In this document: positions 1-64,000 of the stretch, piece by piece
How the letters are laid out: each line of letters begins with the position of its first letter
How positions within the stretch are numbered: the first letter of the stretch is position 1
NCBI GenBank assembly: GCA_933228675.1
Contig: OW121743.1
Span: forward strand, 92,877,998 to 92,941,997
Reading direction: 5' to 3'
DNA length: 64,000 nt
Origin: Stomorhina lunata
Lineage: Eukaryota > Arthropoda > Insecta > Diptera > Rhiniidae
The notes under the pieces: generated by a model
The model's database searches: none
Seen by the model: the letters and a program-made list of their open reading frames with translations, nothing else
What the model was told of the DNA's origin: nothing
Translations under genes and position numbers: made by a program

Positions 1-57
1 GACTTTAACTGATAAGCAATTGGCTGAGTATAATGTTAATCGTGCTACTAAATTTAC
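1..57 (+). CDS. D-aspartate oxidase-like, internal exon (5' part cut by window)
   Basis: Reading from base 2 gives 18 codons, ending ...NVNRATKF, plus two bases (AC) of a split threonine codon. The donor GTGAGT follows at 58. The phase-2 end matches the first base of the exon at 5710, giving an open junction KFT-GGLNF. No other reading of this short stretch is as consistent with the downstream exons. Confidence 0.8.
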
Positions 58-3000
58 GTGAGTATTTTCTAATTATTGTTAAGTGATTTTTCTTATCATT
101 TAAAATATAACGATTATGGTACAAATGATAAGCAGAGGAAAATTTTGAAGCAACAAAACGAAAAGTTATTTTGCACAAACATTTTTTTTAATATATAATT
201 TTTCGATATTAAAATATTTCTATTGAAATTATTTCAATATAAAAATTTTTTCAAAGAAAAAAATTTTTCATTAACATTTTTTTTTCAACAATTTTCCATT
301 AATAATTTCTATAGAAAATTTTTCCTCAAAATTTTTTTTTAACATTTTTTTATAGAAAATTTTTCATTAAAATTTTTCTATAGAAAATTTTTCATTAAAA
401 TTTTTCTATAGAAAATTTTTCATTAAAATTTTTCTATAGAAAATTTTTCATTAAAATTTTTCTATAGAAAATTTTTCATTAAAATTTTTCTATAGAAAAT
501 TTTTCATTAAAATTTTTTTATAGAAAATTTTTCATTAAAATTTTTCTTTAATAAAAATTTTCCTTAACATTTTTTTATAAAAAATTTTGTTTTTCTATAA
601 ATTTTTTTTTATAGGAAATTGTTCAATAAAATTTTTCTATAGAAAATTTTTATTAAAAGTGTTCTATAGAAAATTTTTTATTAAAATTTTTCTAAAGAAA
701 ATTGTTCATGAAAATTTTTCAAAAGAAAATTGTTCATTAAAATTTTTCTATATCAAGTTCTTCATTCAATTTTTTTTTAGAAAATTTTTCATTAAAACTT
801 TTCTATAGAAAAATTTTTCATTAAAATTTTTCTATAGAAAATTTTTCATTAAAATTTTTCTACAGAAAATTTTTCATTAAAATTTTTCTATAGAAAATTT
901 TTCATTAAAATTTTTCTATAGAAAATTTTCCATTAAAATTTTTCTATAGAAAATTTTTCATTAAAATTTTTCTATAGAAAATTTTTCATTAAAATTTTTC
1001 TACAGAAAATTTTTCATTAAAATTTTTCTATAGAAAATTTTTCATTAAAATTTTTCTATAGAAAATTTTGCATTAAAATTTTTCTATAATAAAAATTTTC
1101 CTTAACATTTTTTTATAAAAAATTTTGTTTTTCTATAAATTTTTTTTTATAGGAAATTGTGCAATAAAATTTTTCTTTAGAAAATTTTTATTAAAAGTGT
1201 TCTATAGACAATTTTTTATTAAAATTTTTCTAAGGAAAATTGTTCATTAAAATTTTTCTATATAAAATTCTTCATTCAATTTTTTTATAGAAAATTTTTC
1301 ATTAAAACTTTTCTATAGAAAATTTTTCATTAAAACTTTTCTATAGAAAATTTTTCATTAAAACTTTTCTATAGAAAATGTTTCATTAAAATTTTTTATT
1401 AAAGTTCATTAAAAAATTTTTCTAATTTTTATTTAGAAAATTTTTCTATAGAAAATTTGTTTTTAAATTTTTTTTATAGAAAAATTTCCATTAAAATTTT
1501 TTCTTAAAATTATTCTAAAGAAAATTTTTTATTAAAATTTTTCTATAGAAAATTTTTCATTAAAAATTTTTTATAGAAAATTTTTCATTAAAATTTTTCG
1601 ATAGAAAATTTTTCGTTAGAGTTTTTCTATAGAAAATTTTTCATTCAAATTTTTTATTGAAAATTTTTTATTATAATTTTACTATCTAATTTTTTTCTTT
1701 AAAATTTTTCTGTAGAAAATGCTTTATTAAATGTATTTTTTCTGATTCATAAAATGTATTTATTCTATTTTTTTTTATTAACATTTTTCATTAAAATTTG
1801 AATGAAAAAATTTTGGAAAGAAAATTTTTTATTAAAATTTTTCCATAGAAAATTTTTTATTAAAATTTTTCCATAGAAAATTTTTTATTAAAATTTTTCC
1901 ATAGAAAATTTTTCAATAAAATTTTTTTGTCGAAAATTTTTGATTAAAAGAATTTTTGTAAAGTAAATTGTTCCTTTAAAAATTTGTCGGTAGAAAACTT
2001 TTAATTAAAAGAATTTCTCTATAGAACATTTTTCATTAAAAGAATTTTTTTAAAAGAATTTTTCTATAGAAAATTAAAAAAAATTTCTATAGAACATTTT
2101 TCATTATAGCAAATTTAATAAAAAAAATTCTGTAGAAAATTTTTCATTAAAAGAATTTTTCTATAGATTTTTTTTAATTTGTCTCCAGAAATTTTTTCAT
2201 TAAAGGATTTTTTGTATAGAAGATTTTTCATCAAAAGAATTTTTGTATATTTTTCATTAAAAACATTTTTGTATACAAAATTTGTCATTAAAAGAATTTT
2301 TGTTTAGAAAAATTTTCATTAAAAGTATTTTTCTTTAGAAAATTTTTCATTAAGAGAATTTTTCTACAGAAAAATTTTTTTTAAAGAACTTTTTCATAGA
2401 AAATTTTTCAGTTAGAAAATTTTTCTATAGAAAATTTTTTATCAAAAACATTTTTCTGTTCATAATTTTATATTAAAAGAATTTTTCTATTGAAAATTTT
2501 TCATTAAGAGAATTTTTTTATAGAAAATTTTTCATTAAAAGAATATTTCTACAAAAAATTTTTCTGTACAAAATTTTTCATTAAAATAATTTTTCTATAG
2601 AAAGTTTTTAATTGAAAGAATTTTTCGATAGAAAGTTTTCATTAGAAGAATTTTTCCATTAATTTTTTTTTATAAAAAAAAATTTCTATAGAAAATTAGG
2701 AAAATTTTGCTATAGAAAATTGTTTATTAAATTTTTTCTATAATAAATTTTTAATTAAAATTTTTCTTAAAAAAAATTCGTTTATTAAAGAATTTTTCAT
2801 TAGAAGAATTTTGCTATAGTTTTTTATTGAAATAATTTTTTTATAGAAAATTTTGCATTTGGAAATTTTTGCAAGAATTTTTTTTATTGGAACAATTTTT
2901 GTATAATGATTTTGTGTTTAAAGAATTTTTCTATAGAAAATTTTTGATTAAAAGATTTGTTCTAAAGAAAATTTTATATAATCTTTTGTTTAAAAAATTT

Positions 3001-3269
3001 TTGTATACAAAGTTTTTCATAAAAAAATTTTTCATAGAAATCTGTTCATTAATAGTATTTTTCTATTAAAAATTTGTTATTATAAGAATTTTTGTATTAA
3101 ACATTTGTTATTAAAATTGAGAGTTAATATTTTTATACCCTTCACCAATAGGTGAAAGGGTATTATAAGTTTGTGATTCCGTTTGTAATTTTTTTATTAG
3201 TGATCGTAGACCCCATAAAAATTATACCGATCGACTCAGAATCGGGAGGAGAATCGATTAAGCGATGTC

Positions 3270-3301
<32 letters not shown>

Positions 3302-6300
3302 CGTCTGTCTGTCTGTCTGTTGAAATCAAGTTTCTGAAGCCCCTGGAGGATGGACTTACATAAATTATATATCAGATTTGAGGAAATTCTCCCGCAATGA
3401 ACGCTATTAAATTTCATTAAAATCGGTTTATAAACACCGAAAATATCGAAAAAATACCAAAAATTAGACGAAAATGTTAAAATTTTTGATTGAAACACAT
3501 TTTTAAATAACAAGAGAAAAAAGATACTCCTGATGTACATGTGATAATATGTTATATATCAGATTGTAGGAAATAGTTTCCCAAAGCACTCTGTAAAATT
3601 TTATCAAAATCGGTCCATAAACAACTGAGATATCGCCAAAACACTGAATTTGATGTATCGCAAATTGCCCAAAGTTCGCATTAGAGAATGTTTGTTGAAA
3701 AAATGAAATGCAGAAATAGGAAAAACCATCAGATTTTATGAAATTCCCCCGCCAAGCACGTTATTAAATTTTATCAAAAGCGGTCCATAAACAATTGAGG
3801 TATCGCCATAACACTACATTTGATGTACAGAAAATTGCCCAAAGTACGTGTCTAAGAAATTTTGTTTACATTTCGTAAGTATTGTTTCAGCGATATCTCA
3901 GGTGTTTATTTACCGATTGTGATGAAATTTGACATCGTTCTTTGTGTGAGGATTTTCTAAAATCTATACTTCACAAATCTGATTACGAATACCATTCAAA
4001 TTGTACCGATCAACTCAGAATTGGCAGGAGAATCGATTTCGCGACCTCCGTCCGCCTGTTAGTCTGTCTGTCCATCCGTCTGTTTGTTTGTCCGTCCGTT
4101 CGTCTGTTTTTTTGTCCGTCCGTCTACCTGTCTGTAATTTTTTCTGTTGTAGTCAAGTTTTTGGAGCTCCTGTTTTGTCGATATTTCAGGTGTTTATTTT
4201 GATGAAATTTAATAGCGTCCTTCGCAGGGGATTACCTTAATCCGGATGCATTCGATAATTTGTGGTAGATATAATTTAGCATTTAAGCGATGGTCTTTTG
4301 ATCGACAATGATAAAATTCAGGGTGGGACAATATCCTAAAATTTTGTGTAAAATCCAGGAGCTCCACAAATCTGATTTTAGCAGACAGACACTCTGCATT
4401 AATCTTAATTTTGTGTCTGACTTTTGAACATTATTATATTATTTGAGAATGTTTTATATATCAAATTATAGGTAATCTTCCTAGGAAGTACAAAAATGCA
4501 GCTAAGTACATGATATCCGTTCAAAACCTACATATGTATGTAAGTATCTCCCATATCAACGAAAATTTAAATTTTTTAATTGCAATTGGGAGAAATCCGT
4601 TTACATTTGACAATTGATTCCGTATAACTTCGCCTAAGATAAGATGATGACATTTAGTATAAAGACGTTGTACAATATTGATATTCAGGGCTATACTTAA
4701 ACTTTCTAGAGGGACAACATTTGACAAAAGTATTTCTGATCTCTTGAAATGTTCGATATTAAAAATGGGCGAGCTCTATTCACATTTAGTGAAATCTCCC
4801 ATATAACCCCGACCGGGAATCGATTTAATGCTGATAAATTAAATCACATTAAAATTGCACAAGGAACTAGAGCAAAACTTTCCAAACATCCATCGAACAG
4901 GTCGAAAGAACAATACATCCCAAATATTATTGATGAAGTGTTCATTTTAATTAATTAACTAACTTTAGATTAATAAGTAAATCTATAACTTTTCCGACAA
5001 AGCTGATATCCATCCATTCAAAAGCTATATATTTCACGTATGTATCTAAAACAAAGAGTGTATACCCAATAATTTTAAGGCTTATCATTGTTAAAGCTTT
5101 GACCTAAATCAGTTCAGAGTTTTACATAACTAATCATTAACTTTTAATAGTTGGACAATTCGTATAAATTAAAGTACACAACCCTCACTGGGCACTGTGT
5201 TTTTGGGTTGCATGTCAGAATACTTAAACTTCATCAAATCGATGTGCTATTGCAAATGTAAGGGCATCTACATTTTGAAGCATCTTTTCTGCATGGTTTA
5301 TCTGGTCTATCGAACTTTATTAAATGTTCGTAAAATATGTGTCTATTTTATTTCGAAGCTACTGGCTGACTTAAATATGAATTTTCTACTTGTAGTCTAG
5401 TAATCATTATCTTTCACAAAGGGACCACTTTAGAACCCAAGTGAAGCTTCCCTAGACATTAGCCACCTGCCCAACCTAACCTTTGGGTGCATAACTATTC
5501 TAGATGATGACGCCACCGAAAAGCTTTTCGTTTTCCGACTCTTAATTTTAAAGACTCTTTGCACATAATACTCATAATAACCAAATATTGCTAGGAATTA
5601 CATTAAGTACTTTTGCAACACCATTGGTGAAGGGTATCCAAGATTCGGCAAAGCCGAATATACCACTCTTACTTGTTTTTTTTAATTTCTATCATCATTT
5701 CCTCGACAGCGGCGGCTTAAACTTCGTAACCTATACCTCTGAACCCCGTCTCCTCCTCCCCTACCTCATAAAACGTTTTAGAAAACAAGGCGGTCATATC
5801 TTAAATGAGAAAATTGAAAATATACAAAAATTCATGGAAACTACAAATTACGATGTTATCATCAATTGTACGGGTTTGGGTTCACAGGAATTATTGGGAG
5901 ATGCAAAAATGTATCCAGTACGTGGTCAAGTTTCCCGTGTAAAAGCACCCTGGTTATATTATTGTATGTTGGATGAAAGTGATGTAGGAAACTATGTCAT
6001 ACCCAAGTGAGGAAATACACCGCAATATACAAAATAATAATTAATTAATGAATATTTGAACATTTTTGTCTAGCATGGAATCTGTGGTTCTGGGTGGCAC
6101 TCATCAAGAGAATGATTTCAATACTCAAGTCTGTCCTGTTGATAAAAAATTCATTGTTGATGGTTGTCGTGATTTGGTGCCAGCTTTGCATCAGTCCCAA
6201 CATTTGTTCGATTGGGTGGGTTTGAGGCCAGGCAGAACAACTTTGCGTTTGGAGCAAGAGGATGTCAAAGGTATGTATATTTTATAATATTAAAATATTT

Positions 6301-6472
6301 AAGTTATTTTTTCTAATTTATATTTTTTTGTGTGAAAGGTCATAAAATTTTAATCCACAATTATGGTCATGGTGGCAGTGGTGTGACCCTAGCTTGGGGT
6401 TGTGCTGAGGATGTTATTGAAATTTTGGAAAAATCTTTAGAGCAAAGACATAAAATATCAGCTAAATTGTAA
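1..6472 (+). CDS. D-aspartate / D-amino-acid oxidase family, 3' four exons (5' end outside window)
   Basis: Flavoenzyme of the DAO family, which oxidatively deaminates acidic or neutral D-amino acids to 2-oxo acids, ammonia and H2O2, normally in peroxisomes. Four exons join in frame: 1-57, 5710-6006, 6074-6270 and 6339-6472, with introns 58-5709 (phase 2, GTGAGT), 6007-6073 (phase 2, GTGAGG) and 6271-6338 (phase 1, GTATGT), all ending AG. The joined product is 227 residues; family members are about 335-350, so the N-terminal GxGxxG FAD fold is upstream. Seen motifs: YTSEP, INCTGLGSQELLGD, YPVRGQV, an active-site-type arginine in GLRPGR, and the DAO signature HNYGHGGSGVTLAWGCA near the C-terminus. 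The last three residues AKL fit a type-1 peroxisomal signal. The order of motifs and the APW block resemble D-aspartate oxidase more than D-amino-acid oxidase, but substrate is inferred. Confidence 0.93.
190..3118. repeat. Tandem array A1, ~28-bp unit with TTTTCTATAGAAAA core
   Basis: The dominant unit is 28 bp: ATTAAAA, then TTTTTCTATAGAAAA, then TTTTTC. It is nearly perfect at 355-540 and 800-1080 and becomes degenerate after ~1400, where AAAAGAA variants appear. A ~560-bp block repeats inside it: the sequence at 550-790 recurs at 1088-1310. Lies wholly inside the oxidase intron. Phe/Lys-rich ORFs here are by-products of the repeat. Confidence 0.95.
3133..5679 (+). mobile_element. mini-me/DINE-1-like interspersed element (type B), possibly composite
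   Basis: Starts TTATACCCTTCACCAATAGG with a short hairpin (CCCTTCACC/GGTGAAAGGG) and ends with the matching inverted piece CCATTGGTGAAGGGTA, a hairpin GATTCGGCAAAGCCGAAT and CTCTTACTTG. This layout is typical of non-autonomous DINE-1/mini-me repeats of flies. Inside are GTCT/GTCC microsatellites (3266-3320 and 4047-4130), ~190-bp diverged repeats starting with TATATCAGATT (from ~3365, 3552 and 3727), and a degenerate stretch (4400-5100) shared with the copy at 52.5 kb. Whether 3133 and 5679 are ends of one insertion is inferred from the matching terminal sequences. No transposase ORF. Confidence 0.55.
3266..3320. repeat. (GTCT)n/(GTCC)n microsatellite
   Basis: Runs of GTCT with interspersed GTCC, just after the AAGCGATGTCC motif that precedes this microsatellite in most copies of the interspersed family. 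Confidence 0.9.
5710..6006 (+). CDS. D-aspartate oxidase-like, exon with FAD/core region
   Basis: This exon has 297 bases and codes 99 residues. It begins at the C after CGACAG and ends ...YVIP plus AA of a split codon before GTGAGG. It carries YTSEP, the LLPYL helix, NCTGLGS and the YPVRGQV strand. An ORF starting upstream at 5588 reads through the acceptor but its first 41 codons are intron and transposon sequence, so they were excluded. Confidence 0.92.
6074..6270 (+). CDS. D-aspartate oxidase-like, exon with VVLGGT and GLRPGR motifs
   Basis: The 197-base exon follows TTTTTGTCTAG. The split codon AA+C gives Asn, joining YVIPN-MESVVLGGT in frame. It includes VDGCRDLVPAL, DWVGLRPGRTTLRLE and ends ...EDVKG at GTATGT. 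The arginine-rich GLRPGR stretch corresponds to the substrate-carboxylate-binding region of the family. Confidence 0.92.
6339..6472 (+). CDS. D-aspartate oxidase-like, last coding exon with PTS1
   Basis: The exon follows GTGTGAAAG. It encodes the complete DAO signature (ILIHNYGHGGSGVTLAWGCA), a C-terminal helix and the terminal tripeptide AKL, then TAA at 6470-6472. AKL fits the peroxisomal targeting signal type 1, in line with the known location of this enzyme family. Confidence 0.93.
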
Positions 6473-6494
6473 AACAAGATTTTAAATTTACTTA

Positions 6495-6509
6495 AATAAA
6501 ATTAATAAA
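6495..6509 (+). terminator. Two overlapping-range poly(A) signals AATAAA
   Basis: AATAAA at 6495-6500 and again at 6504-6509, 23-32 bases after the stop codon of the oxidase gene, followed by AT-rich sequence. This is a plausible 3' end of the transcript. Confidence 0.6.
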
Positions 6510-7225
6510 TAATTAAAAATAATGTATATTAAGATATGCTATTGAAAAGTATTCAAAAGAAATACAAATGCTTACAAACATATTTAAATGATTATCATAT
6601 AAACATGTTTGTTGTCTCGCTAGCAACATTTCTGCTTGCTTGTGTTTATAGGATTTTGTAAACATGTTGATATGAATTTATTTTTAGGGTTGTTGTATTA
6701 TAAAACTTCGTTTTTTCGACCAGTTTCTTTTATCAACCTCAAAGTTTCGCTTACAAAACACTCTTCAGTTTGTCATCGGCGTTTGTAGAGGAAAGTTGGC
6801 AAAGGATAACGAAAACTGTATATGAATAACTTTTTTAAATTTAACGAATTTTAGGGATTACAATGTTTTTTTGTGTAGAAACATTTTTAAAATAAATAAT
6901 TCGAAAATTAAAAAATATTATTTAAACACGAATAAATATATACTCCTTGATGCATATTTTTTCCACAATTCGGAGACGCTAAATTTGTATATATCGCCTA
7001 TGGCCACTTTAAAAGATATTATGACTTGCATATTTTTTGAAAAAACCTAAATTTTTGCGCAAGTATTTTTAAATGTTTGTAGTTCCGCAAACCAGAATGG
7101 TAGAGCTTTAAGCTGAGTCGAACAAATATTTTCTAATAACAATTTGATAATTTGACAATAATTTGACAATTTGATAACCGGTTAATTCCATAAATAATTT
7201 TTAGTGAAAAAATAAAAATTAACTT
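6510..7225. other. AT-rich intergenic stretch, nothing recognised
   Basis: No ORF of note, no splice-bounded coding potential and no clear repeat match within the window. It separates the oxidase 3' end from the next satellite array. Confidence 0.6.
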
Positions 7226-7229
7226 TATG

Positions 7230-9750
7230 AAAGAAAAATTTTTGAAATTTATCCATCGAAAATTTTTTGATATTAAAATTTTTCCATAGAAAATTTTTCG
7301 ATATTAAAATTTTTCTACAGAAAATTTTTCGATATTAAAATTTTTCTACCACAAATTTTTCGACATTAAAATTTTTCTGTAGAAAGTTTTTCGATAATAA
7401 AATTTTTCTATAGAAAATTTTTAGATATTAACATTTTTCTATACAAAAGTTTTCGATATTAAGATTTTTCTATAGAAAATTTTTAGATATTAAAATTTTT
7501 CTATAGAAAATTTTTCGATATTAAAATTTTTCTATGGAAAATGTTTCGATATTAAAATTTTCCTATAGAATATATTTCGATATTAAAATTTTTCTAAAGA
7601 AAATTTTTTGATATTAAAATATTTCTATAGAAAATTTTTCGATATTAAAATTTTTCGATATTGAAATTTTTCTATAGAAAGTTTTTCGATATTAAAATTT
7701 TTCTATACAAAATTTTTCGATATTAAAATTTTTCTGTAGAAAATTTTTCGTTAGAAAATTTTTTGATATTAAAATATTTCTATAAAAAATTTTCCGATAT
7801 TAAAATTTTTCTACAAAAAATTTTTCGATATTAAAATTTTTCTACAGAAAATTTTTCGATATTAAAATTTTTCTATAGAAAATTTTTCGATATTGAAATT
7901 TTTCTATAGAAAATTTTTCGATATTGAAATTTTTCTATAGAAAATTTTTCGATATTGAAATTTTTCTATAGAAAATTTTCCGATATAAATTTTCTATAGA
8001 AAATTTTTCGATATTAAAATTTTTCTATAGAAAATTTTTCGATATTGAAATTTTTCTGTAGAAAACTTCTCGATATTAAAGTTTTTCTATAGAAAATTTT
8101 TGGGTATTCAAATTTTTCTATAGAAAATTTTTAGATATTAAAATTTTTCTGTAGAAAATTTTTCGATATTAAAATTTTTCTATGGAAATTTTTTCGATAT
8201 TAAAATTTTTCTATAGAAAATTTTCTATATTGAAATTTTTCTATAGAAAATTTTTCGATATTAAAATTTTTCTATAGAAAATTTTTCGATATTAATATTT
8301 TTTATAGAAAATGTTTCGATATTAAAATTTTTCTATAGAAATTTTTTCAGTATTAAAATTTTTCTATAGAAAATTTTTCGATATTAATATTTTTCTATAG
8401 AAAATTTTTCGGATATAAAATTTTACTTTAGAAAATATATAATTTTTCAATAATAAAATTCTTTTTTAGAAAACTTAGGGTCTAACCTAAATCTAATGAT
8501 ATTAAAATTTTTCTATAGAAAATTTTTAAATATTAACATTTTCTATAGAAAATTTTATGATATTAAAATTTCTCTATACACAATTTTTCGATTTTAAAAT
8601 TTCGACATAAAAATTTTTCTACAAAAAATTTTTCGATATTAGAATTTTTCTATAGCAAATTTTATGAATTTAAAATTTTAATATACTCAATTTTTTGATA
8701 TTAAAATTTTTCCTAAGAAAATTTTCCGATATTTAAATCTAAACATTTTGAACATTAACATTTTTGTATAGAAAAATTTTAGAGTCTAAAAATTTTTCGA
8801 TAATAAAATATTTCTACAGAAAATCTTATGATATAAAAATTTTTGTATACAAAGTTTTATGACATTAAAGTTTTTTTAAAGACAATTTTATGATACTAAA
8901 ATTTCTCTAAACACAATTTTTCGATTTTAAAATTTCACTATCGACTATTTTTAAAATAAAAATTTCTCTCTGGAAAATATTAAAATTCTTCTATAGCAAA
9001 TTTTTTGATATTAAATTTTTTTTCATAGATATTCAAATTTTTCTTTTAGAAATTTGTTGATACATAAATTTCTTTATAGAAAAATTTCCGATAATAAAAT
9101 GTTTCTTTACAAAATTTTATGATTTTAAAATTTTTCTATACTCAATTTTTTGATATTAAAGTTTTTCTATAGAAAATTTTTCGATATTAAAATTTTTCTA
9201 TAGAACATTTTTTAATATTAAAATTTTTCTAAAATATTGAAAATTGTCTGTTTTTAAAATTTGCTATATTAAAATGTTTCTATATTAAAATTTTTTGATA
9301 TTAAAATTTTTCTAAATCAAAATTTTTTTATATTAAAAATTTCTATAGAAAGTTTTGCATATTAGAATATTTCTGTAGACAATTTTTCGATATTAAAATT
9401 CATTTATCGAAAATTTTTCTCTTTATAAATTATTTCTATGGAAAATTTTTTGATATTAAAATTTAAAATTTTTTTGATATTGAAATTCGTCTATAGATAT
9501 TTTTTTTGATATTAAAATTGTTCTATAGAAACTTTTTCGATATTTTTTTTAGTTGTTTTTTCGATACTAAAATTTTTCTATAGATTTTTTTTGTCGATTA
9601 TTAGAAACTTTTTTGATGATAAAAATTTTCTAAAGAAATTTTTTCAACATTATTTGTTTTCTATAGAAAATGTTTCGATATTAAATCTTTTCTGTAGAAA
9701 ATATGTTGATAATGACATTTTTTATGGAAAATTTTTTGATAAAGAAAATT
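7230..9750. repeat. Tandem array A2, 31-bp unit with TTTTCTATAGAAAA core
   Basis: The unit is about 31 bp: TATTRAAA, TTTTTCTATAGAAAA, TTTTTCGA. It is best preserved at 7860-8050 and 8200-8400 and progressively degenerate after ~8400, with TTTTAGG-type interruptions. It differs from A1 mainly in the linker (CGATATT in place of CATT). Confidence 0.95.
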
Positions 9751-11090
9751 TTTAAACCAAAAAACCTATTTCTATCGTTTTTCACTAGTTAGACCATCAT
9801 CATCAGAAGGAGTATAAATTGTCTTAGTTACAGATCCCATGTATTAGGCTGACTATATTTCAATAGTTTAAAATAATACAAAACACCCTTTTAATCCCAG
9901 ACCATTACCCCGGGGGTTATTAGTATTCGACTTCGGCCTTTCCACCATTCATCAAAGTCTCTCGGTTTCAAGTCAAATGAGACCAACTTCATTGCTTTTG
10001 AATAAATTCCAATGCTTTAAAAAGTGTGAAATGGTTTGTGGTATGACATTTAATAATAATTTAAGTTATTTTTGTGTGACAACAAACATCGTCGAGTAAT
10101 GCTTCAAATTTCACATTTCCAAAATTTTGACTCATTAGACGAAATATTTTTTTATAAAATTTTGCGATGTTAAATTTCATTATAAAAAGATATTCGATAT
10201 TAAAATTTTTCTATAAAATTGTTTTCGATGTTTAAATTGCTCTATAGAAAATTTGTGGATGCTAAAACTTTTGTTTTTTTAAACCTATTTGATGTATGAA
10301 TAATAAATCTGAATTCTGTCTTTCAACTGTATAATAACTTTTGACATTTTCCTTTAACGAAATCATAACTTGTCAAAAATAACATTTTTTGTGTACCTTA
10401 AGCTTTTTATGTTACTTACCTACTTAGTTTTTCTAAATAAAATATTACCCTAAAAAAATATATGCATACACGCACTTATATGTTTGATTGTATGTGTGTT
10501 TCATACTTTCATGAAGTTAAAAGTGACAATATTCAAAATTAAATTTAAAGTCTTTACATGTAAGACTCATATCACAAAAAAAAAACTTAAAATAACTTCA
10601 TAAGAATTTGAAAAGTTCATAAGTTCTTTAAAAAGGATTTATTTTATTTCATTCACAACTTCGTTTTAATTTTTTTGTTCTTTAGTCTATAAAATCTTAT
10701 AAATATTTCTGTACACATGCACACATTCACATTAATACGTAGAGACAGACATAAGATTTTATGATGTTGAAGTTTTTTTTTTAGTTTTAAAAAACTCAAC
10801 ATACACATGCTCAGATAAAGGAGAAAAATCAGTGAAGAAAAAAGTGAAAGCTCTTTTGACATTTGGAATTCATACGGTGAAAGGTTACACATAAACAAAC
10901 ATGAGAACACATACCAACAGAAATTCGTTTTTTCATATGTATTTGCACAAACATTCAAATAAATGTGAGACACATTTAAGTGGATATTTTTTATGACTTT
11001 ATTGGATGACAATTCGCTTAAACGAGGAGGGGAGTAAAAGTAACCTTATAGAGGTATTCTTTTGTAGTTTTCGATAAAACAATTACAATT
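9751..11090. other. Non-coding stretch with a short less AT-rich block
   Basis: No gene seen. The block 9800-10010 has a more balanced base composition but no recognisable coding frame or element end. A few weak copies of the satellite core lie at 10140-10270. Minus-strand ORF 10653-11012 has no family features. Confidence 0.5.
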
Positions 11091-11094
11091 AATC

Positions 11095-12935
11095 TCAATA
11101 GAAAATGTTTAAAAAAAGGAAGTTTTTCAAAAATTTCCTATAAAAATAAGAATTTTTATAGAAAATTAAAAAAAAAATTTCTTATTTTAATAGGAAATTT
11201 TTTACAAATTTTTCATTTTATAAGAAATTTTTCAAAAATTTTTTATTTTTATAGGAAACTTTTCAAAAATTTCTTATTTTTATAGGAATTTTTTCAAAAA
11301 ATCCTTATTTTTACAGGAAATTTTTCAAAAATTTCTAATTTTTATAGGAAATTTTTCAAAAATTTCTTATTTTTAAATAAAATTTTTCAAAAATTTCTCA
11401 CTAAATATTATAGGAAATATTTCAAAAATTTCTTATTTTTATAGGATTTTTTTCAAAAAATTCTTATTTTTACAGGAAAATTTTCAAAAATTTCATATTT
11501 TTATAGTAAATTTTCTAAAATTTCTTATTTTTTTCGGATTATTTTTTTAAAATTTCTTATTTTTATAGGAAATTTTTCAAAAATTTCTTATTTTATAGGA
11601 TTTTTTTCAAAAAATTCTTATTTTCACAGGAAAATTTTCAAAAATTTCTTATTTTTATAGGAAAATTTTCAAAAATAATAATAATTTTTCAAAATTTTCT
11701 TAATTTTATAGAAAATTTTTATAACAAATTTTTCAAAAATTTCTTATTTTGATAGGAAATTTTTGAAAAATTTCTTATTTTTATAGGAAATTTTCAAAAA
11801 TTTCTTACTTTTATAGGAAATTTTTCAAAAATTTCTTATTTTTATAGGAAATTTTTCAAAAATTTCTTATTTTTATAGGAAATTTTTCAAAATTTCTTAT
11901 TTTTATAGAAAATTTTTTAAAAATTTCTTATTTTTATAGGAAATTTTTCAAAAATTCCTTATTTTGATAGGAAATTTTTCAAAAATTTCTTATTTTTATA
12001 GGAAATTTTTCAAAAATTTCTTATTTTTATAGGAAATTTTTCAAAAATTTCTTATTTTTATAAGCTTTTAAAAAATTTCTTATTTTTATAGCAAATTTTT
12101 CAAAAATTTCTTATTTTTATTAGAATTTTTTTATTTCAATAGAAAATTTTTACAAAATTTCTTTTCTTTTAGGAAATTTTTCAAAAATTTCTTATTCTTA
12201 TAGGAAATTTTTTAAAATTTTCTTATTTTTATAGGAAATTTTTCAAAAATTTTTTATTTATATAGGAAATTTTTCAAAAATTTCTTATTTTTATAGGAAA
12301 TTTTTCAAAAATTTCTTTTTTTTATATGAAATTTTTCAAAAATTTCTTATTTTGATAGGAAATTTTTCAAAAATTTCTTTTTTTTATAGGAAATTTTTCA
12401 AAAATTTCTTTTTTTTATAGACAATTTTTCAAAAATTTTTTATTTTTATAGGAAATTTTTAAAAAATTTCTAATTTTTATAGGAAATTTTTCAAAAATTT
12501 CTTATTTTTATAGGAAATTTTTCAAAAATTTCTTATTTTTATAGAAAATTTTTCAAAAGTTCTTACTTTTATAGGAAATTTTTCAAAAATTTCTTATTTT
12601 TATAGGAAATTTTTCAAAAATTTCTAATTTTTACAGGAAATTTTTCAAAAATTTTCTATTTTTATAGGAAATTTTTAAAAAATGTCTAAATTTTAAAGGA
12701 AATGTTAAAAAAATTTCTTATTTTTATTAGAATTTTTTTTGCTCAAGATTTTTTATTTTTTTAAAATAAAATTTTTACAAAATTTCTTTTTTTTATAAGA
12801 AATTTTTCAAAAATTTTTTATTTTTATATGAAATTTTTCAAAAATTTATTATTTTTATAGAAAATGTTTCGAAAATTTCTTATTTTATTTAATAGGAAAT
12901 TTTTCAAAAATTTCTTATAATTATAAGAGTTTTTT
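11095..12935. repeat. Tandem array A3, 31-bp unit with TATTTTTATAGGAAA core
   Basis: Unit of exactly 31 bp: TTTCTTATTTTTATAGGAAA then TTTTTCAAAAA, most regular at 11800-12060 and 12470-12640. Related in layout to A8 (48.7-50.2 kb), which has TTTACTATTTATAGGAAA. The ATAG(G)AAAATTTTT half is shared with the TTTTCTATAGAAAA arrays. Confidence 0.95.
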
Positions 12936-14300
12936 TTGAAAGTCCTTTAACTAAATACTGCCCTCGTATCTTACAAAAAAATAACTACTTGACAAAAGTG
13001 ATTCAAATGTTTTTAAATATTCATAACACGATACATATAGTATTTTATATACAAAACGCATACATTTGTACTTATATCACTCATACAAGCACACTTTCAT
13101 ACTCAAACTAAGAAAAAGTAACGAGTCACTTAATAGTCTAAGGTTTAAATTGTCATACATTCGGATTTTCTTTATTTATTCCGAAAAAAAAAAATAAAAC
13201 GACACCCTACAGACTTTGAAAACGAAAATATAAAAAGATAAATGTAGATTTCATTCAAAAAAGAATATTAAACTTAAGCTTAATTTTTACCCAATTTAAA
13301 GACAATTTGAAATTTTCAAAGTAACAAAAAACTATTTTCTTGCTTTGAAAAACTATTCAAACAAGCAACACGTTACATTTAACACTTGAAGGATAATGCA
13401 ATTTCTTCAACGACTTTTTGTTTGAAGTTGTTTGTTGTCCTTTGGAAGTTTAAGTATGTGCTCTATTGTATTGTGTCTTCCTGGCAATATAAACACATTT
13501 GTCATTGCTGTTTCCTGATAAGCCCCACAAAACTTACACACAATTTTACATTCATTCACTTGATTGTTCACTTACATTTTAATACTTTACATATTTTCTT
13601 GTGTTTATATACATACATACATGCAAATATAGTTTTATTTATATATATTTTACTTTTCCTTATAACGTTTCGAATATGTTGTCCTTTATGCAGTTTTTCC
13701 TCCTTTCTACCACTTCATTTCACTTATCATCTTCAGTCAAGGAGTAATACTGCTTTCTTTGTTGTTGCCACTATTCCTTGTTTGCATAAAATCGCTTTAG
13801 GTTTCTTTTTGAAGTTGCAACGACAATAACAATGTTAAGAACAACTCCCTACAACTACAAAGAAATGAAGTCATGTTGCCTGCGTATCCGCTGAAGTTGA
13901 ATTTATTTTGAACACTTGATATTTTCGGTGGGAAAGCATGAATTTCACGGTACAATTCTTTATATTATATATGCCATCATTTTATTGAATGTCGCAAAAT
14001 TTGGATTTATAATATTCTTTAACATGCATATGTATGAGCTAAGAGGTACCAGACTATAAACAAGATATTTTTATCCTCTTTAAATCTTTTTCTATACCTT
14101 ACCAACTTCTGTGTCTTGTTTTGGAAAAAAAAAACAGCCAAACGAAGTGAGATAAAATAATTTACCCATTTCATTCATATTTTTATATAATTCTAATAAG
14201 AATTATGAAAATTTTCTGTACAAAAATTTGAAAGGTAACAAATTTTCAATAGAAAAATATCCAAAATTTTTCTATAGAAATACTTGGGATGGTTTAAAAA
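12936..14300. other. AT-rich intergenic stretch, no gene supported
   Basis: Contains a 147-codon ORF (13386-13829) rich in Phe, Cys, His and Leu with no recognisable domain, start context or splice logic. I treat it as chance. Otherwise unremarkable. Confidence 0.55.
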
Positions 14301-14351
14301 TAGAATGGAAACAAGTCCGTAACTTCTAAACCGTTAGGTGGTTTAAAAAAA

Positions 14352-14363
14352 GGGGGGGGGGGG
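14352..14363. repeat. Poly-G run (12 G)
   Basis: Twelve consecutive G residues in otherwise AT-rich DNA, adjoining the left inverted-repeat arm. Confidence 0.95.
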
Positions 14364-14481
14364 AATGATTAATTTTTCAAATATTAACTTTAAGCACTTA
14401 TATCTTTTTACATACACTTGTAGCACTTATATCTTTTAATACACTTCTTACTAATATGTTACAATATTTAAAATTTTGTTA

Positions 14482-15240
14482 TTATACCTTTCACTACCAT
14501 ACGTGGAAAGGGTATTATAAGTTTGTGCTGATGTATGTAACGCATAGACCCATCTTTTAGTATACCAATAGGCTTAGAATCACTTTCTGAGTCGATTAAG
14601 CGATGTCCGTCCGTTCGTCCGTCTGGCTGGCTAGACCCCCATGTAAACCTTGTAATCTTTAGTATGGTCGCAATTCTAAAGATAATTTGATAAAATTTGG
14701 CACAGATCATTTTTTTTACAATGGGACTATGGCTATTGAAATTGGTCAAAATCGCTCTATTATTTATGGTACCTCCCATAGGTCCCACTTCCCGGAATTG
14801 ATCTATTCCATGCAATTTAAAACAAATACTGCTTATGTAAACCTTAATCACTGCACCAAATTTCGTTGAAATCAGTCTACATTCGACCATAGCTCCCATA
14901 CAAACTCTTTTCTTAAAACGCACTAAATGAGATAAAATTCACTAAAACGATCGTAAATCCGAAGATAATGAGAATTTTAATTTAATTTTTAACATACATG
15001 TAATAATTGTAATCAATTTGCCAAGTTCCGAGATTATTGGACCATTTGACCCTAGCTCTCTTATAAGCCCAAATGACGGAAACTGCTTAAATGTGTAAGT
15101 TTTTAGAATATGTTTGTATGATGGCAAAGTTAAGCAAATATTTGTCTTTATTTGTCTTTATACAAAATAACACCTTTGACCTTAGTGGTGAGGGGTATCG
15201 TATGGTCGGGCTTGACCGACTATAGCACTTTCTTACTTGT
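14482..15240 (+). mobile_element. mini-me/DINE-1-like interspersed element (type A), near full length
   Basis: Begins TTATACCTTTCACTACC with a hairpin to GTGGAAAGGG, continues TATTATAAGTTTGTGCTGATG and GCGATGTCCGTCCG, and ends with hairpin GGTCGGGCTTGACCGAC, TATAGCACTTTCTTACTTG. It is 759 bp and non-coding. Other type A copies in the window: 25053-25483 (+), 42421-42755 (-), 55255-55963 (+), 59776-60150 (-), 60290-61062 (+) and 62811-63600 (-). Family assignment rests on the GTCC microsatellite and the terminal structure. Confidence 0.65.
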
Positions 15241-16073
15241 TTCTTATAAAATTTTAAATAAAGATAATCAGTTTATATATAGATCAGACATTAGTAAACA
15301 AATCGTTGCAGTATGGGACAAAGATTGAAAATTGTATTTTTTGTAGTCGAATATCTTTTAAACCGTACGAGGTAGCATATGCATTGACCTTTATATATGT
15401 TATATAGTATAAATTTCGGTTATGAAATGACAATTATATATTTTTTTAAGTGATTTATGAGTCTAAGGTGCCCTACTTTGGGGAACGATTGTGCCCTCAG
15501 TAAAATCTAGGCTTTCCAGGTTCAAAACTTATGCTCTCCAATATTTCTATTATATCCACATAAATTTTTTTTTAAATCCGCTTAACGGTTTAGAAGTTAC
15601 AGACAGACCCACTGTCCTATGTTTAACACGAATAATTTTTGTACTCTTAGAAGCTCGGAAAAAGTAATTACAGATTTGAGCAACGAGAACTTCAGGTGTA
15701 TTGAACTCAAAATATTAGCAGCGCAAATTTGCACTATTAAGGGTAATTGGCAAAAATCGACTGAAGCATTAACGTTTTTTTCATATTTTGTCTTCTTCTT
15801 AATTTTTTTTTAACATTTGGACCCAATTCGTTGTTCTACCGAAATACACACCACACTTGGCTGATGAATCTATTGCCTTTTAAATTTTAGCCTCTACACT
15901 TCTAATACTATTTAATGGCTGCCAAAGTTTTAAGAATGTTTTCGTTACTTTTTAATTTTTTTCGGGCGGAACTGTCAAGTACATTTTAGAGACGTCAAGG
16001 TACATTTATGAAACTTCATATGCATATAAGAAATGTCATTTTACATTTTTTTTTGCTGTTTTTTCTTGCACTC
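15241..16073. other. Intergenic stretch, no gene recognised
   Basis: Short ORFs only (e.g. 15619-15813), none with recognisable features. Includes the right inverted-repeat arm at 15572-15612. Confidence 0.5.
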
Positions 16074-16075
16074 TA

Positions 16076-16640
16076 CAGTGGTGGGCATATTTATTTTGAC
16101 ATAGCATTTATTTTTCTTGTTTTATTACTTCTAGTGTAATGTTATTAAAAAAATAAGTAAAAACAGTTAAAATTGCAACAAATGTTATAATTTATTAGAA
16201 CACAAACACTTTTCACATTTTTAATTTTTTTGTAATTTTTCACAAAAGCTTGGAAATAGATTTCTATGAAGTTTTTTCAACCTTTGATGAATTCCGTTCC
16301 AAATCGCCTCCAAAAATTATAAAATACTAAAGGTGGATATATTTTATATTAGTCCAAATAATTAGTCTTAATTTTTTGTTGACCTTGAAGTTCCCAATAT
16401 GTTGATATGTAATGCAAAAACATGCCAAAATACTTATGCCTTATACTGAATCTTCGACTTTTTAGTTTCAATTAAAAAAAAAAAAAAAAATATTACAAAA
16501 ACGTTAAAAATGTGAAAAGTGTTTTGTGTTCTAATAAATAACATAATATGTTGCAATTTAACCTATTTTTAATTGTAATGGAACAAAAATAAAAAAGTAG
16601 GAAAACAAATAATATGTCAAAATAAATATGCCGACCACTG
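16076..16640. mobile_element. MITE with long terminal inverted repeats, Tc1/mariner-like, TA target site
   Basis: Starts CAGTGGTGGGCATATTTATT and ends with its inverted counterpart (AATAAATATGCCGACCACTG), flanked on both sides by TA (16074-16075 and 16641-16642). The inverted arms extend about 160 bp (16076-16240 against 16480-16640), including the block TTAGAACACAAAACACTTTTCACATTTTTAA in variant forms. No transposase ORF. TA duplication and a CAGT terminus are features of the Tc1/mariner superfamily. Confidence 0.85.
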
Positions 16641-16734
16641 TATGTAGTAGTCTATAATGAAAGCGATGTAATTTATAACCGATTATACCGATATTAAAGC
16701 ACATCGCTAATTTAGCATTACATTTATCAAGTAC

Positions 16735-17790
16735 TAGCTGCTTGGACCCGGCTTTGAACGGGTTGATAGTGAAATATTTTTACTTATTGCTCCTTTCCTT
16801 AAAAATTAACTATTATGTAATATTTTTTTATTTATTTTTCAATTTAATCCTTTATTAATGTATTTGTATATATATTTAATTGACATTACTGAATGGCAGT
16901 ACTACAAATTAATGCGTGATTTGATAATTGTTGAAAGCATTGGGCTCATAAATATCAAATAACATACAGACATACAAGCAGACGCGAACATATTTTTATA
17001 TAAAAAAAAATCATCAAAAAACTATCAGACAATCGTCAAATAGTAATCAAATAGCCGTCAAACAATTACCAGCCAATCGTGAAACAATAATTAAAAATCA
17101 TTGATTAGTCGTCAGTCAATCATCAAACAACCATCAAACAGCCTTCAAACAATCATCAAACAGTCGTCAAAAAATCATCAAACTATCGTCAAAAAAACGT
17201 CAGTTAATCGTGAGACAATTATTAAACAATCATTTAAAAATTCAAACAGTCATCAGTCTATCAATCATCAAACAACTATCAAACAATTGTCAAACAACTA
17301 TCAAATAATCATGAAAAATCTTCAATCAATTGTCAAAGAATCGCCAGTCAAACTATTATCAAAGAATAATCATATGTTACCAATATCCGTGCAGCCGTCT
17401 AACGATTTTAGACAAATCAAAGGCGTAAAAGTGGGTATGGTATATTGCTCTTAATGCAGAATCTTAACTGTCTTCAACGGTCGAGCCGTTCTCAAGTGAT
17501 GCAATTTTAAAGAAAAATGGAATTTCATCCCCATTTTTCGATTCCCAGGTCCTTCTTTGTCCTTTTTCAAAAAATTCAAAAAACGAAATACTATGCTGTA
17601 GTAAGAAAACATCCATATTTAAAACTTTATTAATTCGGTTTATGGGAGGAGCAACGCCCACTTGAGAGTTGAAAAAAATCTGGCCTATTTTACTCACTTT
17701 AACATCAGAAATGATCGGTCCGATCGGTCATCCATATTTGTCATTTTAATATATGACTTATATGATTACACCTTACCAAACTGACAAGCA
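16735..17790. mobile_element. Dispersed repeat family D, copy 1 (shared with 42.76-43.97 kb)
   Basis: Begins near TAGCTGCTTGGACCCGGC, contains an 11-bp tandem repeat region and then a segment (17464-17760) closely matching 42830-43160: GTGATGCAATTTTAAAGAAA, CCCCATTTTTCGATTCCCAG, ACGCCCACTTGAGA and CGGTCATCCATATTTGTCAT. Non-coding. The element class is unknown; the 3' end of the other copy resembles insect repeats ending in (TA)n. Confidence 0.55.
17010..17365. repeat. 11-bp tandem repeat (CAATCGTCAAA-type)
   Basis: About 30 diverged copies of an 11-bp unit with consensus CAATCATCAAA/CAATCGTCAAA. The 117-codon ORF here, rich in Ser, Gln, Ile and Lys, is a by-product: an 11-bp unit cycles through all frames. 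A short stretch of the same repeat is at 42758-42810. Confidence 0.85.
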
Positions 17791-18297
17791 GACGCTAACA
17801 TTTTTTTATAGATAGCAAAACTATTGTTTAAAAAAGCTTTATCTTAGATTTGATGGTCTTCAAAATATTTTAGTTATTAACGATTTGATGGACTAAATAT
17901 GAATTATATATCTTTGGAAGATACTTATGTTAAATAAAAATATAAAATATTTAAATTTAAAAATTTCTTAAATTTTACTTGCACATAAGTTAAGGAGAAG
18001 CAGAATTTTACTAAGACTCATATTTTGTCAAATTTTGCGAAAATAGCGATTAAAAAAATATTGCAGGGCGATTTTAAAGTTTAAAACAGTTTTGGATCAA
18101 GGATACAGCTTTTACAAACTGCATGCATAGAGCATATATTTTAAGAAATTAGGTAAGTTTTTACCAAAGATGTCGCTTCGTTTTTACATTTTTTCGTAAC
18201 TTTTCAAATTTAAAAGCAATTATTTCAGCTATTTCGTTTTATATGGTCTTTTAAAGCTAGTTTTATATAGGAATAAATGAGATATTAATTATTAAGT
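17791..18297. other. AT-rich spacer, nothing recognised
   Basis: No ORF, terminal repeat or splice-bounded coding signal was found between the two dispersed repeats. Confidence 0.5.
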
Positions 18298-18439
18298 ACC
18301 TGGTAGACCGAGCCTTGCTCGGAGCTTTATGATAAGCATTTTGAGGAAAATTTTAAAGTTTTTATATATTTTATATTATAAAGTGCTAAAATAAATTTAG
18401 AGGAAAGACATTGTAGAAATATTCAGTTAATTTTGAATT

Positions 18440-19135
18440 ATTTGATTTATTTTGTCCGACCAACACATAGTTTGCATAGTTTACAGTTTAAGTCATTTTG
18501 AATAATTTTGGAAATTATTCATATCAACAGAAACCTCTGTCGACTCATGCGCAACAACTTTGCTAAAGATTATAGTCTGATCTAATGCACAGTTTACGAT
18601 TTAATTCATTTTGAGTAGTTTTCTGTGACGCCACCTGTCGGACTTTGCTTATTCCAATTCATAAACCTTCTTCGGCTTATCCGTAACAACTTTGCTGAAG
18701 ATTATAGCATGATTAAATGTACAGCATACGATTAAATTGACTTTGAGTAAATTTCAGTAGCGCCACCTGTCGAAATTTCTTCATACCAACTAAGAAACCT
18801 TCGTCGGCTCATGTGCAACAACTTTGCTAAAGATTGTAGCATGATTAAATGTACAGATTACGATTAAATTGACTTTGAGTAAGTTTCTGTAGCGCCACCT
18901 GTCGGAAATTTTTCATACCAACTAAAAAGCCTTCGTCGGCTCATGCGCTACAACTTTGCTAAAGATCATGGCATGATCAAATGTACAGTTTACGATTTAA
19001 TTAATTTTTAGTAATTTTCAGTGGCGCCATCTGTCGGAAATTAGTCTTATCAACTTTAAAACCTTCGCCGGCTTATCCGCAACATCTTCGCTAAAGAGCA
19101 TAACACAATCAAATTCACAGTTTACTATTCTATAA
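18440..19135. repeat. ~131-bp tandem repeat, about five copies
   Basis: The landmark GCGCCACCTGTCGG occurs at about 18630, 18762, 18893 and 19025 (spacing 131-132 bp), each followed by CATACCAACT, CCTTCGTCGGCTCATG, CAACTTTGCTAAAGAT and TGTACAGTTTACGATT in variant forms. A fifth, more degenerate unit precedes them. Confidence 0.85.
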
Positions 19136-19767
19136 AGAACATACATACAGACATACATTCATTTGTTTAAAATAATACTAATTTTTCCCCTTTTTATTCC
19201 CTAATTTCTAAAAGTTCCATATGTATATTTGGTACTTTTTTGGTGCCAATTGAATTCGGTACATTTTTTCAAAATGCATTTAACATAATGTATAATGTTC
19301 CTATTCATATTACTTTGGAGATGTTAAGTTATCATTTTATCCCTTTTTTTACCCATTTTGGCTCCAAAATCAAAAAAGTACCAAATACGTGTTTCATGTT
19401 TTTTTTACATCTATTGATTGCAGTACCAAGTTTCTTTCTATATTCTTTAGTTTAAAATATAAGAGTGGGTTAAAAAGGTGCCAAAAAAACTATTTTCACC
19501 CTTTTTTACCCCTATCGGACATAGTTTCAAAAAAGTACCCAACACCTGTCCGCTTATTTTCAAAGCTGTTTAAAACGTAATTTTAATTTTGTTTCTTTAC
19601 CTATTACTTTAGGAGACATAGCGTTTTCGATTTTTTCCCCTTTTTACCCGTTTTTACCCTCTTAGAGGTAAAAGTTCCAAAAGTCCCTTCTTCTTCGACC
19701 TATACATCAAAAAAGATACCCACTGTCCAAATTTTATCAAAATCGTTAGAGCCGTTTTCGAGATAGC

Positions 19768-19772
<5 letters not shown>

Positions 19773-19816
<44 letters not shown>
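19773..19816. repeat. (TA)22 microsatellite
   Basis: Uninterrupted 44-bp TA tract at the end of the dispersed element. Confidence 0.98.
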
Positions 19817-19820
<4 letters not shown>

Positions 19821-20202
19821 TATTGCTCGTTTAAGAATATAAGATATAGGTTAACATTTGCAAAAGTTATATAACATTTTCAAATTTGAAATTTTTTGAT
19901 TGCAAACAAACAACTTTTAAAATTATTTTCTGGTAAACACATCCTATATTACCATGTTAGTACGTAGTATATGGTCTAGTCGGTTTATGAAAAGCTTAAT
20001 AACTTTTAGATTTTTCGTTTGATTTAATAAATTTCTGATGATTTATTAGGAACTTAATTCTCATTTCTAATTGATGTACACTTTTATAAGCTTTCATATA
20101 AAAATATGCTGCAAAAATGAAAACATTTTATTCAAAAAATTGTTGACACTGTTATTTAATGAAAAGTGACTCCCAAGATTTTACACTACATAGAGGATAT
20201 TG

Positions 20203-20262
20203 TACAGTCGGGCCTCGATTATCCGAGATGGTCAGGGCCAGAGGCATTACGGATAATCAATT
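20203..20262 (+). mobile_element. Isolated pogo/Tigger-like terminal sequence
   Basis: TA followed by CAGTCGGGCCTCGATTATCC, then GGCATTACGGATAAT. This matches the style of pogo/Tigger terminal repeats (CAGT..., ATTATCCG). No opposite end was found in the window, so it is a solo or truncated end. Confidence 0.5.
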
Positions 20263-20319
20263 TTCATCATAAAGTTTTTTAAAAATATTTTTATTATTTA
20301 GCAAGTAAACATTCGTGTA

Positions 20320-21812
20320 CATTAGGCTGACAATTTTTTGTATGAAGGAAAATGATTTTTCGAATTTCATAACTTTTTCTACGAAATATTGTGACACTAG
20401 GTCTAAAAGTTTAGATCTGAAAATTTGAGCCATATCGGACAACGTTCTATGGGCACGCATCAAGTCCAAAGCTTAAGAGCCCATTTGTATGGGGAAAAAT
20501 GGGTTATTTTTTTGTTTTTGTGAAATTTAGACCAAAATGAATAATTTTTACAAGAAAAAATAATAGAATATCAAAGAGAACTAACACAGCTGTATTTAAA
20601 ATCGTGACGAAAATCTATGAGGTACTTTAAAAGTTATTGCAGTTTTACCCCGAAAATTCATGTCCTTGAAAACGCGCCTAAGGATATGTACCAAAAATTG
20701 TATGTTGTAAATAAAGAAATTTCAAAGTTAGACATGATTTATCATTTAATGGCTTGTTACTAGTAAATAGTTCAGTTTTGTTTAAATATAATCAAATTAA
20801 CATGTTGAAAAAAGGTAAATTTTTCTCAGCTCGGTTTCAAAAATCATTTTTTAATTTTTTGAATATTTTGTTCAACAAATATTACAAATTTAGCATTTGC
20901 TCTCCAGTGTGTTAAAACAGACAAATGGGAGAATGAAACCCAAAAAAATTAGGTCGATATCTTGAACCGTTTCGCCGTACCTGCGATTTCACATTGAAGA
21001 ATTTCGCGAAAATGTAAATTTTTGGGCCAAATTCGAGTAAATGCTTGGTAAATTTTACTTGTATTCAATATTAGCAAAAACGATAATTAATATTATTTCT
21101 TCTTTTATGGAAAACCTATGCTAAAGGGTTTTTTTTAATATTGGACTAGATTAACCCTTTCTTCACCGCGATCAAATGTCAAAATTTGAATTTTGTGAAA
21201 ATTTTTATAGCGAGATTACGGAATATTAAGTAATAATTAGCGAATTTTAATAAAAAAGCGTAAAAATAATTGTTTTTGGTAATATTAAGTGTAATATTTG
21301 TTGAACAAAATTTTCAAAAAATTAAAAAATGATTTTTGAAACCGACCTGAGAAAAATGTACCATTTTCCAACATGAAATAAACTAAGTAAATTTCATTAT
21401 ATTTAAGCAAAAATGAACTATTTACTAGTAACAAGCCATTAAATGATAAATCATGTCTAACTTCGGAATTTCTTTATTTACAACGTACAATTTTTGGTGC
21501 ATATCCTTAGGCGCTTTTTCAAGGACATGAATTTTCCCCAATAACTTTCCTCATGGAAACTACCTCATGAATGTTTGTCTTTCACGATTTGAAATTAAGC
21601 TGTGTTAGTTCTCTTTAATATTCTATTATTTTTTCTTGTAAAAATTATTCATTTTCGGTCTAAATTTCGCAAAAACAAAAAAATAACCCATTTTCCCCAT
21701 ACAAATGGGCTCTTAAACTTTGGACTCGATGCGCGTCCCGATTTGGTTCAAATTTTTAGATCTAAACTGTTAGACCTAGTGTCACAATATTCCGTTTCCT
21801 GTCACCCTAGTG
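20320..21812. mobile_element. 1.49-kb palindromic (fold-back) element, Tc1/mariner-like TA target site
   Basis: The left arm 20320-20886 is repeated inverted at 21290-21812, around a 403-bp non-palindromic centre. Termini are CATTAGGCTGACA on the left and TGTCACCCTAGTG (inverted CACTAGGGTGACA) on the right. TA flanks both sides at 20318-20319 and 21813-21814. Arms share long blocks, e.g. AAGAGCCCATTTGTATGGGG and GAATAATTTTTACAAGAAAA. No transposase is evident. The 75-codon ORF 21602-21829 lies in the right arm and is not considered a gene. Confidence 0.9.
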
Positions 21813-21829
21813 TACATACATACATATAA

Positions 21830-23150
21830 TTAAAAATTTATAGAATTTTTACTAAAATTTTTAAATGTAAATTTTATATTTTTTAAATAATTTTTTTTTT
21901 TATTTTTGACTTCCATAATTTCTATTTATAAAAAACTGTCGAGTAGTTAAAAATAAAATAAATTTTTTGTTTATTTAGATTCTGCATTTTCATGACCATA
22001 CTTAAAATATCCACAAGTACTTAAATTTTTTCCCCAAAAAAAGCAGCTGTAAAATAAAACAAAATAAATTTAAATAAATATTTGTCTTTTTACGAGTAAC
22101 TAAAGGAAAAAATTTTGTATTTTTGGTTTGACCACACAAGTGCATGGATATGCATATTTGGTTAGTAATTTAACATTTTTACAATATAAACCAGAAAAAA
22201 ATGAAAATTCTATAAAAATAAATGAAATGAAAGAAAAATAAATAAATATGAAAGTGCATTTTCAAATATTTTTTGTGGTATAAAAAAAAAAAACTGAAGA
22301 ATTTTCATATTTAAATATTTACGAAAAAATTAAAAGCAGACAGACAGTAAAAAAGGAATTTGGGTAAACACTGCGTATGATTAATATTAATTGATTAATT
22401 GAAGAAAAGTATTAATAAAAAAGTGTTAGTATTTAAAGATGAAATTAAATTTTTAAAATATTTAAATATGAAAAAAGGAAAAATGATTTCTTTTGCTTAA
22501 AATGGTTCTTAAAAATCTTATAATTTAAAAATTTATAATAAATAAACTTTGTGTTTTTCAAATCGAAAATTCTTTATGTTATATATTTTCTTTACTAAAA
22601 AAATTATTTTTAGTTTCTTAAATTTAAACTTTCAACTTTCTTTAAATTTCTCATCATATCTTTAATTTAAAATAATTTTCCTTTGCTACACTTTCACATA
22701 AACTCGTATTTTCTTCTATAATCTTGATTAAGGCCGTTTTTGTGTTAAAAAAGAATTCCTTTGACTTTCTGAAGGTTTACTCTAAATATATTTGAGCCGT
22801 TGCAAAAAAGGAGTAAAATTGCTACAAAACAACCACAGTGTGAGAATAAACTCGACCACAACATTTTGTAAAATAATACTTAAAAACCGTAGAACTATTT
22901 CAACTATTTGCCAAGTTTAGGAGTTAGAACAGTAGAAAAAGGCCAATAGTAAAAAACAACAAAAGTTAAGGCAAAAAAGGGTATGTATTACGAATAAGCG
23001 CGTTAAAGGAAACATAACGAAGCCTTTATTAGACGGACAGTGACAAGGAAATGGCTCAAGCAAAGGTTAAGATTTTGGAGAAGTGTAGGCTACAATTAAT
23101 TATACTTCATTTTACAAAAGTTTGACTAAAAAAATACATGGACTAAAATC
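21830..23150. other. AT-rich intergenic stretch, nothing recognised
   Basis: Homopolymer- and A/T-rich, with no ORF or repeat structure of note. Confidence 0.55.
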
Positions 23151-23154
23151 TAAT

Positions 23155-24885
23155 TTTTTACTTTTCGGTGCTAAAAAAATTTTTGATATTTTTTGATCGA
23201 CCACTAAATATTTTTTGGGGTTTTATTCAGGGACCGTAACCGTTATAACTTTTATCGTAAAAGTCATAAAATAAAAGTTATTTTTTGAATTTTATTTTTT
23301 TGAGCAAAAATAATAGTTATTTTTTGACTTTTATTTTTTGAGCAAAAAAACAGAACAGTTATTTTTGACTTTTATTTTTTCGAGCAGAAACAAAAGTTAT
23401 TTTTTACTTTTATTTTTTCGATAAGAAAATAACAGTTATTTTTGACTTTCATTTTTTCGAGCAAAAATAAAAGTTTTTTTTCGGAGTTAAAAAAAATTGA
23501 AAATTTTTTAATCGCGCACTAAATATTTTTTTGAGTTTTATTCAGGGACCATAACTATAACTTCTATCGTAAAAGCCAGAAAACAAAAGTTATTTCTTGA
23601 CTTTTATTTTTCGAGCAGAAATAACCTTTATTATTGATTTTATTTTTTCGAGCAAAAATAAAAATTATTTTTGACTTTTATTTTTTGAGCAAACAAAAAA
23701 AACATATTTTTTTGACTTTTATTTTTTCGACCAGAAACAAAAGCTAATTTTCTACTTTTATTTTTTCGATAAGAAAATAACTGTTATTTTTGACTTTTAT
23801 TTTTTCGAGCAGAAATAAAAGTATTTTTCGGAGTTAAGAAAAATTGAAAATTTTTTGATCGCGCACTAAATATTTTTTTGGGTTTTATTCAGGGACCATA
23901 ACTACTATAACTTTTACCGCAAAAGCCAGAAAATAAAACTAATTTTTGACTTTTATTTTTTCGAGCAAAAATAACCTTTATTATTGATTTTTATTTTTTG
24001 ATCAAAAATAAGAGTTATTTTTTGACTTTTACTTTTTTGAGCAAAAATAAGAGTTATTTGTGACTTTTATTTTTTTGAGCAGATATAAAAGTTGTTTTTT
24101 GACTTCCTTCTTTTTGATAAGCAAATAAGATATATTTTTGACTTTTATTTTTTCGAGCAGAAATAAAAGTTTTTTTCGAAGTTAAAAAAAATTTGAAAAT
24201 TTTTTGATCGAGCACTAAATATTTTTTTTGGTTTTATTCAGGAACCGTAACTACTATAACTTTTATCGTAAAAGCCAGAGTTTAAAAGTTATTTTTTAGA
24301 CATTTATTTTTTCGATAAAAATTAACAGTTATTTTTGACTTTTATTTTTTCGAGCAAAAATAAAAGTTATTTTTTTACTTCCATTTTTTGAGCAAAAATA
24401 ACAGTTATTTTTGACTTTTATTTTTTCGAGCAGGAATAAAAGTAATTTTTGTTTATATTTATGATAAATTAATTATATTTATTAAAAAAATTGTTCAAAC
24501 ATTATTTCAGCTCGAAAAAATGAAAGTCAAAAATAATTGTTATTTTTGCTCGAAAAAATAAAAATCAAAAACTAACTATTATTCGTTATCGAAATAATAA
24601 AGGTCAAAAATAACTGTTATTTTTGCTCAAAAAAATAAAAGTTAAAAATAAGAAAAAAATAACAGTTATTTTATTATTTTTACTTTTTTGAGCAAAAATA
24701 ACAGTTATTTTTAACTTTTATTTTTTTCGAGCAAAAAAAAACTTTCGTTTTTGACTTTTATTTTTTCGAGCAAAAATAAAAGTCAAAAACGACAGTTTTT
24801 TTTTGCTCGAAAAAAATAAAAGTTAAAAATAACTGTTATTTTTGCTCAAAAAAATAAAAATAATAAAATGACTGTTTTTTCTGAA
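23155..24885. repeat. Tandem array A4: ~40-bp units in ~315-350-bp higher-order repeats, with inverted section
   Basis: The basic unit is GACTTTTATTTTTTCGAGCA then AAAATAAAAGTTATTTTT. A landmark (GCACTAAATATTTTTT then TTTTATTCAGG) recurs at about 23195, 23511, 23857 and 24206, defining a higher-order repeat. From ~24510 the unit runs in reverse orientation (AAAAGTCAAAAATAACTGTT), and orientation switches again within 24670-24870, so the 3' part can fold on itself. Confidence 0.9.
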
Positions 24886-25052
24886 AAATGAGTATCAGAT
24901 TTTTAAAAATCATCGCATCTTATGAAAATTTAGTCCAAGACTATCAAAATGGTATTCTTGGTTTTATTCTCCGACATTTCCTTGAGGTTGCTTTTTTATT
25001 TTCAATCCCTGGTAATATGCCCTTTTGTAGGGTATCTAAAAATTCACCATTA

Positions 25053-25483
25053 TTATACCCTTCACCACCATATTAGGAAAAGGTATTTTAAGTTTGTGCT
25101 AATGTCTGCAACTCATAGAAATATTTGTCTTAGACCTACGTTTTAGTATAACAATAGGCTTAGAATCACTTTTTGAGTCGTGTTAGCGATGTCGGTCCGT
25201 CCGTCCGCCCGTCTGGCTGGACCCTAATGCAAACCATGTAATCAAAGTACAGATCGCAGTTCTAAACATAATTTGATGAAATTTTGCACAGATCATTTTT
25301 TTGATCATTTTGGACCATGTCTATTGAAATTCGTCAAAATCGGTCTATTATTTATGGTACCTCTAATAGGTGCCACTTCCCGGAATTTGTTTGTCTTTAT
25401 ACAGGAAAAAGAACACCTTTGACCTTAGTGGTGAAGAGTATCGTATGGTCGGGCTAGACCGACTATAGCACTTTCTTACTTGC
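25053..25483 (+). mobile_element. mini-me/DINE-1-like element (type A), internally deleted
   Basis: Starts TTATACCCTTCACCACCA and ends GACTATAGCACTTTCTTACT. About 330 bp of the middle, relative to the 14482 copy, is missing: TGCCACTTCCCGGAATT joins directly to TTGTCTTTATACAGGAAAAA. Confidence 0.7.
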
Positions 25484-25489
25484 TTTTTT

Positions 25490-26860
25490 CAACAACATTT
25501 CAACCCAAAATGAATTAATGTCGAGTTTGTTTCTATTTCAAAATGTGGCGTCTTGTAGTGGTCTGACGCAAATATTTTACTGAAAAACGTGTATTCATTT
25601 TGTTCTGTTTTAAGCGAAAAATGTCTAAGAAAAACAAATAAATGTACGTTTCAAGATCATATTTTTTTTGAGTCCAAACAAAAACAGAAAATATTTTAAC
25701 AGCTTTTTATGGAATTAACCTTAGCCTTTAAAACTTAAATAAAACACAAAAGAAAAGGTTAGGAAAAAATAATTTTTCCTGTCTTATTCTATACGCACAC
25801 AAGGGCATTAGAGTTCAGCTTTTTTCTAAGGAAAAAATAAAAAAATTAACTAAAAGAAACAACTTAACTTTATTTGCTTTAAATAATAAAATGCCAGTTT
25901 TAACAGGAGTATTTAACAAAATTTTATTTTCATTTGCTGTTTTTTTTATTGTAGCATTAACGTATTTCTATTGTTTTGGTTTAAAACTGCTGCTGACTAC
26001 TGCCAGTGCCACTGAGACTAGAGAATTGCTTGTCTGAAATTGTTTAACAAACTGCGGATAATTTCAAGTATTTTTACTATAAGTAGGTATTACCTTTTTA
26101 CTTTTGATGTTTTTGCTGCCATTTCTGTTGGTATATTTAAACATTTTATTTAATTTCGTTGTTTTAAAGGGATTTTACTTGAATGTTTGTTATTGCGTAC
26201 AATAAAAGCCATGTAAAAGTGTTTTTAAGAATTTTTATGGAGTCTTAAGGATTTTATTTTTTTTCGGATTTTTAGTTTTCCCTTGTTATTTTCTAGTAAT
26301 AGGAATTAATAAAATGCTATGAATATTAAAGAAATTGTATATAGGAAGATAAAAGAGTATAATTTTTTAGTAGTTATTTCTTAAAAATGGGGAATTACTC
26401 ACTATGACATTTTTTGACTATCACCTTTCAAAAATCTAATAATACCAACAAAAATTTATGGTAATATTATTGAGATTTAAAGACTTATATATCAAAATGT
26501 AGGTATAAAATTATTTAAATCTGCTATCTTGTTTTTGTTTAAAAGAAAAAATAAACTTTATTATCGCATCAAAATTGTCCTATGAAATTCAGCAATGGCT
26601 ATTTTTGTTGGAGAAAAGTCTGTTAGCTCGGTTCACCTTCGTACTCTCAGTATAATGAATTGAAAGGCAAAAGGCTTTCTATCAAATAAGTTACAAAAAA
26701 ATTCACCAACTTTTGTCAATCTTTTGAAAAAATCCAAATTTAGTACAAAAAGTGAAGAATATTGCTTATAACAAAAAAACATTGCATACCTTCAGGCTTA
26801 ACTTTTTTAACAAATTGTAGTTATTAATTCTAACATTTTCTATTTTATATCAACAATTTC
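25490..26860. other. Intergenic stretch, nothing recognised
   Basis: AT-rich DNA with stops in all frames; no convincing gene or repeat. Confidence 0.5.
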
Positions 26861-26867
26861 TTAATAA

Positions 26868-27105
26868 GTTATTAACAAATGGGGGTCCAAAGCAGATACC
26901 TTAAGGATTCGACGGATTTCAATCAAAATTAGTTAAGCCCTCTCTTGGATAAAATAATAGAATAATAGAATAGAATTTAATATAAAATAATAGAATAGAA
27001 TTTAATTAAATTCTGTTCTAAATTGCTGGTTATACATTGAGAACAATAATAAGTAAACAAATTGGGGGTCCAAGGGAGATACCCCAGGAGTCAACGGATT
27101 TCAAA
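26868..27105. repeat. ~45-bp direct repeat flanking an (AATAG)-rich spacer
   Basis: GGGGGTCCAA followed by GATACC and ACGGATTTCAA occurs at 26881-26921 and again, diverged, at 27064-27103. The spacer has imperfect AATAATAGAATAGAATTTAAT repeats (26950-27010). The second copy adjoins the reverse-transcriptase remnant, so the repeat may be part of that element. Confidence 0.5.
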
Positions 27106-27194
27106 GCCTTTTTGAATTTTTTGTATCTATATAAAACTAAACAAGTGTGGAAGAAACACCATGTAGGGAATGTAAAGAGTTGTTATAAATGGGA

Positions 27195-28140
27195 TATCAT
27201 CCTAAAAAGTTCAAGATAAATTCAGGGGTACGGCAAGGCTACATTCTTTCTTCTATTCTTTTTCTTATATTTATAAATGACCTTTTACTTCCAATCCTAT
27301 CTACTCTTTTGCAGATGATAGCAACGTTTGCCATATAGTCATTCAGCTACAGGCCAAGCCTCTTGAATGATGCTCTAAATTCTGACCTAATTTCAATTTC
27401 TATAGGAGGTAGCATTATTAAGGTGGATTTTAATGCCAGAAAGACCCAATGCTGTACATTAAAACACAAACGTATGACTGATGCCGCTTCATCAGTTACT
27501 ATGGATGGTATAAATATTGAGGAATCAGAAGCTCTTGATGTTCTGGACATGAATATAAATTGTGATGTTAGTTGGGCTCAGCATATTTTTCAAGTGTCTA
27601 GATTTTTTAAAACGTGCAAGCCATAATAAGCTCCATCTGATATCGTTACTATTTATACCACTTATATTCTATCAAAAATGGAATAAAACTCTCATGTATG
27701 GGCCGCTGCTCTAAAGTCTATTTTGGAGTTAGTCGACCGTGTATAAGAAAGGGCGAAAGTGCTTATTGGTGACAGTAGTGTAGCCAGGTCTATTGACTCA
27801 CTAGAGCATAGTTGTAATGTGGGTTGTGCTTCGCTGTTCTATTGATATTACAATGCATTGTAATATCCACCATTGCAATGGTATGTGTTCTAATGGAATC
27901 AGGGACCTTGTTCCCGAAACCCGAACTTTTGCATGTAGTACACGTATGTCCTAAAGGACTCATCCATTTGTTAATGATTAGCCAGTGAATCGCACAACAC
28001 AGTCCGTATGTGGAATAAACTTTCCTCAAAAATCTTTCCTCTCATTTATGATATCAATGAAATGTAATGGGATGAATCTGTTGCCTAACGCCTCTAGTTT
28101 CCAGGTAAGAACTGTATAAAATTCCTACTCTAACCTCCTA
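27195..28140 (+). pseudogene. Decayed non-LTR retrotransposon reverse transcriptase (3' part of ORF2)
   Basis: Frame-shifted and stop-containing reverse transcriptase. At 27222-27280 the reading SGVRQG...ILFLIFINDLL is the conserved RT block before the catalytic motif. The catalytic FADDS motif is in another frame at 27308-27322. The frame 27363-27623 gives the palm/thumb part (VDFNARKTQCC, LDVLDMNIN). Further downstream, pieces such as ARSIDSLEH and VGCASLFY and RMWNKL follow in shifting frames, as in the C-terminal region of insect jockey/I-like elements. The clade is not resolved. Dead: at least three frameshifts and several stops. Confidence 0.8.
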
Positions 28141-28600
28141 GTGGTACATCCTGGTAACCGAAGCAACCTAATTGAAGATGCGGTAAACAAGCCGTGTGTA
28201 ATTCTAGGTCACGGCTAATATGAGAGGGAGTTATCTTAGATGCATTCCAACGTGTTTGGTCTAAGATAATTGCACTTGGTGAAGTGCGAAATTGCAGCGT
28301 ATGTTAAACATGTTAGTTACTATGTACTACGGCTCGCTATATAAACGTGGCTCGTGTCTTTAGACCCATCTTTCATCGACTTAGCACTTGCGATTTTTTG
28401 AGACAAAACAAAAAGAACATTACCAAAAATATACTACTCCAAGGGGTAATCAAGCGAGAAATTCCCCTGCTACAGCAGCTGGCACAAGGATTTTGGAGGT
28501 GCTTCATCTTCAAGAATAACAGAAAAAGGATACCAAAAAATTTAAATCGAATGTCCGCAAACACTACTCCATCCCATAACCATCTTTCCTAGTTCCATCA
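28141..28600. other. Less AT-rich stretch after the LINE remnant, unidentified
   Basis: May include the 3' untranslated part of the LINE remnant. A TATATAAA box-like sequence is at 28338-28345, followed by an 81-codon ORF (28347-28592, +) rich in Lys, Arg and Asn. I do not recognise the product, and the opposite strand is also open, so coding is doubtful. Confidence 0.3.
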
Positions 28601-28609
28601 CAATGGAAT

Positions 28610-29215
28610 GTATACTTAGGGGTCCAAAAAAACTGAGTAAAAGGTGAACCGATACTCAAATAATTTCACATGGCGGTATTAATAAAATTATCTGTACCAA
28701 ATTCTGGAATCACATCTACTATATCTTGATATTTATTAGCATTAAACTGATTTCTGAGGGTAGATTTATATGGGGGCTACGGGGAAAAAAACTTCTCTAA
28801 ATAGTTTAAATTGTCATATCTATTAAAATTCGATTTAATTTATCAGTATTAAAGTGATAACCCTGGCGTGGTTATATGGGAGCTATAATTAAAAGTGAAA
28901 CGATTTCGCCAAAATTTTAACACCAACATCAAGAAATCAGAAATGCTGTTGTTAAATTTTGTTGCTCTTGCTCTTCGTTTATGCGTTATATTGCTGTCAA
29001 CTGACGTACAGACGGACATAAATTACCTATTATTTTTGGTATTTTAGCTGTTTCCAATTTTGAAATTTCAATAGACGGACGGACATACAGACATTGCTTG
29101 TTTGTCTTAAAATTTCATAAGGATTCGGGATATATATCTTTTTTGGTTTTTAAGTCAATATTATGAATATTACAAACGAAATGATCATCTCAAATATCCC
29201 TTACTCTGTATAAAA
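28610..29215 (-). mobile_element. mini-me/DINE-1-like element (type B), reverse orientation
   Basis: Shows the type B blocks GGTTATATGGGAGCTATAAT and ACGGACGGACATACAGACAT, AATTTCATAAGGATTCGGGA and TTACAAACGAAATGATCATC in reverse orientation. Its outer part is mirrored by the copy starting ~30490. Confidence 0.6.
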
Positions 29216-29219
29216 ACTA

Positions 29220-30485
29220 GTAACGAAAGTTCGTCGGTACGTATTAGTAATATTTTTTGCAAGAGATCAATCATACGCACCATATACCAACATTTACTTT
29301 AGTATCATAAGAACAATTTTTTATGTTTTTTTTAGAAATTAAAAATGTTTATAGAAACCAAATTTTTATTCGACCTTTAAAAGAATTAATTTTATATATA
29401 AAAAAGTTTTAGCTCAAAGAAGGTACATATATTCTTTAAACATCAAACAATTTAATTTTACCTCACTTTCTTAAGGATTTTTTTTAAGTGTTACAACCAT
29501 TACATGCACCAGCACTACCCTAAAAATCCTGCACAGCCAACTAACTGTGATAACATTCATTCTTTTCTTCTTATAAAAAAAAAACCAACCAACAAAAATT
29601 TTCCCAAGAACTTTAAGTAGCAAAAAAAGTGTATTGACAAAAAAAACGCATTTTTTACAGCCACCAACCATTTGTTGTAAGAATTTGTTAAAAAGATATT
29701 TTCATGGTTGTTTTGTCGCGTCGTTACTCATTCAAAATTTAACAGCAAATTTTAAGCTCAAACACATTGAAAGACATAAACACCCAAAGTTGGACGTAAG
29801 CTTTGGCCACCTGGATAATTGTGATAAAATTAAAAAGAAAAATATTTTTTATGATTTCTTCTTTTTTTTTAATGTTGTAACATTTTATCTGAATATTTTT
29901 ACTTAGAAAAACTAAAATTATGTATAAAATAGATGGTTCTTATTTTTTTGATTTTTGCTTTAAAGATGACAATGTTGTGAAAGGTAATATGGATTGAAAG
30001 TGGGAAAAAGAGTGTAGTTTTTATTAATAAGCTTAAGCGAGAGAGGACAAGAAAATATTTATTCTTAAAAGGTGCAAATTTTATAACAAAAATTCTTTCA
30101 ATCTTAAATTTGAAGTAACAGAAGGAAAAGGTTGAATTCTTTATCTAAAATTTCTTATTTAAAATATTTAAAAATTTTATTAAATTCTGTTTATGGTAAG
30201 GAATTGGCTTGCTTTCATTATTATTATTTAATTAATTTTATTTTTCCTTATTTTTTTTCTTATTTCGAAAAACCTTTTAATCTTAAAATTTTTGAAAAAT
30301 GTAAGAAAAAGAAATTTGAGCTTTTTGATTTTTGTAATCTTCTTTCCTAAATGATTTGGTGAACAAGCCAATTGAAGCCAATTTGTTTGCATAAAAATGA
30401 TTTTTCAACCACAAAAAGTTGTGTGAAAGGAAAACAGCAAATAACATCTTAAGAACTCATGCAGTTCAAGTATCTTGAAATATAC
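29220..30485. other. AT-rich spacer, nothing recognised
   Basis: Lies between two oppositely oriented type B repeats. Short A/T-rich ORFs only. Confidence 0.5.
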
Positions 30486-30489
30486 AGGG

Positions 30490-30698
30490 GTCATTAGAAA
30501 AGTTTAAGATAGATTTACTAAGATATCAATATTGACTTAAAAACCAAAAAGAAAATATATCTAGAATCATTATGAAATTTTAAGACAAACGGGCGATGTC
30601 TATCTGTCTGCCTGTTTATCTGTCTGCCTGTTTATCGGTATGTCTGTTTGTCTGTATGTCTGTCTGTTTGTCGATCTGTCTGTCTGTCTGTCTGTCTA

Positions 30699-30785
<87 letters not shown>

Positions 30786-30812
30786 GCCTGTCTGTCTGTC
30801 TGTCTGTCTGCC

Positions 30813-30856
<44 letters not shown>

Positions 30857-31425
30857 CGCCTATTAAAATCTCAATAGGACTTGCAATAATATTCCATATG
30901 GGAACATTTTGGTATTGAAATTGATCAAAATCGGTTCAGATTTGAACATAGCTCCCATATAAACAACAAACGGAAACAGGAGTATAAAGTACGATAACGC
31001 CTAAACGAAAAAAGCTAGAGCAACAAAATTTGATAACATCATTTCTGATTTCTTGAAAATATTTGATATTGAAATTAGGCCAAATTGGTCCACATTTGAT
31101 TATAGCTCCCATATAACCTCGCAATTAATTACATGGATTTTTAATAGATATGACAATTTAATTTAGAACAGATCAATTATATGGAAATATGTTTGGATTT
31201 CACCATAACTCTCTTGTCTTATACCGTAAAATTTCTTGTCTGCACATAAGATCTTATCGACTTATAGTAAAAAAACGATATTTTCTTAAAATTAAACTTG
31301 TCCAGAAAATTCTCTAGTTTCAGTATTCCTAGTGGTTTTAACTTCCGTTATCACCCTCGTTCTAAGCTGCATATATTACAACTACGAATAACTGAGAGGG
31401 TATTGGATAAACGAAAAAAACTGAA
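30490..31425 (+). mobile_element. mini-me/DINE-1-like element (type B) with long (GTCT)n
   Basis: Contains ATTGACTTAAAAACCAAAAA, TTATGAAATTTTAAGACAAA and CGATGTC, then a ~265-bp GTCT tract, then ATAGCTCCCATATAACCTCG near 31100. In opposite orientation to the 28.6-29.2 kb copy, to which its first 100 bp closely match when inverted. Confidence 0.65.
30597..30861. repeat. (GTCT)n microsatellite, ~265 bp
   Basis: Mostly pure CTGT/GTCT with GCCT and ATCT variants at the 5' end. It creates three overlapping Ser-Val-Cys-Leu repeat ORFs that are not genes. Confidence 0.98.
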
Positions 31426-31859
31426 GCTAAAGAAAAACTAAATAAAAACGATTGAAAACTTTTGCTTGTGGTTTTTGAATATTTTCCAGGATATATTAGT
31501 ATGTGGTAGATTCCTTCTGCCAAAGTGTTAGTAACTTGGGTGTGTGTGTGTGTTATGTGAGATCATGCATTTTGGTAATTGTGTAAGACTGAGTGTGTGT
31601 TTTGCACCCAATGTAACTATTCCAAGTGTTTGCATTATTTTATCAAAAACTACAAACTATAAGAGCATTTAAGTGTAAAGTTTTACACTTTTAGAGTATT
31701 TTTTTTGTTGGATTTAACTTCTCAATTTTCCAATCGATTTAATCTCAAACAGATAAATAGAAAAAATCATTTGGTTTTATTAAAATATGAATTTGAATTT
31801 GAAATTTTTTGGTTTAAAGTCAGAATTGATGAAATTATAATTAAAAGCTAATGAATTTG

Positions 31860-32790
31860 TGTTTTTGGTTCAAAAAATCAAAATGATCGCAAATATCAAG
31901 TATTTTTTCGATTGGACTCATATTAAAGAAACTACAGTCAATTTTAAGTTTTTGGTAAAAAAAATCAAAATGATCACAAAAATCAAGTATTTTCTCGATT
32001 GGAAGCCTATTTCAAGTTTTTGGTTGGACGCATATTTAAGAAACTAAAGCCAATTTTAAGTTTTTGGTACAAGAAATCAAAATGATCACAAAAATTAAGT
32101 ATTTTCCCGATTGGAAGCATATTTAAAGAACTACTGCCAATTTTATGTCTTTGGTACAAAAAATCAAAATTATCCCAAAAATCAAGTATTTTCTTGATTG
32201 GATGTTTATTTAAGTTTTTTGTGTTTTTGGTACAAAAAATCAAAATTATCCCAAAAATCAAGTATTTTCTTGATTGGACGTTTATTTAAGAAACTACAGC
32301 CAATTTTATGTTTTTGGTACAAAAAATTAAAATTATCCCAAAAATCAAGTATTTTCTTGATTGGACGCTTATTTAAGAAACTACAGCCAATTTTAGGTTT
32401 TCGGTACAAAAAATCAAAATGATCACAAAAATCAAGTATTTTCTCGATTGGACGTTTATTTAAGGAACTACAGCCAATTTTATGTTTTTGGTACAAAACA
32501 TCAAAATGATCACGAAAATCAAGTATTTTCTTGATTGAACGCTTTTTTAAGGACCTACAGCCTATTTTATGTTTTTGGTACAAAAAATCAAAATGATCAC
32601 AAAAATCAAGTATTTTCTCGATTGGACATTTATTTACGAAACTACAGCCAATTTAATGATTTTGTACAAAAAATCAAAATGATCACAAAAATCAAGTATT
32701 TTCTCGATTGGCAGCATATTTAAGAAACTACAGCCAATTTCAAGTTTTTGGTACAAAAAATCAAAAATATCACAAACATCAAGTAGGTTC
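31860..32790. repeat. Tandem array A5, ~87-bp unit, about ten copies
   Basis: Unit: CTACAGCCAATTTTATGTTT, TTGGTACAAAAAATCAAAAT, GATCACAAAAATCAAGTATT, TTCTCGATTGGACG, TTATTTAAGAAA. The spacing of AATCAAGTATTTTC is mostly 85-88 bp. Because 87 is a multiple of three, the minus strand keeps a 125-codon ORF (32206-32583) of 29-residue repeats, probably fortuitous. Confidence 0.93.
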
Positions 32791-32799
32791 GTGATTATT

Positions 32800-33045
32800 T
32801 AAACATTTATTGCAGAAAATTTTTGATAAGAAATTTTTTAATAGAACACTTTCGCAATGGAATTTTATTGGAAATTTTCGGTTTGCAATTTTCTTAAAAA
32901 AGTTTTTGATATCAATTTTTTTCATAGAAAAATTTTTGATAAAAAATATTTTTAAAGTTTTTGTTAAAAAAAAATTAATAAAAAATTTTTCTATAGAAAA
33001 TGTTGTTCAATACAAATGTTCAATTGAAAATTTTGGATGTTGTTA
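32800..33045. repeat. Short degenerate TTTTCTATAGAAAA-type repeat tract
   Basis: Irregular copies of GAAAATTTTTGATAAAAA and TTTTTCTATAGAAAATG directly after array A5. Too diverged for a clear period. Confidence 0.6.
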
Positions 33046-34535
33046 AATTTTGTTATCCAAAAACAAAAAAGGAACAAATTATTTCATATTAATTTTTTGT
33101 CTTAAAAAACTACAGTTTTGTTCTTCAAATTAAGAAAACATTTAGGTTAAAATTTTAGATTGAAAATAATTTTGCTTTTATTTCTTCAATTCCTTCTTTC
33201 AATTTTTAAATTTCTTTGACTGCACTACTATAAAGAACATTTAACAAATTAAATTTCATTTAAAATCTTCTTTCCAGTTTTTTCCAAATTCAATTTGAAA
33301 ATATTAAATTTTTTCCAAACTTAATTTAGCTTTGATTGAATAGAAATGAAAAAGCCAGTTTAAGTCTTTTTTTTGTTGCAAAATCATTTAGCAACTTTTT
33401 TAATATTTGCTTTATATGCCTTTTGATTACGAGCAAAGTTTACTTTTCAATGTTAACCCCTAACCCCTTTAATGCTACATCCTTCACCTTCATCACACTT
33501 AGCCTTATGAAATTTCCTTTTAGCCTTCAATAACATCAAACATATGATTTTTTTTTCTTTCATTTCTGATTTATTTTCCATTTATTTACTTTAACACCCG
33601 ACCTCCCAACAGGTAAAGAGATTTAGAAAGAGTGAGTCTTTTGATTTGATTTGTTTTTCTTTTATTTAGTTGTTTGTTGGCTTTAAATAGCTGAAACGAG
33701 TTAACAAAGTTTTTGTTCAATTTTATTAGATGCAAAGTAACAACAACATCAACTACAACATACATAAACATATAACAACATAAAGTTCTTAGTAGAAATA
33801 AATACAACAAAAAACTTTGTTTTTTGATCTTTTGCTATAGAGGCTTTCATTTCCTTTTCCTATTCTGCCTGTTTGTTTATAAATATGTATGTGTGTGTGT
33901 TGTCGTTTTAACTCTTTCTTTATTCAATTTTTTTTAGTGAATTTACGCGTAAAATTGTTACATTTTCATATCAGAGAGGGAGAGAAAAAACCTGATGTTT
34001 TTAACGTTTAACTTTGAAACAACTTTTCAATAAGTAACAAAAACATTAACAGAGAAAAAAGAACAACAAAAACTGAAAATCAAAAAAGTTTATATACAAA
34101 TAAACAACAACAACAAAAAGTACTGACATCCAACAAAAAGAGTTTGAAAATAATTTCAATGGTTTGAGTTTTTTCGTAGCTGCTGGCATGTGTCAATGTT
34201 AAAATGGAAATAAATTATTTTCTTTAAAATTTAAAAACTTTATTGAATTTGTTTATTTTCTTTGCCAAAGTTGTGGGCACGTGGGGTTTGTAGAATTTTT
34301 GTATTATTTCGAGAAAGAAGTGGTTTTAGAGATCTTAGACTTCAATATTAAAGACCTGAGTTTAAGCCAAAAGATCTTGTAATTTCTGCCTATACATGAA
34401 AAAGTAGTGGCATAATTCAAAATTACTTACAAAGTTATAGTACCCCTAGTTCCAATTGGAATGTTGCCAGGGAATTATATATATATATATTGTTTTAGAA
34501 GTTTTCGATTTATTTATTTTTTTATTTTAAAAAAA
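33046..34535. other. AT-rich intergenic stretch, nothing recognised
   Basis: Includes a short (TG)n tract near 33889 and a CAACAA-rich segment near 34105. No supportable gene. Confidence 0.55.
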
Positions 34536-34540
34536 ATTTG

Positions 34541-36168
34541 TCCATAGGAAGACTTTTGTATAGAAAAGTTGACCATAGAAAAACTTTCCTTACACAAAGT
34601 TGTCCATATTAACCTTTTTCATATAAAAATTTTACCATTTAAAGGCTTCTATAAAAAAGTTGACCACAGGAAGACTTTTCTATAAAAAAGTTGACCATAG
34701 CAAAACTTTTCTATAGAAAAGTTGACCACAGGAAGACTTTTCTATAGAAAAGTTGACCACAGGAAGACTTTTCTATAGAAAAGTTGACCACAGGAAGACT
34801 TTTCTATAGAAAAGTTGACCACAGGAAGACTTTTCTATAGAAAAGTTGACCACAGGAAGACTTTTCTATAGAAAAGTTGACCACAGGAAGACTTTTCTAT
34901 AGAAAAGTTGACCACAGGAAGACTTTTCTATAGAAAAGTTGACCACAGGAAGACTTTTCTATAGAAAAGTTGACCACAGGAAGACTTTTCTATAGAAAAG
35001 TTGACCACAGGAAGACTTTTCTATGGAAAAGTTGACCACAGGAAGACTTTTCAATAGAAAAGTTGAACACAGGAAGACTTTTCTATAGAAAAGTTGACCA
35101 CAGGAAGACTTTTCTATGAAAAAGTTGACCACAGGAAGACTTTTCTATAGAAAAGTTGAACACAGGAAGACTTTTCTATAGAAAAGTTGACCACAGGAAG
35201 ACTTTTCTATAAAAAAGTTGACCACAGGAAGACTTTTCTATAGAAAAGTTGACCACAGAAAGACTTTTCTATAGAAAAGTTGACCACAGGAAGACTTTTC
35301 TATAGAAAAGTTGACCACAGGAAGACTTTTCTATAGAAAAGTTGACCACAGGAAGACTTTTCTATAGAAAAGTTGACCACAGGAAGACTTTTCTATAGAA
35401 AAGTTGACCACAGGAAGACTTTTCTATAGAAAAGTTGACCACAGGAAGACTTTTCTATAGAAAAGTTGACCACAGGAAGACTTTTCTATAGAAAAGTTGA
35501 CCACAGGAAGACTTTTCTATAGAAAAGTTGACCACATTAAGACTTTTCTATAGAAAAGTTGACCACATTAAGACTTTTCTATAGAAAAGTTGACCACAGG
35601 AAAACTTTTCTATAGAAAAGTTGATCACAGGAAGACTTTTCTATAGAAAAGTTGACCACAGGAAGACTTTTCTATAGAAAAGTTGACCACAGGAAGACTT
35701 TTCTATAGAAAAGTTGACCACAGGAAGACTTTTCTATAGAAAAGTTGACCACAGGAAGACTTTTCTATAGAAAAGTTGACCACAGGAAGACTTTTCTATA
35801 GAAAAGTTGACCACAGGAAGACTTTTCTATAGAAAAGTTGACCACAGGAAGACTTTTCTATAGAAAAGTTGACCACAGGAAGACTTTTCTATAGAAAAGT
35901 TTACCACAGGAAGACTTTTCTATAGAAAAGTTGACCACAGGAAGACTTTTCTATAGAAAAGTTGACCATAGAAAGACTTTTCTATAGAAAGGTTGACCAT
36001 AGAAAGACTTTTCTATAGAAAAGTTGACCATAGAAAGACTTTTCTATAGAAAAGTTGACCATAGAAAGACTTTTCTATAGAAAAGTTGACCATAGAAAGA
36101 CTTTTCTATAGAAAAGTTGACCATGGGAAGACTTTTCTATAGAAAAGTTGACCATAGGAGGACATAAA
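34541..36168. repeat. Tandem array A6, highly uniform 31-bp satellite (~50 copies)
   Basis: Unit of exactly 31 bp: CTTTTCTATAGAAAAGTTGA then CCACAGGAAGA. The great majority of copies from 34730 to 35950 are identical; outer copies carry variants (ATAGGAAG, ATTAAGAC, ATAGAAAG). The palindrome CTTTTCTATAGAAAAG is 16 bp and perfect. It is the youngest-looking array in the window. Confidence 0.98.
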
Positions 36169-37310
36169 GTTTAGTTTTTGATTGCAAATGCTTTAAAAAA
36201 TTATCAATTTAAAATATTTCAAATAGAGAAAATTTAGTTATACTAAATATTTTGTTATACTTTTATTTTCTTGTGATTTTTTATACTTGATTTATTACAT
36301 CTGTAGAAAAATAATGAAAAACGATATCAAGATTTTGTAAATTGCATTATGATGCTTCTAAATTTTAAGTTTTTTTTATTTCAATTTCGTTTTTTTTTGA
36401 GAATCCAATAACGAGTCGAAAACCAAAAAAAAGATGAATTTAACTTTATCAAAAAGCGTTAAATTGCATTTGTGGTGTAAGTATTCAGTTCGTATATGCC
36501 TGCTGTGCATTACGTGACTTTTCATACCGCACACTATTTTGAGGGAAATGCAGTGAACAGACATAAATAAAAATACACACATACTAATAGATATATTTGA
36601 ATTCCCAGCGGTTAGAAGAATTGTCTCAAAAACTAGAGAAATAAAGTTACAACTTCATTTAGATATTCATTTTGGAATTGCTTCCAACCTTAGCAGTTTT
36701 AGAGTTAAAATTTAAATTTTAAACTACTGGGTATGTGCATCAAATATTTAGTATATGAGTTTAAATTTATTCGTAGGCATTTATATTGCTGCTGCTTCCG
36801 CTATACAAATACATGCACTTTTTGCTTTTGAATTGAAATAAAATGTTGCACAAATTTTAGCATGATGTTATGTAAAATGATGATTATTTTTAATGAAATT
36901 CACGATTTTGTTAATGTTTGTTTTTTGGTTTTTATTGTTGTTTGTATTAGTGATTCGGTTGTTGTTGTACTGCAATTTTGGGAAAAATAAATTTATACAC
37001 GTTCAGTTCATTCCTATAACTCCTGTGTTTGTTGGAAATACATAGAATGATAAAAAGATTTTATTTCTTTTTTTTTAATTTGAAACCGCTTTCACCAATT
37101 ATTTTGTGGATGTCAGAAAAAAGTATTTTTAAGAATACTTCTATGTGTTATTTTTAGATTATATCTATAAATACATAGTTAGTATATCAAAAACATATAC
37201 CTATACCTGCCTATATAGAAATTATTTTTAACAGACAATATAGATATGTTTGTTTATATTAGAAGTATGTTACTCACTTTGTACGAATATATACAACTTT
37301 GTACGAATAT
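36169..37310. other. AT-rich intergenic stretch, nothing recognised
   Basis: No ORF of interest; a repeated 16-bp piece (TTTGTACGAATAT) occurs twice at 37278-37310, just before the duplicated segment. Confidence 0.5.
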
Positions 37311-38229
37311 TTTGCTGAGTTAAGCATTAAATACAAAAACAAGTGTAACAGCAAAAATAATTTTTGGCACAGTGTCTTATGGGAAAGAAAATTTAAATTT
37401 ATTCCGATTAAAGATAATTTAAAACTTTTTTAAAATTTCAAATACCATTAAAATCCTTGATACCGAAAATTTTTCTATATAAATTTGGTGCCGAAAATTT
37501 TTGTATAAAAATTTGATACCGAAAATTTTTCTTTAAAAATTTGATACCGAAAATTTTTATAATAAAAATTTTTCTATACAAATTTGGTACCGACAATTTT
37601 TCTATAAAAAGTAGGTACCACAAATTTTCTATACAAATTTGATACCAAAAATTTGTTTATAAAAATTTTGTGCCGAAATTTTTTCTAAAAAATTTGATAG
37701 CGAAAATTTTTCTATAAAAATTTTATACTATTGAAATTTGATATAAAAATTTTTTACTGAAAATTTTTCTATAAAAATTTGGTACCGAAAATTTTTCTAT
37801 AAAAATGTGGTACCACAAATTTTCTATACAAATTCGATAACAAAAGTTTTTCTATATAAATTTTGTGCCGAAATTTTTTCTAAAAAAATTTGATACTAAA
37901 AATTTTTCTATAAAAATTTGATACCGAAAATTTTTCCATACAATTTTGAAATTGAAAAATTTTTCTATAAAAATTTGATACCAAAAATATTTCTATAAAA
38001 ATTTTTTGCCGAAAATTTTTCTATTAAAGTTTTATACAGAAAATTTTTCTATAGAAATTCTATACCTAAAGTTTTTCGATAAAAACTGTTTCTATACAAA
38101 TTTTATTCTGAAATTTTTTTTTAAAGTTTGATACAGAAAATTTTTCTATAAAAATTTGAAGCCGAAAATTTGTCTTTAAAAATTTGATGCCGAAATTTTT
38201 CTTTAAAAATTTTATACCGAAAAGTTTTC

Positions 38230-38562
38230 AAAAAAAATGTATTTGCATTTGATCCCAAACCTGTTACATTTATTTATTAATGTAACAGATCAATTTATTG
38301 ATAAAAAGCCAAAAAATGTTTGCGGAGAAACCAAATTCCTCGACGCGTTTCGATGGTTGGTTAGGCCATCTCTTCAGGAGGATTATCCCCAATTTAGACA
38401 GATCGAAAACCTCGCATTATTACTAAATTTACAAACATAACTATTAAGAATTATGTTTATAAACCAAAAGTAAAAGCGTAGATTATCGACTGAACAAAAA
38501 CAAACATTTTTCAGTTTTCATCTACCTTCACTTCCCACATTCTTGCTGTAGCCGTCGGCTAC
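38230..38562 (-). mobile_element. 333-bp hammerhead-ribozyme element, copy 1
   Basis: The limits are set by comparison with the empty site at 46981-46990 (GTTTTC|TATAAAAATT). On the plus strand it begins with A8 and TGTATTTGCATTTGATCCCA, has a 10-bp hairpin (38261-38288) and the ribozyme (38337-38382), and ends with the hairpin GTAGCCGTCGGCTAC. No target-site duplication is visible. The ORF 38237-38440 is incidental. Shortened relatives occur at 53848-54020 and 57364-57615. Class inferred: Penelope-like element fragment, or another non-autonomous ribozyme-bearing retroelement. Confidence 0.8.
38337..38382 (-). ncRNA. Hammerhead ribozyme motif (minimal, short stem III), copy 1
   Basis: On the minus strand: stem I 5' TCCTC, core CTGAAGA, stem II GATGG with a 9-nt loop and CCATC, core GAAA, self-complementary stem III ACGCGT, cleavage nucleotide C (at 38342), stem I 3' GAGGA. 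All invariant core positions of the hammerhead (CUGANGA, GAAA, UH before the cut) are present. The predicted cut lies between 38342 and 38341. Very short stem III suggests activity as a dimer, as known for such motifs in Penelope-like elements and some satellites. Activity is not shown. Confidence 0.82.
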
Positions 38563-40629
38563 TATAAAAATTTAATAACGAAAATTTTCTACAAAAATTT
38601 CACACCGAAAGTTATTCAATAAAAAATTGAATTTTCTATAAATTTTAATGCCAAAAATTTTCTATAAAAACTTGATACCGATACTTTTTCAATAAAAATT
38701 TGATTCCGAAAGTTTTTTTATAAAAATTTTATACCAAAAATTTTTCTTTAAAAATTTTTTATCAAAAATGTTTCTATAAACATTTTTTATCGAAAAAGTT
38801 TCTATAAAAATTTTTCTATAAAAATTTGAAACCAAAAATTTTTCTATAAAAATTTGATACCGACAATTTAACGCAGACAATTTTTCTATTAAAACTTAAT
38901 ACCGAAAAATTTTGTATAAAAATTTTATACCGAAAAATTTTCTATAAAAATTTTATACCGAAAATTTTTCTATAAAAATTTGATACTTAAAACTTTTCTA
39001 TACAAATTTGATACCAAAAACTTTTCTCTAAAAATTTGATATAGAAAATTTTCTATAAAAATTATATACCGAAAATTTTTCTTTAAAAATTTAATACCGA
39101 ATATCTATAAAAATCTGTTACCTAAAGTCTTCTATAAAAATTTAACATCAAAAATTTCTATAAAAATTTGATATCGAAAAATTTTTTTTTAAAAATTTGA
39201 TACCGATATTTTTCTATAAAAATTTGATACCGAAAATTTTTCTATAACAATTTTATACCGAAAATTTTTCTTTAAAAATTTGATACCGAAAATTTTTCTT
39301 TAAAGATTTGATACCAAAAATTTTTCTATAAAAATTTTGATACGGAAAATTTTTGCTAAAAAATTTGATACCAAAAATTTTTCCTAAAAAATTTGATACC
39401 GAAAAATTTTCTATAAAAAATTGACACCGAAAGTTTTTTTAACAAAAATTTAAATTTTCTATTAAACTTAATGCCGACAATTTTTCTATTAAAACTTGAT
39501 ACCGAAAACTTTCCTATAAAAGTTTGATACTGAAAATGTTTCTATAAAAATTTGATACCGAAAAAATTTCTATAAAAATTTGATATCGAAAATTTTTCTA
39601 TAAAAATTTGTCATTAAAAATTTTTCGATAAAACTTTGACACCGAAAGTTTTTCAATAAAAATTTAAATTTTCTATTAAATTTAATGCCGACAATTTTTC
39701 TATTAAAACTTGATACCGAAAACTTTCCTATAAAAATTTGATACCGAAAATGTTTCTATAAAAATTTGATACCGAAAAATTTTCTATAAAAATTTGATAT
39801 CGAAAATTTTTCTATAAAAATTTGATATTGAAAATTTTTCTAAAAAAATTGGACACCGAAAATTTTTTTATAAAAATTTGATACTGAAAATTTTTCCTTA
39901 AAAATTTGATTCCTAAAATTTTTCTTTAAAAATTTGATACCGAAAATTTTTCTTTAAAAATTTGATACCGAAACCTTTTCTCTAAAAATGTGATACCAAA
40001 ATTTTATCTATATAAATTTGATTATAAAAATTTTTTTATAAAAATTTAACATCGAAAATTTTTCTATTAAAATTTGATACCGAAAATTTTTCCACAAAAA
40101 TTTTACGCCGAAAATTTTTCTGTTAAAATTTCATACCAAAAATTTTTCAATAAAAATATGTTATCAAAAATTTTTCCTCAAAAATTTTCTATAAAAATTT
40201 GATACCGAAAATTTTTTTACAAAAATTTGATACTGAAAATTTTTCCTTAAAAATTTGATACTGAAAATTTTTCCTTAAAAATTTGATACCGAAAATTTTT
40301 CTTTAAAAATTTGATACCGAAAATTCTTCTTTAAAAATTTGATACCGAAAACTTTTCTTTAAAAATGTGATACCGAAATTTAATCTATAAAAATTTGATA
40401 CTAAAGAATTTTCTTTAAAATTTGATACCGAAAATTTTTTTATAAAAATTTGAGACCGAACATTTTTTTATAAAAATTTGATACCGAAAATTTTTCTATA
40501 AAAATTTGATAGCGAAAATTTTTCTTTAAAAATTTAATACCAAAAATTTTTCGATAAAAATTTTATGCTGAAAATTTTTCTTTAGAAATTTTATACCGAA
40601 AATTTTTCTGCGAAAATTTTATGCTCCAC

Positions 40630-42420
40630 TGTACCTGACATATTGTATTAGGTTAAAATATAACAGCAAAAGCAACGACCTTACCGAGATAATTTTAAAA
40701 ACACAAATCTCTATTTATGTATGCATTACGTGTTACATCAAGACTCATCAATCTTTTTTATACCAAAAACAGAAACTGAAGAATGTAGGTACAAATAAAC
40801 AAGACAGACACGAACAGTCATACTTGAACACCTAAAAGGAAAATATAACGTTCTGAGGCCTATTATGAGACAATGTAATGAAAATTATTAAATAGGATTA
40901 ATCGTTATCGATAAAATCGTTGAAATTTTAAGCCTATTTAATATAGACCTCTAATTTGGAATCACACCTTGATCTGATTAAAAATTGCTTTTTCGGTTTA
41001 AACATTAAAAAATTATCAAAATGTTAAAAATATTTTCTAAAAAAAGCTTTTAATCGAGAAAAAGAGTTTCAATCATAATGCCGGGTTTTCCCAAGAATAG
41101 TCTTCTTCATGTTTCAGACTTATTAGTGCCTTTGGAAACTTCACATAATTTATGTATGGCCCATTGAAGAAAGCACCTAAGAAGACTTTGGAAGGCCTAC
41201 AGAAGAAAGCTTAAGCAAATATTATCTTATTTGTTATTATAAAAGTGACTTGCATTCGATGTCAGCATGAGTAAAATAAACCGGTTAAGTAACGAGGAAA
41301 TGGTATAATAAGAGCATATCCTGTTCAGCTGTTCAAAAGAATAGGCCTTGATAGATTTCCTGCTTGATCCCGCTGGTGTATGTGCATGTGTATTGTAATA
41401 ATATATTAGAAAATAAGTGTATTTCTATTTCTCTATAAAAGATCATGTAAAAGTGTGTGTGCTGGGTGTTTGAGGAGTATTTGAAAAATATATACTGACA
41501 TGGCAAAACTTATTTTGGCATAAAATTGAAAAATTCCTAAGAGCTTTTGTTATTTTTTTCCTTCTATTATTTTGAATTTCTTTGTTTTTGTTTTATTTAA
41601 TTTAACAATTTTTTTGAAGGGTAAAAAGACCCACTTCAATTGTAGTTGAGCTGAGACAAACAGCAAAAGCTTTGAAATTTCGGTTTTTTAAATAAAGTAT
41701 ATTTTTTTTTTATTAAAAATATAAGAAGAAAAAATAGAAAAAAGACAACGTGTTTTCATTTTGTTTACACATAATCTGTAGTTGAAAAAAATTAAGGAAA
41801 ACTTACAGACACACACACATGTTTGAACTCTCTTATACAAGTGCAAACAGTTTGAAATAGATTTTAAAATTTTACCTTAAAAATATAGTACAAAAAAAAA
41901 AAAAAAAAAAACATCCATCATCAATCATGTCTAAAGGTGTTTTTTTTCCTTCTTTCTTTTTTCTCATATTGTTAGTATATGATGAGAAAAATACCAAATT
42001 CTTCGTTTGGTTAAAGGTTTTGAAGAATAAATGTAAACGGAAGTATTTAAGTGGAAAATTTCCTGACAAAGGTTACTCAAACTAAAGGATGAAAAAACGA
42101 AAATATTTAAGTTAAAAATCAACTAAGGAAGGAAAATTGTTAAATATAAAATACCTTAAATCAAATAACTAAGAAAAGGGTTGATTAGACAACGTCAACA
42201 TTATTGCGGCCGAAGTAAAGTTTTTGGTAATTTAAAAATTAAAGAATTTTTGGATATTTTGAAAAAAGTTTTTCTTAAGAATTTATGAAGATTTCAAAAG
42301 GCAATTCTATTAGATAAACAAATAGATTGATATGAGGTCAGAAAAATATGATAGAAATATGGACATACTAGAGCAGTGTAAAACTTTGAATATCTAGCTA
42401 GGGCAATACAAATTTAAAAC
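40630..42420. other. AT-rich intergenic stretch, nothing recognised
   Basis: Includes a run of 20 A at 41892-41911. No gene or clear element end. Confidence 0.5.
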
Positions 42421-42755
42421 AAGCAAGAAAGTGTTATAGTCGATCAAGCCTGACCATAGGAAACCCTTCACCACTAAAGTCATACATATTCTTTTTCCTG
42501 TATAAAGACAAATATTTGATAAATTTTGTCATCATACAAACATTTTCTCAAAACCTGTATATTTAAGCTGTTTTAGTTATTTGGACTTATATGAGAGGTA
42601 GCGTCAAATGTGGACCGATTATCTTGAAATTTGGCAAATTAATTACAGTTGTTACAAAAAATAAAATAAAAATTCTCATTATCTTCAGATTTGCAAGCGT
42701 TTTAGTGATTTTTGTCTCATTTATAAATTTGGTACAATGATTTTGGTTTACATAG
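42421..42755 (-). mobile_element. mini-me/DINE-1-like element (type A), truncated
   Basis: Starts with the inverted terminus AAGCAAGAAAGTGTTATAGT, CGATCAAGCCTGACCAT, and runs as far as GGTTTACATAGGCA, where it meets the 11-bp repeat of family D. The 5' half of the family consensus is missing. Confidence 0.65.
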
Positions 42756-42757
42756 GC

Positions 42758-43963
42758 AATCAATCATCAAACAACTGTCAAACAATCGTCAAACAACCAT
42801 CAAATAAAACATGTAGAAAAAAATTTCCTGATCGGTACAGCCGTTCTAAAGTGATGCAATTTTAAAGAAAATGGGAATTTTATCCCCATTTTTCGATTCC
42901 CAGGTCATTTTGAAAAAATTCAAAAAGCGAAAAACTATCCTATGGTATGAAAATATCCACATTTAAAACTTTAATTAATTTGGTTAAATCGTTTTGAACA
43001 TTCATATTTCTAATTTTTATATTTGACTTATATTAGAGAGGTCATGCCCACTGGAGATTAAAAAACAACCTGGCCTATTTTACCCACTGGTCACACCTTA
43101 ACATACTGTCAAAATTTCAGATCGGTTCCATCGGTCATCTATATTTGTCATTTTTAATATATGAGTTATGTGGAAAGGGAAACGCCCACTTGAGATTTGA
43201 GAAAAATACCTTGCGCATTTTAACCACTCTGTCGTTCATATTTGCAATTTTTAATATTTAACTTATATGGGAGGGGTCACGCCCACTTGACATTTAAAAA
43301 AGAACCTTACCTATTTTAACCACCGGTCACACTTTAACATAGTGTAAAATTTTCAGAAAAATCGGGCAGCTCGGTCATCCATTTTTGTCATTTTCAATAT
43401 TTGACTTATATGGGAGGGGTCACGCCCACTTGAGATATCCAACAAAAATCTGGCCTATTTTATCTATCGGTCACATCTTAACATACTGTCAAAATTTTAG
43501 ATAAATCGGTCCTCTCAGTCACCTATATTTGTAATTTTTAATATATGAGTTATATGGGAGGGCTCACGCCCCTTTAGTGTAACTTTATGTACATTTCGAA
43601 AATCATTAAAATCAATTACCCAGTTATAAGTATTGTATTTGTAACTGGGAAGGAACCATCCCTTGCTCCGATCCTTTTAATTTTTTTCTGAAGTACGGCC
43701 ATTGGTAATGAATTTACTTTTATGTTTGAAGATTCTTACTTTTATGGTTTATCAAATTCAATGATAAATACTACATTTTGCGCCGTTTGGTCCACTATTT
43801 ACCCTATTTGGGCCCAAGTTTTGAAACAAAACATATCCTTAAACCACCTTAAGGAAATGTTCTGTCTAATTTCAAAATTTCATCATAATCGGTCGAACCG
43901 TTTAGGAGTCAACCTCTTTCAAACAAACAAACTTACAAACACATTTATAATATATATATAGAT
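42758..43963. mobile_element. Dispersed repeat family D, copy 2, with ~110-150-bp tandem repeats
   Basis: Begins with CAATCATCAAACAACTGTCA (11-bp units) and CCCCATTTTTCGATTCCCAG as in the 17-kb copy. About five repeats follow, marked by CACGCCCACTT near 43045, 43170, 43278, 43428 and 43572, with CACACCTTAACATACTGTCA and GGTCATCTATATTTGTCATT. The end is CGAACCGTTTAGGAGTCAAC, then AACAAACAAACTTACAAACA and a short TA tract with AGAT, like the 3' ends of many dispersed insect repeats. Confidence 0.6.
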
Positions 43964-44925
43964 TTTCATTTATGTACAGTCCTTTTGTCTACCTTATTAT
44001 ATATAATTTGTAAAATTTGGATGAGTAGTTTGAGATATATTTAAATTTCCGAAAAAAATAGTCAAAATTTATTATTATATAAAAAATATAACAAAAAGCT
44101 CAATATTTCAATAAAATGTTAAAAATTCATGAGAAAATGTTCAAGACTGTGATTTTCATGTTTTTTATGCATTCTTGATTTGTTCATTGTAATGTGGCCA
44201 CCACCTGTGTAAATGTATTGCTTACAGAATTTCCTTAAAAATAAACTATTGTACTATTTTTCGCAATCTTATTGTAAAAATTTAACTCAAGAACGTATTG
44301 TCTAACAAATTCGACGCCACGCCCAAATTTTCATTATACAGGTCATTTATACTTATTTGAACTCATTGTATAATTTGTTATCCTAAATTGGTTTTTTGGT
44401 GGTAACTAAAGTAAATTTTAATCTAATCACTTAATTAATACTGCTTTAGTTTTTCAAGTATTTTATGGACCTTTTTCTTACTAAATTGCACCCTGGTGTA
44501 ATTAAAAATATTTAAAATATGTAAAAAGATGAAGTTAGTAAAATTATTCTGGTAAATAGGCCGGCAAGAGAAGGCGGCTGAAATTCGAAATATATACCAC
44601 TAGTACTTAACAGTAGAAGATCCAATTTATGTGTAAAAACCACAGAAATTTCCAAAAACTGCACAAAATGATTCAATAATAACAATATTCAAAAAGTGCT
44701 TAAAAATTTAGAACAAAAACTTTAGTGGAAAAATTATATCCGCTTTTATTCAAAAGTATATAAAAATCAATTTTTTTCCATTTTGAAATTGTAGGCAAAA
44801 AAATATGGACTTTGAGCTGGTATAAAAAACGAATCAGTTATCCGATAGTCAAAGATAAAGTTAAATTGGATACTTTAGAGTGTTGGCTATAAACTACCAT
44901 CAAAATTTAATCAAAATTATAAAAT
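43964..44925. other. AT-rich intergenic stretch, nothing recognised
   Basis: No gene seen. The last part may be worn interspersed-repeat sequence leading into the terminus at 44930. Confidence 0.45.
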
Positions 44926-44929
44926 TAAG

Positions 44930-44992
44930 TAAAATCATTTTTGGACGCTTTTTACCACAGTGCTATGGTGGTGAAGGGTATAATTATTAGGT
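44930..44992 (-). mobile_element. mini-me/DINE-1-like terminus fragment
   Basis: GCTATGGTGGTGAAGGGTAT followed by AATTATT is the inverted 5' end of the interspersed family (AATAATTATACCCTTCACCA). The body upstream of it is too diverged to delimit. Confidence 0.5.
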
Positions 44993-45425
44993 ACAAAATG
45001 TTTGACTGTCAACATTTCAGTAGGTTTTATAAATACGAAATTAATTATTTCTTCTCATAGTAAGATCCGCAATTGCAAAACCTTTCCGCTTTCAAAAAAA
45101 AATCTTCATATATAAGTTTTAAAACCAAAGATCAAGTTCAATTGTTATTAGCAATTAATATACATATAATCACTTTTAAATAATCTTTAAATTGTAATAG
45201 CATTAACTAACGATATACCATTACATATGAGTATAAACAAAATAATTTTATTAAATTTTCAATGAAAAATTAATTTAACTTTAAAAAAAGCAAAAAATTT
45301 AATACAAAAATCATTTGAATTTTACACACTTACACATGTGTATGTAGAAAAAGGTAGAGGGGAAAGTAAAAGGCCTTTGATTGAGAAACCTCTTAATTTT
45401 TCCTGCTTCTCTTCGAGTTAAATAT

Positions 45426-45683
45426 CGTTACTTTAATATAGAAAGGCCCTAAGTCGTTTTCCATTGAAATCGCTTTTAAAAACTTTATCTTATAAAATTT
45501 TATAAAAATCTTTTAATTTTAAAAAAACATTATTGTAGCATTAAGTTCTCTAGAGAATTTAGTAAAAAAACTGCTTTTAAAAAATGTCTGTATCTTCAAA
45601 ACTTAAGATTTTTTTTAGTTTTTTTCCCCTCTCCTGCAATCTAAGAATAATATTAGTTAGGGCTTTTCTATATTAAAGTAACG
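45426..45683. mobile_element. 258-bp inverted-repeat element (MITE-like)
   Basis: Left end CGTTACTTTAATATAGAAAG GCCCTAA and right end inverted (TTAGGGC TTTTCTATATTAAAGTAACG) match at 26 of 27 positions. ATAT lies directly outside each end, so a 4-bp or TA-type target duplication is possible. No coding capacity. The superfamily is not determined. Confidence 0.75.
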
Positions 45684-45926
45684 ATATGAGCATATAAAAA
45701 TATAAAATTCTTTACTTTTTTGAAGCCTTTTATCAGGAATTTTTAAACCTTCATATTACCTTATTGCAATAACAGTTTGCTTTTTTTTGTATATAAATGT
45801 ACAATATCACAAATATTACACAGAAAAATACATGTGTAATTGCAAATCAATACACCAACAAATTGACCATTAATGTTAAACCGAATGTACAATTAGTGAA
45901 TTAAAAGCTTAAAAAACACAGACACT

Positions 45927-46043
45927 CAAAAGGTCACGATGAACAAAAAACGATAATTTGTTTCGTTTTTTTTTGAGTAAAAATTTAAGTATTTTTTTTT
46001 TCAAATTTAATTTTTTTTTTTCAGTATTGATTAACAATTTTTT
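45927..46043. repeat. Direct repeat flanking duplicated segment, left copy (117 bp)
   Basis: CAAAAGGTCACGATGAACAA ... TCAGTATTGATTAACAATTT is repeated at 47319-47443; the two differ mainly in T-run lengths. They flank the transplanted satellite segment like a very long target-site duplication. Confidence 0.9.
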
Positions 46044-47318
46044 GCTGAGTTAAGCATTAAATACAAAAACAAGTGTAACAGCAAAAATAATTTTTGGCAC
46101 AGTGTCTTATGGGAAAGAAAATTTAAATTTATTCCGATTAAAGATAATTTAAAACTTTTTTAAAATTTCAAATAACATTAAAATCCTTGATACCGAAAAT
46201 TTTTCTATATAAATTTGGTGCCGAAAATTTTTGTATAAAAATTTGATACCGAAAATTTTTCATTAAAAATTTGATACCGAAAATTTTTATAATAAAAATT
46301 TTTCTATACAAATTTGGTACCGACAATTTGTCTATAAAAAGTTGGTACCACAAATTTTCTATACAAATTTGATACCAATAATTTGTTTATAAAAATTTTG
46401 TGGCGAAATTTTTTCTAAAAAATTTGATAGCGAAAAATGTTCTTTAAAAATTTGTTGTCGAAAATTTTTCTATAAAAGTTTGATACTATTAAAATTTTAT
46501 ATAAAAATTTTTTACTGAAAATTTTTCTATAAAAATTTGGTACCGAAAATTTTTCTATAAAAATGTGGTACCACAAATTTTCTACACAAATTCGATAACA
46601 AAAGTTTTTCTATATAAATTTTGTGCCGAAATTTTTTCTAAAAAAATTTGATACTGAAAATTTTTCTATAAAAATTTGATACCGAAAATTTTTCCATACA
46701 AATTTGAAACTGAAAAATTTTTCTATAAAAATTTGATACCAAAAATATTTCTATAAAAATTTTTTGCCGGAAATTTTTCTATAAAAGTTTTTTACAGAAA
46801 ATTTTACTATAAAAATTCTATACCTAAAGTTTTTCGATAAAAACTGTTTCTATACAAATTTTATTCTGAAATTTTTTTTTAAGTTTGATACAGATAATTT
46901 TTCTATAAAAATTTGAAGCCGAAAATTTGTCTTTAAAAATTTGATACCGAAATTTTTCTTTAAAAATTTTATACCGAAAAGTTTTCTATAAAAATTTAAT
47001 AACGAAAATTTTCTACAAAAATTTCACACCGAAAGTTTTTCAATAAAAAATTGAATTTTCTATAAATTTTAATGCCAAAAATTTTCTATTAAAACTTGAT
47101 ACCGATACTTTTTCAATAAAAATTTGATTCCGAAAGTTTTTCTATAAAAATTTTATACCAAAAATTTTTCTTTAAAAATTTTTTATCAAAAATGTTTCTA
47201 TAAACATTTTTTTATCAAAAATGTTTCTATACAAATTTTTTATCAACAATTTTTCTATAAAAACATTTTATCAAAAATTTTTCTATAAAAATTTGAAACC
47301 AAAAATTTTTCTAGAACA
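46044..47318. repeat. Duplicated segment, copy 2 (array A7', no ribozyme element)
   Basis: Near-identical to 37311-38846 without the 333-bp insertion. It begins with the same ~125-bp non-satellite leader, then ~28-bp GATACCGAAAATTTTTCTAT units from about 46186, ending TTTTTCTAGAA at the right direct repeat. It carries one extra unit near 46435 and one near 47210 relative to copy 1. Confidence 0.93.
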
Positions 47319-47443
47319 CAAAAGGTCACGATGAACAAAAAACGATAATTGGTTTCGTTTTTTTTTTTTTTTTTTTTGAGTAAAAATTTAAGTAATTTTT
47401 TTTCAAATTTAATTTTTTTTTCAGTATTGATTAACAATTTTTT
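47319..47443. repeat. Direct repeat flanking duplicated segment, right copy (125 bp)
   Basis: Counterpart of 45927-46043, with a longer T run (~22 T near 47358-47377). It continues into AATGTTGCAG, which presumably represents the uninterrupted pre-insertion locus. Confidence 0.9.
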
Positions 47444-47689
47444 AATGTTGCAGAAAAATATCATAATTAATTAAGAAGTTGAAATAAACTCATATAATTG
47501 ATTTTTTTCTTTAATTATTGGCGGTTGAAAATGTCAATCCATGCTTACGAAGTTTAGAAAAAATATTTTTTAGAGCAATTTTGATTCAGACATTTTATTT
47601 ACGATAAGTGATTCAAATTTTCTTTAAAATTTGACGAAATAAAAATCATATACCCTTATATAAACATCATCAAGTTGTGTTAAATTAAA

Positions 47690-48690
47690 AAACATGTATC
47701 ATATGTCCACGAGGGTGCAGCTTATTCAAAATGTAGACCAGATTCGAAAATATAGTTACGCTAGTTAGTATTGTTGGCAAAATATTTGGACTAAATTCGG
47801 ATGCAGTAGTTTTATAGTTCAACATTTAAAAATATCTAAGTGGTTTCCCTAGTATTTACTTTGCACAAAATTTAGTCTCATAACCGGGTATAGTTTAACA
47901 TTAATAAGCTGTTAAATACATTTCGTTGCGCTTAATATGTAGTTAGGATAAACATGCTGAAAGCCTGGATATTGATAGATATCTAATTTTCTTGGTGCAA
48001 TATTTATATCTTAAATGTACCTCCAAATATTTCGTATTGTAGATAAACAAGGGGATTTTATATATATATTAGAACTATAGCCAAATATTGACCTATTATC
48101 ACAAAATTTTACTCACTGGTTGGTATTTATACAAAGTTTACTCTTGCAAAATTTAGTGGACATACCTTTCATAGTTTCTTATTTAATAGCTTTAAACTGG
48201 CCTTTGTTAAATTTTGTTTGGTTTCCGGGAGTGGCCTTTATATGAAATCTATAGTGAAATATGAACAGATTCTTATAAAATTTGTTATACTGACCAAAAG
48301 TTGCATAAAACTCCTCTATTCTAAATCTAGTCGTCATTTATCAGCATTAATGTAATTTCCGGGGCGGGGTTATATGGGAGCTCTAAGTAAATGTAAACAG
48401 ATTTTTCCCATTTTTAACACACAACTTTCCTAGATATCCAAAATACTTTTGTAAAATGTTGTCCCTCTAGCTCTTTTCGTTAAGGCTCTATTGCGCCGCC
48501 TTTATCTGGCGAACAGACGGACATATACTCCGTATATATATTTTGTATTCTTACGTTTCCGTAAGTTTTTTATATGGAAGCTGTGGTCAAATGGTGAGGC
48601 CCTATGCTCCACTGGGAGTCAAGGATAACGGAAGAAGAAGAAGTGGTCAAATGGTGACCGATTCTATCAAAATTTGGCACACTGACTGTG
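47690..48690 (-). mobile_element. mini-me/DINE-1-like repeats (type B), diverged
   Basis: Shows GGGGTTATATGGGAGCTCTA, CAGATTTTTCCCATTTTTAA, GTTGTCCCTCTAGCTCTTTTCGTTAAGGC in pieces and an ACAGACGGACATA remnant. These match, in reverse, the copies at 52.4-52.6 and 31.0 kb. 48541-48690 is a second piece, and it is interrupted by the LINE-tail insertion at 48598. Confidence 0.55.
48583..48657 (+). mobile_element. 45-bp 5'-truncated LINE tail with (GAA)n and 15-bp target duplication
   Basis: The 15-bp sequence GTGGTCAAATGGTGA occurs at 48583-48597 and exactly again at 48643-48657. Between them is a 45-bp insert that starts GGCCCTATGCTCCACTGGGA and ends in GAAGAAGAAGAA. A short 3' fragment, a simple tail and a perfect 15-bp duplication are the hallmarks of target-primed reverse transcription by a non-LTR element. 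Confidence 0.85.
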
Positions 48691-48699
48691 AATTGACCA

Positions 48700-50165
48700 T
48701 CTATATGAAATTTTTCAAAAATTTACTTTTTATAGGAAATTTTTCGAAAATTTACTATTTACAGAAATTTTTTAAAATTCTACTATTTATAGGAAATTTT
48801 TCAAAAATTTAATTGAAATTATTTAAAAATTTACTAGTTATAGGAAATTTTTTAAAAATTTACTATTTATAGGAAATTTTTTAAAAATTTACTATTTATA
48901 GGAAATTTTTTAAAAATTTACTATTTATAGGAAATTTTTTAAAAATTTACTATTTATAGGAAATTTACTATTTATAGAAAAATTTTCGGAAATTTACTAT
49001 TTATAGGAAATTTTTCGGAAATTTACTATTTATAGGAAATTTTTCGAAAATTTACCATTATAGGAGATTTTTTCGAAATTTAATATTTATAGGAAATTTT
49101 TCGGGAATTTATTTTTTAAAGAAAATTTTTTGAAAATTTACTGTTTATACGAAGTTTTTCTAAAATTTATTTTAATAGGAAATTTTTCGAAAATTGACTA
49201 TTTATATGAAATTTTTCAAAAATTTACTTTTTATAGGAAATTTTTCGAAAATTTTCTACATATAGGAAATTTTTTTTGAAAATTTACAAAAATTTATTTT
49301 TCGAAAATTTACTATTTATAGTAAATTTTTTGAAAACTTACTATTTATACGAAATTTTTCGATAATTTACTATTTATAGAAAATTTTTTCTATTTATAGG
49401 AAATTTACTATTTATAGAACATTTTTCGAAAATTTCCTACATATAGGAAATTTTTTCGAAAATTTACTACTTATAGAAAATTTTTGAAAAATTTACTATT
49501 TATAGGAAACTTTTCAAAAATTTACTTTATAGGAAATTTTTAAAAGATTTACTATTTATAGGAAATTTACTATTTATAGAAAAATGTTTGGAAATTTACT
49601 ATTTATAAGAAATTTTTCGGAAATTTATTATTTATAGAAAATTTTTCGAAAATTTTTCCAAAATTTACTATTATAGGAATTTTTTTCGAAATGTTCTTTT
49701 TATTGGAAATTTTTTCGAAATGTACTATTTATAGGAAATTTTTCGGGAATTTATTTTTTGAAGAAAATTTTTTGAAAATTTTTGTTTTTATATGAAATTT
49801 TTCAAAAATTTACTTTTTATATCAAATTTTTTAAAAATTTACTATTTATAGGAAATTTTTCGAAAATTTACTACATATAGGAAATTTTTTCGAAAATTTA
49901 CTACTTATAGGAAATTTTTCGAAAATTTACTATTTATAGGACATTTTTCGAAAACTTACTATTTATACGAAATTTTTCGATAATTTACTATTTATAGAAC
50001 ATTTTTTTTTATTTATTGAAAATTTACTATTAATAGAAAATTTTTCGAAAATTTACTACATATAGGAAATTTTTTCGAAAATTTACTAGGAAATTTTTGG
50101 AAAATTTATTTTTCGAAAATTTTCTATTTATAGGAAATTTTTCGAAAATTTAATTATGATATGAG
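48700..50165. repeat. Tandem array A8, ~29-bp unit with TACTATTTATAGGAAA core
   Basis: Unit 29 bp: TAGGAAATTTTTTAAAAATT TACTATTTA, with CGAAAA and CGGAAA linker variants. A ~600-bp block is repeated with variation: the order of variants at 48960-49160 recurs at 49555-49790. It is similar to A3 in core and linker. Confidence 0.95.
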
Positions 50166-50189
50166 TTTTTTTAAATTAATTAATTAGAC

Positions 50190-50660
50190 TTTCTTGTGCT
50201 AAATTTGGAGGCCATAGCTATTACAGTTTATGATTTATTGGCAATCAAATGTATATTTTGCGGAATTTAGGCTGTTTCCGTAAGTGTACGCTTAAATGAG
50301 AACCTATGTTTGTCATTTATTAGCAAATAAGCGATTAGATTAGACGAGGTTATGCGGGAGCTTTGCTCAAATATGAACCGATTTTTCCCAATTTTAATAC
50401 CAACATTTTCAAAGAAATGAGAAATTTCAGTGACCTAGCTTCATTAATTTGGGCGTTATCTGATTTCAACAGACAGACAGACGGACATACAGACGGATAT
50501 ACAGACGGACATACAAACAGACAGATAGACAGACAGATAGAAAGACATCGCTCAATCGTCTTAGAATTTTATAAGGATTCAGAAGGAAATTACAAACGGA
50601 ATGACGATCTGAATTTACCCCCCCCTTCTCCTTCTTTTTGATGGTGGGTATAAAAAAACT
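50190..50660 (-). mobile_element. mini-me/DINE-1-like element (type B) with (GACA)n
   Basis: Contains GAGGTTATGCGGGAGCTTTG, TTCAGTGACCTAGCTTCATT, ACAGACAGACGGACATACAG, ACATCGCTCAATCGTCTTAG, TTACAAACGGAATGACGATC and ends with GATGGTGGGTATAAAAA. The ends of the element match the reverse of the 3133 copy's start. Confidence 0.65.
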
Positions 50661-50664
50661 CAAA

Positions 50665-51835
50665 ACAGTACAGGATTCATAGACTTTTCGCACTATACCA
50701 AAGGCCTAGCAGTGGGTTTATAGGGCCAAATTATCGCCAAAGAAGATAAATGTGGTTTTATCGGCTAATAAAAACCTCATTTTTACATCCTAGAACAAAA
50801 GTATTAAAAATAATACCTTGTAGTCGATCGAACCTAACTTTGTCGAGCAAATTTCTAGGCGATCTTTAAAGTTTAGTTTAAAATTGCGTTGTGCCAAAAT
50901 TGTTCACAACTATTTACATTTTCGTACAATAAAATTAAAATTTAATACTGTACTCCGAATATTTACTCCTCCCTCCAATTATTTATTTGTTCATCTAAAA
51001 TCCAGCGGTTTTAAATTAAAAAAATTTTGAACACAATTTTATTTGTTTGTATGCAATATTTGTTAACACATTTTTTTTTCTTTCATTCATTTGCCTCCTT
51101 TTCCAAGTTAAGTTCATAGTAATTTTTGGTATGTTAAAGTAATAGTATTTGCAGTTAAACTTTTGTTGTAGTTACGAGTATATGTATGTACATATGTAGT
51201 TTCAAATATATCTATATATGAATGTTAACTTTTTTGTTACATGTAAATGTCGCAGTTTGAGTAATTTACGACTAAATACATAAACATTTCTATACAAACA
51301 CAACATAAACTACAAAATGTCTAATGGCAAACGAACAAACATATGAAAATAGTCACATATATAGGAAATATAAAAGACAAAGCGAGATGGAAAACGTTTC
51401 AAACAAAAATAGAGAAAAAAAATAGAAAACAAATTGAAAAATGTATGAATTCATTGTAACTGCTACTAGAATTTACAAAAATATCTAACGTTACATACAA
51501 AAATACATTAACATTCAGACAAATGAACATTATACCCCCATCTTCCTGTTCCTGTGCTTTTATTTTACAACAACCAACAAACAAACAGAACAATAAAACA
51601 ATGACAAAAACATTGAATTTGAATGAGGATAAAAAAAACTGTAAAGACACAAGGATCAGGAAAAATGTGTTATAAAATTGTTTGAATACGAATAAGCTGG
51701 GAATGTATGTAAAACAGTTACAGAATCCTTCCTCAATTAAATGTTTGTAATTTACAATATAATTTTTTTTTATATAAAAAATTTTCATTTTGAAACTTAA
51801 AAGCTTCTGAACTATGTTTTCTATTATAGTATGTC
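50665..51835. other. AT-rich intergenic stretch, no gene supported
   Basis: A 163-codon minus-strand ORF (51399-51890) is hydrophobic and Phe/Cys-rich, with no domain, and its start lies in repeat sequence. Treated as chance. Confidence 0.5.
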
Positions 51836-51839
51836 CGAA

Positions 51840-52695
51840 CCAATGTTGTGAAAAGTTTTCTGATCCATATGGTCCGTAGCTCCGGACCATTACTACTACT
51901 AAAAATGGCTTCCTGAAATTTAGATTTTTTCCTTAAAAAGAGAATCACTTAACCAAATTTCATCGAAATTTGTCCATATTTGTCTGTCTGTCTGTTGAAA
52001 GCACGATAATGCCTAAACAAAAGGATCTCTTTCACTAAAATTTGGCAGAGATATTCTTCATTTCTGGGAAAATTTGGTATTGATATACATTTGATCATAG
52101 CTCCAGTATAACCTCGTCTAGGCTAATCATTTGTTTGTTAATAAATGACAAATTATAACAGCTATGGTATATTTAAATTTCGCATAGGCACCATACGAAA
52201 TTTCATTGAAATGAACCGATTTAACCATAGCTTCCTTAGAAAACACTTACGAAAACAGCCTAAATTCGACCTAAAATACACTTCAATGCGAATAAATGAT
52301 AAACCATCTTAGCTATGGCCACTAAATTTAGTACAAAATTTAGTCTGATGTCAATGCTAGCCAGTGTGCAAACTTTTCTCGCAATCACTCACCGTTTGAC
52401 CATAACTCCCATATAAAAAACTTACAGAAACACAAAATTCCAAAAAGAAAGAGGGTTTCTGTCCGTGAAATAAAAGCTCAATAGAGCCTTAACTAAAAGA
52501 GCCAGAGGGAAAGAGAAAATTTAACAAAAGTATTTTCGTTATCTTGTCTTGAAAATGGACAACATCGGTTCACATTTAGTTGGACCTCCCATATAAGCCC
52601 GCACCGGGAATCGCATTAATGCTGATAAATTAAATACAATTGCAATAGATATGACAACTTAATTAGAACAGTGAAGTTTTATGCTTTTATTTGTC
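51840..52695 (+). mobile_element. mini-me/DINE-1-like repeats (type B), plus orientation
   Basis: TTTGTCTGTCTGTCTGTTGA (short GTCT tract), ATAGCTCCAGTATAACCTCG, CATAACTCCCATATAAAAAA, and at 52590 ATAAGCCCGCACCGGGAATC and TTAATGCTGATAAATTAAAT, the last two also present at 4797-4850. Probably more than one overlapping copy. Confidence 0.55.
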
Positions 52696-53847
52696 AGTAT
52701 AACAAATTTTATTTGGATTTTTCTATAGAAATTTTTTTATTCAAAATTTTTCTATAGATAATTTTTTTATGAAAAATTTTCTTATAAAAATTTTTCTATA
52801 GAAAATTTTTTTATCAGAAATTTTTCTGTAAAAAAATTGTTTATCAAAATTTTTCTATAGAAAATTTTTTTATCAAAAATTTTTCTATGAAAAATTTTTT
52901 ATCAAAAATTTTTCTACGAAAATTTTTTATGAATTTTTTTTTCAAAAATTTTATTAAAATTTTTCTATAGAAAATTTTTTATCAAACATTTTTTTATAGA
53001 TAATTTTTATATTAAATATTTTCTTACAAAAATTTTTTTATCAAAAATTTTCTTACAAACATTTTTTACTTAGAAAATTTTTCTATAGAACATTTTTTGA
53101 ACAAAATTTTTCTGCAGAAAATTTTTTTATCAAAAAATTTTTTACGAAATTTTTTTTTTTCAATAATTTTTCTGTAGAAAATTTAATTGGCATTTTTTTA
53201 TTATAGATAATTTTTTTATCAACAATTTTCTTACAAAATTTTTCTTTAGACAACTTTTTTACCAAAAACTTTTCTTTAGAAAATTTTTTTATCAAAATTT
53301 TTCATCAAAATTTTTCTATAAAAAAATTTTTTATGAAAAATTTTTATATAAAAAGTTTTTTTATCAAAAATTTTTCTATAGAAAATTTTTTTATCAAAAT
53401 TTTTCTATAGAAAATTTTTTTTTCAAAAATTTTTCTATAGAAAATTTTGTTATCAAAAATTTTTCCATAGAAAATTTTTTTATCAAAAATTTTTCTATAG
53501 AAAATTTTTTTATCAAAAATTTTTCTATAGAAAATATTTTTATCAAAAATTTTTCTACGAAAATTTTATTATGAAATTTTTTTTCAAAAATTTTATTAAA
53601 ATTTTTCTATAGAAAATTTTTTATATATAATTTTTTTATTAAAAATTTTCTTACAAAAATTTTTTTATCAAAAATTTTCTTACAAACATTTTTTACTTAG
53701 AAAATTTTTCTATAGAAAATTTTTTGATCAAAAATTGTTTTATGAAATTTTTTTATCAAAAAATTTTTTACGAAAACTTTTTTTCAAAAATTTTTCTATA
53801 GGAAATTTTATTGGCATTTTTTATAGGTAATTTTTTTTCAAAAAGAA

Positions 53848-54020
53848 GTGTATTTGCATTTGATCCCAAATCTGTTACATTTATTTTTTAATGTAACAGA
53901 CCAATTTATTAATAAAAAGCCAAAAAATGTTTGCGGAGAAACCAAAGTCCTCGATGCGTTTCGATGGTTGGTTAAGCCATCTCTTCAGGAGGATTATCCC
54001 CAATTTAGACAGATCGAAAA
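53848..54020 (-). mobile_element. Hammerhead-ribozyme element, copy 2 (shortened)
   Basis: TGTATTTGCATTTGATCCCA through CAATTTAGACAGATCGAAAA, ~90% like the first ~170 bp of copy 1, then directly back into satellite. Array repeats flanking it match the ribozyme-free stretch at 53170-53225 (GGCATTTTTTATTATAGATAATTTTTT...), marking an approximate empty site. Overlapping ORFs are incidental. Confidence 0.8.
53948..53993 (-). ncRNA. Hammerhead ribozyme motif, copy 2
   Basis: Same 46-nt layout as copy 1: TCCTC / CTGAAGA / GATGG-loop-CCATC / GAAA / stem III / C / GAGGA. One change, ACGCAT instead of ACGCGT, weakens the self-complementary stem III. Core positions are intact and the cut-site triplet is ATC, still of the allowed NUH form. 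Confidence 0.75.
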
Positions 54021-55254
54021 TTTTTTTATCAACAATTTTCTTACAAAATTTTTCTTTAGACAACTTTTTTACCATAAACTTTTCTTTAGAAATTTTTTTA
54101 TTAACATTTTTCTATAAAAAAATTTTTAATGAACAATTTTTCTATAAAAAAATTTTTAATGAACAATTTTTCTATAAAAAAATTTTTAATGAACAATTTT
54201 TCTATAAAAAAATTTTTTATGAAAAATTTTTCTATAAAAAAATTTTTTATGAAAAATTTTTCTATGAAAATTTTTCTATAGAAAATTTTTTTATCAAAAA
54301 TTTTTTTAAAGAAAATTTTTTTATCAAATATTTTTCTATGAAATTTTTTTTTTTCAAAAAATTTTTCATGAAAATTTTTTTTCAAAAATTTTTCTAAAGA
54401 AAATTTTATTGGAATTTTTCTATAGAAAATTTTTAATCAAAAATTTTTCTATAGATATTTTTTTTTATCAAAAATTTTCTTACAAGAAATTTTCTTTAGA
54501 AAATTTTTTTATCACAAATTTTTCTATAGAATTTTTTTTTAACAAAACTTTTCTATAGAAAATTTTATTATCAAAAATGTTTCTATTAAACATTTTTTAT
54601 CAAAAACAATATTTGTTTTCACGAACCATATATTTGGTTGCTAAAAATTGGATTTTGATTTGTGTTAATATTTATTAAAAATTTTTCTATAGAAAATTTG
54701 TTTACAAAAATTTTTCTATAGAAAGTTTTTTTATCAAAAAATTTTTCTATGAATTTTTTTTTTCAAAAAATTTTTTATGAAAATTTTTTTTCAAAAATTT
54801 TTCTATAGAAAATTTTATTGGAATTTTTCTATAGAAAATTTTATTGGAATTTTTCCATAGAAAATTTTATTGGAATTTTTCTATAGAAAATTTTATTGGA
54901 ATTTTTCTATAGAAAATTTTATTGGAATTTTTCTGTAGAAAATTTTATTGGAATTTTTCTATAGAAAATTTTATTGGAATTTTTCTATAGAAAATTTTAT
55001 TGGAATTTTTCTATAGAAAAGTTTTAATCAAAAATTTTTCTATAGTTAATTTTTTATGAAAAATTTTCTTACAAAAATTTTTTTATCAAAAATTTTTCTA
55101 TATAAAAATTTTTTTTATCAAAATTTTTCTATAGAAAATTTTTTATCAAAAACAATGTTCAATGTTCGTGATTATATTTCTTTGTTCTTTCGAACCATAT
55201 ATTTTGTTGCTATAAATTGAATTTTGATTTGTGTTTAGCCTATTTTGTTTTGTC

Positions 55255-55963
55255 TTTTCTTTAACAAAGCGGCACCAACTGCTGGTAATATGGTCTGCCT
55301 ACCCCTGGTTATCAAATGAGTATATTTCGTATTGGTACTCGGCCTCTAGGGGCTAAGTTGCCGATTATTGTAGTAGATTTATAATCACCTTCTGAGTTAA
55401 TTTAGATATGTCAGTCCGTCCGTTTAGCTGGACCGACATGTAAACCATTTAATCAAAAAACAGGTCGCAATTCTAAAGATAATTTGATGATATTTAGCAG
55501 AGTTTATTTTTTGATAGTGGGACCATGCCTATTGAAATTCGTCAAAATCGATCCATTATTCATGGTACCTCCCATAGGTCTCACTTCCCGGAATTGATAT
55601 TTTGGCCACAAATATTAATATTATTTCATGAAATTTTAAACAAATACTGCTAATGTCAACCAAAACCGCTGTACCAAATTTCGTTGAATTCTGAAGATAA
55701 TGACAATTTGAAGTTTATTTTTTGCATATATAATTTTTGTAAAAACTATATAATTTGCTAAATTTCAAGATAATCGGTCCACATTTGATCCTAGCCCTCA
55801 TATAAGTCAATATGATGGAAACACCTTAAATTTAAAAAAATGTTTGTATTATTGCAAAATTAAGGTAATATTTAGGTTAATACATGAAAAAGAACACCTT
55901 TAACCTTAGTGGTAAAGGGTATCGTATGATCGGCTTGACCGACTACAGCACTTTCTTACTTGT
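55255..55963 (+). mobile_element. mini-me/DINE-1-like element (type A)
   Basis: Contains GTCAGTCCGTCCGTTTAGCTGG, GGTCGCAATTCTAAAGATAA, ATGGTACCTCCCATAGGTCT and ends ACTACAGCACTTTCTTACTTG. The 5' end is diverged and was set approximately. Lacks an obvious ORF. Confidence 0.6.
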
Positions 55964-57055
55964 TTTTAATTTGAGTTAAGATGAAAAAAAAACTATCATA
56001 AAACAAAATTAACTTAAGTTATTATGCGTTAAGACTAAATTATTAACTCCATGAAGTACAACAACGTGAAACAAAAACAACCAAATAATGCTGAAACTTA
56101 TACTTCTGCTAAAATTTTGGTTTGTTGACTTAAAAACTTCATCATGCAACATGCTCCCAACATCAAGCCAACAACTTAAAATACTCCCACAACAATGAGT
56201 CAATGTATGAAGCTGTGCGTATATTTGGCTTCATGAGTTAATATATCAAAATATGGCTTTAATACGAGTTAAGAACCCAAGAAGGAAAGTTTTTAATTTC
56301 AATTAGAAAATATAAAGCTAAGAAAAAACACAACCAAAAAAAAGCTAAAATATTATACCCAGATTAAAAACGCAAGAAACTTAAGACGCCAGCAAAAGCA
56401 GCTTAAGTTTATGACAGTCAGAGTCAAAATAATAAACATAGAATATGTACAAATGAGTGTAAAAAAAGGCAACAATATTTTTTTTATTTTTGACAAGGAA
56501 GAAGAATTTAAGTTTTTCTATAGTTTTTGTAGCAAATAAAGTTTGTATGAAAGTTTGAAATATGAAATTAGAGCCAAGATAAATAAATAATTTGAGAAGA
56601 AAAATAAAGTTGTAAAACTAAATATAAATAATTATAAATGTGTTAAAATTGCTCAGCTTTAGCTAATTTGTTAGTTATTATAATTTAATATTTTCTATAT
56701 AAAGAACATGACATTTATAGAAATCTTTGTGGAGCTTAAACTTCTAGTCAATAAGTCATGTGTTAGTTTTTTTGAGATATTTTTGGGAATTATATTTAAC
56801 TACAATAAAGAGTTAGTAACTCAAGATATTATATTTTTGTTTTTTGACATTAGAATTTAAAAGGCAATAATCTACTTAATTATGAGCAAAAAATTGCTTT
56901 GTGTAATAATTATTTAATCCTCTTAAGGTATTTCTGAAAACTTAATGAACTCGAAGTTATAAAGTATTTTAGTTGGCTTAAGTTTAATTATATAAGCTTT
57001 TATCAAAATAAATAAATAAATGTTTTTTTTGTCGTTCAATATTACTTTCAAAGAA
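55964..57055. other. AT-rich intergenic stretch, nothing recognised
   Basis: No ORF or repeat of note; several TTAAG/CTTAAG pieces but no defined structure. Confidence 0.5.
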
Positions 57056-57363
57056 AAGCAAATTTTCTATTTTTTATTAGACATTTTTCTATCAAAAATT
57101 TTTGGATAGAACATTTTTCTTTAGAAAAATGTTTTTACCTAGAAGTTTTCTATATAAAAGTATTTTTATCGAGAATTTTTCTATCATTTGTTATAAAAAA
57201 TTTTTTTATAGAAAAATATTTTTTAAAAAGGTTTAACAAAAATTTTTTTTCCAAAATTTTGCAATAGAAAATTAGTTTTATCGAAAATTTTTCTATAGAA
57301 AAATATTTTAGTCAAAAATTTTTATATATAGAAATATTTTTTTAAAAAGTTTTGCTACAGTGT

Positions 57364-57615
57364 ATTGAACTAAGATCCCAATTTATTACAATTATTTATT
57401 ATTGTAAATAATAAATAGTTTTTTGATAAAACCAAAAAATGTTGGTGGGGAAGCCATCCTCGACGCCTTTCGATGGTTGGTTAGGTCATCTCTTCAGGAG
57501 GATAATCCCTAATAATAGACAAAGCGAAAACCACACATTAATTTTTATTTGAGGGACAGAACAAATACGAATTCTTGTTTCCAACGTATGTCAACATAAA
57601 GTGAAGAAAAACCCT
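57364..57615 (-). mobile_element. Hammerhead-ribozyme element, copy 3 (diverged)
   Basis: TTGAACTAAGATCCCAATTT through GACAGAACAAATACGAATTC to about CATAAAGTGAAG. More diverged than copies 1 and 2 but alignable across the hairpin (57386-57407) and ribozyme. It extends ~110 bp past the ribozyme with a sequence unlike copy 1. Satellite flanks both sides. Confidence 0.75.
57457..57502 (-). ncRNA. Hammerhead ribozyme motif, copy 3
   Basis: Same 46-nt length with intact CTGAAGA, GAAA, GTC cut-site and stem I (TCCTC/GAGGA, extended by one more A-T pair). Stem II is GATGA/CCATC, so one closing pair is lost. Stem III reads AGGCGT. The core is conserved although the surrounding element is strongly diverged. 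Confidence 0.75.
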
Positions 57616-59310
57616 TTTGAAAAATATTTTCATCGAAAATTTTTCAATAGAAAAGTAGTTTAATTGAAAATGTTTCTATAGCAAAACATTTTCATCGAAA
57701 ATTTTTCAATAGAAAAGTATTTTTATTGAAAATTTTTCTATAGAAAAATATTTTTGTCGAAATTATTTTATAGAAAAATATTTATATCGAAAATTTTTCT
57801 ATAGAAAAAAACTTTTATCGAAAATGTTTCTATAAAAAATAATTTTATCAAAAATTCTTCTATAGAAAAATATTGTTATCGACAATTTTTCTATAGAAAA
57901 ATATTTTTGTCGAAAATTTTTGTATAGAAAAATACTTATGACGAAAATTTTTCTATAGGAAAATATTTTTATCGCAATTTTTTTTATCGAAAAATATTGT
58001 AATCGAAATATTTTTCTATAGAAAAATATTTTTATCGAAAATTTTTCTATAGAAAAATATTTTTATCGAAAATTTTTCTATAGAAAAATATTTTTATAGA
58101 AAATTTTTCTATAGAAAAATATTTTTATCGAAAATTTTTCTATAGAAAAATATTTTTATCAAAAATTTTTCTATAGCAAAATATTTTTGTCGAAAATTTT
58201 TCTATAGAAAAATATTTTTATGGAAAATTTTTCTATAGAAAAATATTTTTATGGAAAATTTTTCTATAGAAAAATATGTTAATCGAAATATTTTATTAGG
58301 AAAATATTTTTATCGATAATTTTTCTATAGCAAAATATTTTTATCCAAAATTTTTCTATAGCAAAATATTTTTGTCGAAAATTTTTCTATAGAAAAAAAC
58401 TTTTATCGAAAATGTTTCTATAAAAAATAATTTTATCAAAAATTCTTCTATAGAAAAATATTGTTATCGACAATTTTTCTATAGAAAAATATTTTTGTCG
58501 AAAATTTTTGTATAGAAAAATACTTATGACGAAAATTTTTCTATAGGAAAATATTTTTATCGCAATTTTTTTTATCGAAAAATGTTGTAATCGAAATATT
58601 TTTCTATAGAAAAATATTTTTATCGAAAATTTTTCTATAAAAAATATTTTTATCGAAAATTTTTCTATAGAAAAATATTTTTATAGAAAATTTTTCTATA
58701 GAAAAATATTTTTATCGAAAATTTTTCTATAGAAAAATATTTTTATCAAAAATTTTTCTATAGAAAAATATTTTTATGGAAAATTTTTCTATAGAAAAAT
58801 ATTTTTATGGAAAATTTTTCTATAGAAAAATATGTTAATCGAAATATTTTATTAGGAAAATATTTTTATCGACAATTTTTCTATAGCAAAATATTTTTAT
58901 CCAAAATTTTTCTATAGGAAAATATTTTTGTCGAAAATTTTTCTATAGAAAAATACTTTTATGGAAAATTTTTCTATAGAAAAATATGTTTATCGAAAAT
59001 TTTTCTATAGAAAAATATTTGTATCGAAAATTTTTCTATAGAAAATATTTATACAAAAAATTTTTCTTTAGAAAAATATTTTTTTTAGAAAATATTTTTT
59101 ATCGAAAATTTTTCTATAGAGAAATATTTTTATCGAAAATTTTTCTTTAGAAAAATATTTTTATCGAAAATTCTTCTATGGAAAAATATTTTTTTCAATA
59201 ATTTTTCTATAGAAAAATATTTTGTTTCGAAAATTTTTCTATAGAGAATTATTTTTACGAAATTTTTTTTATATAAAGAAATATTTTAATCGAAAAATTT
59301 TCTATAGAGA

Positions 59311-59593
59311 TGAGGTTATACGGGAGTTATGGTCAAATATGAACCGATTTTGACCAATTTCAACACCAATTTTTTTTCCAGAAATGAAAAGTTTCTCTGC
59401 CAAGTTTCAGTGACCTAGCTTCTTTCGTTTAGGAGTTATCAAGAGAAAGACGGACAGAGACGAAAAGACAGACGGAAAGAAAGAAAGACAGACAGATGGA
59501 CAGACAGACAGACCGAAAGAAAGAACGAATGAAAGAATGACAGACAGACAGACAGACAAACAGACATATAGACAGACAGACAGACAGACAGAA

Positions 59594-59688
<95 letters not shown>

Positions 59689-59689
59689 A

Positions 59690-59756
<67 letters not shown>

Positions 59757-59775
59757 AAATACATTTCGTGAAAAT
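59311..59775 (-). mobile_element. mini-me/DINE-1-like element (type B) with long (GACA)n
   Basis: GATGAGGTTATACGGGAGTT, TGAACCGATTTTGACCAATT, TTCAGTGACCTAGCTTCTTT and then a (GACA)n tract from ~59440 to 59757, in the same orientation as the 50.2-kb copy. The part beyond the microsatellite is replaced by type A sequence. Confidence 0.65.
59440..59757. repeat. (GACA)n microsatellite, ~320 bp
   Basis: Imperfect at the left (AAGA and GGAC variants), nearly pure GACA from 59540 to 59757. Ser-Val-Cys-Leu and Asp-Arg-Gln-Thr ORFs here are artefacts. Confidence 0.97.
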
Positions 59776-60150
59776 TTAAACCCAAAATTCTCATTATCTT
59801 CAGATTTACGAGCGTTTTACTGATGTTTGTCTCATTCTGTTTCGACAGAAGAGTTGTATAGGAGCTATGGTCAAATGTGAACCGATTTCAAATTTGGTAC
59901 TATAATTTTGGTTTGTGTAAGGATAACATGTTTTAAATTTTATGAAAAAAATATTAATTTTTGTGGCCAAAATATCAATTCGGGGAAGTCAAAAAAATGA
60001 TCTGTGCCAAATTTCATCAAATTATCTTTAAAATTGCTACTTTAGTTTGATTGCATATTTTACTTGGGGGTCCAGACATGTAAAAGTGATTCTAATTCTA
60101 TTGGTAAACTAAAAGGTAGGTCTAAGGCAAATATTTCTTACAATGACATC
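59776..60150 (-). mobile_element. mini-me/DINE-1-like fragment (type A)
   Basis: AAAATTCTCATTATCTTCAG, TTACGAGCGTTTTACTGAT, AATATCAATTCGGGGAAGTC, GATCTGTGCCAAATTTCATC and CTAAAAGGTAGGTCTAAGGC, which is the reverse of the type A consensus. Both termini are missing. Confidence 0.6.
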
Positions 60151-60233
60151 ATCATTTAATTTACATAAAAAAGTAGTTCGTGTTGAATCTTTTTTTTTCT
60201 ATTTATCTCATTATTTGATTATTAAAAGTTTCG

Positions 60234-60266
60234 CTAATCTTTCGATTAATTTTAACTTTTTTTTTT
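60234..60266. repeat. Direct repeat, left copy, flanking a type A element
   Basis: CTAATCTTTCGATTAATTTT then AACTTTTTTTTTT; repeated at 61070-61100 on the other side of the 60290-61062 element. Confidence 0.8.
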
Positions 60267-60289
60267 GTCAAAGGTATTTATAAAGGTAT

Positions 60290-61062
60290 TTATACCCTTC
60301 ACCACCATAGGTGAAAAGGGTATCATAAGTTTGTGCTGATGTATGTAACGCATAGACCTTTTAGTATACCAATATGCTTAGAATCACTTTCTCAGTCGAT
60401 TTAGCGATGTAAGTCCGTCTGTCCGTCTTTCTGGCTGGACCCCCATGTAAACCTTGTAATCAAAATACAGGTCGCAATTCTAAAGATAATTTGATGAAAT
60501 TTGGCACAGATCATTTTTTTGATTATGGAACTACGGCTACTGAAATTCGTCAAAATAGGTTTGTTATTTATGGTACCTCCCATAGGTTCCACTTCCCGAA
60601 ATTGATATATTGGCCACAAATATAAATATTTTTTCATGAAATTTAAAACAAATACCGCTTATTTAAACTTAAATCACTGTACCAAATTTCGTTAAAATCG
60701 GTCTACATTTGATCATAGCTCCCGTACAAACTCTTCTTTAAAAACGCACTTAATGAGACAAAAATCACTAAAACGCTCGTAGATCTAAAGATAATGAGAA
60801 TTTTAAGTTTATTTTTTGCAAACATAAGTTTTGTAATAACTGTAATAAATTTGCCAACTTTCGACCTTTGACCTTTGACCCTAGCTCTCATATAAGTCCA
60901 AATGACAGAAATATCTTAAATATATAAATTTTGAGAAAATGTTTGTATAATGGCAAAATTTAGCAAATATTTGTCTTTGTTTAGGAAAAAAAACACCTTT
61001 GATCTTAGTGGTGAAGGGTATAGTATGATCGAGCTTGTCCGACTAGAGCACTTTCTTACTTG
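60290..61062 (+). mobile_element. mini-me/DINE-1-like element (type A), full length
   Basis: Starts TTATACCCTTCACCACCATA with the GGTGAAAAGGG hairpin and ends GACTAGAGCACTTTCTTACTTG. Good colinear match to 14482-15240. Non-coding; minus-strand ORFs at 60401, 60703 and 60916 lie inside it and are not genes. Confidence 0.7.
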
Positions 61063-61069
61063 TTTTTTA

Positions 61070-61100
61070 CTAATCTTTCGATTAATTGTAATTTTTTTTT
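61070..61100. repeat. Direct repeat, right copy, flanking a type A element
   Basis: CTAATCTTTCGATTAATTGT then AATTTTTTTTT, matching 60234-60266 with two substitutions. Confidence 0.8.
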
Positions 61101-61972
61101 TATAAAATATCTGAATATAATCCACTTTCTTATATATGTTTGATAATATCGAAAGGTATTTTTGCTAAAATCGTCAAAATTATTTTTAAATTTACAAAAA
61201 TCTTTAATTAATTGCAGTTACTTTTTCCCAATATTGTTTATTTTATTGCTGCAAATATTTCAACACCTCCTTGGTGAGCAATTATTTTTAAAATGCTTAA
61301 CATATTTTTTATTTTAAGTATCTTGTAAATTACTTAATAACACCAAAGGGATTCTCAAAGTGTTAAAACACAAAAAAAGTACAAAGATCTACATACTAAA
61401 ACATTCATCACTTAACCATATATGAAGTTCACACACGTTTAACAATTCTCACTTAGATGTTCCAATGTATGTAGGTAAATATGTAATTTACATGTAAGTA
61501 AGAAGGAAGAGAAAAAAAGGTAAAAGTCAAAAAGTCAAGGGTAATCACTTATTTTAAACGTTGTTCAAAATACATTTTATGTATTTTTTATTTAATATTA
61601 TAAACTCAAATACAAAATGTGTAAGGAAAATAATATTAAAAGAGTATAAGTATTTAAGAAATACTTTCGGTCTACGTATATATTCATGTGTATGTGTAGA
61701 AATATGTGTGTGTTTAAGTATTAAAATAAATACCTGTAAAATTATACAAATTTACACCTTTAAGCTTTATAATCTGTAGTGTTATTTCTCACATTTATTT
61801 GCTTCAGTTGAGCAGTTGAGTTAGAGTTTATTTTGTTCGTTTTGGGTTTCATTTGCCTGCTTCTACTCCTGGTTTACTTAAGTTGATTCTTGTTGGTTTG
61901 TTTGGTGGTTTCGTTAAGACCAAGTACACGTTCTTGCTATTCTTCAACATTTCAACTCTTCTTCTTCCCCAG
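61101..61972. other. Upstream stretch / possible 5'-UTR intron of the secreted-protein gene
   Basis: No coding sequence. The last ~180 bp are less AT-rich and end in a pyrimidine-rich tract (CTCTTCTTCTTCCCCAG) ending at 61972, a good splice acceptor. No TATA box or start site could be assigned. Confidence 0.4.
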
Positions 61973-62096
61973 GTGTTGAAATATTAAATGAACATCAAGA
62001 ATATTAAATGGCTGGTGTTTGTGCTGTTGTATTTGTTAATACAGGGCGCACTTTGCCAAAGAAAATGTCATGGTACTTGTAATTCCAAAATAAAAT
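61973..62096 (+). CDS. Exon with start codon and signal peptide of a secreted Cys-rich protein (coding 61988-62096)
   Basis: A strong acceptor (TTCTTCCCCAG) precedes a 15-base leader and ATG at 61988. The reading gives 36 codons: MNIKNIK, a hydrophobic core WLVFVLLYLLIQGALC, then QRKCHGTCNSKIK, followed by a canonical donor GTATGT at 62097 (phase 1). This is the classic layout of a signal-peptide exon with cleavage likely near ALC-Q. The ORF itself continues past the donor to 62263 into hydrophobic AT-rich sequence, which I take as intron. No further exon was found before 64000, so the rest lies downstream. Product not recognised; a CxGTC spacing hints at a disulphide-rich extracellular protein. 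Confidence 0.5.
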
Positions 62097-62810
62097 GTAT
62101 GTTTTCTGGTTTTGAAGAAATCCTTTTTTTCTTGTTATACCTTTTTTCGTTAGCGATTTGCTTTCTTTGTTTTAAACTTAATCACATAATAAATGTTCAC
62201 GCATTACTTAATTTATGGTTATTACAAAAATATTGTATAACTAAAAAAAGCGACAAAACATAAAATGAAAAATTTAAATAAATGTATTGTTCTACAACAG
62301 GAAAATGTTGAAAATAAATGGGAATTGTTAAGGAAATTAAGAGAAGAAATAAGAAATTAAATTTTTGAACACTTAATAAATTTTGAAACAAATTTAATTA
62401 GAAGTTTTTTTTACGAAATTAAATGTTTTTTTTTTTTTTTTTTTTTAATTAAACATTTTGTTTATTTTAAGAAATCTCATTATAAATAATATTTATTTTA
62501 AATGAGTTCTAAAAAAATTTTAAAAATACCTTAAATATCTGAAATAATTTAAATGTGAAAAAATAACCAAACCAGCCAATTTATTTTCACTAAAAGATTT
62601 TAACCGACATCTTCTGAAAACAATATCAAATGCTTTTAAAAGGATAAATAACAAACAAACAATAAACCAGCCATAGCATAAGTAACTAAAAAAGGGAAAG
62701 GTTTCCTATAGAAATATACACAAGTAAAAAGCTTTGGCTATAAACTACAAACTAAAAATTAAAAAATTATTTTATTATGCTCTACTCAACAAACTAAAAT
62801 GATTTAGAAA
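62097..62810 (+). other. Putative intron sequence, AT-rich
   Basis: Follows the GTATGT donor. It holds a 23-base T run near 62426-62448 and no recognisable exon or element. Confidence 0.4.
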
Positions 62811-63600
62811 AAGTAAGAAAGTGCTATAGTCGGTTAAGCCCGACCATACGATACCCTTCACCACAAAGGTCAAAGGTGTTCTTATTCCTGCATGAAGACA
62901 AATATTTGCTTAACTTTGCCATCAAACAAACATTTTCTCAAAACTTATATATTTAAGCTATTTTCGACATTTGGACTTATATGAGAGCTAAGGTCAAATG
63001 TGGACCGATTACCTCAAAATTTGGAAATTGATTACAATTTTTACAAAAATTATATATGCAAAAAATAAACTCATTATAATAATTACTCTTTATCTTCAGA
63101 TTTACGAGTTTTTTGGTAGTTTTTGTCTCATTTAGTGCGTTTTGACAGACAGAGTTTGTATGAGAGCTATGGTCAAATGTAGACCGATTTTAATGAGATT
63201 TGGTACACTGATTTTGGTTAACATAAGCAGTATTTGTTTTAAATTTCATAAAAAAATTTTGATATTTGTGGCTAAAATATCATTTCCGGAAAGTGGGACC
63301 TATGGGAGGTACTATAAATAATGAACTGATTTTGACGAATTTTATTAGCCATGGTCCCACTATCAAAAAAATTATCTGTGCCAAATTTTATCAAATTATC
63401 TTTAGAATTGCGACCTGGACTTTGATTACATGGTTTACATGTGGGTACAGCCTGTCAGCCAGCCAGCCGGACAGACAGACGGACGGACATCGCTAAATAG
63501 ACTCAGAATTCTATTGGTATACTAAAAGGTGGGTCTAAGACAAATATTTCTATGCGTTACATACATCAGCACAAACTTATAATACCCTATACACCTATAG
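62811..63600 (-). mobile_element. mini-me/DINE-1-like element (type A), full length, reverse orientation
   Basis: Starts AAGTAAGAAAGTGCTATAGT CGG and ends TAATACCCTATACACCTATA. Contains CAGACAGACGGACGGACATC (reverse of the GTCC tract) and the GGACCTATGGGAGGTACTAT block. If the exon at 61973 is real, this element lies in its following intron. ORF 63266-63496 is inside it and incidental. Confidence 0.7.
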
Positions 63601-64000
63601 TGCTTAAGGTTATAAAAACCTTGTAGCAAGCTTGCTAATACAAGTATTTAGCTTAGAAAAGTTATTATAAGAGATTTCCCACAACTTTTTACAAGCGAAC
63701 ATATTTTAGGCTTAGTTTTGTTAAGAAAATATAACAGTTATGAAATACTGTTTAATAAATACTTAGAATGACAATTGCTTTTTCACTTGCACAGATACTA
63801 ATTTAACAAGTATGATTGCAAATGACTTATTCTCGTAATAGTTTTGTAAGTGTTTCTCAGAAAGAAGTACAACTATTTGTTAAGCGAATCGATCATACTA
63901 CTCCACAAAAAGAAACTTTTTGTATTACAATTGACCACCACTTTTTTATTTGTTGTTGTCTTCTTATTATAAAAGCGGTAGAGATTTAAAATTCTAGGGA
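63601..64000. other. Window end, nothing recognised
   Basis: No ORF, splice-bounded coding stretch or repeat match was found in the last 400 bases. Confidence 0.5.

Follow-up and report, generated by a model that had tools for sequence, protein, structure and literature searches.

The hammerhead motif on the minus strand of the analyzed stretch of the Stomorhina lunata genome (64,000 nucleotides of contig OW121743.1, hereafter the window) is best explained, with a probability of about four in five, by a retrozyme-like mobile element of 464 bp that has no coding sequence: the motif would be its minimal type I hammerhead ribozyme, and its copying would depend on enzymes from Penelope-like elements (PLEs) of the same genome.

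Hammerhead motifs and element copies in the window

Direct reading of the minus strand gave TCCTC (38382-38378), CTGAAGA, the stem II halves GATGG...CCATC, GAAA, ACGCGT, C at 38342 and GAGGA (38341-38337), with the letters, order and coordinates of the original prediction, and cleavage is predicted between 38342 and 38341. The CUGANGA...GAAA core, stems I and II, A15.1/U16.1, H17 and an open stem I were all present. A strict descriptor (core, at least 4 bp in each of stems I and II, A15.1/U16.1 and H17) found three matches in the window, all on the minus strand and with their first core base at 38377, 53988 and 57497, two of which had not been noticed before (Table 1). Across 300 dinucleotide shuffles of the window the same descriptor gave a mean of 0.01 matches (maximum 1), in agreement with the earlier opinion that a chance origin was unlikely, and a 21-nt pattern (stem II with its loop, up to 3 mismatches) was matched three times in the window vs. 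none in 100 shuffles. The third hammerhead is perhaps weakened by its A-C pair in stem II and its AGGCGT stem III.

Table 1. Features of the element copies and of the empty array in the window.
Feature	Position	Strand	Basis or remark
Copy 1, 5'-truncated single-armed insertion, subfamily A, SHORT 3' end	38229..38561	-	AT-rich 28-bp array
Proposed RT-start module of copy 1, first part (GGGAT arm, AC-rich stretch, SHORT end after T run)	38229..38256	-	3'-end mapping, PLE geometry
Hairpin between ribozyme and 3' end, copy 1	38259..38290	-	three pairs changed on both sides, subfamilies A vs. B
Minimal type I hammerhead, copy 1	38337..38382	-	direct reading, descriptor vs. shuffles, genomic matches
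Array duplicate without element (empty site)	46187..47294		93.9% and 90.7% identity to copy 1 flanks
Copy 2, 182-bp truncated single-armed insertion, subfamily A, SHORT end	53839..54020	-	AT-rich array
Hammerhead, copy 2	53948..53993	-	stem III ACGCAT; strict descriptor; top-ranked by PLE-derived model R2
Copy 3, subfamily B	57342..57618	-	AT-rich array; boundaries approximate, by eye
Hammerhead, copy 3	57457..57502	-	last stem II pair A-C, stem III AGGCGT; strict descriptor

A covariance-model search had been proposed as a check on the motif, to be refuted by the lack of a significant score, and with the Rfam models the outcome was negative: no family reached its gathering score in the whole window, and hammerhead families were absent from the matches to 38200-38600 at E up to 10. 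Since Rfam at E up to 1 also failed to list hammerheads in four PLE pseudo-LTR pieces, this result says little about minimal motifs. In the window, a model built solely from the PLE hammerheads of the same genome (R2) gave its best score to copy 2 (21.3 bits) and the next best to copy 1 (21.1 bits), both at E about 0.003. An AT-rich, chance-looking site scored almost as high (20.0 bits, E 0.0064), and copy 3 was absent from the matches at E up to 10. Support for the motif is therefore mainly comparative. Among 10 aligned copies from two subfamilies the hammerhead core was largely kept, and no compensatory changes were seen in stems I and II, which show little variation within the 464-bp family.

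The minimum free energy (MFE) fold of 58 nt around the copy 1 motif was no better than that of shuffles (z -0.10), and helix III of this copy consists of just A-U around CGCG. Cofolding of two motifs gave a double hammerhead at -27.3 kcal/mol vs. -9.8 kcal/mol for one motif; the two are linked by the palindromic ACGCGU and by an exchange of stems I, and by this prediction the ribozyme may work as a dimer. The proposed reading, a minimal type I hammerhead whose stem III is palindromic and which is of a sort tied to Penelope-like elements and retrozymes, is supported.

The proposed 333-bp length proved correct: comparison with an empty duplicate of the array gave a net insertion of 333 bp. The arrays at 37457-38800 and 46187-47294 are mutual duplicates of a 28-bp AT-rich repeat, 91-94% identical to each other, and because the latter lacks the insertion, copy 1 is probably younger than the array duplication. 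Copy 1 was 98.8% identical to the 464-bp unit over 341 nt; its 5' junction showed a 5-bp TATAG microhomology with the target, and no target-site duplication was found when judged against the empty duplicate. Copy 2 was 95.4% identical to the unit over 194 nt, with both flanks within arrays, and copy 3 had about 77% identity to the subfamily A unit.

AT-rich arrays cover 30.6% of the window (a filter-based value) and contain all three copies, as would be expected if the hammerhead were part of a satellite array and processed the array's transcripts, which had been suggested at the outset. That the element lies inside an array was confirmed, but it is an insertion there and not a component of the satellite, as the empty duplicate demonstrates; the role in processing satellite transcripts is unsupported for a dispersed mobile element absent from the near-identical array at 46-47 kb. 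A satellite-borne ribozyme is contradicted also by the fixed 3' ends, variable 5' ends and target-site duplications of the element in the genome, and by the searched satellite motif being present in the 3' flank of just 17 of 30 loci chosen by similarity (L012 and L024-L027 being uninformative, as their 3' flank is another unit), so that we consider this explanation highly improbable.

The window also holds long tetranucleotide arrays, (TGTC)n at 30597-30856 and (AGAC)n at 59466-59756, and an open frame at 5552-6010 which we take to resemble a D-amino-acid / D-aspartate oxidase exon. The palindrome TAGCCGACGGCTA occurs on the minus strand at 38549-38561, close to the 5' end of copy 1. Palindromes have been reported at rotifer inverted PLE junctions (PMC3846280).

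The 464-bp element in the genome

Searching the 728-Mb genome with a 41-nt hammerhead pattern (up to 3 mismatches) returned 4907 matches, and the reversed-pattern control none; a 32-nt pattern had 0 matches in viral contigs. The unit of the element's tandem arrays was 464 bp, and in the sample from C1 eight of nine tandem neighbour pairs were spaced by 464-465 bp. Three joined units contained no ATG frame longer than 29 aa on the element strand; lacking reverse transcriptase (RT) and GIY-YIG coding, the element is therefore non-autonomous at most. Folded as a circle, the unit reached an MFE of -122 vs. -84.6 for 200 shuffles (z -6.4), none of which was equally stable. Pairing in the hairpin between ribozyme and 3' end was kept through three two-sided changes, each present in four of ten sequences, which may represent one single divergence. 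At G000:C1:31492806-31496151, eight hammerhead units of the element, four on each strand, form a symmetrical array.

The 3' ends of the element were mainly two, 38 bp apart: a SHORT end at unit position 114 (...CACTTCTTTTTG) and a LONG end at 152 (...GTTATTTTTTGA). This spacing falls within the 30-40 bp that separate the two alternative 3' ends of PLEs, and the inverted and tandem arrangement and the AT-rich target of PLEs were likewise found for the element. A proposed RT-start module has paired arms GGGAT...ATCCC in subfamily A and TTGGGA...TCCCAA in subfamily B, with the geometry seen in PLEs; the stem was chosen post hoc, and one appeared in 21 of 3000 shuffles for A and 37 of 3000 for B. 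Copy 1 ends before the second module arm and the LONG site. Being short, non-coding, high in copy number and 5'-truncated, the element could be taken for a SINE-like element moved by a LINE, yet no poly(A) or microsatellite tail was seen at the listed 3' ends, and the two 3' ends and the head-to-head rule described below are shared with PLEs, which leaves a LINE-driven origin with very little probability.

The 5' ends of 93 arms were spread along the unit, and just one lay within 5 nt of the predicted ribozyme cut; linear self-cleaved RNA is therefore not the usual template, and cleaved linear monomers were rejected in that role. The scattered ends fit circular or uncut RNA, and a process that may or may not need cleavage. 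Successive passes round the unit inside one arm differed at 8 positions in 3542 nt over 18 arms (0.23 per 100 nt), after three of 21 arms (L012, L029 and L066) had been dropped as misaligned; with these included, the within-arm value was 4.49 per 100 nt vs. 1.35 between arms. Near-identical passes would be expected from a shared or circular template, and homogeneous linear multimers would fit too.

Among the first 100 places on C1 with an exact hammerhead, neighbouring copies no more than 1.5 kb apart were arranged head-to-head in 13 cases, tail-to-tail in 2 and in tandem in 9. Ten loci with just one exact hammerhead (L067-L076) comprised six that also contained a head-to-head partner arm and four with a single arm. 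End classes were compared at loci picked by similarity (L002-L030) and at loci picked, regardless of end class, by map position and orientation among the 100 listed C1 places (L052-L077). L023, L024, L025 and L027, from the same region as L026, were left out of the end-class, 5'-end and two-pass comparisons, as were L062 and L063, the ends of one 8-unit array (SHORT and LONG). Both ends could be called in 33 of 39 head-to-head insertions, the other six having an uncallable end. LONG was combined with SHORT in 31 of these 33, SHORT with SHORT in two (L007 and L016) and LONG with LONG in none, vs. 16.4 mixed insertions expected if the ends were independent (binomial p 6e-8). All 17 head-to-head insertions with called ends at loci chosen by map position were LONG+SHORT, and fifteen single-armed copies comprised 8 SHORT and 7 LONG ends. 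Target-site duplications of at least 9 bp (median 12) flanked 22 of 28 head-to-head insertions, 11 further ones having been skipped, vs. 124 of 756 mismatched pairings.

The duplicated target, the outward 3' ends and the different start site on each side point to two-sided priming at one staggered break. An alternative route to head-to-head copies, put forward for rotifer PLEs (PMC3846280), is self-priming of one cDNA or the use of an antisense template; few-base overlaps at some junctions as well as the likeness between the arms of one insertion (1.87 differences vs. 3.47 between arms of different insertions; permutation p 5e-5, 23 insertions) would agree with it. Self-priming should not yield one LONG and one SHORT end, because one arm would be copied from the other, and the end classes together with the duplicated target make it unlikely. 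In 12 of the 23 insertions the arms were non-identical, and a single template molecule for both is therefore unproven. The accessible text of PMC3846280 describes the tail as optional on one inverted pseudo-LTR and states that the head-to-head order was seen most often, which partly foreshadows the LONG+SHORT rule; no statement of it as a rule was found in the literature searched, which mostly did not extend to subscription papers.

Penelope-like elements of the same genome and proposed integration

A GIY-YIG profile search of the genome gave 7 matches, one of them weak (26.3 bits, E 0.005, over the cut-off) and located in an 832-aa stop-free frame that carries RVT_1. A Pfam scan of this protein at E up to 0.01 listed RVT_1 alone, without GIY-YIG, which was not among the precomputed domains of its listed homologues either. 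The named ones among 120 listed homologues were from Musca, Lucilia, Haematobia, Eurosta and Drosophila, and the protein had 55 matches in the genome (39-100% identity), several of them stop-free at nearly full length.

The pseudo-LTRs of four PLE groups, defined by identity, contained hammerheads or hammerhead-like motifs. Among 12 distinct motifs, 9 pairs showed two-sided changes, a number equaled by 13 of 500 shuffles, none of which equaled the covariation score. The core pair C3-G8 was C-G in 7 motifs and U-A in 5, a compensatory change; L046, L051, L080 and L084 (groups 2 and 3) have the core TTGAAAA in place of CTGANGA, that is, U3-A8 for C3-G8. An additional nucleotide separates A9 from stem II in all 12 aligned motifs, forming an ATG in groups 1-3. 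Downstream of the ribozyme, PLEs carry GACCT...AGGTC, with the SHORT end between the arms and the LONG end 19-25 nt past the second arm. The 3' flanks of groups 1-3, inspected by eye, were the same kind of satellite in 17 of 22 cases, the exceptions being both flanks of L041 and the flanks of L043, L082 and L083. All eight recognised head-to-head PLE pairs were LONG+SHORT (by eye).

This common layout of ribozyme and two ends, together with the frequent 5' truncation of element arms, would also suit copies that are solo pseudo-LTR debris, left by deleted or 5'-truncated full-length PLEs, rather than a family moving as its own RNA. Debris does not readily account for tandem 464-bp units without coding sequence, nor for 4907 hammerheads (up to 3 mismatches) vs. 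at least 355 first-look PLE protein candidates. No pseudo-LTR closely similar to the unit was found in the seven PLE pieces tested (best match 14 nt, E 0.05), and the module is built from other arms in the element (GGGAT/ATCCC) than in PLEs (GACCT/AGGTC). A search for PLE coding sequence in the window and at L001-L030, flanks of about 1.5 kb included, gave matches at L013 and L030 only, some hundred bases from the element. One PLE locus (L038, 4912-5010) contained a 99-nt match to the unit, taken as a separate insertion in satellite because the other PLE pieces lack it. We regard an origin as debris as improbable, though less so than the other alternatives.

Under the reading as a mobile element copied by PLE enzymes, the ribozyme would cut multimeric or read-through transcripts, probably in a dimeric form that relies on the palindromic stem III, and the monomers may be ligated into circles. 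The PLE protein would make a staggered break with 3' overhangs of roughly 12 nt at a satellite site of the A5-T5 type. Element RNA would then be reverse transcribed from both 3' ends, with the upstream start site used on one side (SHORT) and the downstream one on the other (LONG). Each cDNA would extend a variable distance, sometimes more than one turn round the unit, before end joining; extension on one side alone would leave a single-armed copy, like copies 1 and 2 of the window. A purified PLE protein is reported to cut and extend both strands in vitro, to use two internal start sites and to prefer AT-rich DNA (PMC11167929). In the same work ribozyme mutants still inserted in vitro, cleavage being dispensable there, and one PLE hammerhead is reported to have cleaved solely in the presence of protein; we infer that the ribozyme serves to make monomers for circularisation.

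A more general proposal, on which belief and doubt weigh about equally with us, is that PLE-type integration is two-ended: one complex would reverse transcribe element RNA, perhaps one circle, from both ends of the break, the two RT-start sites (the optional tail) would exist since each side uses another, and the 464-bp element would be a ribozyme-bearing passenger keeping only what the machine needs. The rule of one long and one short end (31 of 33 called insertions of the element, 8 of 8 PLE pairs) might explain why PLEs have a tail and why their copies occur head-to-head. According to a 2020 review (PMC7761336), animal retrozyme repeats lack a motif that reveals the mobilising retrotransposon, PLEs being likely candidates. 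The PLE end signatures in the examined copies and the hammerhead-bearing PLEs of the same genome make this link testable, and two-ended integration, if true, would tie animal retrozyme-like elements to PLEs.

Comparison with known systems

The element resembles the metazoan non-LTR retrozymes as described in the available text of Cervera and de la Pena (2020, PMC7229834) in its short non-coding tandem units, from monomers to multimers, its type I hammerheads, low G+C content, strong predicted self-pairing of its RNA and co-occurrence with PLEs. Its 464-bp unit is slightly over the published 150-450 bp, and its hammerhead is minimal with a palindromic stem III, whereas those of retrozymes are mostly canonical with loop-loop contacts (PMC7229834); a weak helix III has also been reported for amphibian retrozymes (PMC7761336). 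Unlike retrozymes, it carries PLE-like tail ends, head-to-head structure and target-site duplications.

With the PLEs that bear hammerheads in their pseudo-LTRs (PMC11167929, PMC3846280) the element shares a minimal hammerhead, two RT-start sites (the optional 30-40 bp tail), AT-rich targets and units in tandem and inverted order. In contrast to PLEs, it contains no frame for RT / GIY-YIG, its start module pairs through arms of a different sequence, and the additional nucleotide that precedes stem II in all 12 aligned PLE motifs is absent from its hammerhead. The accessible part of a paper on Drosophila virilis elements (PMC12910113) makes no mention of hammerheads. PLE-type hammerheads are a feature in common with Terminons (PMC7229834, PMC7761336). 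In the hammerhead satellites of newts, schistosomes and cave crickets (PMC7229834) the ribozymes likewise reside in repeated DNA, and those of amphibian satellites need dimers (PMC7229834); here, unlike in these satellites, the host array is unrelated to the element, which is an insertion in it. The element was filed as a non-autonomous, PLE-type and retrozyme-like element. It behaves as a passenger of PLEs would and is similar to the non-LTR retrozymes of animals, but its minimal hammerhead and PLE-like ends set it apart from these, as a PLE-type retrozyme-like variant.
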